Below the pieces are notes generated by a model. It saw nothing but the letters and a program-made list of their open reading frames with translations. It made no database searches and was not told where the DNA came from. A DNA stretch of 37,312 nt. It comes from Pseudobdellovibrionaceae bacterium. GTDB lineage: Bacteria > Bdellovibrionota > Bdellovibrionia > Bdellovibrionales > UBA1609. Positions 1 to 37,312 of the stretch are shown here, in pieces. The position numbers and the translations under genes were made by a program. Where the stretch lies: assembly GCA_018663505.1 (NCBI GenBank), contig JABJQG010000047.1, forward strand, positions 1-37,312, written 5' to 3'. Positions within the stretch are counted from its first letter, which is position 1, and each line of letters begins with the position of its first letter.

Positions 1-136
1 TAAGAAAAGACTTCACTCATCATTAGGCTATAAAGCGCCAGAAGAGTTTGAGAGTGAGGTTATGAAACTAAAACAGACAAGTCGACCTGTTCAGAAAATA
101 TGGGGCCGAGCTGTCTAGTATCAGGGGCGCACTCCA
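1..136 (+). mobile_element. Right end of an IS3-family insertion sequence (left part outside window)
   Basis: The window opens inside an IS3-family element. The plus strand carries the last codons of its transposase, and read from the other strand the sequence ending at 136 begins TGGAGTGCGCCCCTGATACT and continues with AGACAG, the type of terminal inverted repeat (CCCC...CTAGACAG) found at IS3-family ends. The tip is placed at 136 (...ACTCCA). The left inverted repeat and any target duplication lie outside the window, so the exact border is inferred. Confidence 0.75.
2..118 (+). CDS. IS3-family transposase (OrfB, DDE integrase), C-terminal fragment
   Basis: The frame starting at position 2 gives KKRLHSSLGYKAPEEFE and ends at TAG 116-118. 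This is the conserved C-terminal tail of IS3-family OrfB (rve integrase core), where an R/K-x-H-S-S-L-G-Y-x-(S/A)-P-x-x-(F/Y) motif follows the catalytic Glu helix. The protein is cut by the window edge, so whether the transposase is intact cannot be judged. The next gene's apparent ATG at 100 lies inside this reading frame. Confidence 0.85.
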   Translation, partial: KKRLHSSLGYKAPEEFESEVMKLKQTSRPVQKIWGRAV

Positions 137-1560
137 AAAATGAAGTTCACTTTGCTGCTATTGATGCTATTTTAGGTTCAGGGAATGGCTTATCAAAGCT
201 TCATGAGATTTCAAGTTCTAAAAAAATAGGATATGATACAAGAGTAAAAGCTCTAAATTATTTAACTAGTTTTGGCAGAAAATCTACTTTAGATGTTTTA
301 GTGAGAATACTGGTAACTTCGTTTAAAGTATTTGATGGGAAGACAAAAGATAGATTTGAAGTAGGACGGGATAAATGGGAATTAATTGAAAAAAATAACA
401 ATAAGGAAAGACCCATTATAGAAGCAGCAACCTCTACTTATTTGAGGCTTGCAAACAAAATAGAAGATAATCATAACAGTCTAAAAAAATTCCTAAATTT
501 AACACTAAGTAAAGATAGGTCTGCTAGTGAGAAGTATGAAGTTTCATATGTAAGCCAAAGCCGCGGAGAAGATGCTTATGGTAAGCCAACAAATAATCTT
601 CTGGCTGATGCTTTGTATGATGCTTTGCAGAGTCAAAAAACGGGGGAAAAGAGTTACCTTGAGGAGTCTTTAAAAGAGCTTATTGAATGGCCTAAATATA
701 AACAGTACATTTATAAATCATTTACAGAAACATTCACTGGCTCCAGCCTTTTTGACAAGTGGCATGAACACCTTTTGCAATCAAAACTAAGCTCTGCTGA
801 TGAGCTAAGATTAGCTCTTAATTTGATTGTTCGATCAGATAAGAGATCATTAAGAGAGATTGCTTTGTCTACGCATAATCTTTCTACACTGTATAGAAGC
901 GCACGCTTCTCTGGTCGTACTGTAGGAACTGGGAAAGACTCCACCATCTTGACTTATCCAGAAATAATAAAAATTTGGACCAAGTGGCGAAGAAAGGGGC
1001 TCACTGGTAAAGAAAAGGATAATTTTTCATATTTTCTTACTGGAGATAGAGGATACTTAAGTAATAAAATCTATTTATGGCAGGGTGAAGCTTTTAAACA
1101 AAATGAAGACAAATTTGTTAAATACCTGATTTATGAAGTTAAAACAAAGCAAATGAGTAAAGTGGAAGCTTCTTATTTAGCTAAAGAGTTTTTTAGAAAT
1201 AGTGAGGAGGGGAACATACCCTTTTGGATAGTAAATGGCTACCATGCTATGGAAGGTGAGGCAAATAACCTAGTCAGGTCAAGGCAGGACTCATTAATGG
1301 GAATTCTTGATACTGATACAAAGAGTAATACCTTTGGTCAGAATGGTAAAGCTTTGGTTGAGAGTCACTGGGAAGCATACTTATATGCATTTGAGTCTTA
1401 TGGAAAAAATATGAATAAGCATGGAAGGAGCGCTTATGTGAAGCCGTCTAAAAATGACTTAGTAGCTATGAAATTGTGGGAAGATGCTCTTCTCGAGCAG
1501 GCATTTTCAATAGAGCAAATAAAAGCATTAGCTGATACTTCATTTGTTACAGGGCCATAA
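100..1560 (+). CDS. Uncharacterised 486-aa protein whose 5' end is supplied by the IS end
   Basis: A long open frame ends at TAA 1558-1560. Its first ATG (100) lies within the IS3 transposase tail, and the first ~12 codons are translated from the IS inverted repeat; from about residue 13 (K-N-E-V-H-F) the sequence is host DNA. No other early start with a good ribosome site is visible, so the native N-terminus was probably removed when the IS inserted. The product looks soluble and helix-rich, with Leu-rich segments around residues 45-75 that recall HEAT-like repeats, and has many Trp and Tyr residues in its C-terminal half. I recognise no catalytic motif or family. It could be a truncated pseudogene or a gene now driven from the IS. 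Confidence 0.6.
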   Translation: MGPSCLVSGAHSKNEVHFAAIDAILGSGNGLSKLHEISSSKKIGYDTRVKALNYLTSFGRKSTLDVLVRILVTSFKVFDGKTKDRFEVGRDKWELIEKNNNKERPIIEAATSTYLRLANKIEDNHNSLKKFLNLTLSKDRSASEKYEVSYVSQSRGEDAYGKPTNNLLADALYDALQSQKTGEKSYLEESLKELIEWPKYKQYIYKSFTETFTGSSLFDKWHEHLLQSKLSSADELRLALNLIVRSDKRSLREIALSTHNLSTLYRSARFSGRTVGTGKDSTILTYPEIIKIWTKWRRKGLTGKEKDNFSYFLTGDRGYLSNKIYLWQGEAFKQNEDKFVKYLIYEVKTKQMSKVEASYLAKEFFRNSEEGNIPFWIVNGYHAMEGEANNLVRSRQDSLMGILDTDTKSNTFGQNGKALVESHWEAYLYAFESYGKNMNKHGRSAYVKPSKNDLVAMKLWEDALLEQAFSIEQIKALADTSFVTGP

Positions 1561-1680
1561 TGTTGAAGGAATCAACTACATAATATCACATAGCGTTTAG
1601 AAGATCACATAGAAGGGCTGCTTTGCACAAATACGATTACGGTGATGGGTATCTCAAAAATGCTGGGTTTATTTATGGCC

Positions 1681-1711
1681 TTTGAACCAATGACCTTCGG
1701 GTCATGAGCCC
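1681..1711 (-). other. tRNA(CAT)-like fragment: anticodon arm to T-loop
   Basis: On the minus strand, bases 1711-1681 begin GGGCTCATGACCCGAAGGTC and continue ATTGGTTCAAA. This matches tRNA positions ~27 to 58: an anticodon stem TTGGG/CCCGA (with two bases just upstream), loop CTCATGA with anticodon CAT, a 5-nt variable region, and a T-arm start GGTTCAAA. No D-arm or acceptor stem can be built around it and the T-stem does not close, so it is not a functional tRNA. It could be a recombination remnant (an att half-site of an element that integrated in a tRNA gene). Confidence 0.5.
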
Positions 1712-1745
1712 AATGATTACAGTAATCTCTTAAAAACACCTAATG

Positions 1746-1793
1746 ATGACTCAAAGCAAAAGGTTCGATAATCGTCCACTACACCCCGCCCAT
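1746..1793. repeat. ~48-bp imperfect direct repeat, copy A
   Basis: ATGACTCAAAGCAAAAGGTT followed by CGATAATCGTCCACTACACC is repeated with about 80% identity, by eye, at 2947-2994 in the same orientation. The shared core reads GCAAAA(A/G)GTTCGATAA(T/C)CGT. The two copies bracket the GreA-like and phosphatase genes. The function is unknown. Confidence 0.5.
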
Positions 1794-1951
1794 TAAATTT
1801 CACAAATTCTGAATCCCGAATACAGTTAACAGTATTCCAAATGGTTAAGATTTCGGGTTTCATTAATTTGTGCAATTTGATACTGCGTTGCAGATCAAAA
1901 AGGCGCATGTTATCTTTTCTTTATAATAGATAATTAAAAAGAGGTGATATT

Positions 1952-2203
1952 GTGAGTGAAAAACAAAATATAATAGAGCTTGGGTCGCATGTCATGGTCA
2001 CAGGTATTGAGTCTAATCAAGATCTTTCCTTTCATATCGTAGTAGCGAAAGAGGCTGACGTTAGGCGTGGTAAAGTTTCAAATGTTTCACCGTTAGGGCA
2101 AGCTTTGCTCGGTCAAGCCTCCGGCATAAAGAAAGGTACGGACACACTTTTGAGGCACACCGAGTCTCAAAAGTGTGTCCGTACCTTATCCTTAATTGAG
2201 TGA
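1952..2203 (+). CDS. GreA/GreB/Rnk-like C-terminal domain protein, 3' end altered
   Basis: An 83-aa product with a GTG start at 1952 behind a strong GAGGTGAT ribosome site. Residues ~10-62 match the FKBP-like C-terminal domain of transcript-cleavage/anti-pause factors (GreA, GreB, Rnk): G-S-H-V-M-V, then F-H-I-V-x-x-x-E-A-D-x-x-x-G-K-V-S, then S-P-L-G-Q-A-L-L-G. There is no N-terminal coiled coil, so it could bind RNA polymerase but not cleave transcripts. From about residue 66 the protein is translated from a perfect inverted repeat (2133-2187), and the final beta strand expected after the S-P-L-G-x-A-L-L-G motif is missing. It is probably a 3'-disrupted gene. It converges on the phosphatase and overlaps its end by 37 bp. 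Confidence 0.65.
   Translation: MSEKQNIIELGSHVMVTGIESNQDLSFHIVVAKEADVRRGKVSNVSPLGQALLGQASGIKKGTDTLLRHTESQKCVRTLSLIE
2133..2187. repeat. Perfect 22-bp inverted repeat with 11-nt loop
   Basis: Arms 2133-2154 and 2166-2187 are exact reverse complements (core GGTACGGACACACTTTTGAG) around the loop GCACACCGAGT. No T-tract follows on either strand, so it is not a textbook intrinsic terminator. The left arm encodes the abnormal tail of the GreA-like protein and the right arm encodes the last residues and stop of the convergent phosphatase. It resembles a REP/MITE-type palindrome. Confidence 0.8.
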
Positions 2204-2871
2204 AGAAATGCTTTCTGACTTCCAACTTCTAAATAATGAGGGTTTCTTTTTTTGACCTGTGCAATTAATGAATCATATTGATGACCCATTAACAAATGAG
2301 CCGCAACTAGAATTGTAGAAGTCCTTCCAATACCTGCTAAACAATGAACAGCAATTATCTCATTATCTTTTTCCGCTTTTTTTATGACCTCGGCTAATTG
2401 GTGGGCATGCTCCATGGTGGGCGCCTGCATATCATTTGTGGAAAAATGGTGTAGAGAAAAATGTTCTTTTAATTTTTCGGCATCATGATGATCCTCGGTA
2501 AGACAAATAATTGTGTCGATACCATTTTTTTTAAAAAATTCAATTTCATAATCTAGCCTTTGATCACAATAAAAATAACTGAAGGTTTCGTTGGATATTG
2601 AAAGATTTTTAAATATTTTCCTATTGTTAACTAATTTTTCAAAGGCCTCTGTAAAGCCCTCTATAGTTCTCATTTTTTCGATGGTTTTCTTTTTCTTTTT
2701 GTCAAGTTCAAGAAAAATATTTACAGCTGGAATAAAAAAATCATCTAAATGTTTATGAAAATCTTTAAATTCAACCTTACTAGAAGGGAACTGCCCTAAC
2801 CAACTCACCAACATTGCTTCATCGTAATCAAAACCAAACCAAGATAATTCATTGAATCCAGGCCTTGCCAT
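2167..2871 (-). CDS. Dual-specificity (tyrosine) protein phosphatase-like protein
   Basis: A 234-aa cytoplasmic protein with the cysteine phosphatase signature H-C-L-A-G-I-G-R-T-S at residues 176-185 (nucleophile Cys177, phosphate-binding Arg183). Asp147 in a T-N-D-M-Q loop is placed ~30 residues upstream, where the general acid of DSP/PTP enzymes lies. Residues ~55-95 are Lys-rich and helical. It should hydrolyse a phosphoester (phospho-Ser/Thr/Tyr or a small phosphate); the substrate is unknown. The ATG at 2871 has no clear Shine-Dalgarno. The last six codons and the TGA lie in the 22-bp inverted repeat, so the C-terminus may have been changed by its insertion. No kinase partner is adjacent. 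Confidence 0.85.
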   Translation of the reverse strand: MARPGFNELSWFGFDYDEAMLVSWLGQFPSSKVEFKDFHKHLDDFFIPAVNIFLELDKKKKKTIEKMRTIEGFTEAFEKLVNNRKIFKNLSISNETFSYFYCDQRLDYEIEFFKKNGIDTIICLTEDHHDAEKLKEHFSLHHFSTNDMQAPTMEHAHQLAEVIKKAEKDNEIIAVHCLAGIGRTSTILVAAHLLMGHQYDSLIAQVKKRNPHYLEVGSQKAFLHSIKDKVRTHF

Positions 2872-2946
2872 ACCAGCAATTTTATTATCCTCAAACCACC
2901 AAAAGCATTCATAAATATTAGTTATAACGGTTTTTAGGATTAGGCA

Positions 2947-2994
2947 ATGAACTCAAGCAAAAAGTTCGATAACCGTTCACTCTGCCCCACTCAA
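2947..2994. repeat. ~48-bp imperfect direct repeat, copy B
   Basis: This second copy of the repeat at 1746-1793 (core GCAAAAAGTTCGATAACCGT) abuts and overlaps by four bases the stop codon of the SWIM/J-domain gene. Both copies have the same orientation, and the interval between them is ~1.15 kb. Confidence 0.5.
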
Positions 2995-3644
2995 CTGCTC
3001 AGGTAGGCGGCGATTACGTCATGGTTTTTATTTAGCATGATGATTTCCTCGTGGGTCCCACCCTTGTCCGGGTGAAAGACGCGGGCGAGAATTTTACGAG
3101 CAGTACCCAGGGCTTCCACCTGCAGAGGGCGTGAGAGCTCAAATCCGTTGACGGAGAAATAGGAGAGAGCCACCTCCACTTCGTCAGGATACACAGATGT
3201 CACGGCCGAAATAGCTTGTTTTTTGTCGCGGCGGATCTTTTTATTACGAGCTTTGTTTTCCTCTTTGAGTTGTTGTTTATACTCGGCTTGACGTGCTTTG
3301 GCAGCCAGACTCGCGGCCGATTCTGGCTTGGCGGCAGCCTTTTCAATTAGAGATTTCCACGCTAATAAATCGGAATCAATAGCTTCGAGCTTTAGAAGTG
3401 TCGCCCATATATGCTTACAGAGTCTTCCCTTCTTGGCAGCGGGGCAAGTGCAGTCGGCTTGAATGCTTGAACTGGCAATATCCTCGGCGACAAATGATAC
3501 ACGCGGAGCCCCTGAAGCTTTTACATAAGCCTGCGCCTGGGTGTCTGAAGCGCTGGACATAGAAATGACATCCTTGTTAAAGAGGTCCTCGCCCTGTTTT
3601 CGGACTTCGGGGATGAAAAAATCTGCTAGAGTATCCATGGTCAT
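2991..3644 (-). CDS. SWIM zinc-finger and J-domain fusion protein
   Basis: A 217-aa protein. Residues 65-78 form a SWIM zinc finger (C-T-C ... C-K-H; Cys65, Cys67, Cys76, His78), a nucleic-acid or protein-binding module. A Lys/Arg/Ala-rich helix spans ~105-145. The C-terminus carries the end of a J-domain with the H-P-D tripeptide at 191-193 (F-H-P-D-K-G-G-T), the element that stimulates the ATPase of Hsp70/DnaK. This suggests a DnaK co-chaperone directed to a SWIM-bound target. G+C by eye is about half, clearly above the neighbouring genes, and codon choice is different, so recent acquisition is likely. Start ATG 3644 (a second ATG at 3638) lacks a good Shine-Dalgarno. Confidence 0.8.
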   Translation of the reverse strand: MTMDTLADFFIPEVRKQGEDLFNKDVISMSSASDTQAQAYVKASGAPRVSFVAEDIASSSIQADCTCPAAKKGRLCKHIWATLLKLEAIDSDLLAWKSLIEKAAAKPESAASLAAKARQAEYKQQLKEENKARNKKIRRDKKQAISAVTSVYPDEVEVALSYFSVNGFELSRPLQVEALGTARKILARVFHPDKGGTHEEIIMLNKNHDVIAAYLSS

Positions 3645-3964
3645 ACAGACTTTGTACTTAATTTATCCATTTAGAGCAAGGGCATAATCGTGGTTTTCAA
3701 GGCCCAAAGAACGACGAACTGTCCACATCTTGTTAATTTGTAACACTAGAAACTCATCTTAAGTATCACAATGCTCTACTTCTTTTTTACATTCTTGCAC
3801 GAGACCTTTAAGTAATCCCCAGTATATTTAATAAATAACCTATTTGTATTCTATTTCTCTGTTTTTTTGCTCAACATACAAAATATTAAATAATTAGAAT
3901 TATAACTCTAATTAAACTCCTAATAAAACCGATACATTATAATGCAAACATAGAGGACATAAAG
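3645..3964. other. Intergenic region between SWIM/J gene and histidine kinase
   Basis: This 320-bp interval is AT-rich and has no open frame I can support. A TATAAT lies at 3938-3943, 27 bp before the kinase start, with no convincing -35 (TTAAAC at 3912-3917 is 20 bp away). An AGAGGA ribosome site at 3952-3957 precedes the TTG start at 3965. Confidence 0.4.
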
Positions 3965-5419
3965 TTGGTAAATGTAAGTACGTTAACAACATTATTAGTA
4001 ATTTTTGGAGTGGTATTGCTATTTAATAGTTTGCTATCAGTTGGCCTAAATCTATTGTATAAAAATAAACTCTATAAAATTTCAGCATTCCTCTGGATAA
4101 CTACATTTGTAAATTTTATTCTTCAAGGTATTTTTCAAGATAAAGATATGTTAACAGTTCTTGCATTTTCTACCTATTTTCCTACGTCTATCCTGTTTGT
4201 GCTTTTTTATAAAGAAACTATTGACTCAAAAACTATCAAACTAAATAGATACTATATCTTTGGTGCAATATGTATGGTTTCCAGCATCCTCTCATCACTT
4301 ATACATTTTAACTTTATCATAGCAGCGCTTTTTCCAGCAATTGCTATCGCATACCCTATGCTAGATATTTCATTTAAAGCTTTGAAAAATTTTAAATCTA
4401 ATAATGCAGTTGTTAACCTTTTTGCTATTACAATATTTTTAAATGCTTTGCACTTTATAGATTATCCTTTTTTACGTCACAACGACGACAACGCTGTGGT
4501 TGGTTTTTCAATTGCATTACTATTATTATTTGCTAGCTCCATCATAATACCCAGCTTAAGTATTTTAAAAATATCCAACAGATACTCACTTAGATTAGAA
4601 AAAAACGTGAAAAAAAGAACAGAAAGTCTAAATAAAGCCATGAGTCAGCTTCAGCTAGCTGCTGTGGAAATTGAAAATAAAAATGCAGATTTAAAAAAGA
4701 AGACTATAGATAATGATGCATTAATAAGTATACTTTGTCATGATTTAGCAAATCCAATTACCGTTCTAAAATATAAAGTAGAAATACTCTCTAAAGGTAC
4801 TAAAAACAGTAATTTAAATGAACAACAAATAAGTTCAATAAATAAATCTCAAGAATTAGTTAACAATATGATTGAAATCCTTGATGATGTTAGAAAAATG
4901 CATTCAATTCGACTTGGAAAGCTTAATCTAACCTTAAAGCCTGTGAATTTAAATAATTTAATTAAAGAAACATTGATGCTTTTTAGCGAACGAATAATTG
5001 AAAAAAATATTAAGGTAAATACTGACTGCACTGTAAGTAAGTTAATACTAAAAGCTGAAGAAAGTACGTTAAAAAACCAAGTTTTTGCCAATATAATTTC
5101 AAATGCCATAAAGTTTTCACATAAGGGCGGAGAAATCAATATATCCTCAACAGAAACAGATAATGAAATTAAACTCTCAATTCAAGATTTTGGCATTGGC
5201 ATCCCTAGCGAAATGCAAAAAAATATTTTTAGCTTTAAAGTGGCCACCAATAGAAAAGGAACCGACGGCGAAAGGGGAACTGGGTTTGGATTTCCAATTG
5301 TAAAAACCTGTTTAGAACTGTTTGGTGCTGACATTGAAGTAAAAAGTAGAACTAAGGAAGAGTACCCTGACCAAGACAGCGGCACTCAAATAAATATAAA
5401 TTTCAAGAAAGTGGCTTAA
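3965..5419 (+). CDS. Orphan membrane sensor histidine kinase
   Basis: A 484-aa protein with TTG start 3965, 7 bp after AGAGGA. Residues ~5-200 form about seven hydrophobic transmembrane segments, a 7TM-type sensor without a large periplasmic domain. A charged coiled-coil linker (~208-250) follows, then a HisKA domain with the phospho-acceptor in I-L-C-H-D-L-A-N-P (His259) and an HATPase domain with the N-box F-A-N-I-I-S-N-A-I-K-F, G1 D-F-G-I-G-I-P and G2 G-T-G-F-G-F-P. All key residues are present, so it should autophosphorylate. No response regulator or receiver domain occurs in the window, so the partner is elsewhere. The gene stands alone and converges on the diiron-protein gene. Confidence 0.92.
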   Translation: MVNVSTLTTLLVIFGVVLLFNSLLSVGLNLLYKNKLYKISAFLWITTFVNFILQGIFQDKDMLTVLAFSTYFPTSILFVLFYKETIDSKTIKLNRYYIFGAICMVSSILSSLIHFNFIIAALFPAIAIAYPMLDISFKALKNFKSNNAVVNLFAITIFLNALHFIDYPFLRHNDDNAVVGFSIALLLLFASSIIIPSLSILKISNRYSLRLEKNVKKRTESLNKAMSQLQLAAVEIENKNADLKKKTIDNDALISILCHDLANPITVLKYKVEILSKGTKNSNLNEQQISSINKSQELVNNMIEILDDVRKMHSIRLGKLNLTLKPVNLNNLIKETLMLFSERIIEKNIKVNTDCTVSKLILKAEESTLKNQVFANIISNAIKFSHKGGEINISSTETDNEIKLSIQDFGIGIPSEMQKNIFSFKVATNRKGTDGERGTGFGFPIVKTCLELFGADIEVKSRTKEEYPDQDSGTQININFKKVA

Positions 5420-5442
5420 TACTAAGTTAAATCAGTATTTTT
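5418..5442 (+). terminator. Possible weak terminator after the histidine kinase
   Basis: AATACT (5418-5423) and AGTATT (5434-5439) can pair across a 10-nt loop, followed by T residues. The stem is short and AT-only apart from one C-G pair, so this is a weak candidate. Confidence 0.3.
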
Positions 5443-6171
5443 CGTATTAAACAATTTTGTTTTATCTCTGTTGTATTTAAATCTTGTATTTCGATCATCA
5501 TACCAATTATCAAATATATTATCAAACATACTAAATATAGAATCAATAGCATCTTTACAATTAGTTAATTCATGGGAATTTAATAGTGTATCATATTTAA
5601 TTTCATCTTCTTCCCAAAGGTTATGTGACTGCTCTTTTTCTACATGGGTACGTCCATAGTATTCAAGTTGCTCAAACATCTCTTCACGCCTTACTCTTTG
5701 TTCCATATGTTTCGCAAAAACTGCAAAAACAGCTTCTAAAATTTCAATGATCACCAAAGAGTATATTGGAGATTTTGACAGCTTTATATAATGGATGCTG
5801 GTATAAACCACATCTCTAACTAAAAATGTATCATCTGACCACAATTGGCTTAACACATCATTTGCCGAATTTCCCCAAGTATCCATGTCAAAACCTAAAC
5901 ACTTCAAGTCATGAAGGTACCACTTCCAATGATCCTTATCTTCTAAACAGTGTTCATTCACTAAATGATCATATTTCGAAACAGGATTTTTAATTTTTAT
6001 CAAATCCAACATATCCTTAAATGACATTACTAAAAATGCCTGAGAAGGAACAAATGCAAACCTATCTTCCTGGTTCATATCCTCTGATGATAACCAGGTG
6101 CAAAATTGGCTTTTATTGAGCTTAGCTTTTCTTTCGTTTATTAAATCGTTAATAGTTTTAATCATTATCAT
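5422..6171 (-). CDS. Haem-oxygenase-like diiron oxidase/oxygenase family protein
   Basis: A 249-aa all-helical protein. The ligand pattern of haem-oxygenase-like diiron oxidases (HDO; relatives of CADD, UndA, BesC, SznF) is visible: Glu73-x7-His81 in one helix, Glu143/Glu146 in a second, and His176-x3-Glu180-x2-His183 in a third. A conserved D-R-F-A-F-V-P-S-x-A-F segment (36-46) is also typical of this fold. Such enzymes use O2 at two irons for N-oxygenation, desaturation or C-C cleavage. Its ATG overlaps the stop of the flavoprotein gene (ATGA), so the two are translationally coupled and probably act on one substrate. A second ATG two codons later is an alternative start. The substrate cannot be read from the sequence. 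Confidence 0.7.
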   Translation of the reverse strand: MIMIKTINDLINERKAKLNKSQFCTWLSSEDMNQEDRFAFVPSQAFLVMSFKDMLDLIKIKNPVSKYDHLVNEHCLEDKDHWKWYLHDLKCLGFDMDTWGNSANDVLSQLWSDDTFLVRDVVYTSIHYIKLSKSPIYSLVIIEILEAVFAVFAKHMEQRVRREEMFEQLEYYGRTHVEKEQSHNLWEEDEIKYDTLLNSHELTNCKDAIDSIFSMFDNIFDNWYDDRNTRFKYNRDKTKLFNTKNTDLT

Positions 6172-7790
6172 ACCTCTATATCAATGTGTGTTAGTTCTTT
6201 ACGGTATTGTGTTTTTACTGGTTTTTTCATAACTTCTTTAATATCAAAACTTGATATCTTAGATAAAAACTTCTCTAACAACTCTACATTACATTCGGTT
6301 TCAGTAAAATCATTTTCCAAATTCTCCTCTAAGTGAATTAATTCACTATAGTCATTTGACCTAAAACGAACAATAGGATGTAAATGAACACTTTTTTCAG
6401 GTTGTCCCGGAAAACGTGGAATACTTAGAGGGTCAGAATACTTATGTATATCACCGTATTCAAGAGATAAGCATAAAATTGATTTATCTTTTACACTAAC
6501 TTCATTATACCACTTTAATGTTCTGTAACCCAAAGTAGACCAAGACTCTTTCTCCTGATTCCATTTATAAACTTGTACAATCATTCCTGATTGTAGATAT
6601 ATCGCCGCATCATTTTTTAGTTCTTTAAAAAGATGGTCTGAAAAATCATCCTTTTCAAATTCTTCTAATTTTTCACTTAAATCCATTTTTTCAATTAATA
6701 TATTGGCTAAGGCGTCTGAATTATACCTAAAGCCATGAACAAAACCGCTTGAGGATGTCTGTTTATAATCTAAGCCGTGAGTTTGTGCACCAGCAAAAAA
6801 TAAATTTGATACATCTGTTGATTCAAACTCACCATTAATTGATGGAAATTTTTCTCCATGTAAATTACTAATTTTTAATCCATTTTCTAAACATTTTAAA
6901 TCGGAAACAAACCCCGTGGTAGAAATAATCTCATCAAAATAAAGAGTTTCAATTTCACATTCTGCATGAGTATAATTTACCGTAACATTAAATCCAGAAC
7001 CACTCGGAACAATTTCATCAATTTCACAATCCAACATTGCTGATTGATGTTTTAACATATAATTTTCTACAAGTTGAAAATTAACAGCACGTACATTTCC
7101 AACATAATGGGACATATACGCAGGCTTAATAGACGATCTGCTAGCCATCATTATCGTGTTGGCTTCATTTATGATATCTTGAGCTACCTCCATCCCACTA
7201 TTCCCTTTACCTAGAATCATCACTCTTTTATCTCGATAGTATTCCTTAAGCTTACAATTCTCATAAGGAGTTACGTGTTCAATCCCCTTTATTGGAGCCG
7301 TAAATGGCTTTAAACCAGTAGCAACTACAACATAAGAGGTCATGTAAAACCCTTTATTGGTTGTAACTAAAAATTTCCCGCTTTCAATTTTTTCAATTTT
7401 TTCACAAGTCACTCCATACTCTATGGGTAGATCATATTCTTTAACAACATCTTGAAGCATATCAACTAAAGCTGAATTTTTTGGATAAAAATATCGACAA
7501 TAATTTCTCATTAAATGATTTTTACTTTTAGTAATAAGTGAGTTCCAATCAAAACGTTCAGAAAATCGACTTTTAGCCGGTTCACCTGTATACAATTTGT
7601 TGTTACTAATGAGAGTGCCATGAACCGGGTATGTTTTAAAAAATGAACCAGGAATTTCATTTCTCTCCAATAGGACTGTATCTAATTTTTCCCTTTCAAT
7701 TTTATCAAACAAACTTACTGCTAGCTGAATGGCTCCAGGGCCGGCACCAATTATAACAATATCTTTATCAATAACTTTAGCTTCACTCAT
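6168..7790 (-). CDS. FAD-dependent NAD(P)-binding oxidoreductase, FOXRED2/flavin monooxygenase-like
   Basis: A 540-aa protein with an N-terminal FAD Rossmann motif (I-I-G-A-G-P-G-A, 13-20), the V-V-A-T-G-L motif (155-160), a second nucleotide-binding motif for NAD(P)H (I-L-G-K-G-N-S-G, 192-199), and a distal T-T-G-F motif. The segment G-S-F-F-K-T-Y-P-V-H-G-T-L-I-S-N-N-K with a downstream D-W-N-S-L resembles FOXRED2-type flavoproteins, a sister group of flavin monooxygenases. Residues from ~380 form an extra C-terminal domain of unknown role. No signal peptide is present, so it is cytoplasmic. The start is ATG 7790 behind GGGGGA. It is coupled by a 4-bp overlap to the diiron protein; inferred role is hydroxylation or reductive activation in a small tailoring pathway. 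Confidence 0.8.
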   Translation of the reverse strand: MSEAKVIDKDIVIIGAGPGAIQLAVSLFDKIEREKLDTVLLERNEIPGSFFKTYPVHGTLISNNKLYTGEPAKSRFSERFDWNSLITKSKNHLMRNYCRYFYPKNSALVDMLQDVVKEYDLPIEYGVTCEKIEKIESGKFLVTTNKGFYMTSYVVVATGLKPFTAPIKGIEHVTPYENCKLKEYYRDKRVMILGKGNSGMEVAQDIINEANTIMMASRSSIKPAYMSHYVGNVRAVNFQLVENYMLKHQSAMLDCEIDEIVPSGSGFNVTVNYTHAECEIETLYFDEIISTTGFVSDLKCLENGLKISNLHGEKFPSINGEFESTDVSNLFFAGAQTHGLDYKQTSSSGFVHGFRYNSDALANILIEKMDLSEKLEEFEKDDFSDHLFKELKNDAAIYLQSGMIVQVYKWNQEKESWSTLGYRTLKWYNEVSVKDKSILCLSLEYGDIHKYSDPLSIPRFPGQPEKSVHLHPIVRFRSNDYSELIHLEENLENDFTETECNVELLEKFLSKISSFDIKEVMKKPVKTQYRKELTHIDIEV

Positions 7791-8108
7791 TTATCCCCCA
7801 ATAATTTATGATTTCGCAATAAGTATATGGTTGAGTTAAATGGAGTCAATAGTAATTAAATTATTCAATAACATTAGAATAGTAATTACCTTATTGGGTT
7901 CTGGTTTATGATCTACCTGTGCAAACTGACCCCTTAATATGGGTGTAGTATTCTCAAGAATTCTAACAATTTTTAATCCAAATAAAATGCACAGAATTAT
8001 TTAGGACTTACACAGTCACCCTAGTACCGTCAGGGTGACTGGACTAGCAATCTAACGCAACAGAAAGTAATACAATTAATAAGATTTTAACTCTAAAGGT
8101 TTTGGTGA
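7791..8108. other. Intergenic region upstream of the flavoprotein pair
   Basis: This 318-bp interval has no supported gene. It contains a 9-bp hairpin near the adenylate cyclase end (8014-8040) and AT-rich sequence with no clear paired -35/-10. The flavoprotein ribosome site TGGGGGA lies at 7794-7800. Confidence 0.4.
8014..8040 (-). terminator. Hairpin downstream of the adenylate cyclase, possible terminator
   Basis: AGTCACCCT (8014-8022) and AGGGTGACT (8032-8040) form a perfect 9-bp stem with a 9-nt loop about 70 bp after the cyclase stop. There is no T-tract on the minus strand, so it may be a transcript-end or processing structure rather than an intrinsic terminator. Confidence 0.4.
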
Positions 8109-9584
8109 CTAAGATGCTTTTCGTTTATAACTTTGACTAATATCCTCTTCACTTAAAATATGATCACAACTTCTGCATTTAAACACATAAACTCCCTCAG
8201 AGTTTTGATCTATATGCATTATTGTTTGGCAAGAAGGACAGTCGTAAGAATCCGCACCATGGGTATTCTTTTTTAATGCTTTAACCAGGCTATAAACCTT
8301 TATACTATCACTCTCAAAACCTTTTAAGCTTTTCTTACCTAAATAAGAAAACTCATAGTCTTCTATTCCTAGCTCTTCTATTACAGAATAGGGCAATAGA
8401 ATTTCACTTGGGTTCGCTAAAGAACAAAGCCTTGAGGCTAAATTAACAACCGGCCCAATAGCCGTATAAGAATGGTAATATTTTTGATTGCCGTAAAACC
8501 CAACATTAGCGTAACCTTTGGCTATACCAACAGTGATTTCAAGTTCTTTTAGCCAATAGTTTTCATATATAAATCCCCGATCCTTAATTTTCTGACGAAT
8601 TTCAATCGCTGCATCGACCACTCTTTTTACATAATCACTTTGGTTAATAGGAGCATTTGAAAAAGCAAGAATTCCATCTCCAAGAAACTTATCAATTGTT
8701 ATGTCATATTTAAGCAAAACCTTATTCGTATCTTCTAAAAACATAGATATCACTTTATCAACTTGAGAACTATCTAAGCGTGTAACACGTTCAGTGGAAT
8801 TAACAATATCAATAAATATACTGCAAATTTCCTCCCTATGTACGTTTGAATCTATACTCACTTTTTTATCTAAAATTGCTTTTACCACCTGTGGAGAAAA
8901 CTGCTGACTCATTAAGGAGTAATCTAAAGCCTCTTGTGTTTTTGACTCAATAATTATTTCTCTATTCACCAGTTCTTCTTTTAGGCTCATTCTTGAAAGA
9001 AGTTCAGTTAGTCTCAGGTTATTTGAAAAATTTCGAATAAATACAGAGATTACTACAGTACCAACAATAAAAAATGAGTTAAAAAATAAGGTTTTATAGT
9101 AAAGCTCACCTGAGTAAATAAAAGGATTTACAGCAAAGTATGGTAGATAAATGCATGTAAGTGTTGCTATCATATATTTATAGGACCACGGAATTAAAAT
9201 AATAGACCCAATAGCTAATAGGTTTAACCCCCCATAATAAAGCGACAAGGGGTCTCCTGATATATATATCATAGCATTTATAATAATGGCTAAACCAAAA
9301 ACAAATGAAATCACAATTCCTTGAAGAGCTCTAATAGACTTCTTTTTCTTGATCAAATATCTAGCAGTTAATCCCAGTGGAATGGTTAATAGTCTTAAAG
9401 CTAAAAACTCCCATTTTAAATGAGGAACATAAACTAGATCACATAGCCAAAAAACAATATATAAGGGCAAGACCGTTGTGTCTGTAAAGTTAATTACAAA
9501 CGCCTTTAAGTCTAAAACCCTTTCACGCTCTCTTTTTTCTAAAAAAGATTGCGTATTCATTTTTTCTTTTTGGCTATTTTTCAT
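8109..9584 (-). CDS. Membrane-bound class III adenylate cyclase with C-terminal zinc ribbon
   Basis: A 491-aa protein. Residues ~30-185 give about six transmembrane helices, ~190-225 a helical linker, and ~250-435 a class III cyclase homology domain. Metal-binding Asp259 (F-I-D-I-V-N-S-T) and Asp303 (K-F-L-G-D-G), Lys299 for adenine recognition, and transition-state Asn381 and Arg385 (V-N-L-A-S-R-L) are all present. Thr373 sits at the second purine-specificity position, as in many bacterial adenylate cyclases, so the product is probably cAMP. The C-terminus carries a zinc ribbon (Cys449-x2-Cys452 ... Cys470-x2-Cys473), an unusual addition. The gene begins 3 bp after the methyltransferase stop, so the two form an operon. 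Confidence 0.9.
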   Translation of the reverse strand: MKNSQKEKMNTQSFLEKRERERVLDLKAFVINFTDTTVLPLYIVFWLCDLVYVPHLKWEFLALRLLTIPLGLTARYLIKKKKSIRALQGIVISFVFGLAIIINAMIYISGDPLSLYYGGLNLLAIGSIILIPWSYKYMIATLTCIYLPYFAVNPFIYSGELYYKTLFFNSFFIVGTVVISVFIRNFSNNLRLTELLSRMSLKEELVNREIIIESKTQEALDYSLMSQQFSPQVVKAILDKKVSIDSNVHREEICSIFIDIVNSTERVTRLDSSQVDKVISMFLEDTNKVLLKYDITIDKFLGDGILAFSNAPINQSDYVKRVVDAAIEIRQKIKDRGFIYENYWLKELEITVGIAKGYANVGFYGNQKYYHSYTAIGPVVNLASRLCSLANPSEILLPYSVIEELGIEDYEFSYLGKKSLKGFESDSIKVYSLVKALKKNTHGADSYDCPSCQTIMHIDQNSEGVYVFKCRSCDHILSEEDISQSYKRKAS

Positions 9585-9587
9585 TTG

Positions 9588-11015
9588 TTAACTCTTTAGC
9601 CTACAAAATAAGTTAATATTTAATGGCTCCGTGTCAATTTGTAAGTCCGAACATACCCCCTCAAAAAGATCCCTTAAGTTATCCATTGACCTATATATCA
9701 AATGCCAATCAAATATTATTGTTATCCCTGCGACATTAGGGTTCCCTACATTAAAGTTGCCAATAATTAATTCAGACTTATCTTTTAGTTTTGAATAAAG
9801 TTGCTTAGCCGTGATTTTTGCAACAGGTGCAGAAAGGTAATCAAAAAGCCCTGCTGAATAAATTAAATCATACTTTTGTTCACCTTCCCCACTTTCACTG
9901 ATCAAATTTTTTATAGCTTTATTTATATAGAAAAAATTTATTTTACAATTGTGTTCTAAGCATAATTTTTTAACCTGTTCTTGAGAAAATTGCAGAGCTC
10001 TAACATCTTGATCTAATAAGTATACATTAACATTATCATACTCATTAAACTGACCTGACTTAACTAGTCCTTGCCATTCATTTGATGGACCGCATGCCAC
10101 TGATAAAATATTAATTTCCTTTTGACCTTTTCTTTCTAAAAGAGTTTCTGTTATTCTAGCCGTAATGTATTCAGATCTGTTTCTTACAGCTTTAGGTGAT
10201 GGCTCATGTAGATAATAATGATGCAGTACTTTTTCAAATAATGTTTTACCAACGATCTCATTTTTATAAATCAAGTTCATAGACTCAAAATCGCCAGCAT
10301 AGCCTAAGGGTTTTTTATAAACCCTTTGAGCAAAAGGTGATTTATAAGCTATCCCACTTATTTTTTCTCTTAAAAACTCAATGGACTTAATCCGTGTTTC
10401 TTCATCAAACTGATCTATAACTGTTTGAAAATTATTGTATACCATTGGGAACGAAGCTCCAATATAACTAGAAACAACACTTATAAATGCTTCCTCAAAA
10501 GCTGAGTTTTGTTCCCCTGGATTTGAGTTTCCCTCTATTTGAGTAATTCTTTCCTCTAGCCTCTCCATCCAGTCTTTCACCTGATAGGTCTGTACTTTAA
10601 CCTCAGCTGGTATCTGTACAATTTCTTCTACGTATTTAGTATGCTCTTCAGTGAGCATTGTCGCTATATTAATAGCATTTATGTGCTCTTTGTTTATGGG
10701 TATTCCTATGACTTCATATGCACATTCATAAAAATCATCATGTTTTTCATGACGAACTAACTTAAGATCTACAATTGCTGCTTCAATATTTTTAATTAAA
10801 AAAATAGCTCCTCTTATTACCTCTTTAGCACTAATATCTTCTTCAGACTTTATCGCTACTCCAAAGGGGGTGTAATTTATAATAGGTTTTTTGACTCCGT
10901 TAACCTCTAAAAAGATATCCGGTATTACTATTGGTATCCTGTCCTGCCTAATTATTTTTAACCTTTTAGTTGGGGCTATTTCAAAATCTTCATGGTTTGC
11001 TGACTTAATTGACAT
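9588..11015 (-). CDS. PilZ-like domain and class I SAM-dependent methyltransferase protein
   Basis: The start is set at ATG 11015 because AAGAGG lies 7 bp before it; the open frame continues upstream to 11084 without a ribosome site. This gives 475 aa. Residues ~15-115 (R-L-K-I-I-R ... I-N-Y-T-P-F-G-V-A-I) resemble a PilZ beta-barrel but lack a clear R-x-x-x-R c-di-GMP switch. A helical linker follows, then K-P-L-G-Y-A-G-D-F-E and a SAM-binding motif I-L-S-V-A-C-G-P-S-N-E with acidic L-L-D-Q-D. This arrangement occurs in proteins often annotated as (3-hydroxypalmitate methyl ester) methyltransferases, but the substrate here is unknown. It is the first gene of an operon with the adenylate cyclase, suggesting regulation of, or by, cyclic nucleotide signalling. 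Confidence 0.75.
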   Translation of the reverse strand: MSIKSANHEDFEIAPTKRLKIIRQDRIPIVIPDIFLEVNGVKKPIINYTPFGVAIKSEEDISAKEVIRGAIFLIKNIEAAIVDLKLVRHEKHDDFYECAYEVIGIPINKEHINAINIATMLTEEHTKYVEEIVQIPAEVKVQTYQVKDWMERLEERITQIEGNSNPGEQNSAFEEAFISVVSSYIGASFPMVYNNFQTVIDQFDEETRIKSIEFLREKISGIAYKSPFAQRVYKKPLGYAGDFESMNLIYKNEIVGKTLFEKVLHHYYLHEPSPKAVRNRSEYITARITETLLERKGQKEINILSVACGPSNEWQGLVKSGQFNEYDNVNVYLLDQDVRALQFSQEQVKKLCLEHNCKINFFYINKAIKNLISESGEGEQKYDLIYSAGLFDYLSAPVAKITAKQLYSKLKDKSELIIGNFNVGNPNVAGITIIFDWHLIYRSMDNLRDLFEGVCSDLQIDTEPLNINLFCRLKS

Positions 11016-11140
11016 TGTAACCTCTTTGTTGATTGTCATTCCTGTGTATATATCGACAATTTCAGTGTTTTTTGAAAATAACATGAAGAATTAGGCCTTA
11101 AGTCCTGGGCGCAAATTATTTCGTATTTCCAATACCTTAA

Positions 11141-11434
11141 AGTGTTAAACGAAAAATCATAAGTGACTATCATGATGTTACAAAACTGACCGGCAGAAAA
11201 GAAAAATTAGAGAATCGTATTTTCATTGGTCACAGCAATGGTTTGATAATTCAAAATGCAGACCTTTATCAGTAATTCTATTTTATAACTGATCAGCACA
11301 ACATAGAAATTCATTGGATCAAAGGTCATTCACCAAATAAAAAAAAAGATATGGTACAAACTAATTTCTCATTTTTAGACAAACAAGTTCGAAAGAAACT
11401 GCATAATATTATTTTAGAAATAGAGAAATGTTAA
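11141..11434 (+). pseudogene. Decayed gene, C-terminal part RNase H-like
   Basis: One reading frame runs from 11141 to TAA 11432-11434 and is interrupted only by a TAA at 11273-11275. The second part reads I-E-I-H-W-I-K-G-H-S-P-N-K-K-K-D, like the end of RNase HI-type folds where W-x-K-G-H and a downstream Asp supply catalytic residues. The first part (R-K-E-K-L-E-N-R-I-F-I-G-H-S-N-G-L) fits a preceding strand and helix. The N-terminal Asp motif is not found upstream and there is no start. It is probably a truncated, inactivated gene; the RNase H link is tentative. Confidence 0.4.
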
Positions 11435-11464
11435 TTAGACATTCTCACTGTCTATTAGGAATTA

Positions 11465-12022
11465 CTACTGCGAAACACTTGGGTTAATTGAGGAATTCAA
11501 AATTTCATATAAAGTAAAGAATAGATAATTGTTAACAGCTCTAACGTTAGAAACGGGATTTTCTAAGAATATTTGTCGTTGCTTAACAAGGTTCTCTAAG
11601 GGTGCATCTGTAAACCTCATGCAATTATTAGCATCGTAATATTGTTCATTTATATTTTTGGATTCAGGGGTTGGAAGAATAATTATATTAGCCTGTAAAA
11701 AACAAAACATCTTACTGTCGTCTAGAATACTTGGGTAAACATATGATTTTGAGTGGGGTTCATTAGAGTCGCTCTTAGCAAGTTGTCTCATGTCAGGTAC
11801 TTTTTCACTAAGGACTTTTTCGTAATAGTCATCACTTATAATCATATCAATATAGTAATTAAATAATATTTTTTTTCTAAAGGCTTTTTCTTCTTCATCA
11901 GAACTAGCGTGATATTCATTGTGGTCTTTAAACTCTTGATGTTGTCGCAACAGAACCGTTGCCCATGTCATACTAGAAAAAATCCAGAAACTGAGAAAGA
12001 TAAATATATGCATTGTTTTCAA
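11465..12022 (-). CDS. Uncharacterised exported protein
   Basis: The start is set at TTG 12022: GGAGG lies 7 bp upstream and the resulting N-terminus (M-K-T-M-H-I-F-I-F-L-S-F-W-I-F-S-S-M-T-W-A) is a standard Sec signal peptide with probable cleavage after T-W-A; the longer frame to 12058 would bury it. The mature part (~165 aa) is hydrophilic, with an acidic, His-bearing stretch near its start (E-Y-H-A-S-S-D-E-E-E-K) and two Cys (about residues 107 and 132 of the 185-aa form) that could form a disulfide. No family is recognised. It stands alone on the minus strand beside decayed genes. Confidence 0.6.
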   Translation of the reverse strand: MKTMHIFIFLSFWIFSSMTWATVLLRQHQEFKDHNEYHASSDEEEKAFRKKILFNYYIDMIISDDYYEKVLSEKVPDMRQLAKSDSNEPHSKSYVYPSILDDSKMFCFLQANIIILPTPESKNINEQYYDANNCMRFTDAPLENLVKQRQIFLENPVSNVRAVNNYLFFTLYEILNSSINPSVSQ

Positions 12023-12265
12023 TGAAAATCCTCCAATTAAAAGAGTTAAAATTACCATTGTGATTCGTGAGATTATACATTGTAAATCAGCTCTCTTCTA
12101 AACATATCTTTACCTTTAAATAAATTACAACCTATACATTCTTCATCAGTTAAAATTTTATTAGAATTTACTCTCCAGATTACCATTGAATATAAACAAA
12201 GTAGTTTAGGGTGAAACCTTTACAAATTTTTTTCAATTTAGCTCTAACTTGATTTCTACTCAGCT

Positions 12266-12473
12266 TACTGGCATGCAGTGGTGGGAACAGCTACTCTAGA
12301 AGCTCTGAGACAATTTCAGTTTTGATAATGACAGATTTTTGAATCAACCTCAAAACTATGCCATTGTTGGAGTGGCATACGTTTACAGCCCAAAATCAAA
12401 AGTCGAGCATTTTAATGTGGATTTAACTGTAGAGAGATTCTTTGGAGTAAAAGTATGGGACAAAAAAAAATAA
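12266..12473 (+). pseudogene. Frameshifted gene remnant of unknown family
   Basis: The frame from 12266 reads Y-W-H-A-V-V-G-T-A-T-L-E-A-L-R-Q-F-Q-F and then stops; a neighbouring frame continues N-D-R-F-L-N-Q-P-Q-N-Y-A-I-V-G-V-A-Y-V-Y and ends at TAA 12471-12473 after V-W-D-K-K-K. The amphipathic, protein-like composition across the shift suggests one ancestral gene with a frameshift near 12320. No start or ribosome site is visible and I do not recognise the family. Confidence 0.35.
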
Positions 12474-12646
12474 ATCTGTATATTGAACACCAACCCTTGA
12501 CAACATTGGATCAAAATCTGTAAAAATAGGGGTCTTGCCTGAACCTAAGTTACTTAAGCACTCTTAGGTAAATGAGATTAAATAAAAGTATTAATTATTT
12601 ATATTAAGAAAAACTTAATGAAATTCTTTAATGTATGGTCAATGAG

Positions 12647-12675
12647 TTGACAATTGAGCTCCACATTTCTATTCT
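12647..12675 (+). promoter_or_regulatory. Sigma-70-type promoter for the di-haem cytochrome c gene
   Basis: TTGACA (12647-12652), a 17-bp spacer and TATTCT (12670-12675) form a near-consensus promoter 42 bp upstream of the ATG at 12718. Confidence 0.7.
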
Positions 12676-12717
12676 CAGCGAAAATAAATAAAAATCAAAA
12701 ATAATTAGGAGAATAAA

Positions 12718-13347
12718 ATGAAAAAAAATATATATAGTTTTATTTCAATATTTGGGATTGGGTTTGTAATGGGGTTTGCATACATGGGGAACGTACATGC
12801 TGCCGATACTGCTACAATATTAAAAGATTGTGCTGCTTGCCACGGCAATAATGGAGCGAGCCTGAACTCTGGAATACCAATCATTGGTGGGTTTTCCAGT
12901 ATATATATGATTGATACGGCTGAGGCGTACAAAAATAAAAAACGTCCATGTAAAGAAGTCGAATACCCTGCAGGATCAGGTAAAACCGGAACCACCGATA
13001 TGTGCAAAATATTCAATAGCTTAACAGATGACGAGATCGCAGACGTTGCGGAATATCTTGAAGAGCAACCATTTGTTAGTGCTAAGCAAGAATTTGATGC
13101 TACTCAGGTAACAAAAGGAGCAGCTGTTCATAATAAATATTGTGAAAGATGTCACTCAGAAAATGGTTCATATGCAGATGATGATTCTGGCATTTTAGCA
13201 GGGCAGTGGAGATTGTATTTAGAGGAAACTTTTAATCAATTTACAAATAAAACACGCCCTATGACAAGAAGTATGACGAAAAAATACAATAAAGTATCTG
13301 CAGAAGATTTAGAGGCTCTAATAAACTTTTATACAAGTCTACAATAA
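12718..13347 (+). CDS. Periplasmic di-haem cytochrome c
   Basis: A 209-aa protein with a Sec signal peptide (cleavage near V-H-A-A, ~28) and two covalent haem sites: C-A-A-C-H (Cys38, Cys41, His42) and C-E-R-C-H (Cys142, Cys145, His146), about 104 residues apart. The two-domain arrangement is like cytochrome c4 or the FccA-type cytochrome subunit of flavocytochrome c sulfide dehydrogenase. Met residues in R-P-M-T-R-S-M and M-I-D are candidates for sixth ligands. An electron-transfer role in the periplasm is expected. No flavoprotein partner or oxidase lies next to it, so the donor and acceptor are unknown. It has its own promoter and an AGGAG ribosome site. Confidence 0.9.
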   Translation: MKKNIYSFISIFGIGFVMGFAYMGNVHAADTATILKDCAACHGNNGASLNSGIPIIGGFSSIYMIDTAEAYKNKKRPCKEVEYPAGSGKTGTTDMCKIFNSLTDDEIADVAEYLEEQPFVSAKQEFDATQVTKGAAVHNKYCERCHSENGSYADDDSGILAGQWRLYLEETFNQFTNKTRPMTRSMTKKYNKVSAEDLEALINFYTSLQ

Positions 13348-13367
13348 GGGTTAATTTTGATGCATTG

Positions 13368-13412
13368 ATAAAACTTGGTGTTAAAAGTTCATTGAGTTTT
13401 ATTAATTTTTAA
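13368..13412 (+). terminator. Candidate terminator after cytochrome c
   Basis: ATAAAACT (13368-13375) pairs with AGTTTTAT (13395-13402) across a 19-nt loop, followed by TAATTTTT, starting 20 bp after the cytochrome stop. The stem is AT-rich, so confidence is modest. Confidence 0.35.
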
Positions 13413-13642
13413 AAAGTTGCTAAAGGCATATTCTTTATTTAAATACCAAAGCATAGATATTGATGGAAGTACGGTATTGTTTGAAAAGATAAAAGACAAA
13501 TTCACTAATTTTATTAAAATGAACAAAATACAGGTTGGCAGGCTTGCCCGCAGTTTGTTTTAGAGGTCTTGATTATTTCGTCCTGAAGTGTTTCTGTTCC
13601 TTCAAGATTTTAATCAAAACTTTTTAAAAATGGAGAAAACCT

Positions 13643-14053
13643 ATGAAAAATAAAATTAAATATGTGTTAGTAATTGCTATTTTAATGCCCTTTCCCAGCT
13701 TTGCAAATGTTGACTGTGAATCAGCTGCAAAAGGATTAATTAAAGAAGATATCAAGGTTCTTACAAATAATCCTTTTAATATACGTGCTGAAAATGTGAA
13801 AATGTACACAGAATCTAATGAAAAAATATCTACAACAAATTATACTTTCGAGCTTTTTTCTAAAAGTATTTCTTGGACTAAAGATGACCCACCAGAAATG
13901 AAAATATCGGAAAGCATAGACTCTTCTACTTTTATTGGCTATTACAAACTAGATCAAAGAGATAAATGCCGAGTATTAGAGAGCTCAGGTGGAGGTTCAG
14001 CTTCATATATTGATAATATTTCTACCCCTAGTAGCTTGCCAGCACGATTTTAA
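13643..14053 (+). CDS. Small exported protein of unknown function
   Basis: A 136-aa protein with ATG 13643 behind TGGAGA and a clear Sec signal peptide ending in F-P-S-F-A (residue ~22). The mature chain has two Cys (C25 and C113) and a Gly/Ser-rich C-terminus (E-S-S-G-G-G-S-A-S). It is predicted to be periplasmic. The composition suggests a small beta-rich fold; no family is recognised. A 295-bp gap separates it from the cytochrome gene, so it is likely transcribed alone. Confidence 0.65.
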   Translation: MKNKIKYVLVIAILMPFPSFANVDCESAAKGLIKEDIKVLTNNPFNIRAENVKMYTESNEKISTTNYTFELFSKSISWTKDDPPEMKISESIDSSTFIGYYKLDQRDKCRVLESSGGGSASYIDNISTPSSLPARF

Positions 14054-14290
14054 AATAAAAATATTTTATTGTACCTGCAACTAAAGCAGTTATTATTGTA
14101 CCCACGAATTACTGCTTACTAAAAGTTGCAGAGATCGACCATTAACAATGACCGTGGGAATATAAATTGTACTATTTTGAGAATTTTCAGTCATTTCTAC
14201 TGGTAATATTAAAGAGTTCCAATGTGATAGTTGTAATTTTGATATAATTAAAGCTCAGATATATTAGGGGTGTGTAGTTAAGGACATAAA

Positions 14291-15394
14291 ATGAATAAGT
14301 TAGTTTTAGCAATAGTAATAACAATGACGACTACTACAGTTTTATTTTTTCAAAACTGTTCAAACTCCTTTGAGTCTCAAGCTATAAATCACAATTACAA
14401 TTCTTCAGAAAATAATAACGATGAGATCAGTTCTATTTCAGATTCAGGTACTTTACCTACATTTTCAATTAGTTCCAAATACAAAGAGGATCAGGGGATT
14501 AAGAATGATCCAGATGTTATTTTGTTTTCAGATTTTGAAAATGATTTTCTTAAAGACGGATGGAGTAGTTCAGAAGGTGATGTGGAATTAAGCGACGGTG
14601 GAATTGACATTTTTAAAGGGCAGTTTGCTCACTTTAAAGTAACATTCCCTTTAGTTGATGGAAAAGTCGAGGATGAGCTCTATCTAACAAGAAAAGCAAG
14701 GTTGAATTTTGATTTGCCAGTCCCTCAGGATGATATTTTTGTAAGGCTTTATACTTATTTTCCAACGGAAACATCTGCTCCACATCATTTTTTTGGATTT
14801 AGAGCTGCAAAACCTGATCTTAGTTTAGTTCCAAGCGGGGGCTCAGCCGGATTAAAGCCTGATGGTGATTTAAGATTTCAAGGCCGTTTAGACATAGACC
14901 AAGGTTTAGTGCCCTTTACTTATACTTATTCCCACAAAATGAAATGCCATGAATCAAATGGAAACTGCTATGGGAATTCTTTTTTATTTCCCCCAAATGA
15001 TTTAATTTCGTTTGAAAGAAACAAGTGGGTTTGCTTAGAATTTATGATAAAAAGTAATACCCCAAATATTTATGATGGTGAGCAAGCTTTTTGGATTAAC
15101 AATAAACTCGCACAACATTATTACACCGGAAGCCACTTCGGTCAGTGGTTACATAATCAATTTGTCTTACCAAAGCATGAAAAGTATGAAGCCTTTCCTA
15201 GGGACCGTGGAGGTTTTGAAGGGTTTAATTTTAGAAAAAATAGTGATGTAAAAATTAGGAGACTTGAGCTTGAGTACTATCAATCTGGTTGGTCACTGAA
15301 TAAAAAGGGATTTGCCCACAAATCTGTACATAATGTTTATTTTGATAATGTTATTGTTGCTAAAAAGCGTATCGGCTGTATGAATACACTCTAA
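14291..15394 (+). CDS. Surface lipoprotein with jelly-roll (polysaccharide-lyase-like) domain
   Basis: A 367-aa protein with AAGGA before ATG 14291. Residues 1-23 form a lipoprotein signal ending L-F-F-Q-N-C (Cys23); Asn at -1 is atypical. A low-complexity Asn/Ser linker (30-60) follows. Residues ~75-360 resemble a concanavalin/jelly-roll fold seen in polysaccharide lyases and glycan-binding proteins: L-F-S-D-F-E-N-D-F near the start, W-V-C-L-E-F-M-I-K-S-N-T-P and D-G-E-Q-A-F-W-I-N-N in the middle, and V-Y-F-D-N-V-I-V at the end. Possible roles are binding or cleaving an extracellular polysaccharide. The gene is monocistronic and converges on the DsbA-like gene. Confidence 0.7.
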   Translation: MNKLVLAIVITMTTTTVLFFQNCSNSFESQAINHNYNSSENNNDEISSISDSGTLPTFSISSKYKEDQGIKNDPDVILFSDFENDFLKDGWSSSEGDVELSDGGIDIFKGQFAHFKVTFPLVDGKVEDELYLTRKARLNFDLPVPQDDIFVRLYTYFPTETSAPHHFFGFRAAKPDLSLVPSGGSAGLKPDGDLRFQGRLDIDQGLVPFTYTYSHKMKCHESNGNCYGNSFLFPPNDLISFERNKWVCLEFMIKSNTPNIYDGEQAFWINNKLAQHYYTGSHFGQWLHNQFVLPKHEKYEAFPRDRGGFEGFNFRKNSDVKIRRLELEYYQSGWSLNKKGFAHKSVHNVYFDNVIVAKKRIGCMNTL

Positions 15395-15404
15395 TATAAG
15401 TGTT

Positions 15405-16052
15405 TTACTCAGCCAGTGCATCCTTAATTGCATCCTCTAGCTGCTGAAGTCCAAAAGATCGCAGAGGTCGGCCATTAACAAAAAAAGTGGGCGTCTGCCT
15501 AACACCAAAAGTATTACCATCTTCAATTTCTTGATCTATCATTTTCATGATACCCTCATCATTCATATCTACTTTAATCCGCTCAATGTCCAACCCTAAT
15601 TCAGGTAAATAAGTCCAAACCAGTTGAGGCTGTGGGTTATGATGGCTCCCCCACTCTGGAAGTTTTTTAAATAACAGATCTAAAGTTTCCCAATATTGAT
15701 TTTGTAATCTAGCTGCGGATAATATCTTAATCACAAATTTTGAGTTGGGATGAAAGGGGGCATAACGAACAACATACCTAATACGACCTTCGTATCTGCT
15801 TAGAATTTCTTTTACTAAGGGATGAAAGAAAGCGCAGCTTTCACATTCGGGGTCCAGGAATTCAACAAGCGTTACTTTAAGCATAGCACTTCCTTGAGAA
15901 GGAGAATAATCCCTAATCAAAGAAGCTCTATTATTTGATACTAATTTTTCTGTTTCTTTCACTTTTGCATCTTTAAATAAATAAGTAGCTACAAAAAATA
16001 CAGCTATTAAAACTATTGCTGTCACTGCAACCAATTTTTTCTGATTAGACAT
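15405..16052 (-). CDS. DsbA-like thiol oxidoreductase (BdbD type), membrane-anchored
   Basis: A 215-aa protein with one N-terminal transmembrane anchor (7-25) and a periplasmic thioredoxin-like DsbA domain. The active site is C-E-S-C (Cys70-Cys73) in F-L-D-P-E-C, and the cis-Pro loop is T-P-T-F-F near residue 185. It should introduce disulfides into exported proteins, and the Cys-rich lipoproteins and exported peptides in this window are plausible clients. Its ATG lies 8 bp inside the upstream DsbB-like gene, so the pair is translationally coupled and forms a complete oxidation system in which DsbB re-oxidises this protein. Confidence 0.9.
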   Translation of the reverse strand: MSNQKKLVAVTAIVLIAVFFVATYLFKDAKVKETEKLVSNNRASLIRDYSPSQGSAMLKVTLVEFLDPECESCAFFHPLVKEILSRYEGRIRYVVRYAPFHPNSKFVIKILSAARLQNQYWETLDLLFKKLPEWGSHHNPQPQLVWTYLPELGLDIERIKVDMNDEGIMKMIDQEIEDGNTFGVRQTPTFFVNGRPLRSFGLQQLEDAIKDALAE

Positions 16053-16479
16053 TTGAATTTTCCCTTGTGAAGTTTCTATTAAATAAAAATAATAATATAA
16101 TTACCATTGAGAAGGCCACTAGTGATAATAGCGGGATTGTTACAAAACCCAACCAGTCAATATACACCGTAGAGCAAGCCACTCCTTGTCGGCAAGGTGC
16201 TGCATTTTCAGGAATAATATTCCAGTGTAATAGGTTATGGTAAAGGGCGAATACCCAGCCTACGAGAGCTAAGGGTAATGAAAAACCATAAACTTTTTGA
16301 TCCAAGGGAAATAACCCCTTTGCTAGAACTAAAACTAAGGGATACATAAAAATTCTTTGATACCAGCAAAGTGAACATGGTGCATAGCCTATAACTTCAC
16401 TAAAAAATAGACTCCCCAGTGTAGCAATAACCGACACTACCCAACCTAAAAATAAATAATTAAAACTCTTAGATGTCAC
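16045..16479 (-). CDS. DsbB/BdbC-like disulfide bond formation membrane protein
   Basis: The start is set at GTG 16479, which has AAGG 6 bp upstream; a TTG at 16497 would add six residues. The product is ~144 aa with four transmembrane helices. The quinone-side pair is C-S-L-C (in Y-A-P-C-S-L-C-W-Y-Q-R) and the periplasmic pair lies in A-P-C-R-Q-G-V-A-C, both hallmarks of DsbB/BdbC. It passes electrons from the DsbA partner to quinone. It is the first gene of a two-gene operon with the DsbA-like gene. Confidence 0.9.
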   Translation of the reverse strand: MTSKSFNYLFLGWVVSVIATLGSLFFSEVIGYAPCSLCWYQRIFMYPLVLVLAKGLFPLDQKVYGFSLPLALVGWVFALYHNLLHWNIIPENAAPCRQGVACSTVYIDWLGFVTIPLLSLVAFSMVIILLFLFNRNFTRENSNV

Positions 16480-16723
16480 TATTAACCTTACGAACAAATT
16501 AAATTCTCGAAAAACATATCACATGCAACTCATGGATTTGTAGATTAAGCCAAAAATGTTCAAATTTGACTCAAGGCAAGAAAAGAGATGTGAAGCGAAG
16601 ATTAGCTCGTGTTATAGTCAGTACAATTGATGACAACTCCCTCCCAACCACAGCAATAGCTGTCTTTTGGACAGCACAAAGTAAACGTTCTTGAATACTG
16701 AGTTCTTGTTGCATAATTACAAA

Positions 16724-16737
16724 AATCTAATTAGATT
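16724..16737. promoter_or_regulatory. 14-bp perfect palindrome upstream of the TerB-like gene
   Basis: AATCTAATTAGATT is its own reverse complement and lies 31 bp before the ATG at 16769, where a repressor could act. No -35/-10 pair is clear around it. A regulator site is inferred. Confidence 0.35.
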
Positions 16738-16768
16738 AACTTGTAAATTCCAAACCTAAGGACTAAAT

Positions 16769-17155
16769 ATGACCGATCAATCGCACAACAAACTTATCTT
16801 AGCTTTGGTGAATGGGTACCTATGGGTTTCTTCTTCTGATGGACAGATTTCAGAGAAAGAAATTAATTGTTTTAATGAGGCCCTTGAGCAGGCCGGTTAC
16901 GGTGACACACTTACCCCAATTGATGATGCTGAGCTACAGCACATGTTTGCTGATGTTAAGGATCACTTTTCTAGAAACTTTGAAGATGCTGTGGTTAAAG
17001 CCAAACTCATTATTGAGCCCTTCAAGGCTTCAGACTCTGTGAATCAAATAATTAGCATCAGTCGAAAAGCTGTGGTTATTGATGAGAAATTGGAAGAGCG
17101 AGAAGAGGTTGTGCTTCAGCAGATTGCTCAACTCTTAGATGTAAAAAACGCCTAA
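16769..17155 (+). CDS. TerB-like (tellurite-resistance/DjlA N-terminal fold) protein
   Basis: A 128-aa cytoplasmic all-helical protein. The segment L-V-N-G-Y-L-W-V-S-S-S-D-G-Q-I-S-E-K-E (13-31) carries the D-G-x-I-x-x-x-E acidic pattern of TerB/DjlA-N domains, repeated in weaker form near V-V-I-D-E-K-L-E-E-R-E (100-110), as expected for the pseudo-twofold TerB fold that binds metals. Length fits single-domain TerB proteins. The last bases overlap by 4 bp the end of the convergent carbonic anhydrase gene. No other ter genes are present, so a tellurite role is not implied. Confidence 0.7.
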   Translation: MTDQSHNKLILALVNGYLWVSSSDGQISEKEINCFNEALEQAGYGDTLTPIDDAELQHMFADVKDHFSRNFEDAVVKAKLIIEPFKASDSVNQIISISRKAVVIDEKLEEREEVVLQQIAQLLDVKNA

Positions 17156-17799
17156 CTGTTTCGAACTTTTGAGCGAATTAGAAATTCCTTATCTAATTGC
17201 TTTTTAGAAGACACTTCTACTCCAAGATCTTTGACTAAACCGTTATCTAAACCATAGATCCAGCCATGAATACTTATTGACTGTCCCTGACTCCAAGCTT
17301 TTTGAATTATTGATGTATGGCTTAGGTTTAAAACTTGTTGCACCACATTGAGTTCACATAGTTTATCAGAGCGCCCCTCAGATTCTTGAATTTTATCTAA
17401 CACGTCTGAGTGATAATAATGGGTCTCCTTAATACTTCTTACCCAATTATCAATGATACCCAAACCACTCCCCTCCATGGCCGCTTTAACACCACCACAC
17501 CCATAGTGACCACAAATAATGATGTCTGAAACTTTCAAAATATCCACTGCAAACTGCACTACTGAAAGGCAATTGAAGTCTGTGTGGTTAACCATATTGG
17601 CCACATTTCGATGTACAAAAACTTCACCGGGTTCTAAACCTGTTATTTGGTTTGCTGGAACACGGCTGTCCGAACATCCAATCCATAAATACTTTGGGTT
17701 CTGTTGCTGTGATAATCTTTTAAAAAATTGAGGATCCTCTTTTAAAACAGAGTCCACCCAAGCCTTATTGTTTTCAAATAATTGAGCTAGCTTATTCAT
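17152..17799 (-). CDS. can: Beta-class carbonic anhydrase
   Basis: ATG 17799 is chosen because M-N-K-L-A-Q-L-F-E-N-N-K-A-W aligns with the usual start of bacterial beta-carbonic anhydrases; the frame continues to a TTG at 17826 without support. The product is 215 aa. Zinc ligands are in I-G-C-S-D-S-R-V-P (Cys, with the Asp-Arg dyad) and C-G-H-Y-G-C-G-G (His, Cys). G-E-V-F-V-H-R-N-V-A-N is the conserved core. It interconverts CO2 and bicarbonate in the cytoplasm, supplying carboxylases and pH balance. It precedes the converging TerB-like gene; the upstream methyltransferase gene ends 40 bp... on the same strand before this start. Confidence 0.92.
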   Translation of the reverse strand: MNKLAQLFENNKAWVDSVLKEDPQFFKRLSQQQNPKYLWIGCSDSRVPANQITGLEPGEVFVHRNVANMVNHTDFNCLSVVQFAVDILKVSDIIICGHYGCGGVKAAMEGSGLGIIDNWVRSIKETHYYHSDVLDKIQESEGRSDKLCELNVVQQVLNLSHTSIIQKAWSQGQSISIHGWIYGLDNGLVKDLGVEVSSKKQLDKEFLIRSKVRNS

Positions 17800-17839
17800 A
17801 GGTACCAATAATATAGACCCAAACAATTACAGTCAAAGC

Positions 17840-18664
17840 CTAGGTAGTAATTCCTGAAAATTGCTTATGCTGATGAATTGCAGATTTTAATGCCTCTGCA
17901 TCTTCACAACGAAAGGGCAAGGGGGTGTCTGAGCGTTGCCAACGTCGAAACCAACGTTCATCTAAGGGCTTTTCTAGGTCATCTAAACTATAAGCAGCCT
18001 GAGTTGTGCTGTTTTTTAAGCCTGTAGCTATGCCATAACCCACAAAAAATCCAGCCTCCAACAATGCCGCTCGAATGGGCGTAGCCTGGCTGTAGTTATA
18101 GAACATGGCCCGTGCATCACATTTATTATGCAATTTCTTAAAACATTCAGTGGTCCACATTTCTTGGTTCATCTTAGGGGAATAAGGGTCATAATAAACT
18201 ATGTGGGCGTGGTGTTTCACATGATTTATACATTGTAAAAAGTCACCATGATGCAACTCCCATTTAATATTTTCACTTTCCCAGTAGCCTTTGGACAATA
18301 TGGCCCCTAAGGGGCCTTCAAATCCTTTAAAGTGCTCAAACTGAGAGCTATGGTCTAAAGCAAATCGTAACAAATCTAGGTCAATTTCAAAACTCACTAT
18401 ACGAACAGCACGTTGAGCGCACATGGCACAATGTAAAATAGCTAAAGCGTTTGCAGCAGCCCCCAAGCCCACATCAAAAATAACCAATTCTGTAGTTAAA
18501 TCGTGGGTAAGGTGCCATCTTAAATTGGACTGATCAATATAAAGTTGATTAGCCTCTTTCCATGGCCCCACGGGGTTGTGCATAATTTCATTAACCTGCT
18601 TATTTCGAATGGAAAGCACTCCTGCCGTAGTAGTGACGATTTCAAATAGTGGATGCTGCGGCAA
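17840..18664 (-). CDS. MnmC2-like SAM-dependent methyltransferase
   Basis: A 274-aa protein with a TTG start at 18664 closely behind GAGGAGG. The SAM-binding segment is V-I-F-D-V-G-L-G-A-A-A-N-A-L-A (61-75). The catalytic stretch Y-Y-D-P-Y-S-P-K-M-N-Q-E-M-W-T-T (near 157) corresponds to the D-P-F-(A/S)-P-K-x-N-P-x-x-W motif of MnmC2, which methylates nm5U to mnm5U at the tRNA wobble base. A Y-N-Y-S-Q-A-T-P-I-R segment matches the family's T-Y-S-A-x-x-x-V-R. The FAD-dependent MnmC1 half is absent, as in stand-alone MnmC2 proteins. It shares strand with carbonic anhydrase (~40 bp apart) and follows an exported-protein gene by 15 bp. Confidence 0.75.
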   Translation of the reverse strand: MPQHPLFEIVTTTAGVLSIRNKQVNEIMHNPVGPWKEANQLYIDQSNLRWHLTHDLTTELVIFDVGLGAAANALAILHCAMCAQRAVRIVSFEIDLDLLRFALDHSSQFEHFKGFEGPLGAILSKGYWESENIKWELHHGDFLQCINHVKHHAHIVYYDPYSPKMNQEMWTTECFKKLHNKCDARAMFYNYSQATPIRAALLEAGFFVGYGIATGLKNSTTQAAYSLDDLEKPLDERWFRRWQRSDTPLPFRCEDAEALKSAIHQHKQFSGITT

Positions 18665-18679
18665 TGGCCCTCCTCGGGT

Positions 18680-19129
18680 CTAATAACATTGTGGTAAATT
18701 AGATCCCTCAGCTTCACAAGTCAAAATAGATTTTATGAGAAAATGAGGTCTATAGCGTGGACCAAATCTTTCAATGTCTCCAAGACCAATAGCTGAAGCT
18801 TTTCTAAGAACTAAATATAAAGTAAGATTTAAGCCATTACTTTTTGAAAGTTCCACGCTTTCCACTTCACTGTTTATTTTAACAAAATTTAACTGACAAG
18901 AAGCGTTTCTTAAGCAGTTCCCGTTCTCCACCTGAATGATGCATTTGTTCTCTGCATTATCACAAGGAGAGTGGTTTAATTGCTGCTTATAGACCTCCTT
19001 GAGAACACTAAATAATCTTTGATGAACACCTGGGTGCTCTGTGTTTGAAATACTTAATGGTTGAATTTCATTGGCCCACACAACTGAGGTAAGAAGACTA
19101 AAAATTACTAATATACCGATTTTTTTCAT
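18680..19129 (-). CDS. Small exported Cys-containing protein, unknown function
   Basis: A 149-aa protein with ATG 19129 behind GGGGGGAACA and a signal peptide ending V-V-W-A (residue ~19). Six Cys are present in the mature part (in H-S-P-C-D, N-K-C-I, G-N-C-L, A-S-C-Q, L-T-C-E and P-Q-C-Y), an even number that suggests three disulfides. No family is recognised. It probably heads an operon with the MnmC2-like gene, since only 15 bp separate them. Its ribosome site is one of four G-tract sites in this window. Confidence 0.6.
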   Translation of the reverse strand: MKKIGILVIFSLLTSVVWANEIQPLSISNTEHPGVHQRLFSVLKEVYKQQLNHSPCDNAENKCIIQVENGNCLRNASCQLNFVKINSEVESVELSKSNGLNLTLYLVLRKASAIGLGDIERFGPRYRPHFLIKSILTCEAEGSNLPQCY

Positions 19130-19376
19130 TGTTCCCCCCGAAACTTTATATTTTTATTTTCCGGGAGATTATAACCCTAAATTGATAATTACAAGGATTA
19201 GTGGTCAAAAAGCATCCCCCCTACACAACAAAAATTGTTACTCTCCTCATGCTAATGTTCAAGTGCAAATTAAGAGCTGCTCATAGGCATATATCTTGTA
19301 ATAAACATACTTGCATGCTTTACCTCATTTGAACCTAAAGCGCACAATGACTCAAAATCGGGACGCTGGATTAATA

Positions 19377-19823
19377 ATGAAACTTCATATTATACTTCAA
19401 TTTTTAGTTATCAGCTTAAGTATACCAGCCTGGTCTGTAATTAATAATATGGGTTACAAAACCACTCAGTCTAAGCTCCAGGCAAAACTGAGTACGAGAT
19501 CAAGGCAATGTATTGTGTTTTTTGCTCCAAATTTAAAAATAAGCCACCAACTAGAAAATCAAGTTTTAAAGACCACCAACAATAGTCAAATTCTTTCTTT
19601 TACCAAAAAAGATGAGGCCTACGCACTATTTCCTGGGCTTGGTAACCTCACCGTAGGAGGGGCCAGTCATACCAGCCTTGGACAAATAAAAATAAAACGT
19701 ACCTCAGCTGTGTACGATCATGTCAATGACTACAACTTTGCATCTATCATTGTACAACACGTTAAAACACTGAGTCCCAAATCTTATGTGAATGTGGAGC
19801 AGAGCCACTTAATGGGTAAATGA
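19377..19823 (+). CDS. Exported protein of unknown function
   Basis: The start is set at ATG 19377 because it opens a clean signal peptide (M-K-L-H-I-I-L-Q-F-L-V-I-S-L-S-I-P-A-W-S); the frame continues upstream to 19311 with a hydrophilic, unlikely extension. The mature part (~130 aa) is basic, with only one Cys and a Gly-rich stretch (F-P-G-L-G-N-L-T-V-G-G-A). No motif is recognised. It lies 21 bp ahead of the next gene on the same strand, so the two may be cotranscribed. Confidence 0.5.
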   Translation: MKLHIILQFLVISLSIPAWSVINNMGYKTTQSKLQAKLSTRSRQCIVFFAPNLKISHQLENQVLKTTNNSQILSFTKKDEAYALFPGLGNLTVGGASHTSLGQIKIKRTSAVYDHVNDYNFASIIVQHVKTLSPKSYVNVEQSHLMGK

Positions 19824-19844
19824 TATCTGGAACTAGCAAGAGAC

Positions 19845-20192
19845 ATGACTCTTAAATATGAAACACTAGATCGCTTTGATTTAAGTTCAATTAAAGATGC
19901 TAAAATCATACAAGTGAGAGAGAAAACTGGTAAACCTGTATGGGTCATGCAACTCAAATCCTATGACAACGAGACCTTTTCTGAAAACCTCTCCTTAGCG
20001 GTGATGGCTCATCTTGCCGAGATTGTGGGAACAATAAAAAACAATAGGTATTTAACTTACGAGAATCTCTGGAGAGACTATGTTATGAAATCTATGGGCG
20101 CAAGCATGTCACTTTTGGATTACTCTAAATTAAGAATTGAAGAAGAACATCATGAATACATGCAAACCAAAAAAAGAAAAGGGCATTGGTAA
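19845..20192 (+). CDS. Uncharacterised 115-aa cytoplasmic protein
   Basis: ATG 19845 follows CAAGAGAC, a modest ribosome site. There is no signal peptide. The middle (about 45-85) is helical with N-L-S-L-A-V-M-A-H-L-A-E-I-V and N-L-W-R-D-Y-V-M-K-S-M-G; the C-terminus is charged (E-E-E-H-H-E-Y ... K-K-R-K). I do not recognise a family. It probably shares a transcript with the preceding exported protein; function cannot be inferred. Confidence 0.5.
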   Translation: MTLKYETLDRFDLSSIKDAKIIQVREKTGKPVWVMQLKSYDNETFSENLSLAVMAHLAEIVGTIKNNRYLTYENLWRDYVMKSMGASMSLLDYSKLRIEEEHHEYMQTKKRKGHW

Positions 20193-20325
20193 TATGCTAT
20201 TAAAATTAAATTTTACGCAAGGCAATCATTATCTACAATAAATAATCTTTATTAGTGCAGTTGGTTGTGTCCTTATGGCAGCTAAAATCTTGACTTGCTC
20301 CTCAACTTTCCGATACTACCTAGAC

Positions 20326-21228
20326 ATGAGAAATAGAATTTTAAACATTTGTATTTACCTACTCTTTCCGCTCAGTACTTTAGCCGACAGTCTGCATATT
20401 CCAGAAAACTTTGATACTAAATCGGCTAAGGTTGTGGTTGTTATCCATGGCTGTTTACAGTCAGCAGAAGCTATTGCTGCGGGCTCTGGTTGGAACACCA
20501 TCGCTGATAAGCACAATCTCTTTATATACTACCCACAGGTGCCCAAAAGCTCGAATATATTAGATTGTTGGAGTTGGTACAATCCACTTAATCAATCTGC
20601 AAAATGGGGGCAACTCAAAAAAATAAATACTCAATTAGATAAATATCTTAAAATTTTTAAAATTTCCAAGGCCCCTGTTTTTGTCACTGGAATTTCAGCT
20701 GGTGGCGCTATGGCGGCAGGGTTACTGGCTTGTTACCCAGAAATATATAAAGCCGGAGCTCTTATTTCTAGTCCAGTATATGGGTCGGCTCATTCAATTA
20801 TAAGTGCTCAGAGAGTGTTGAAGTTTGGACCTGGTCCCCTGGACACTCTTTATCGTCCCTGTTCTCCCTCAGAGTTTAAAGGGCCAGTTATGGTTATACA
20901 TGGCTTAGCTGACAAGACTGTTCATCCAAGCCATGCAAAAAAAATAGTAAAAGATTTTCATCCTCAAGACTTAGTAGAAAAAAAACATAGCAGTCATAAG
21001 AATGATGCGCATTTTCATGTGACAAAATTTTATTTTAATAATCTACTTAAAGCAGAACTTGTGGAGGTCGAAGGTTTAGAACATGCATGGTCTGGATCAG
21101 AAAGATATTTAAAAAATAAAGCTTACATTGGCTCAGACACCAACAACCCAACTATCCTTCCTTTTTTTGATACTAGAGGCCCTAGTGCTACGGAACTCAT
21201 TTGGAATTTTTTTAGAAATGGCAACTAA
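20326..21228 (+). CDS. Exported PHB-depolymerase-family esterase
   Basis: The start is set at ATG 20326, which opens a signal peptide (M-R-N-R-I-L-N-I-C-I-Y-L-L-F-P-L ... L-A-D); the frame runs upstream to 20275 without support. The 300-aa product is an alpha/beta hydrolase of the PHB depolymerase/feruloyl esterase group: oxyanion segment V-V-V-I-H-G-C-L-Q-S, nucleophile elbow G-I-S-A-G-G-A-M, the acid in H-G-L-A-D-K-T-V and the base in G-L-E-H-A-W-S-G. The conserved W-N, Y-P-Q and C-W-S-W-Y features of the family are also present. It likely hydrolyses polyhydroxyalkanoate or ester-linked polymers outside the inner membrane. In a predatory bacterium, prey storage granules are a possible substrate (inference). 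Confidence 0.88.
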   Translation: MRNRILNICIYLLFPLSTLADSLHIPENFDTKSAKVVVVIHGCLQSAEAIAAGSGWNTIADKHNLFIYYPQVPKSSNILDCWSWYNPLNQSAKWGQLKKINTQLDKYLKIFKISKAPVFVTGISAGGAMAAGLLACYPEIYKAGALISSPVYGSAHSIISAQRVLKFGPGPLDTLYRPCSPSEFKGPVMVIHGLADKTVHPSHAKKIVKDFHPQDLVEKKHSSHKNDAHFHVTKFYFNNLLKAELVEVEGLEHAWSGSERYLKNKAYIGSDTNNPTILPFFDTRGPSATELIWNFFRNGN

Positions 21229-21337
21229 TGCCTTAAGTCTCCCCATAGGGCAAGTCATAGATCACTTGCCTTCGGTATTCACGCATCAATTCTAATAAAC
21301 CTGTCACTGCCAACCGAGAAACTGAGGTTTTGACGGA

Positions 21338-21357
21338 ACAAAGGTCTGCACCTTTGT
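21338..21357. terminator. Candidate bidirectional terminator between convergent genes
   Basis: ACAAAGGT-CTGC-ACCTTTGT is a perfect 8-bp stem with a 4-nt loop in the 197-bp gap between the esterase and the lipoprotein. Two more dyads flank it: GGCAAGT/ACTTGCC (21249-21270) and CCACCG/CGGTGG (21376-21408). T-tracts are short (GTCTTT on plus), so termination strength is uncertain. Confidence 0.45.
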
Positions 21358-21425
21358 CTTTAGCAAATGTATCTCCCACCGCGAATTAAAATTTTTAAGA
21401 AACGGTGGTTGTATCCGTTTTAGTA

Positions 21426-24170
21426 TCACTCCTGATAAATTGTTGAGCCACCTGCATTTGGGTAATTCATTGTTTGCTCTGTATACGAGAATCCACTTTC
21501 TTTTGATCCATAGAGAGCTGTTACAGAAAAGCTGCTGCACCCAGTCCCATGGGTAAACGAAATTGTACTTTTGCTAAATGTTGCAAGCAATTGAGGTGTT
21601 GAGTCATCCATACAATATACTTTCCATCCTGAAACCAGCTTAGCTCTGTAACTTTTTAAAGGTTCCCAAAGAATCAATGACTCTGCACCATTTTTTTTCA
21701 CCCGAATTACCAGTGGCGGAATTTCTTCTTTTAATGCGCCCCAAAAGTACTCCGAAATGGTTTCATTACTAGCTGTAGCTCCACGATCTCCTTTAATATG
21801 AATAGTTCCTCCCCCTACTTTTAGTGCTGCAGGGGCGTCATAAGAGCGCATATGCTTAGCTATAATATCTTCACCAGGAGAAGGCCATCTTCGTGTTGAA
21901 GTTTTAGCTTTAATATTGGTATCATCATAGAATAAATCCTGCTTTCCATAGAAGTAACGAGTGTCGGCCCCATTATCTTGATAGGCTAAATAGTCTTGTG
22001 TGAGAGATCCCATATTATCCTTTTGAGAAACATCTTTTATTATGACAGAGTTTTGATCAAGGCTCACATCAGAGTTAAAGGCTGTTCTATTTGTTGATGA
22101 GTTAAACTGTTGAGCATTCATAAAAGTAGCGTTGGAAACATCTGTGTTTTTATCACTTTGCAAAATTAAATTTGCACAATAATTGTTTTGAGGGGTACAG
22201 GTTCCTACACTTCCATAGCTCACAGTGTGTGACCATAAGTGAGATTGACCAGATTTTGAATCCATTAATGATAAACTTAAATCATTATTTAGAGAAACAA
22301 ATCCAACATTTTCATGTTCGTCAGAACTGTTTTCACACCCTGTAGCAGGATACGCCGAAATTCCTGCATAGTTTTTATAATGTGGAGCAGCTACTGCTAA
22401 ACTATCAAAAGCAAAGTTATCAATAGATTTGTGTTTGTTATCACAATAGTGTGAAAAGCCTCCATAAGGTTGGTCGCCTCTGTAAGCGTCTTTTCTCACA
22501 TAAGATCTTCTGATAACAGCCTTAGATGTAGTGCGAGTCATAATGGAATAACGTGAGTCTGCCCAACCAAATGTGTTTTGAACAAGTACATTTGAAGCAC
22601 TGTTTATTCTAAAGCCAGCGTTAGAGCACCAGCCACTGCCGGCAGCATTAAAACTGTTGCAACTTAAAAGATTAGTTCCAGCTCCCGCAGCTCCTATAAA
22701 ATCAATAAGAATATTTTTCCCACCTGAAGAAGTAAAGCTTTCACGTCGAACATTACGGATAACAAAACCAACAATAGCTACGTTTTTAGCATCAGTTAAT
22801 TGAAATGCATTTTTTTGTTTTGGAATTTCATTTTGAGCTTTACCATCTACAATAGCTTCACCAGGTGTGAAGGATATTAAAGTTGACATCTGTTTTGGTG
22901 TACCATCAGAATTTTCCACACCTTGTGTTGGAGCATTCATTTTAAAAGCATTTTCATACTTTTCGTCTCCAGAAACACTCACTGGGAAAACACCATCGGG
23001 TATAACTAAGGTGTCACCTGACTTCATAGCTCTACCGGCGACCCCTAGGTATGGTGAAACTCCATTTTGTCCTGCTATAATTATTTTTGATCCATTATTG
23101 TTATCTACATGTAAGACCATTGAGGCACGAGATTCACCTTCTGAGTTACTCACAACAAGGCGGATGTAGAAACCACGACCAAATTTTAAGTTTGAAGTAT
23201 CCCATGTGATGAGACAGGTTTGGGGGTCAATTGTCACATCATCATGGGCTAAATCTTTTCTACAAATTCCTATTTCACCTAGCACCTTAGGTTGGTACTG
23301 GAAAGTGTCACCTAATTTTACCACATGTAAACCCATATGGTTAAGTATAGGTCTTCCCGCTGTAGGCTCATTACTAGTTACGCTAATATTAACGTACGTA
23401 GGTGCCGAATCAAGACTTCCATCATTCACAAGAAAGCTAAAACTATCAGCTCCACTTGAGAGGGCTGTGTAGATATAGCTACCATCAGCATTAATATTTA
23501 AAGTCCCTTTGTTGGGATCTGTCACTGAAGAAAACGTAAGCGTATCGGCATCAAGATCACTCCCAACTAGTTGACCAGAGTAAGTATCGCCCAAATTTGC
23601 TATAAAATTTTGTGCTACTGCCACAGGTGCTGTATTATTTGTATTAGGAGGTAGCTTTTTGCACTCATTTCCATCAAGCTCATGTCCCATAAGACATTCA
23701 TGAATGACACACAGTTGGCTTACAGTATAGCTTTGTTCATCCTCATTGCAGACTCTAGTCTTTGTAGCTCTTTTAGCGAAATTGACATCATCCACACAGC
23801 TAATTTGGTACTGATCGCCAGCGTTACATACAGGATCCTGATCTGATATTTGTGAGACACAATTGTTGTTAATTATATGAAAATTAATCTCGCATGATCG
23901 AACTACACAAATATTCTCAAAGTAATATTTTGAGCCATCGTTCTCACATGTTTTATTTTTTGTAGCTTCAATGGCGTAGGCTTTTTCATCTGTACAATCT
24001 GTGGACACTCGTTTTCCAGGGATACAATAAGTCACTTGAGACGCATTGGTTTCTTGTTCGGTTTTATCTGTTAAATCTTCATCGATCTGAAAGGGTCGGC
24101 TGCAGTTTTGATAGGCTAAGAGTAATAATGTTATCCCTGTTATATATAATACTGATTTAAATATTTTCAT
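21426..24170 (-). CDS. Large multidomain surface lipoprotein: Cys-rich modules, cadherin-like domain, beta-helix
   Basis: A 914-aa protein with ATG 24170 behind AAGGAAG. The lipoprotein signal ends L-L-A-Y-Q-N-C (Cys23). Domains in order: ~45-170, Cys-rich repeats of the C-x-x-G-x-x-Y-x-x-x-C type with regular pairs; ~180-265, a cadherin/VCBS-like domain with D-L-D-A-D-T-L-T-F and A-D-S-F-S-F-L-V-N-D-G; ~270-355, an Ig-like segment; ~360-720, a right-handed parallel beta-helix with N-I-L-I-D and N-V-L-V-Q-N repeats, as in polysaccharide lyases and phage tail proteins; ~815-910, a fibronectin-like end. It is probably outer-membrane anchored and acts in adhesion or glycan degradation. It lies 14 bp after the next lipoprotein gene in one operon. 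Confidence 0.75.
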   Translation of the reverse strand: MKIFKSVLYITGITLLLLAYQNCSRPFQIDEDLTDKTEQETNASQVTYCIPGKRVSTDCTDEKAYAIEATKNKTCENDGSKYYFENICVVRSCEINFHIINNNCVSQISDQDPVCNAGDQYQISCVDDVNFAKRATKTRVCNEDEQSYTVSQLCVIHECLMGHELDGNECKKLPPNTNNTAPVAVAQNFIANLGDTYSGQLVGSDLDADTLTFSSVTDPNKGTLNINADGSYIYTALSSGADSFSFLVNDGSLDSAPTYVNISVTSNEPTAGRPILNHMGLHVVKLGDTFQYQPKVLGEIGICRKDLAHDDVTIDPQTCLITWDTSNLKFGRGFYIRLVVSNSEGESRASMVLHVDNNNGSKIIIAGQNGVSPYLGVAGRAMKSGDTLVIPDGVFPVSVSGDEKYENAFKMNAPTQGVENSDGTPKQMSTLISFTPGEAIVDGKAQNEIPKQKNAFQLTDAKNVAIVGFVIRNVRRESFTSSGGKNILIDFIGAAGAGTNLLSCNSFNAAGSGWCSNAGFRINSASNVLVQNTFGWADSRYSIMTRTTSKAVIRRSYVRKDAYRGDQPYGGFSHYCDNKHKSIDNFAFDSLAVAAPHYKNYAGISAYPATGCENSSDEHENVGFVSLNNDLSLSLMDSKSGQSHLWSHTVSYGSVGTCTPQNNYCANLILQSDKNTDVSNATFMNAQQFNSSTNRTAFNSDVSLDQNSVIIKDVSQKDNMGSLTQDYLAYQDNGADTRYFYGKQDLFYDDTNIKAKTSTRRWPSPGEDIIAKHMRSYDAPAALKVGGGTIHIKGDRGATASNETISEYFWGALKEEIPPLVIRVKKNGAESLILWEPLKSYRAKLVSGWKVYCMDDSTPQLLATFSKSTISFTHGTGCSSFSVTALYGSKESGFSYTEQTMNYPNAGGSTIYQE

Positions 24171-24184
24171 TACATTCTTCCTTA

Positions 24185-25906
24185 TTACTGAGTTTTATAA
24201 ATTTGATAGTGAAAAGGCTCGCTTACTAAAATAAGATCTAATTGGTTATTAAAAGTCATGCCTTCATAATTAGTAGATTCTGAATTTCCTGGGCTAATAT
24301 TAAGCGTTGAAACAACAATACCGCTATTTACATTCACCTCTATTATTTTTGCTCCCCCGCCCTCATCACTGAGAATTAGAAGGTGCCCAGTAGTAGGGTT
24401 AAATAGGCAGCTTGCAATTTCATCAATTGGTAAAAGTGTAGCATCAAAAGGCTCTACCCAATTCACATCAGTCACTGTTTGATTTTTAACATAAGCAGGG
24501 AGTTTTGCGGTTTTAATCACACTTGATTCTAAACAAACCCAAGCTCTTCCGGTTTCCGGGTCATATGCTATCCCTTCGGCCCCAAGGTTATTAGTACTAT
24601 AATTTCTGTACTTGATTTCCTGAGCATTTTCTCTTTCAGGATGCGAATTATCATTAAATTGATCTTTAAAATCAGAAATAGATTGGTTAAATGGTCCTAT
24701 GAATCCACGAAATATAAATTCTCTTTCATCGCTTGTCATTAGCTCTAGTTGACCAGAAGAACTAAAGCCAAGCTGAACTATATCTTCAGTATCAGGTCCT
24801 GTGCCAATGTCATATTCGTTAATAACATTAAATTGAGCATCATGTATCAGAACGCGCTGATTACTATTTCTAACTGAAATAAATTGATTGAGCTGATGAA
24901 CAAATGTCACACCCGATAAATCATTTTCTGCAGAAACAGAAATACTTGTGGGAACTCTAATTAGGTTTGTACTCTTCACATAAGAACTAATATCCGCAGG
25001 TCCATAACTCATATGATTTCCTAAATCTTCAGAAATACATTGGCCAGAGGTTAACTGATGTCCAGAATCACATCTTATAGCTATGCAGCTTCCCCATGTG
25101 GAGTTCGCCCAAGTCTGTTGGCCACTACCATTTGCAATATTACATGAACGAGTATTGCTAATGCAGTTCATATTTTCTTTATGAAACCCAGAATCACAAA
25201 AAATGGTTTCGATGAAACAAAGTTGAGTTTTTTCATCTATGCTGTATTCATTATCACAAGAAATGGCCTTACAATTACCCCAAGTAATATTTTGCCAAGT
25301 TTGCTCAGCGTCTCCATTTGCAATATTACATGAACGAGTATTACTTACACAATTTTCATTTTCTAAATGAAAACCAGATTCACAGCTCATTGGATCTTCA
25401 ATATTTTGGCTGCAAACATTATTATGCACATCTAATGTGTATCCTTTGATGCAAATTAAAATTTCACATTGAGACCAAGCTGAGTTCACCCAAAATTGCT
25501 CGCCAAGACCGTTATCTACAGAGCAATTTCTCACATTTTTTTTGCAAAATTTGTTTTCCTCATGAAATCCTGAATCACAAATTAAAGTATTTTCAAAACA
25601 GAGTAGACCTTCAGAATGAAAGCCTGAATTACAGCTTATGGGGTGACAATCTCCATAAAGATTCCCTTTCCAGATTCTTTCCCCTAAACCATTTTCAATT
25701 TCACAGATTAAAAAGTTAGAGACACAGTCTTCTCCTTCTATATGATGATTTGAAATACACTTTGATTGTATCCCCCCCTCACTATAGCTAAGTGATAGTT
25801 CTTCTGAAACTTCAAAACCATCACCACAATTTTGATAAAATACTAACAATAGAGTCAAAAGACTTATGGATAATAAATTTTTAAAAAAAATATAACGTGT
25901 TTTCAC
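24185..25906 (-). CDS. Surface lipoprotein: tandem Cys-rich modules plus SdiA-regulated-type beta-propeller
   Basis: The start is set at GTG 25906, 4 bp after GGGGGGA, giving M-K-T-R-Y-I-F-F-K-N and a lipoprotein signal ending V-F-Y-Q-N-C; the frame extends to 25966 without a ribosome site. The product is 573 aa. Residues ~30-310 are Cys-rich modules repeating C-x-S-G-F-H-x-E-x-x-x-C-x-x-N-x-R-x-C and I-A-N-G-x-x-x-Q-T-W-x-N-x-x-W-G-x-C; two copies are also nearly identical at DNA level. Residues ~330-570 resemble an SdiA-regulated (YjiK-like) beta-propeller, with E-G-I-A-Y-D-P-E-T-G-R-A-W-V and E-G-M-T-F-N-N. It is the first gene of an operon with the beta-helix lipoprotein; a stalk-and-head surface protein is inferred. 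Confidence 0.75.
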   Translation of the reverse strand: MKTRYIFFKNLLSISLLTLLLVFYQNCGDGFEVSEELSLSYSEGGIQSKCISNHHIEGEDCVSNFLICEIENGLGERIWKGNLYGDCHPISCNSGFHSEGLLCFENTLICDSGFHEENKFCKKNVRNCSVDNGLGEQFWVNSAWSQCEILICIKGYTLDVHNNVCSQNIEDPMSCESGFHLENENCVSNTRSCNIANGDAEQTWQNITWGNCKAISCDNEYSIDEKTQLCFIETIFCDSGFHKENMNCISNTRSCNIANGSGQQTWANSTWGSCIAIRCDSGHQLTSGQCISEDLGNHMSYGPADISSYVKSTNLIRVPTSISVSAENDLSGVTFVHQLNQFISVRNSNQRVLIHDAQFNVINEYDIGTGPDTEDIVQLGFSSSGQLELMTSDEREFIFRGFIGPFNQSISDFKDQFNDNSHPERENAQEIKYRNYSTNNLGAEGIAYDPETGRAWVCLESSVIKTAKLPAYVKNQTVTDVNWVEPFDATLLPIDEIASCLFNPTTGHLLILSDEGGGAKIIEVNVNSGIVVSTLNISPGNSESTNYEGMTFNNQLDLILVSEPFHYQIYKTQ

Positions 25907-26206
25907 AATTTCCCCCCACATCTTCAGAGGAGCAAATAGAGGGCCAATAATCGTCATTGAAATCACTTAAGTTTCTCATTATAGTGCGTATAAGGGTTTT
26001 TCAATGTCAAAAAGTTAGTGACAAAAGACCTCATATCATAATGATACAGTACTTATTATATGATCCTATCTACCTGAATTTATTAACTCAAATATTTTTT
26101 GAAATACAAATATGGAGACAAATGAATTAAATATTGTGTGTTTTCTATAAACTTTGCCCACAAAAAAGCCGATAACTAATAAAAAAATAGGATATACTGG
26201 TGTCAT

Positions 26207-27067
26207 ATGGAGAACGCGAAACACATTGAAGAGGTCCGACCTAATATTTTCGATTATTATGATTATCGAGAATTTCTGCGATTATGGTTAGATTACTTAA
26301 AATCTAAAAACAAAAAACTGTCTTTAAGAAAATTAGGTATGAGTTCTGGGCTTTCTGCATGGTATTTACCAAAAGTATTATCTGGAGAGAGAGAGCTAAG
26401 CTTAAAAGCAATTGAAATGTTAGGACCCCATTTACAACTCAATAAAAATGAGTATTCGTTCTTAAAGCAATTAAGAAATCTATCTGACTCTTACACACAA
26501 AAAGAACGCCAAGAGGCCTTTGAAAAAATACGTCGATTCACAGATTTTCGATCAGTAAATGCTAAATCTCTAGATAGCTATAAATATCTTTCTGCTTGGT
26601 ATTACGTCGCCATAAGAGAAATGGCTCAATTACCAGATTTTCAATTAGACCCTAAATGGATACGTAAAAAACTAAAATATAAAATCTCTCCAACTGAAGC
26701 TAGAGACGCTCTTAATTTTTTATTAGGGAATGGCTATTTAGAATTAGATGAAAATGGAAAAGTAATCTCTCCTGAAAAACCCATTGTGTGTGACGGAGGA
26801 ATGTATCGGCTAGCGATGTCCAGCTTCATTGAACAAATGTTGCAATTAGGAGTACAGTCTATTTTCGACACCAAAAGAGAGCAGAGAAATCACGGACTCT
26901 ACACATTATCTCTTAGTCATAAAAAATTCAAAAAAGTTCAAGATATATTGTTTAGTACATTAGGCGCAATTCAAAAAATTTCTGAAGAAGCATCAGGTGA
27001 TCCATCAGATACTGTCTACCAAGTATCTCTTTTAGCCTTTCCTTTAACAAAGTCGGAGAAGTCATGA
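26207..27067 (+). CDS. TIGR02147-family putative transcriptional regulator
   Basis: A 286-aa protein. The opening N-I-F-D-Y-Y-D-Y-R-E-F-L-R-L-W (13-27) and the following S-L-R-K-L-G-M-S-S-G-L-S-A-W-Y-L-P-K-V-L-S-G-E-R (40-62) are the signature of TIGR02147 proteins: an HTH-like N-terminus followed by the K-A-I-E-M-L-G-P-H-L-x-L-N-K-x-E-Y segment. The C-terminal part has the L-x-x-G-Y-L-E-L-D-E-N-G-K-V winged segment. The family is known mainly from Fibrobacter and Bdellovibrio relatives. Its stop overlaps the ATG of the next lipoprotein gene (ATGA), so the two are coupled. It is divergent from the lipoprotein operon, and the 300-bp gap may hold the regulated promoters. Confidence 0.88.
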   Translation: MENAKHIEEVRPNIFDYYDYREFLRLWLDYLKSKNKKLSLRKLGMSSGLSAWYLPKVLSGERELSLKAIEMLGPHLQLNKNEYSFLKQLRNLSDSYTQKERQEAFEKIRRFTDFRSVNAKSLDSYKYLSAWYYVAIREMAQLPDFQLDPKWIRKKLKYKISPTEARDALNFLLGNGYLELDENGKVISPEKPIVCDGGMYRLAMSSFIEQMLQLGVQSIFDTKREQRNHGLYTLSLSHKKFKKVQDILFSTLGAIQKISEEASGDPSDTVYQVSLLAFPLTKSEKS

Positions 27068-27714
27068 AAAAATTAATCTCGATAGTTACACTTAGTTTTG
27101 TTGTGTTTTTTTGGCAGGCCTGTGACGAATTAAATAATCTACAGAATAGTACTAGCGGAGATTGGGGTTCCGTGAATGAAAATGGAGGTACTATTGTGAG
27201 TAACCCCAACACAGACCCTGGCCCCCTTGATCAACTTAAATTTGCTATTTCTCCCTTTGATCCTAGTCCCTTTTCTTATGACTCCGAGCTATTTGTTCGA
27301 GATGTAAAATTTTGCGTGGGCTTCTTCAGGGCTGAAGATCCTGACGGAAAAGAAATCTATTTACGTGAAATTGATGATTATATTTCTGTAAACCCCAATG
27401 GGACGCTTATTGGATTTTTACCCAACGAAGACCTAATTGATGGAGAATATGACGCTTATATTTACTTAAGAGATCGATGTGACCGCAACCATAGTGTGAA
27501 ATACTTCAATAAATATGGAAAAGTAAGAACTGGAAATGATATTATAATTCATAAAATCATGAAAAAACATACAGATTTAAATAATGAAGTTACATGGAGC
27601 ATAGACTTACAGGTTGAAATTAGTCGACTTACTCAAGTTGAAAAAGATGATCATGTAAAATGTGCTTTTGATCCTAAAATTAAAAGTTATTGCCCTGACT
27701 TTACTGAGCTATGA
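27064..27714 (+). CDS. Small lipoprotein coupled to the TIGR02147 regulator
   Basis: A 216-aa protein beginning at ATG 27064, which overlaps the regulator stop by 4 bp. The lipoprotein signal ends V-F-F-W-Q-A-C (Cys20). The mature part has a Ser/Asn linker followed by a beta-rich domain with F-A-I-S-P-F-D-P-S-P, L-F-V-R-D-V-K-F-C-V-G and D-G-E-Y-D-A-Y-I-Y-L-R-D-R-C-D-R, like a small Ig/transthyretin-type fold, and four further Cys. No enzyme motif is seen. The coupling implies that the pair is expressed together; a sensing role for the envelope is inferred. Confidence 0.7.
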   Translation: MKKLISIVTLSFVVFFWQACDELNNLQNSTSGDWGSVNENGGTIVSNPNTDPGPLDQLKFAISPFDPSPFSYDSELFVRDVKFCVGFFRAEDPDGKEIYLREIDDYISVNPNGTLIGFLPNEDLIDGEYDAYIYLRDRCDRNHSVKYFNKYGKVRTGNDIIIHKIMKKHTDLNNEVTWSIDLQVEISRLTQVEKDDHVKCAFDPKIKSYCPDFTEL

Positions 27715-27866
27715 ACCACGTGGTAAACTGTAGATAATTTCTTATTTTAAGCTAAAGTTTTATGATTATGCTTTTTCCTTGAAGCTCTTTAAAAAAATTA
27801 AAGACCACAGCATTGATATTTAATTTGGTTTACTTGTTTTCCCTTACTTGGCATTCATCAATATCT

Positions 27867-28418
27867 TTAAAAACTTATCCCTGAGGTAAGAAAAAAGTTA
27901 ATAGTTGTAAATGCATTATGATCTATATTGGCAGATCCACTTGGGACCGAATCCCCGCTAATGAACATAAGATTACCCTCAAAACCCACTGTGAGTTCTG
28001 ACCAAAGTTTGAAATTGTAACCAGAAACAACTCCGTAATGATATGGAGAGAAAATAATATTACTACCAGATGTGGTGGTGTATATTTTTGTAATACCCGC
28101 CCTTACACCAACAAATACATTTGTGGCTCCAGAAGCAACATAGTAACGGCTTTCTAAGCCTGTAAGACTGTATCTAAATGGAATAGTACCCGTAGCCGTT
28201 TCTGTACTAGAGATGGCATGGTAGCCACCTAGGCTTATCTCTTTGAATACACGTGAGCCACCTGTAAACCCGTAAACACTGTGAGTGGTTGTATTAGCAA
28301 GGTCAGGAACACTTAAGCCAAAAAATACATTAGCGTAACCACGGTCGCCCTCTGCCATCGCATTTATTGAGATGCAAAAAAAAAGAAATAAAATGTAAAT
28401 TCGTAAAATGGATTTCAT
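27867..28418 (-). CDS. Small outer-membrane beta-barrel-like protein
   Basis: A 183-aa protein with a signal peptide ending N-A-M-A (residue ~22). The mature chain alternates hydrophobic and polar residues in Gly/Tyr/Phe-rich strands (Y-A-N-V-F-F-G-L-S-V, F-V-G-V-R-A-G-I, L-T-V-G-F-E-G-N-L-M) and ends in Phe (F-L-T-S-G-I-S-F), the usual C-terminal signature for Bam-assembled barrels. About eight strands can be counted, the size of OmpA/OmpW-type barrels. Specific function is unknown. It is monocistronic, with an inverted repeat just upstream of the start. Confidence 0.7.
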   Translation of the reverse strand: MKSILRIYILFLFFCISINAMAEGDRGYANVFFGLSVPDLANTTTHSVYGFTGGSRVFKEISLGGYHAISSTETATGTIPFRYSLTGLESRYYVASGATNVFVGVRAGITKIYTTTSGSNIIFSPYHYGVVSGYNFKLWSELTVGFEGNLMFISGDSVPSGSANIDHNAFTTINFFLTSGISF

Positions 28419-28441
28419 ACAACAGCCATGTTAAAGTCAAA

Positions 28442-28471
28442 ATTTAAAGACTTCCAAAACTGTCTTTAAAT
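28442..28471 (-). promoter_or_regulatory. 10-bp inverted repeat upstream of the barrel gene
   Basis: ATTTAAAGAC (28442-28451) and GTCTTTAAAT (28462-28471) are exact reverse complements separated by 10 bp, 23 bp before the ATG at 28418. The half-site spacing of about two helical turns fits a dimeric regulator site; it could also form an RNA leader hairpin. Confidence 0.4.
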
Positions 28472-28616
28472 CTATAAATGAGATATCGACACCTCATCTA
28501 AAAGTCTTAACATGTAGTGTAAAGATCACGACCTAGAGTCAAAGCTCTTAGTCCAGATCAAACAATCCATTAATGGCAATATTTATTCGGAGAACTGCTA
28601 ATTAAGCAACAAGTCC

Positions 28617-30209
28617 TTAATTAAGGGTGGACTCTAAGTACTCGTCATATGTGATAATTTTATCTTCGATTATTTTACCATTATCTATATCAATTATTCT
28701 ATTGGCCACAGTTTGTATAAACTGATGATCATGTGAAGTAAATAACACACAACCTTTATAGCGAATTAATCCGTCATTTACTGCACTGATACTTTCTAAG
28801 TCCAAGTGATTAGTTGGACCATCTAAAAGTAAAACATTAGAGCCTGAGAGCATCATGCGTGACAACATACAACGCACCTTCTCTCCCCCTGAGAAAACCT
28901 GTACTGGTTTTAATGCTTCATCTCCAGAGAACAACATCTTGCCTAAAAATCCTCGTATAAAATGTTCATCTTTATCTTCAGAAAATTGACGAAGCCAGTC
29001 TACGGCACTGATCTTATCACCTTCAAAAAAGTTAGCATTATCCATAGGGAGGTCCACATGAGTGGTGGTTATTCCCCATGTGCAAGCCCCTGTATCTGGT
29101 TGTATATCACCGTTTAATATTTGCAATAATGTGGTTTTCGCTAAATCGTTTTTTCCTAAAAAAACGATTTTATCGCCTTCATTCACTCGAAAGCAAATAT
29201 TATCCAAAATCTTTTCACCATCTATGGTTTTGGATATTCCCTCTACAGTGAGAACATCTCGTCCTAGGGGACGCTTAAGTTCAAATCCCACATATGGATT
29301 TTTACGACTGGATCTTGGTAGATCTGAAATATCTAGTTTCTCTAATTGCTTTTGTCTGGATGTAGCTTGCTTGGACTTTGATGCATTAGCGCTAAAACGT
29401 TGAATAAAAGTTTTTAAATCCTTAGCCTTGTCCTCGGCTTTTTTATTTTGCTGTGCCTGAAGCCTTTGAGAAAGCTCCACAGATTTACGCCAAAAATCAT
29501 AGTTACCCACATAAGTAGTTATTTTACCAAAATCGATATCAGTGATGTGAGTACATACCTTGTTTAAGAAATGTCGATCATGAGAAACCACTACAACAGT
29601 ATTTTCAAACTTAAGGAGAAAGTTTTCCAACCACTGGATAGATTTAATATCTAAATGGTTTGTAGGCTCATCTAATAGTAAAATATCAGGGCTACCAGTA
29701 AGGGCTTGAGCTAATAGTACACGCACCTTTTCGTCTCCGTTAATATCTTTCATCAGCTTTTCGTGCATACTTGTTGGGATACGAAGTTCCTCTAAAAGTG
29801 TAGCCGCATCACTTTCTGCTTCCCAACCACCTAGATCGGCAAATTCGGATTCTAACTCGGCGGCTTTGATTCCATCTTCTTCATTAAAATCAGGTTTAGC
29901 GTAAATGGCATCTTTTTCTTGCATGATCTTAAATAGCTTCTCATTTCCTAAAAGCACTGTGTTTATAACTGTTTCTTCGTCATAGGCAAAGTGATCCTGT
30001 TTTAAAGTAGATAAGCGCTGATTTACCGGCACATTAACATTTCCTGTGGAAGGGCTAAGCTCCCCAGACAACAGCTTCATAAATGTGGATTTTCCCGCAC
30101 CATTTGCACCTATGAGACCATAACAATTGCCTGGGTTAAATTTAACGTTAACCTCATCAAATAGTTTACGACCACTAAAACTTAAAGACATATCTGCAGT
30201 ACTAATCAC
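28617..30209 (-). CDS. ABC-F ATPase, YbiT/YkpA type
   Basis: A 530-aa soluble protein with GTG 30209 8 bp after AGGA and two ABC ATPase domains without membrane segments. NBD1 has Walker A G-A-N-G-A-G-K-S-T and Walker B L-L-L-D-E-P-T-N-H-L-D with a degenerate signature (I-N-G-D-E-K). A charged linker with a Lys/Gln-rich coiled coil (~245-300) follows. NBD2 has the altered P-loop G-K-N-D-L-A-K-T-T, signature F-S-G-G-E-K and L-L-L-D-G-P-T-N-H-L-D, in which the usual catalytic Glu is Gly. Such changes occur in the YbiT/YkpA branch. ABC-F proteins act at the ribosomal E site as translation factors. It appears monocistronic. Confidence 0.9.
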   Translation of the reverse strand: MISTADMSLSFSGRKLFDEVNVKFNPGNCYGLIGANGAGKSTFMKLLSGELSPSTGNVNVPVNQRLSTLKQDHFAYDEETVINTVLLGNEKLFKIMQEKDAIYAKPDFNEEDGIKAAELESEFADLGGWEAESDAATLLEELRIPTSMHEKLMKDINGDEKVRVLLAQALTGSPDILLLDEPTNHLDIKSIQWLENFLLKFENTVVVVSHDRHFLNKVCTHITDIDFGKITTYVGNYDFWRKSVELSQRLQAQQNKKAEDKAKDLKTFIQRFSANASKSKQATSRQKQLEKLDISDLPRSSRKNPYVGFELKRPLGRDVLTVEGISKTIDGEKILDNICFRVNEGDKIVFLGKNDLAKTTLLQILNGDIQPDTGACTWGITTTHVDLPMDNANFFEGDKISAVDWLRQFSEDKDEHFIRGFLGKMLFSGDEALKPVQVFSGGEKVRCMLSRMMLSGSNVLLLDGPTNHLDLESISAVNDGLIRYKGCVLFTSHDHQFIQTVANRIIDIDNGKIIEDKIITYDEYLESTLN

Positions 30210-30332
30210 ATTTCACTTCCTAAACTTAATTCTTTAGGTCTCCCGTAAAGAAACAAACCAATATTGAATAAGAGTTACGATTATCACTGATTGATGTTCA
30301 AAGCAAAAAAATATGCCTATATGGTTATAAAT

Positions 30333-30839
30333 TCACTGTGGCACAAGAAGGTCTTCAAGGAAAAAGGCTGACAACTGAGACCGGCCAGATACGCCTGCTT
30401 TAGCATATATTGCAGCAGACTGAGCTCTCGCTGTCTTTTCCGTGGTATTTCTTAACCTCGCAACCTCTTTAAGTGAATATCCCTTAAGTAGCATGAATGC
30501 CACTTCTTTTTCTGAGCGGGTCAACTTCCATTGTACCAACTGATGATCGATAGACTCACTGAGACCTTCTATGAATTTTTTGGAGCGCTCTTTCCATAGT
30601 TGATTATCCTGCTCTAAACTCTCTGAAATCTTTCGTTCTTTTGCTAAATTGTACTTTAACTTCAAGGTCCCTTTTAACAAAAAAAACACACCAATGACTG
30701 CCACAATACCAACTGAACCCTCTAGGAACACATGCCACCAGGCCACGCCCTCCTTACTATCAGTGATTAAATCCATAACTGTGATTAAACTAATACTCAA
30801 TAAAATGAGAATCATTGTGATTCTTTCTTTTTTGTTCAC
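30333..30839 (-). CDS. Membrane-anchored LuxR-type HTH regulator
   Basis: A 168-aa protein with GTG 30839 and AGGAG 5 bp upstream. Two N-terminal transmembrane helices (~8-25 and ~35-55) with almost no loop, then a coiled coil (~65-100) and a LuxR/FixJ HTH (~108-160): W-K-L-T-R-S-E-K-E-V-A-F-M-L-L-K-G-Y-S plus K-E-V-A-R-L-R-N-T-T-E-K-T-A-R-A-Q. There is no receiver domain, so the signal probably enters through the membrane part. It begins 14 bp after the cytochrome b561 gene, in the same operon, and may control this operon or the facing PepSY-like gene through the paired palindromes at 31705-31755. Confidence 0.85.
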   Translation of the reverse strand: MNKKERITMILILLSISLITVMDLITDSKEGVAWWHVFLEGSVGIVAVIGVFFLLKGTLKLKYNLAKERKISESLEQDNQLWKERSKKFIEGLSESIDHQLVQWKLTRSEKEVAFMLLKGYSLKEVARLRNTTEKTARAQSAAIYAKAGVSGRSQLSAFFLEDLLVPQ

Positions 30840-30853
30840 TTTAGCTCCTTAGC

Positions 30854-31633
30854 TTAATCATCGTCATCATCGTCATCATCGTCATCATAGTCATCATCAT
30901 GGTCATCGTGGTCACCACCTCGTTTACCATGTTTGTTATGTTCTCCATGTTCAGTTTCTCCTAACCGAACCTGAGTTCCAAATAAATTCAATTTTTGTGT
31001 ACTCGATTTATAGTTACTAGCTAAATAAAAAATAAAACTAAGCACCAGGCCCACAAAAATAATACCTGCAAACAGGTGATTGTTACCGATACCTTCTTTT
31101 TGACCCACTAGATCCTTCTTGCCTGTCACTATACTGAATACGAGTCCATCTTTATGTTTTATCTCATGAAAAACAAGGCCTGCCACATGCAAAATAGCTA
31201 TAATCACAAAAGAATTTGATAAAAGCTCATGAATTTCTTCAAAAAAATCTTCAAATATTCCAAAGGACATTAAAAGACCCGTTATCACCAAACCTATTGT
31301 TAACAAAAACATAGCTATAGCCGCGTAGCTTGATGCTGGGTTATGCCCCACATATCTCCTTGTTTTTGAATTCACAATGGAGGACAAGTAATCCACAAGT
31401 TCCCTAGGAGCTAATCTAAAAGAAGAAAACCGAGCATATTTACTCCCTACAAGACCCCAGACTACTCTAAGGATTATGAGGAAAGCCATCAACAGGCCTG
31501 ATAGCATATGGTAGGCGTAGATCCAGGAGTCATCATCAATGTACTTTGCTATAAAAAATGATGATAGAAACAGCAACACGAAAAGCCAGTGAAACAACCT
31601 TGTTGGTAAATCATATACTTTAATTTTTTTCAT
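30854..31633 (-). CDS. Cytochrome b561-type di-haem membrane protein with Asp-rich tail
   Basis: The start is set at ATG 31633, which has AAGGA 6 bp upstream; an ATG two codons earlier is less well placed. The ~259-aa protein has five to six transmembrane helices and the b-haem histidines expected of cytochrome b561/Ni-Fe hydrogenase b-type subunits: L-F-H-W (near 14), Y-H-M-L-S-G (near 42), and I-L-H-V-A-G-L-V-F-H (near 165). It should shuttle electrons across the inner membrane to or from quinone. The C-terminal ~30 residues are His/Asp-rich, ending in ten Asp encoded by a trinucleotide repeat, possibly a divalent-metal-binding tail. It is cotranscribed with the LuxR-type regulator and divergent from the PepSY-like gene. 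Confidence 0.88.
   Translation of the reverse strand: MKKIKVYDLPTRLFHWLFVLLFLSSFFIAKYIDDDSWIYAYHMLSGLLMAFLIILRVVWGLVGSKYARFSSFRLAPRELVDYLSSIVNSKTRRYVGHNPASSYAAIAMFLLTIGLVITGLLMSFGIFEDFFEEIHELLSNSFVIIAILHVAGLVFHEIKHKDGLVFSIVTGKKDLVGQKEGIGNNHLFAGIIFVGLVLSFIFYLASNYKSSTQKLNLFGTQVRLGETEHGEHNKHGKRGGDHDDHDDDYDDDDDDDDDD
30857..30910. repeat. Trinucleotide microsatellite coding a poly-Asp tail
   Basis: On the plus strand the end of the b561 gene is a run of ATC/GTC/ATA units (minus-strand GAT/GAC/TAT) with short ATCGTC sub-repeats. It encodes D-D-D-Y followed by ten Asp. Such a tract could vary in copy number in frame. Confidence 0.7.
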
Positions 31634-31704
31634 AATCATTCCTTTTTACATATTTTCATCATGGTCTCTTTCGATAGAGTCCACTAAATATCACTAAAAA
31701 TCAT

Positions 31705-31755
31705 GGGGCATTTGCCCCAAGCCCATATATTATAGGCTCTTAGGGCAAATGCCCC
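31705..31755. promoter_or_regulatory. Paired GGGGCA/TGCCCC palindromes in the b561-PepSY divergent region
   Basis: GGGGCATTTGCCCC (31705-31718) and GGGCAAATGCCCC (31743-31755) are each near-palindromic and are inverted copies of one another, 38 bp apart centre to centre, with an inner AGCC/GGCT dyad between them. They sit in the only intergenic space between the divergent b561 operon and the PepSY gene. This fits two operators for a dimeric regulator, or alternatively a large cruciform. Confidence 0.55.
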
Positions 31756-31827
31756 TTTCGTGATGAGCAAATAAATACGACATTAAATTATGAAAAATCA
31801 CAAACAATAAAAACAAAGGAGTTTTTA

Positions 31828-32094
31828 ATGAAAGCAGCACTCATAGTGTTAAGCGGCTTAACTTTAACAAGCACAGCATATGCCAAAAAAAATTGCACAG
31901 ATCAGCCAAAAGGCAAATGGATGAGTATTGAGGCCTTTAAAAGTATGGCCTCAGAAAATGGATATCAAATTCGTAAATTTAAACAAAAAGGTTCTTGTTA
32001 TGAGATTTACGGTAAAAATAAACAGGGGCAAAAAGTAGAGGTCTATTTTAATCCTGTGGATGGCAGCGTGGTAAAATCTGAAATTGAAGATTAA
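31828..32094 (+). CDS. Exported PepSY-like small protein
   Basis: An 88-aa protein with ATG 31828 and AAAGGAG 6 bp upstream. The signal peptide ends S-T-A-Y-A (residue ~19). The mature 69 residues form one PepSY-like alpha/beta module: W-M-S-I-E-A-F-K, G-Y-Q-I-R-K-F-K, C-Y-E-I-Y-G, and V-E-V-Y-F-N-P-V-D-G-S-V-V. Two Cys (in N-C-T-D-Q-P and S-C-Y-E) may form a disulfide. Similar proteins often sit beside cytochrome b561 genes, where they may bind metal or modulate the redox protein. It has its own promoter, facing the b561 operon across the shared palindromes. Confidence 0.8.
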   Translation: MKAALIVLSGLTLTSTAYAKKNCTDQPKGKWMSIEAFKSMASENGYQIRKFKQKGSCYEIYGKNKQGQKVEVYFNPVDGSVVKSEIED

Positions 32095-32162
32095 TTTTTT
32101 ATTCAAGTTGTCCATTCTGTGAAGAAACACTATTTTTTATACAACAGCTGCAGAATGGCAAC

Positions 32163-32612
32163 TTAGTTTTCACACAAAAACTTTGGTTTTAATAAGTGAG
32201 CTGGCACACAGTAATCTAGCCACTCTCCGCTGTCATAACTTGAGTATGCAAAAAACCAATGCACCTCTTTGTGGTTGGATTTCATCTCAAATTCATGGGG
32301 CATAACCAAAGGTTGCTCACCGTCCACCTCGTAACACCAACCATAAGACCGCATTCTGCGATCATCTATAACTTCCAGAGCTTCTAACCCTGTGGGCGTA
32401 TTGTAGATAGAATGAATGCCTTTATCTATACCTAAGTAAGGAATGTCATTGTTGTTTAAAATGTTTATGGTTAAAAAACCAAGGCTGTTACCACTAGTAA
32501 ATTCCAATTGTGATTCGAATTTTGGATTTACAGAACATGGGCCTGTTATCTTAATTATTCCTGCCGATAGTGTTGTTGGTAAAAATAGAAATAAAAGTCC
32601 AAATAGCTTCAC
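32163..32612 (-). CDS. Exported protein at the end of the bufferin operon, DUF4430-like
   Basis: The start is set at GTG 32612, preceded by seven G residues 3 bp upstream. It gives a 149-aa protein with a signal peptide ending T-L-S-A (~16); the frame extends to 32663 without support. The mature chain has four Cys (G-P-C-S, G-W-C-Y, D-Y-C-V, F-L-C-E) and a G-W-C-Y-E-V-D-G-x-x-P ... E-V-H-W-F-F-A-Y-S-S-Y pattern like DUF4430 (transcobalamin-like) domains. It lies 37 bp after bufC on the same strand, suggesting a periplasmic accessory of the metallophore system. Its start codon lies in a hairpin (32604-32640). Confidence 0.6.
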   Translation of the reverse strand: MKLFGLLFLFLPTTLSAGIIKITGPCSVNPKFESQLEFTSGNSLGFLTINILNNNDIPYLGIDKGIHSIYNTPTGLEALEVIDDRRMRSYGWCYEVDGEQPLVMPHEFEMKSNHKEVHWFFAYSSYDSGEWLDYCVPAHLLKPKFLCEN

Positions 32613-32640
32613 AATCCCCCCCAGAGTTTTTGTGAAGCTA
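32604..32640 (-). promoter_or_regulatory. RNA hairpin holding the GTG start codon
   Basis: TAGCTTCACAA (32604-32614) and TTGTGAAGCTA (32630-32640) are exact complements with a 15-nt loop. In the minus-strand mRNA the GTG start at 32612 is in the 3' arm and the G-tract ribosome site is in the loop. It could limit translation of the last gene, or end part of the bufABC transcript. Confidence 0.5.
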
Positions 32641-32649
32641 ACAGGTGTA

Positions 32650-33396
32650 CTAGCTTGTTTCAAGACTTAGTAAACCTAACTCAATCCAGCGTGGTAAAGA
32701 TTTTTCAAAAATTTGAGTTAAATCCTCTGTGGCATATGTATCTGGTATTTTTTCTATACACTGCTCTAAACTGTTATGTGTTTTTAATAACTGTAACACT
32801 GTCAATTCGAGGCTTGTCCAAGATCTTATATGCACCATTCGATCCTCGGTGGTCCAAATAGACAGGTACGATAATTCTTCTTCATAGGCTTTCTCATCAT
32901 TCCATATTTTATCTAGTGGCCATTTATTTTGCATAAGTACTAAAGAATGGTTATGTACAATCTTAGTCTCTCCAGGGGCTACATCTTGTTTTTTTTGTTC
33001 TTTGTAGTTAAAGAAGTTGTAGAAGCTTTCAATCATTGCCCACTCTAGCTGTGCCAAATCTAAAATAAATTTTGCCGCTGCTTTTGGCTTATTATTTTTT
33101 ATATAGCTGGGCAAGCCTCTACTTATTTCATTTATATAATGAGTCTTAGAGGGGTTTTGTTTTAAATAGTTATAAATATATTGATTAAAATCATCACTAG
33201 CTAAAAATATCCCCGTAACAGAAAAATCATTTTCCACACACTCAACAGTTCTGTTTTTAAAACTCAGCTTATAAGAATCTAATCTGGTTTTTCTCTGAAT
33301 ACCTTTGGACTCCTTAATAAAAGGCAATTCCTTAACTTCGCTATCTTTGGTCGACAAATAATTAAAAACTTGCTCCTGCATATCCTTAAGTTTCAT
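32650..33396 (-). CDS. bufC: BufC-type (HvfC/DUF2063) partner protein for peptide modification
   Basis: A 248-aa protein. The N-terminus (M-K-L-K-D-M-Q-E-Q-V-F-N-Y-L) and the segment R-L-D-S-Y-K ... V-E-C-V-E-N-D-F near 40-60 match the DUF2063 domain of BufC/HvfC proteins, which pair with DUF692 enzymes and present the precursor peptide. A D-L-A-Q-L-E-W-A-M-I segment near 115 marks the second domain. It begins 11 bp inside the bufB end, so the two are translationally coupled, and the set bufA-bufB-bufC follows the order of bufferin and gold-induced gig operons. It likely recruits BufA to the maturase. Divergent at sequence level, but the context makes the call firm. Confidence 0.8.
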   Translation of the reverse strand: MKLKDMQEQVFNYLSTKDSEVKELPFIKESKGIQRKTRLDSYKLSFKNRTVECVENDFSVTGIFLASDDFNQYIYNYLKQNPSKTHYINEISRGLPSYIKNNKPKAAAKFILDLAQLEWAMIESFYNFFNYKEQKKQDVAPGETKIVHNHSLVLMQNKWPLDKIWNDEKAYEEELSYLSIWTTEDRMVHIRSWTSLELTVLQLLKTHNSLEQCIEKIPDTYATEDLTQIFEKSLPRWIELGLLSLETS

Positions 33397-34243
33397 TATT
33401 TAGACCCTTTTTAATGACATTTTTAGCCTTCATAAGCTCTGCTTTATATTTATCAAACGATGGGATATTATCATCCCATTCTACCATTACAGATGTGGGT
33501 GGAATTTTTTTATAAGCGTAATCTAGTAACTCAAAAACCTCTGAGCATATGGGTTGGTCGTGAGTGTCAATAAGTAATCCATTTTCTTTCTTGCGATGTC
33601 CTGCCAGGTGAATTTGCCCTACATTTTCCAGTGGAATATTATCAATGTATGTTTCTGCCAGAAAGTCGTGGTTCTGTGAGCTTACATAGATGTTATTAAT
33701 ATCTAACAGAAGACCACAATCCGTTTTTTTTACAATTTCACTTATAAATTCCCATTCTTCCATCTCGGAATGTTCGAAGGCCATATAGCTAGAAGCATTT
33801 TCAATCATAAAACGCATACCTAGAGCTTCTTGAATTTGCTGAATATTATTTGAAACAATATCTACTGTTTCTTGAGTATAAGGCAAAGGCAGCAGCTCGT
33901 GACTACTGAGGCCATGAATACCTGTCCAACAGATGTGATCCGAAACCCATGCCGGTTGAACTAATTGAATGAGTGCTTTTAATTCTTTAAGAAATATTTG
34001 ATCTAGAGGGTCAGTACCTCCAATATTAGAAGATACACAGTGAAGCACAATGGGGTAATCTTTACGAATTTTTAATAATGTGGAGAGCAGTGAGCTTTGT
34101 CCATGGCCTGGAATCCCCATATAGTTTTCTGTTAGAGCTTCAAACCAATCAACACCGGTTTCTGCTCCAACAATATCTTGAAAATGATCCGGTCTCAATC
34201 CGAGACCAAACCCTAAGTTATTAAACTTTACTTCTTTGTTCAT
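33386..34243 (-). CDS. bufB: MNIO (DUF692) peptide maturase, BufB type
   Basis: A 285-aa TIM-barrel enzyme of the multinuclear non-haem iron oxidative (MNIO) family. Metal-ligand segments are visible in order: V-L-H-C-V-S-S (His68), W-V-S-D-H-I-C-W, F-M-I-E-N-A-S-S-Y, L-L-L-D-I-N-N-I-Y-V, Q-I-H-L-A-G-H and I-D-T-H-D, ending V-M-V-E-W-D. Characterised relatives (MbnB, BufB, TglH) oxidise Cys residues of small precursors; BufB makes thiooxazole-type groups that bind copper. The start lies 5 bp after bufA, and the end overlaps bufC. Predicted substrate: the Cys residues of the adjacent BufA. Length is normal for the family. Confidence 0.92.
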   Translation of the reverse strand: MNKEVKFNNLGFGLGLRPDHFQDIVGAETGVDWFEALTENYMGIPGHGQSSLLSTLLKIRKDYPIVLHCVSSNIGGTDPLDQIFLKELKALIQLVQPAWVSDHICWTGIHGLSSHELLPLPYTQETVDIVSNNIQQIQEALGMRFMIENASSYMAFEHSEMEEWEFISEIVKKTDCGLLLDINNIYVSSQNHDFLAETYIDNIPLENVGQIHLAGHRKKENGLLIDTHDQPICSEVFELLDYAYKKIPPTSVMVEWDDNIPSFDKYKAELMKAKNVIKKGLNNET

Positions 34244-34248
34244 ATAAA

Positions 34249-34611
34249 TTATTTATTTCCACAGCTACCGTCAGCACATTTTGCCCCAGCTTTCATTTTC
34301 TTTTTCTTCATATTGGCTTTTGTGCATTCTTTGTCACCTTCAGCGCAATCCTTTTTCTTAGACATATCTCCACATTTTGCCTTATGCCCTTTCTTTTTAC
34401 CCATATTCTCGCCACAACTTGCCTTATGCCCTTTCTTTTTACCCATATTTTCTCCGCAACTACCACCACCACACTTAGATCCACCTGCTTTAGAATTTTT
34501 AACTTTCTCACCTGCAAAGGCATTATTTGAACTCACAAGGCTTGTTCCTACCACTAGACCTGTTAATGCTGCAGCTAAAATCAATTTATTTCTTACTTCT
34601 TTGTTATCCAT
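34249..34611 (-). CDS. bufA: Bufferin-like Cys-rich precursor peptide with internal repeat
   Basis: A 120-aa protein with ATG 34611 and AAAGGAG 5 bp upstream. The signal peptide is long and ends A-F-A (residue 33), typical of DUF2282/bufferin precursors. The mature part is very Lys/Gly-rich with eight Cys (47, 52, 66, 80, 89, 96, 112, 117). Residues 52-65 and 66-79 are an almost exact 14-residue tandem repeat (C-G-E-N-M-G-K-K-K-G-H-K-A), coded by a 42-bp duplication. It is expected to be secreted to the periplasm after Cys modification by BufB/BufC and to bind copper or other thiophilic metals. First gene of the operon; likely regulated by the nearby ECF sigma factor. Confidence 0.88.
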   Translation of the reverse strand: MDNKEVRNKLILAAALTGLVVGTSLVSSNNAFAGEKVKNSKAGGSKCGGGSCGENMGKKKGHKASCGENMGKKKGHKAKCGDMSKKKDCAEGDKECTKANMKKKKMKAGAKCADGSCGNK

Positions 34612-34683
34612 GCTTTCTCCTTTTATCGTTTAATTTTCGTTTACAATATTTGTATTTCAACTATGAGTGTTTTGAACTCTTAA

Positions 34684-34722
34684 AATATTACAAAATAATA
34701 TAATAAAGTATTTTGTAATATT
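34684..34722 (+). promoter_or_regulatory. 14-bp inverted repeat around a TATAAT in the bufA-doxX divergent region
   Basis: AATATTACAAAATA (34684-34697) and TATTTTGTAATATT (34709-34722) are exact complements with an 11-bp spacer that contains TATAAT (34699-34704). A possible -35 (TTGAAC, 34672-34677) is 21 bp away, too far for a normal promoter. The layout suits a repressor covering the -10 of the doxX promoter, or a MerR-like long-spacer promoter. Confidence 0.55.
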
Positions 34723-34768
34723 ATTGTGTGTCAGCTCACCTATAAATATCAATGAAAAGGGAGCATTA

Positions 34769-35218
34769 ATGAATAAAACAGACGTACAAACAAAAATGAG
34801 TAAATTTCACAATTTTTTAAGCCAATTAACCTGGCTACCTAGTGCTGTAGCTAGATTAAGTATTGGCTGGGTATTTTTAACCTCAGGCTGGGGCAAGCTA
34901 CACAATTTAGAACAAATTGTGGGATACTTCCAATCTTTAGGTGTACCCTTGGCTCATATACAAGCACCTGTGGTTTCGGTCCTAGAGTTAGTTGGTGGCT
35001 TGGCTTTAATTATCGGCGCTGGCACACGTTATTTCTCTGCAATACTCATGGGTATAATGTCTGTGGCCATTATGACTGCCCATGCCGAAGACATTAATCA
35101 ATTATCTGATATGTTTAAAATCTATGAATTTGTATATATAATTGCTTTAGGATATTTGGCTACATTAGGTGCTGGAAAATTCTCTGCTGACTATATAATT
35201 AAAATGAAATTTAAATAA
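34769..35218 (+). CDS. DoxX-family membrane protein of the bufferin locus
   Basis: The start is set at ATG 34769 (M-N-K-T-D-V), which has AAAGGGAG 5 bp upstream; the frame begins at 34724 without support. The 149-aa protein has four transmembrane helices and the DoxX signature: R-L-S-I-G-W-V-F-L-T-S-G-W-G-K-L near 28-43, and V-S-V-L-E-L-V-G-G-L-A-L-I-I-G-A-G-T-R near 70-90. DoxX-like genes (gigT in the gold-induced operon) are regular partners of DUF692/DUF2063 clusters. It may handle quinone-linked electron flow or metallophore export. It faces bufA divergently and is followed 42 bp later by the sigma factor gene. Confidence 0.88.
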   Translation: MNKTDVQTKMSKFHNFLSQLTWLPSAVARLSIGWVFLTSGWGKLHNLEQIVGYFQSLGVPLAHIQAPVVSVLELVGGLALIIGAGTRYFSAILMGIMSVAIMTAHAEDINQLSDMFKIYEFVYIIALGYLATLGAGKFSADYIIKMKFK

Positions 35219-35260
35219 ACTTAGGAGTTACGATCATCGGACTCTGAGTTATGGGGTTCT

Positions 35261-35857
35261 ATGAGTGCAAGTAAAGATATACAGTTTAACACCGGTGAGT
35301 TTTTAACCAGAATCAAAGAGCGTGATAATGATGCCATAGAAATGCTGGTAAGAAGGTACACAGAACCACTATTAAGAACGTCCATGGGTTTAGGTTTTGA
35401 TGCACATACGGCTGATGAGTTGGTGCAAAGTGTTTGGACCACTTTTTTTGATGTGGTGTCAGCCTTTCAAGGGCGGTCACATATTAGAACTTTTATATTT
35501 GGCATCTTATACAACAAGGTTTCCGAGCAAAGACGCCTACAGAAAAAGGCTATGACTCATGACCATATTGATGAGGTCATGGACTCAAAATTTAATGCCA
35601 GTGGACACTGGATTACTCCACCAGTAGATCCGGAAAAGTTTTTATTGGCTTCTGAGACTATGGATTTAATCCAAAGATGTATTGATGCTTTACCTACTGC
35701 TCAGCGAGCTGTATTTTGCTTTAAGGAAATTGAAGATAAAAAAACTTCTGAGATTTGTAAGATCATGGATGTTACTGTGTCCCATTTAGGTGTGCTCTTT
35801 TACAGAGCTAGAAACGAGCTTAGAGAATGTATTGAAATGAAAGCCAGTGAAGCCTAG
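35261..35857 (+). CDS. ECF-type RNA polymerase sigma factor
   Basis: A 198-aa protein with ATG 35261 and GGGG 5 bp upstream. Sigma region 2 spans ~15-85 (A-I-E-M-L-V-R-R-Y-T, then D-E-L-V-Q-S-V-W-T-T-F-F and R-T-F-I-F-G-I-L-Y-N-K). Region 4 spans ~130-190 with L-P-T-A-Q-R-A-V-F and the HTH S-E-I-C-K-I-M-D-V-T-V-S-H-L-G-V. Regions 1 and 3 are absent, as expected for ECF factors. It lies between doxX and the anti-sigma gene. In Caulobacter a sigma/anti-sigma pair (SigF/NrsF) controls bufferin genes; a similar control is inferred here, with the divergent buf promoters as targets. Confidence 0.9.
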   Translation: MSASKDIQFNTGEFLTRIKERDNDAIEMLVRRYTEPLLRTSMGLGFDAHTADELVQSVWTTFFDVVSAFQGRSHIRTFIFGILYNKVSEQRRLQKKAMTHDHIDEVMDSKFNASGHWITPPVDPEKFLLASETMDLIQRCIDALPTAQRAVFCFKEIEDKKTSEICKIMDVTVSHLGVLFYRARNELRECIEMKASEA

Positions 35858-35957
35858 TTTTATTTAATGGTAGTTTACAGCAAAAATGATTCGAATGCAG
35901 ACCATAATTTGAAATGAGGATTCTGTTAAATAAGCATTGAAAAAAAAAGGCCCATTT

Positions 35958-36209
35958 ATGATTTCATGCAAAGAGTTAGTAAAAAAAATTAATCAAACAG
36001 AGAAGCTCTCGGTAGTACAACGTGCTGAAATAAAAATGCATGCTCTTATGTGCAAGCACTGTGGTAATTATATGAAACAAATGACTATGATGAAGGTTGG
36101 GTTTGCAAAGCTTTTTAAAAACAAGGTTCAACCTAAACCTGATCAAATTCAAGATTTAGAGGAAAAAGTGCTAAACAAAGTTAAAAATGACTTAGATAAG
36201 AAGAGCTAG
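35958..36209 (+). CDS. Zinc-binding anti-sigma factor (ZAS type), soluble
   Basis: The start is set at ATG 35958 (M-I-S-C-K-E-L-V); the frame runs back to a TTG at 35937 with no support. The 83-aa protein has the zinc-associated anti-sigma pattern: S-C-K-E-L-V near the start, then I-K-M-H-A-L-M-C-K-H-C-G-N-Y (H-x3-C-x2-C). It has no transmembrane segment, so it should be cytoplasmic, unlike NrsF, and could sense metal or thiol stress directly through its zinc site. It follows the ECF sigma gene by 100 bp and most likely holds that sigma factor inactive. Confidence 0.82.
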   Translation: MISCKELVKKINQTEKLSVVQRAEIKMHALMCKHCGNYMKQMTMMKVGFAKLFKNKVQPKPDQIQDLEEKVLNKVKNDLDKKS

Positions 36210-36286
36210 CCTTTATTTATAATGGTTCAAACTCTAGCTTACAGTAATAAATTCTAGTTTTTATAAAATCGTACATTGTGAAGGAA

Positions 36287-36400
36287 TGTGTAGTGTTTAA
36301 TCGTCGCTGCGTACAAAAATCTCCTTACCCGAAGTCTTGTGTAATTTAATATGTTACTTATTTACGTCAAGGAGTCTTGCCGACGATTAAACACTACACA
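36287..36400. mobile_element. MITE-like 114-bp element with perfect 20-bp terminal inverted repeats
   Basis: TGTGTAGTGTTTAATCGTCG (36287-36306) and its exact reverse complement (36381-36400) bound a 74-bp interior with no reading frame. The interior has a short CTCCTT/AAGGAG dyad and AT-rich sequence. No target duplication is evident at the borders, so the boundaries are defined by the repeats only. It may be a non-autonomous transposon or a large transcript-end structure in the gap between the anti-sigma gene and the convergent kinase-like gene. Confidence 0.6.
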
Positions 36401-36482
36401 ACATCATAATTCTTTCTTAGTTGAATTAAAAATTAAAAAATAATCAAGGTTGAGAGGACAATTTTTAAAAGAAGAGAGCCCT

Positions 36483-37034
36483 CTATTTTGAGATATTACT
36501 TTTTAGGCCACATTTGCTCAATATAAAATCAACTCTTTCAGATACTTTAGCTTTAGGCACTTCAATTAAATTATAGCCGAGCCTATCGTACGCCTTAATA
36601 ATTTCTTCCTGTCTCATGAAAGAGTCTTCGAATGGCATTTTCCTTAGAACATCATTCACAAAAATATCCTTCCATACGGGCAGGATAAAGACAATTTTAT
36701 TGTAAATAAATTTTTTCTCAAAATCAGAAAGTATGATTGGATCAACTTTAAATACCGAGCAATACATATATAAATCAGGGAATGCTCTATCAAAAAATAC
36801 AGAAACTTCATCATTTCTGAAATTTGTATAATTTTCCTCAATATCCTTTAACATTTCTTCAATAAATGCCTGAGGACTTTTTGAGGGTAAGGCCGGACCA
36901 TCAATTTCAAGTTGCGAATTTAAAATTTTTCGAGCTGGCTCATCATAACATTTATGTCCATTTTTTCTGAGCGCTTCTATAAGAGTAGTTTTTCCTACAC
37001 CTGGCGAACCCGTAATTACAATTTTCTTATTCAT
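36483..37034 (-). CDS. AAA_28/NadR-like P-loop ATPase or kinase
   Basis: The start is set at ATG 37034 (M-N-K-K-I-V-I-T-G); the frame extends to 37103 without a ribosome site. The 183-aa protein has Walker A G-S-P-G-V-G-K-T-T near the start, then L-I-E-A-L-R-K-N-G-H-K-C-Y-D-E-P-A-R, the typical D-E-x-A-R opening of AAA_28 (NadR/Ttd14-like) ATPases, and F-F-D-R-A-F-P-D as the metal-binding D-R segment. The length suits a small-molecule kinase or an NTP-dependent regulator. The substrate is unknown. It is separated from its neighbours by gaps on both sides, so it is probably monocistronic. Confidence 0.8.
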   Translation of the reverse strand: MNKKIVITGSPGVGKTTLIEALRKNGHKCYDEPARKILNSQLEIDGPALPSKSPQAFIEEMLKDIEENYTNFRNDEVSVFFDRAFPDLYMYCSVFKVDPIILSDFEKKFIYNKIVFILPVWKDIFVNDVLRKMPFEDSFMRQEEIIKAYDRLGYNLIEVPKAKVSERVDFILSKCGLKSNISK

Positions 37035-37312
37035 TAATTCCAATAGTACACTTCTTCTTTCAACAGAATAACTGGTTGAATCTATATGAAAGAGTTGATT
37101 CAACTAATTTATTAAATATTGCTTATCATACAGCCATATCAAAAACAAAGATTTGATAGTATCTTAAAGTGTAATAATTCCTAGATACTAGCCCCAGACC
37201 TTTCGAGAAGGTGTGTCAATATGATCAGTTGCCAGATAGAGTAAAAACTCATTTTAATATTTGTATGGTTAAATCTCAACTTCCACACTTTTATTATATA
37301 AAGTTCATACAA

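What the first reader, a model, noticed from the sequence alone, without database searches (positions are those of the whole stretch)
5422..7790. Coupled FOXRED2-like flavoprotein and haem-oxygenase-like diiron protein
A 4-bp ATGA overlap ties a two-Rossmann FAD/NAD(P)H enzyme to a protein with the full E-x7-H ... E ... H-x3-E-x2-H ligand set. N-oxygenase and desaturase/lyase pairs of this kind build small metabolites, and this pair has no other biosynthetic genes nearby, suggesting a self-contained and perhaps undescribed transformation.
Basis: partly seen in the sequence, partly recalled or inferred. Interest (0 to 1): 0.72.

Follow-up and report, generated by a model that had tools for sequence, protein, structure and literature searches.

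The report
Diiron oxidase paired with sensor kinase
A bacterial iron enzyme related to a known nitrile-making enzyme sits tail to tail with a membrane sensor kinase in several relatives, which suggests that the enzyme makes a small signal molecule that the kinase detects.

Summary
The two genes are real. The 249-aa protein is a diiron oxidase of the AetD (nitrile synthase) family: E 5e-19 to AetD, and all six AetD iron ligands conserved. The flavoprotein is a Pyr_redox_3 enzyme and probably co-translated, but it is not a conserved partner: none of the 8 other AetD-like loci of the phylum has it.
The conserved partner lies just outside the finding: a multi-TM sensor histidine kinase (3965-5419, +), convergent with the oxidase gene. 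AetD-like genes occur in 9 of 368 genomes, and in 8 of 9 such a kinase is tail to tail with them. The wider kinase family (55 genes) is next to an AetD-like oxidase in 8 cases and to a second haem-oxygenase-like oxidase (PF14518), usually with an unannotated protein, in 19; 28 have neither. Oxidase-linked kinases fall in one clade.
Best reading: a signal-synthase/receptor-kinase cassette, in which the oxidase trims an amino acid to a small diffusible product that the kinase senses. The pairing is shown; the chemistry and the signalling are inferred.

The parts
5422..6171 (-). AetD-like haem-oxygenase-like diiron oxidase, 249 aa (247 aa from the better-supported start at 6165)
   Evidence: phmmer vs PDB: AetD E 5e-19, no other HDO; 30% identity; no Pfam or NCBIfam hit at E<=1
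5938..5940 (-). codon of D78 = AetD D76, Fe2 ligand
   Evidence: alignment; AetD ligands from PMC10654658/PMC11611611
5929..5931 (-). codon of H81 = AetD H79, Fe1 ligand
5734..5736 (-). codon of E146 = AetD E140, Fe2 ligand
5623..5646 (-). H176-x3-E180-x2-H183 = AetD H172/E176/H179
3965..5419 (+). multi-TM sensor histidine kinase, convergent with the oxidase gene (2-nt gap between stops)
   Evidence: HisKA and HATPase_c; full-length homologues at 28-36% identity next to the AetD-like gene in 7 relatives; H, N, G1 and G2 boxes conserved
3965..4576 (+). sensor domain: seven hydrophobic peaks, conserved H163-x2-D166-Y-P-x-L-R171
   Evidence: no Pfam match for this part
6168..7790 (-). two-Rossmann NAD(P)H/FAD flavoprotein, 540 aa, just upstream of the oxidase gene
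   Evidence: Pyr_redox_3 E 9e-38; nearest PDB sequence YpdA; homologues L008 and L018 without an AetD-like neighbour
6173..6176 (-). GAGG, ribosome-binding-like, 7 nt before the second ATG (6165)
   Evidence: by eye

Best explanation
The locus is a small-molecule signal cassette. The AetD-like diiron oxidase binds an alpha-amino acid through its amine and carboxylate at Fe1, activates O2, and trims it oxidatively to a small, membrane-permeant product; a nitrile or a skatole-type product are the known outcomes for its nearest characterised relatives. The neighbouring multi-TM sensor kinase detects that product, or a close derivative, and passes the message to a response regulator. In this genome the flavoprotein has been added upstream, either to pre-modify the substrate or to supply electrons. 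Shown: family, ligand set, kinase competence motifs, conserved convergent pairing, one kinase clade for the oxidase-linked kinases. Inferred: substrate, product, ligand-receptor relation, role of the flavoprotein.
For: (1) AetD homology E 5e-19; six ligands in 17 of 17 members, F48 equivalent in 17 of 17, Y167 (binds the substrate carboxylate) in 16 of 17 (residue roles). (2) Pairing: 8 of the 9 genomes with an AetD-like gene, out of 368, have the kinase tail to tail with it, from a 65-nt overlap to a 64-nt gap; 4 genera; no other window gene is shared with those loci apart from generic kinase matches. (3) The 8 best sensor-domain hits among 56 places are exactly these 8 (the profile was built from them). 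(4) 55 family kinases: 8 next to AetD-like, 15 to PF14518 oxidase + P2, 4 to PF14518 oxidase alone, 28 to neither. Clustering all neighbours without labels ranks the second oxidase (19 loci, 10 genera), P2 (15, 9), response regulators (10, 4) and AetD-like (8, 4) on top. (5) Tree of 52 kinases: one clade of 36 (97/90) holds all 26 oxidase-adjacent rows, the other 16 hold none, so one receptor line goes with two kinds of oxidase. (6) Precedents: adjacent synthase and receptor-kinase genes in CqsA/CqsS and LqsA/LqsS (PMC3376566 passages); a haem-oxygenase-like protein, HamA, in the cluster of the quorum signal valdiazen (PMC5878181 passages).
Against: No product, ligand or phenotype is known. 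28 of 55 family kinases have no oxidase within two genes, so the sensor domain need not always read an oxidase product. One AetD-like genome (G320) lacks the kinase beside it. AetD-like genes outside the phylum have other neighbours, and the two Bacteroidota genomes searched have no such sensor. Conserved neighbourhood could mean common regulation rather than synthase and receptor. The pocket differs from AetD: F44 to L47 (only in the window), I146 to F, S214 to F, G143 to F. Structure prediction failed. The AetD-linked kinases are not one clade (3 changes).
Confidence: 0.5

Rival explanations
1. The oxidase and flavoprotein form a secondary-metabolite pair: the flavoprotein oxidises or halogenates an amino acid and the oxidase converts it. 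The kinase merely regulates production.
For: Tight coupling of the two genes. In Aetokthonos a flavoprotein (AetF) feeds AetD (PMC10654658 passages). A Calothrix plasmid has an AetD-like gene between a tryptophan dimethylallyltransferase and an FMO + SDR.
Against: The flavoprotein is absent from all 8 other AetD-like loci of the phylum, while the kinase is in 7 of those 8. AetF was not among the PDB matches listed for the flavoprotein (all 48 at E<=10, best 60 of 413). No export, activation or tailoring gene was seen in the window ORFs scanned, apart from the flavoprotein.
Confidence: 0.2
2. The kinase senses something else (redox state, oxygen, membrane state) and the oxidase is one of its targets, making a metabolite with no signal role.
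For: 28 of 55 kinases lack an oxidase neighbour; response regulators adjoin several of the kinases; diiron oxidases of this kind use O2 (review PMC13108848 passages).
Against: Kinases of one clade sit next to two different oxidase kinds, often convergent, an arrangement that puts kinase and oxidase under separate promoters; co-regulated target genes more often share an operon (general expectation, not tested).
Confidence: 0.2
3. Convergent neighbours kept by overlap or antisense constraint only, with no functional link.
For: The two genes overlap at their 3' ends in 6 of 8 cases, which can slow separation.
Against: In the window and in G075 they do not overlap (gaps 2 and 64 nt); the pair lies in unrelated surroundings; the same kinase clade recurs beside a second oxidase kind, in several orientations.
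Confidence: 0.08

Closest known systems
AetD, nitrile synthase of aetokthonotoxin biosynthesis (HDO superfamily)
   Same: Homologous over about 218 residues (E 5e-19), same six iron ligands, same F48 and Y167 equivalents
   Different: 30% identity; pocket residues F44, I146, S214 and G143 replaced; no aet-like cluster seen nearby; genetic partner is a sensor kinase
SktA (5-bromo-L-Trp to 5-bromoskatole HDO; seen only in passages of the review PMC13108848)
   Same: Acts on a tryptophan; carries F at AetD position 214, as the window does (F216)
   Different: No SktA sequence was at hand; its T139 and T142 are L145 and V148 in the window by alignment
CqsA/CqsS and LqsA/LqsS synthase + receptor-kinase pairs
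   Same: Enzyme gene adjacent to the gene of a membrane sensor histidine kinase (PMC3376566 passages)
   Different: CqsA and LqsA are PLP enzymes making alpha-hydroxyketones (PLP in the same passages); homology of the sensor domains was not tested
pvf / ham (valdiazen) quorum systems
   Same: A haem-oxygenase-like enzyme (HamA) in a signal-making cluster (PMC5878181 passages)
   Different: NRPS-based; Pvf receptor not known in 2023 (PMC10194917 passages); no kinase pair seen in those passages
PF14518 iron-containing redox enzymes (HDO2 here)
   Same: Haem-oxygenase-like family, next to kinases of the same clade
   Different: Separate family: the window protein has no Pfam match

Membership tests
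AetD-like HDO | Significant sequence homology to AetD | tested here: met
   E 5e-19, 30% identity, best and only HDO hit in PDB
AetD-like HDO | 3-His/3-carboxylate set D76, H79, E140, H172, E176, H179 | tested here: met
   D78, H81, E146, H176, E180, H183
AetD-like HDO | Hydrophobic residue (F48) instead of a seventh carboxylate, i.e. substrate-triggered type | tested here: met
   F51; 17 of 17 aligned
AetD-like HDO | Haem-oxygenase-like fold | tested here: inconclusive
   AlphaFold2 with 3 rows: pLDDT 50.2, all-helical, unusable
AetD (nitrile synthase proper) | Indole pocket F44, I146, S214 | tested here: not met
   L47, F152, F216
AetD (nitrile synthase proper) | Converts (bromo)tryptophan to a nitrile | not testable with these tools
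   needs an enzyme assay
AetF single-component halogenase | Sequence relation to AetF | tested here: inconclusive
   AetF not among 48 PDB matches at E<=10 nor the best 60 of 413 of the profile; 353 profile matches not shown
FOXRED2-like flavoprotein | Homology to FOXRED2 including the C-terminal part | not tested
   no FOXRED2 sequence searched
Synthase/receptor-kinase pair (CqsA/CqsS type) | Enzyme gene and membrane kinase gene adjacent and conserved as a pair | tested here: met
   8 of 9 AetD-like genomes
Synthase/receptor-kinase pair (CqsA/CqsS type) | Multi-TM sensor plus catalytically competent kinase | tested here: met
   7 hydrophobic peaks; H259, N376/N380, D408-x-G-x-G, GTG-x-G
CqsA/LqsA synthase | PLP-dependent synthase | tested here: not met
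   the enzyme is an AetD-like diiron protein
Synthase/receptor-kinase pair (CqsA/CqsS type) | The kinase responds to the enzyme's product | not testable with these tools
   needs an experiment

The most novel reading that the evidence does not exclude
An undescribed class of bacterial chemical signalling in this phylum (Bdellovibrionota by recall): a family of multi-TM receptor kinases whose ligands are made by haem-oxygenase-like diiron oxidases, either AetD-like enzymes acting alone on a free amino acid or PF14518 oxidases with an unannotated partner, so that the synthase can be exchanged under one receptor architecture.
Probability: 0.42. Interest if true: 0.85.

Novelty: new variant of a known kind. 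Interest (0 to 1): 0.7.

Why it matters
If true, it gives a concrete two-gene handle on chemical communication in a group that includes predatory bacteria, adds a biological role (signal synthesis) to AetD-type chemistry known from a cyanobacterial toxin pathway, and offers candidate receptors of a new kind for oxidase-made signals; for the pvf signal system the receptor was still unknown in 2023 (PMC10194917 passages). It also makes a generic annotation ('hypothetical protein next to a kinase') directly testable.

Tried and rejected
Flavoprotein as conserved partner: rejected, 0 of 8 other AetD-like loci of the phylum have it and its two homologues lack an AetD-like neighbour. AetF-like halogenase reading of the flavoprotein: no support. 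Viral or phage carriage: no relatives of either protein in viral contigs and none of the oxidase in the phage records. Structure route: AlphaFold2 with 3 permitted rows gave pLDDT 50, so no fold search was made and the second job was not used. P2 as a GNAT/LuxI-like enzyme: only an impression by eye; no Pfam, NCBIfam or PDB match, so not claimed; the label GNAT in my scripts and notes is that impression. Promoter and terminator scan: counts equal to shuffles. Not in print: nothing on an HDO/sensor-kinase pair in the listings, nor in the passages of the 2026 HDO review (0 occurrences of signal, kinase or quorum); these searches cover open-licence PMC papers only.

Rows dropped before counts: kinases under 300 aa (3 of 55) before the tree; the two duplicated-domain proteins were left out when the AetD-like profile was built. 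The second-oxidase profile was rebuilt once with its own hits, which included AetD-like proteins; the two kinds were then told apart by the AetD-like profile. Gene calls are my own longest-ORF calls and miss some genes (e.g. no HDO2 called in L116; no kinase in L108).

Full report
WHAT IS THERE. The window is contig C22 of a draft genome (3.78 Mb, 72 contigs, 97% complete). Its phylum is very probably Bdellovibrionota: contigs of two relatives are 3,782,950 and 2,657,893 bases, which I recall as the sizes of Bdellovibrio bacteriovorus HD100 and B. exovorus; no call names them. The finding covers two minus-strand genes: a 540-aa flavoprotein (6168-7790) and a 249-aa protein (5422-6171). They are tightly coupled. 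The ATGA overlap exists, but GAGG stands 7 nt before the second ATG (6165) and 1 nt before the first, so a 2-nt gap is more likely.

THE 249-AA PROTEIN. It has no Pfam or NCBIfam match at E<=1, but phmmer against PDB sequences finds AetD, the nitrile synthase of aetokthonotoxin biosynthesis, at E 5e-19 and no other haem-oxygenase-like protein. AetD's iron ligands are D76, H79, E140, H172, E176 and H179 (passages of PMC10654658 and PMC11611611). In an alignment of 17 family members (the window, AetD, 8 phylum relatives, 2 Bacteroidota, 5 plasmid-borne) all six are kept in 17 of 17; in the window they are D78, H81, E146, H176, E180 and H183. F48, which leaves a coordination site open for the substrate, is F51 (17 of 17); Y167, which binds the substrate carboxylate, is Y171 (16 of 17; roles from section texts). 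The pocket is not AetD's: F44 is L47 (F in all 16 others), I146 is F152, S214 is F216 and G143 is F149. AetD works on unbrominated L-Trp too (abstract of PMC10654658), and its relative SktA, with F214, turns 5-bromo-Trp into 5-bromoskatole (review passages). The extra Phe residues in the kinase-linked group suggest a smaller pocket, so a smaller hydrophobic amino acid is as possible as Trp; this is inference. The AlphaFold2 model was not usable.

THE FLAVOPROTEIN. Pyr_redox_3 at E 9e-38, nearest solved sequences YpdA and small flavin monooxygenases. At E<=1e-30 only 2 of 368 phylum genomes have it, the window's own and G058; a third homologue lies on a Nonomuraea replicon (32% over 95%). Neither has an AetD-like neighbour, and none of the 8 other AetD-like loci of the phylum has the flavoprotein.

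THE CONSERVED PARTNER. AetD-like genes occur in 9 of 368 phylum genomes at E<=1e-5. In 8 of the 9 the gene is tail to tail with a membrane histidine kinase; in the 7 relatives it is homologous over its full length to window 3965-5419 (28-36% identity), with distances from a 65-nt overlap to a 64-nt gap. The ninth, G320, has no kinase on its 6.2-kb contig. The 8 fall in 4 genera, and the four of genus g37 share their surroundings, so count about 4 independent contexts. Between the window and these loci no other gene is shared apart from generic kinase matches. Identities of the oxidase and kinase pairs run together (r 0.98 over 28 pairs), as expected for joint descent and also for shared phylogeny. 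The sensor shows seven hydrophobic peaks, a conserved H-x2-DYP-x-LR and no Pfam match; kinase boxes are intact.

THE WIDER FAMILY. A profile of the sensor domain finds 56 places in 50 of 368 genomes; the best 8 are the AetD-linked ones from which it was built. I fetched the surroundings of the other 48 places besides those of the 8 (window) and recovered 55 kinases in 54 of 55 loci. Within two genes: AetD-like 8, PF14518 oxidase + P2 15, PF14518 oxidase alone 4, neither 28 (5 of these with no 3' neighbour on the contig). Clustering the neighbours without labels puts the second oxidase (19 loci, 10 genera), P2 (15, 9), response regulators (10, 4) and AetD-like (8, 4) first. The second oxidase is PF14518 (E 3e-11 to 1e-16 in three proteins) and its profile hits a solved haem-oxygenase-like protein and MboA; P2 has no match in Pfam, NCBIfam or PDB sequences. 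As the second oxidase occurs in 154 of 368 genomes, chance adjacency would be well under one case in 55 kinases (my estimate, about 3,300 genes and one or two oxidases per genome). A tree of 52 kinases puts all 26 oxidase-adjacent rows into one clade of 36 (97/90) and none among the other 16; inside it the AetD-like partner needs 3 changes (shuffled mean 7.5), and the window's kinase lies among both AetD-like- and second-oxidase-linked kinases. Of 22 second-oxidase loci (20 taken from the list, mostly away from this kinase, plus two already held), 19 have P2 beside the oxidase and 8 have a kinase-core protein within three genes (read from its table), so these modules also go with other regulators or none.

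HOW IT MOST LIKELY WORKS. The oxidase makes a small amino-acid-derived product; the kinase reads it. The pairing, the exchange of oxidase kind within one kinase clade, and the convergent layout (receptor and synthase each with its own promoter) fit a synthase/receptor cassette like CqsA/CqsS (PMC3376566 passages). A haem-oxygenase-like enzyme in a quorum-signal cluster has a precedent in ham (PMC5878181 passages). None of the chemistry or signalling is shown here.

LIMITS. Genomes are one per species and many are drafts; gene calls are naive; controls are estimates, not a survey of all kinases. AetD-like genes outside the phylum have other neighbours, and two Bacteroidota genomes and one Calothrix plasmid searched have no such sensor. 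28 of 55 kinases without an oxidase neighbour remain unexplained.

Noticed in passing
L022:10007-11509, L034:6001-7503, L035:6001-7503: A 500-aa 'hypothetical protein' on Escherichia plasmids is two AetD-like domains in tandem, the first with all six iron ligands; 265 of 5426 complete E. coli genomes carry it, nearly always on plasmids. Function unknown.
   Followed up: partly
L021:7944-9509: Piscirickettsia salmonis plasmids (36 records) carry a similar AetD-like protein; the one read is 521 aa with a related second half.
   Followed up: no
L023:6763-11398: Calothrix sp. NIES-4101 plasmid: tryptophan dimethylallyltransferase, AetD-like oxidase, FMO and SDR in a row, a likely indole-product cluster.
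   Followed up: no
L113-L134 (e.g. L114:8070-9428): PF14518 oxidase + unannotated ~230-aa P2 modules are widespread in the phylum and often adjoin a ~225-aa protein of recurring type or an HTH protein (by eye).
   Followed up: partly
L096, L097, L107, L110: Four sensor-family kinases of one genus without an oxidase neighbour all adjoin a ~287-aa protein with no clear Pfam family (one scanned), perhaps another partner kind.
   Followed up: no
L018:6445-10971: In Nonomuraea the flavoprotein homologue lies between ORFs that look like an acyl-AMP ligase and a P450 (by eye, not scanned).
   Followed up: no
window 8109-11084: Upstream of the flavoprotein: an adenylate/guanylate cyclase with a hydrophobic N-terminal part and a Zn-ribbon-like C-terminal end, then a 498-aa protein with a C-terminal methyltransferase domain.
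   Followed up: no

Follow-up and report, generated by a model that had tools for sequence, protein, structure and literature searches.

The locus at positions 32163-36209 of the window (the whole 37,312-nucleotide stretch of DNA analysed) is probably an ECF/ZAS switch that regulates itself, needs no outside parts and serves a thiooxazole metallophore of the captophorin class. The host is a relative of predatory bacteria and belongs to the Pseudobdellovibrionaceae. The genes, their conserved linkage, the motif and the predicted promoters are drawn from comparative sequence analysis. All seven genes have the order and coordinates proposed in an earlier, sequence-only reading, with a minus-strand run of bufA, bufB, bufC and a gene for an exported protein facing doxX, an ECF sigma factor gene and a ZAS anti-sigma gene (Table 1). 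That reading also proposed an entire MNIO RiPP unit joined to an ECF and a soluble ZAS; conserved linkage supports it, as does a pair of predicted ECF-type promoters separating bufA from doxX. A genome-wide search finds a single MNIO gene, the bufB of this locus. The association of an ECF/ZAS pair with MNIO genes is already known from Neisseria; the new elements of this analysis are the predicted promoter motif, a promoter code that is legible from the DNA, and the closeness of ECF orthologs to MNIO genes in the class, BufA2-type loci included.

Table 1. Features of the locus, in window coordinates.
Feature	Positions	Strand	Remarks
Exported DUF4430-like protein	32163..32663	-	ends the minus-strand run; 14-nt overlap with bufC
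bufC, DUF2063 + C-terminal RRE-like partner (PME type 1)	32650..33396	-	248 aa
bufB, MNIO (PF05114) maturase	33386..34243	-	285 aa; PF05114 2.6e-99
bufA/hvfA-like precursor	34249..34611	-	120 aa; Cys/Lys-rich; predicted Sec signal peptide (..NAFA-GEK)
Predicted ECF promoter of bufA	34663..34692	-	TGTAAT-N16-ACACTCAT
Inverted repeat	34684..34722	.	19-nt arms, 89%; two outward-facing -35 elements
Predicted ECF promoter of doxX-ECF-ZAS	34714..34743	+	TGTAAT-N16-TCACCTAT
doxX, HvfX-like membrane protein	34770..35218	+	PF07681 6.3e-20
ECF sigma factor	35261..35857	+	198 aa; TIGR02937 66.5 bits, cut-off 42.9
Soluble ZAS anti-sigma factor	35958..36209	+	83 aa; C4-x23-H28-x3-C32-x2-C35

The ECF/ZAS pair and its predicted promoters

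The sigma factor has the sigma70 region 2 plus region 4 architecture of ECF proteins, with PF08281 matched at 8.4e-10 and PF04542 below its cut-off (22.9 vs 24). Its neighbour belongs to the ZAS proteins of the MseR/HrsE/RsrA type, defined by C/H-x23-26-H-x3-C-x2-C and the lack of a transmembrane helix: the zinc motif is invariant in alignment A2, and no transmembrane stretch is present (maximum 19-residue hydropathy 0.34). Against the antisigmaE model NF052368 it scores 37.6 bits (1.4e-9), below the cut-off of 50. The soluble zinc-finger anti-sigma gene thus stands as first described, on its complete motif and absence of a hydrophobic helix, with ATG 35958 as the most likely start. An identity as NrsF finds no support, as PF06532 does not match and the protein is soluble, without multiple transmembrane helices.

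Orthologs of the ECF occur in 14 of the 144 Bdellovibrionia genomes. For 6 of the 15 copies in the class, BufA2-type loci among them, an MNIO gene is no more than 2.5 kb away, where about 0.01 would be expected. In a scan of named genomes an MNIO gene is found within 8 kb at 5 of 18 ECF loci. A ZAS gene follows the ECF gene at 16 of 18 related loci; of the two exceptions, L054 has a ZAS match out of frame at a contig edge, and at L056 no ZAS gene was found after the ECF. The order doxX-ECF-ZAS recurs in genome G004, and bufA-B-C-doxX-ECF-ZAS in G117. Many ECF-ZAS loci of the class are not adjacent to MNIO genes, and the switch is therefore not an exclusive bufferin regulator there. The plasmid-borne MNIO relatives inspected (Pseudoalteromonas, Thiothrix, Pseudomonas, Rhodanobacter) were set aside as counterparts; they stand in copper or mercury contexts or have no annotated ECF, and the closest plasmid ECFs share only ~28% identity with the ECF of the locus over most of the query.

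In relatives, the predicted ECF-type promoter, TGTAA[G/T]-N16-NCAC[T/C]NAT, is found ahead of stress genes as well as of buf and doxX. The motif was first spotted by eye in the relatives and the window together; a matrix trained on the relatives only, with the window left out, puts the back-to-back bufA site at rank 1 and the doxX site at rank 2 among the 74,566 positions of the window. The gap that separates the two genes measures 158 bp. In loci fetched after the motif had been defined (G117 and G047), it again lies upstream of bufA. Similar sequences in the ECF coding DNA, ~100 nt before ZAS, were rejected, as they encode a conserved CKILDVT helix, and no pair of the Neisseria-type GTMAG with a CGTC -10 is present upstream of bufA, doxX, ECF or ZAS in the window.

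The breadth of the regulon is the point at which another reading fares best. The ECF-ZAS pair could be a general oxidative or thiol-stress regulator with the peptide operon as one among several targets, given that the motif in relatives precedes genes for YceI, DUF547, VTT plus pyridine-nucleotide-disulphide oxidoreductase, and carboxymuconolactone decarboxylase proteins, that G047 has thioredoxin/DsbD-like genes downstream, and that msrAB falls within the Neisseria and Haemophilus regulons. The host's own genome argues otherwise: the only intergenic matches to the strict pattern are the bufA and doxX sites, two further strict matches (C44 and C64) lying inside open reading frames and being taken as chance. 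A looser pattern gives 25 matches vs 7 with a control pattern, most of them inside genes, and a single one beyond the locus (TGTAAA, L190) precedes an open reading frame, in the correct direction and in what looks like a gap. A general stress regulator is accordingly regarded as possible, with a chance clearly short of even.

The bufA-doxX inverted repeat might alternatively be the operator of a dimeric repressor rather than two ECF promoters. Its well-matched arms are kept in G036, which carries the same site pair at an identical 22-nt offset and has no detected ECF ortholog; yet a single half with a -10 at the same N16 occurs in unidirectional loci (L020, L044, L045, L052, G117), and the geometry equals that of GTAAC-N17-CGAA in Caulobacter SigF and S. 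meliloti RpoE7, so that an operator is unlikely. In G036 neither an ECF ortholog nor a ZAS was detected despite the promoter pair, and its weak ECF (L063) is not accompanied by any ZAS relative there. This speaks against the main reading: such sites may be used by a different sigma factor, unless the missing gene lies in a gap of the assembly.

The precursor, its maturation genes and the exported protein

The bufA product contains 8 Cys and 27 Lys in a low-complexity sequence, with core motifs SKCGGGSCG, ASCGE and AKCGD and the C-terminal GAKCADGSCGNK; the gene has an internal 42-nt tandem repeat. Its signal peptide was called by eye and hydropathy only, from a hydrophobic N-terminus with AFA. 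The gene sits directly before the MNIO gene, the position expected of the precursor in an MNIO-PME1 thiooxazole cluster of the captophorin/bufferin/oxazolin kind. No Pfam or NCBIfam family is matched over threshold: at E <= 1 there is no match to Buf1 (DUF2282, PF10048), Buf2 (BufA2, NF050166) or HvfA (oxazolin/EGKCG, NF050188), and EGKCG repeats were not found, AKCADGSCG standing in place of EGKCGEGKCG. The protein falls in a small HvfA-like subgroup with those of G036 and G047, which share a [GD]AKCADGSCG[DN]K core. The earlier precursor assignment holds for the gene, and its naming as bufA gives way to an HvfA-like subgroup; judged by its sequence, the precursor is of a divergent HvfA/Lys-Cys type, neither Buf1 nor Buf2, and its product probably binds metal.

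That the product is an unmodified, metallothionein-like Cys-rich exported protein accords with this composition and with the missing direct HMM match; it is nevertheless very improbable, as the subgroup's core recurs in three genera, in precursors whose genes directly precede those for MNIO and DUF2063 proteins, the G047 member matches HvfA NF050188 below threshold (E 2.1e-5, 25 bits, cut-off 95), and thiooxazoles are installed by characterised clusters of the MNIO-PME1 type.

BufB belongs to the BufB/HvfB/FonB group of MNIO enzymes (NF050167, MNIO_BufB: 337 bits, cut-off 310) and keeps the motifs H68, SDH101, EN148, LDINN180, IHLAG211, DTH226 and VEWD254. The bufC gene overlaps bufB by 11 nt and encodes the DUF2063 partner expected after an MNIO gene (PF09836: 5.4e-10, 39.9 bits, cut-off 27.2), with NF050145 HvfC matched below cut-off (8.3e-18) and NGO1945_C at 0.0044. 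DoxX reaches 73 of the 80 bits needed for NF050144 HvfX (2.8e-20). The doxX gene was correctly recognised, and its proposed start at TTG 34724 is replaced by ATG 34770 as the most likely one, since the TTG overlaps the predicted doxX promoter; the ATG is preceded by an AGGGAG-like ribosome site. No meaningful direct match to a PDB entry was obtained for ZAS, BufC or the exported protein.

The exported protein scores 15.2 bits against DUF4430 (PF14478; cut-off 23.8, E 0.03), and 3 of 10 members of its family reach E <= 0.01 (best 1.2e-4). Its place at the end of the run, overlapping bufC, would suit a dedicated metallophore partner, an additional partner having been proposed initially; such a dedicated role is highly unlikely, as the family is common in Bdellovibrionia (38 of 144 genomes) and an MNIO gene lies beside it in none of 19 other loci inspected, and the protein is probably incidental to the metallophore unit.

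Comparison with known systems

In Neisseria NMB2140-2145, rpoE and the soluble ZAS MseR occur with DoxX, DUF2063 and MNIO genes. The present locus resembles it in a soluble ZAS directly 3' of the ECF within a unit with MNIO-type genes that is autoregulated, here by prediction, in a precursor of the Lys-Cys type, called gonophorin in N. gonorrhoeae, and in the -35 (GTMAG) and a nearly equal spacing. It differs in having two divergent operons instead of one polycistronic operon and NCAC instead of a CGTC -10; the Neisseria regulon also has msrAB. Similarity to ECF group 13, the Neisseria/Haemophilus type, is seen in the -35 and spacing. Haemophilus influenzae RpoE2/HrsE, which controls the doxX-hvf genes, likewise has a cytoplasmic ZAS-type anti-sigma, and its RpoE2-dependent doxX-hvfABC genes yield a Cu-binding thiooxazole product; thiooxazole chemistry and Cu binding are characterised for HvfA/FonA. 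Unlike here, its sigma and anti-sigma genes lie by msrAB rather than hvfABC, and its precursor has AEGKCGEGKCG repeats. With these direct precedents in MseR and HrsE, the soluble ZAS is no departure from the known state, as had been supposed from a comparison with NrsF.

Caulobacter SigF-NrsF/CC3254-3257 and S. meliloti RpoE7-EcfR7 also place an ECF beside a precursor-MNIO-DUF2063 operon, with a similar -35 (GTAAC) and N17 spacing and a different -10 (CGAA). In Caulobacter, however, NrsF is a six-TM membrane anti-sigma and the precursor is Buf1 (DUF2282). Within Bdellovibrionia, BufA2 clusters (e.g. SSF45, RIFCSPHIGHO2_01_FULL_40_29, CG10_47_8) have orthologous ECF-ZAS genes by MNIO and DUF2063 genes and the same promoter motif nearby, whereas their precursors are BufA2, and the three that were checked exceed the NCBIfam cut-off. 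Sigma factors had been reported absent from BufA2 loci in a 2025 survey (PMC12452194).

Proposed mechanism and significance

For the modification chemistry, metal binding, signal, anti-sigma binding and role of DoxX, we infer the following scheme. The zinc site of ZAS (C4/H28/C32/C35) would keep the ECF sigma factor inactive until the site is disturbed by a signal in the cytoplasm, either a soft metal or a thiol oxidant. The freed ECF would read the two back-to-back promoters (TGTAAT-N16-NCAC) between bufA and doxX, one driving bufA-bufB-bufC, possibly through the exported gene, and the other doxX-ECF-ZAS as a feedback loop. BufC would deliver the precursor, by way of its predicted Sec signal peptide, to BufB for oxidation of its Cys to 5-thiooxazoles; in the periplasm, the exported product would sequester copper or metals like it, and DoxX may be an envelope accessory. 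Precedents on the inducing signal are mixed: Haemophilus rpoE2 is induced by HOCl/H2O2, while H2O2, diamide and singlet oxygen are without effect in the meningococcus.

A more tentative reading, judged less likely than not, is that a Bdellovibrionia ECF/soluble-ZAS lineage tracks MNIO operons whatever the precursor (HvfA-like, Cys-Lys or BufA2). It would combine a lineage-specific -10 with the constant -35 and spacing known from Caulobacter/Sinorhizobium/Neisseria, and its ZAS zinc site would itself sense copper, or some other soft metal, in the cytoplasm, such as metal encountered within prey.

In the present locus and its relatives, ECF/ZAS pairs that would control MNIO metallophores occur beyond the Pseudomonadota and next to BufA2 loci, and the promoter rule is explicit enough for a single set of mutations to test. 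Anti-sigma factors of unrelated types, membrane NrsF and soluble ZAS, seem from this comparison to have come to govern the same peptide pathway through ECFs with the same -35 and spacing, which has a bearing on the signal that this pathway answers.

Gene content of the locus and type of precursor

The gene set proposed in the sequence-only reading is confirmed: all seven genes were found, with the four minus-strand genes facing those for doxX, the ECF sigma factor and ZAS. The bufB gene is the sole MNIO gene of the 3.78-Mb genome, and the DUF2063, DoxX and ECF identities are borne out by family searches. The ZAS match falls under its family cut-off, and its motif, C4-x23-H28-x3-C32-x2-C35, is complete. 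The cytochrome b561 gene adjoining the locus has an exported PepSY_2 protein and a LuxR-like regulator as neighbours, and this group is possibly a second metal/redox unit.

Features in the window and, where a locus is named, in relatives
Feature	Position	Strand or placement	Description
Precursor (bufA)		minus, first	120 aa, Cys/Lys-rich, predicted exported
MNIO maturase (bufB)		minus, second	PF05114, 2.6e-99; NF050167 (bufferin maturase), 337 bits, cut-off 310
DUF2063 partner (bufC)		minus, third	family search
DUF4430-like exported protein	32163-32663	minus, fourth	166 aa; gene overlaps bufC
doxX, ECF sigma factor, small ZAS protein	34770-36209	opposite the minus-strand genes	family searches
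Motif sites	34692, 34714	minus, plus	
Inverted repeat	34684-34722		
Inverted repeat	36287-36400	downstream of ZAS	perfect, 20 nt, 74-nt loop; single copy in own genome; no clear T-run terminator
Cytochrome b561	30854-32094	directly adjoining locus	His/Asp-rich C-terminal tail
DsbA-like and DsbB-like gene pair	15405-16497		translations judged by eye
Motif sites, L016 (G036)	8946, 8968	minus, plus	
Divergent ECF-type sites, L043	10439-10471		
Divergent ECF-type sites, L135	2389-2437		

The DUF4430-like protein had been put forward as an additional metallophore partner. This role is not borne out, since the family is widespread (38 of 144 genomes of the class) and an MNIO neighbour is present in none of the 19 other loci inspected; at this locus the gene may be co-transcribed with the buf genes. 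The family (window copy and L074-L092 in relatives) is Bdellovibrionia-wide and contains an invariant YGWC together with further Cys and Trp residues.

In family searches the precursor exceeds no family threshold and is neither Buf1 nor Buf2. It clusters with the precursors of two relatives, G036 and G047, each encoded directly upstream of an MNIO gene. The three share the core [GD]AKCADGSCG[DN]K, which is present once, C-terminally, in the window and G036 precursors and three times in that of G047. The latter matches HvfA (NF050188) at 2.1e-5, under the cut-off. Compared with the AEGKCGEGKCG motifs of HvfA, the window group retains the K-C-x4-C-G spacing, whereas other residues differ; FonBC accepts some such core changes, e.g. 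AKCGA. On the basis of the retained spacing, the G047 match and the tolerance of FonBC, the precursor is classified by sequence as a divergent HvfA-like (Lys-Cys) type.

Linkage of ECF-ZAS pairs to MNIO genes

ECF-ZAS pairs were found repeatedly, both inside the class and close to it. The ZAS gene is next after the ECF gene in 16 of 18 loci in named genomes; one exception (L054) lies at a contig edge, with the ZAS match out of frame, and at the other (L056) a ZAS gene after the ECF gene was looked for and none was found. The 144 genomes of the class contain some 67 MNIO genes and 15 orthologs of the ECF gene. Six of these orthologs have an MNIO gene no more than 2.5 kb away, compared with about 0.01 expected under random placement, a figure that is indicative only because related genomes are not independent. 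The order doxX-ECF-ZAS recurs at a contig end in the relative G004, and G117 carries bufA-B-C-doxX-ECF-ZAS in a single run. Several ECF-linked clusters are of the BufA2 type, and three of three tested pass the NCBIfam BufA2 cut-off; a 2025 survey (PMC12452194) found sigma factors in Buf1 clusters and none in Buf2 clusters.

Although the gene set and its ECF-ZAS linkage stand, the presumed novelty of a soluble anti-sigma factor does not, given the precedents in Neisseria (MseR) and Haemophilus (HrsE). In Neisseria, NMB2140-2145 form an autoregulated operon. Three of its products were hypothetical proteins when it was described; the others are a member of the DoxX family, RpoE and MseR, a soluble ZAS protein for whose activity C4, C34 and C37 are important. 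The gonococcal operon is organised identically, and gonococcal NGO1945 is the DUF2063 MNIO partner in the gonophorin cluster. The Haemophilus doxX-hvf genes are controlled by RpoE2, itself held by HrsE, a 67-aa ZAS protein. No membrane stretch was found in the window ZAS protein, in contrast to Caulobacter NrsF, a membrane protein that is one of two known solutions.

A predicted promoter motif common to the linked loci

The upstream regions of ECF-ZAS/MNIO loci have in common the motif TGTAA[G/T]-N16-NCAC[T/C]NAT, which was first recognised by eye in relatives and window jointly and then subjected to three tests. A matrix built from 14 relatives' sites, none taken from the window, ranks the two sites between bufA and doxX first and second among 74,566 window positions. 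Since single scores this high do arise in simulated sequence, the strength lies in both sites standing back to back, correctly oriented, in one 158-bp gap. In loci retrieved after motif definition, the motif is found upstream of bufA in G117 and G047, and in G047 also upstream of a carboxymuconolactone decarboxylase-like gene; these sites fall in the top three within each locus. A search of the own genome with the strict pattern gives four matches, of which two are at this locus and two inside ORFs. The looser pattern gives 25, and among these the bufA site, the doxX site and one other each sit upstream of an ORF and are correctly oriented, although the scoring counts the doxX site as inside the over-long TTG ORF of doxX. 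Because the tests place two back-to-back sites there, the most likely interpretation of the inverted repeat between the two gene groups is a pair of -35 elements that face outwards.

The genome of G036 has the same divergent site pair, with a 22-nt offset identical to that in the window; despite this kept promoter pair, neither an ECF ortholog nor ZAS was detected in G036. In geometry the motif resembles those of Caulobacter SigF (GTAACC-N16-CGAA) and of the S. meliloti RpoE7-controlled DUF692 operon (TGTAAC-N16-GCGAAT), and Neisseria sigma-E has GTMAG with CGTC at about equal distance. As judged from these motifs, the -35 element and spacing are constant across these MNIO-operon ECFs, whereas the -10 element is variable.

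Proposed mechanism and regulon

In the proposed mechanism, ECF would be kept inactive by ZAS until released by a cytoplasmic soft-metal or thiol-oxidant signal, and would then fire both promoters, in the bufA and doxX directions. The precursor would be modified by BufBC and, once exported, would bind copper or similar metals, with DoxX helping in the envelope. Sequence evidence supports the genes, linkage and promoters of this scheme, while for its chemistry, metal and signal we infer by analogy with HvfA, FonA, MseR and HrsE. The co-targets of the motif in relatives (YceI, DUF547, VTT-disulphide oxidoreductase and carboxymuconolactone decarboxylase) suggest a response to thiol, redox or metal stress. 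In L043 and L135, two loci of relatives, divergent ECF-type sites separate a DUF547-type gene from one that encodes a fusion of VTT and pyridine-nucleotide-disulphide oxidoreductase, which is likely a further regulon member in other ECF-ZAS genomes. The contribution of the window is regulatory, in that its system supplies a usable promoter rule.
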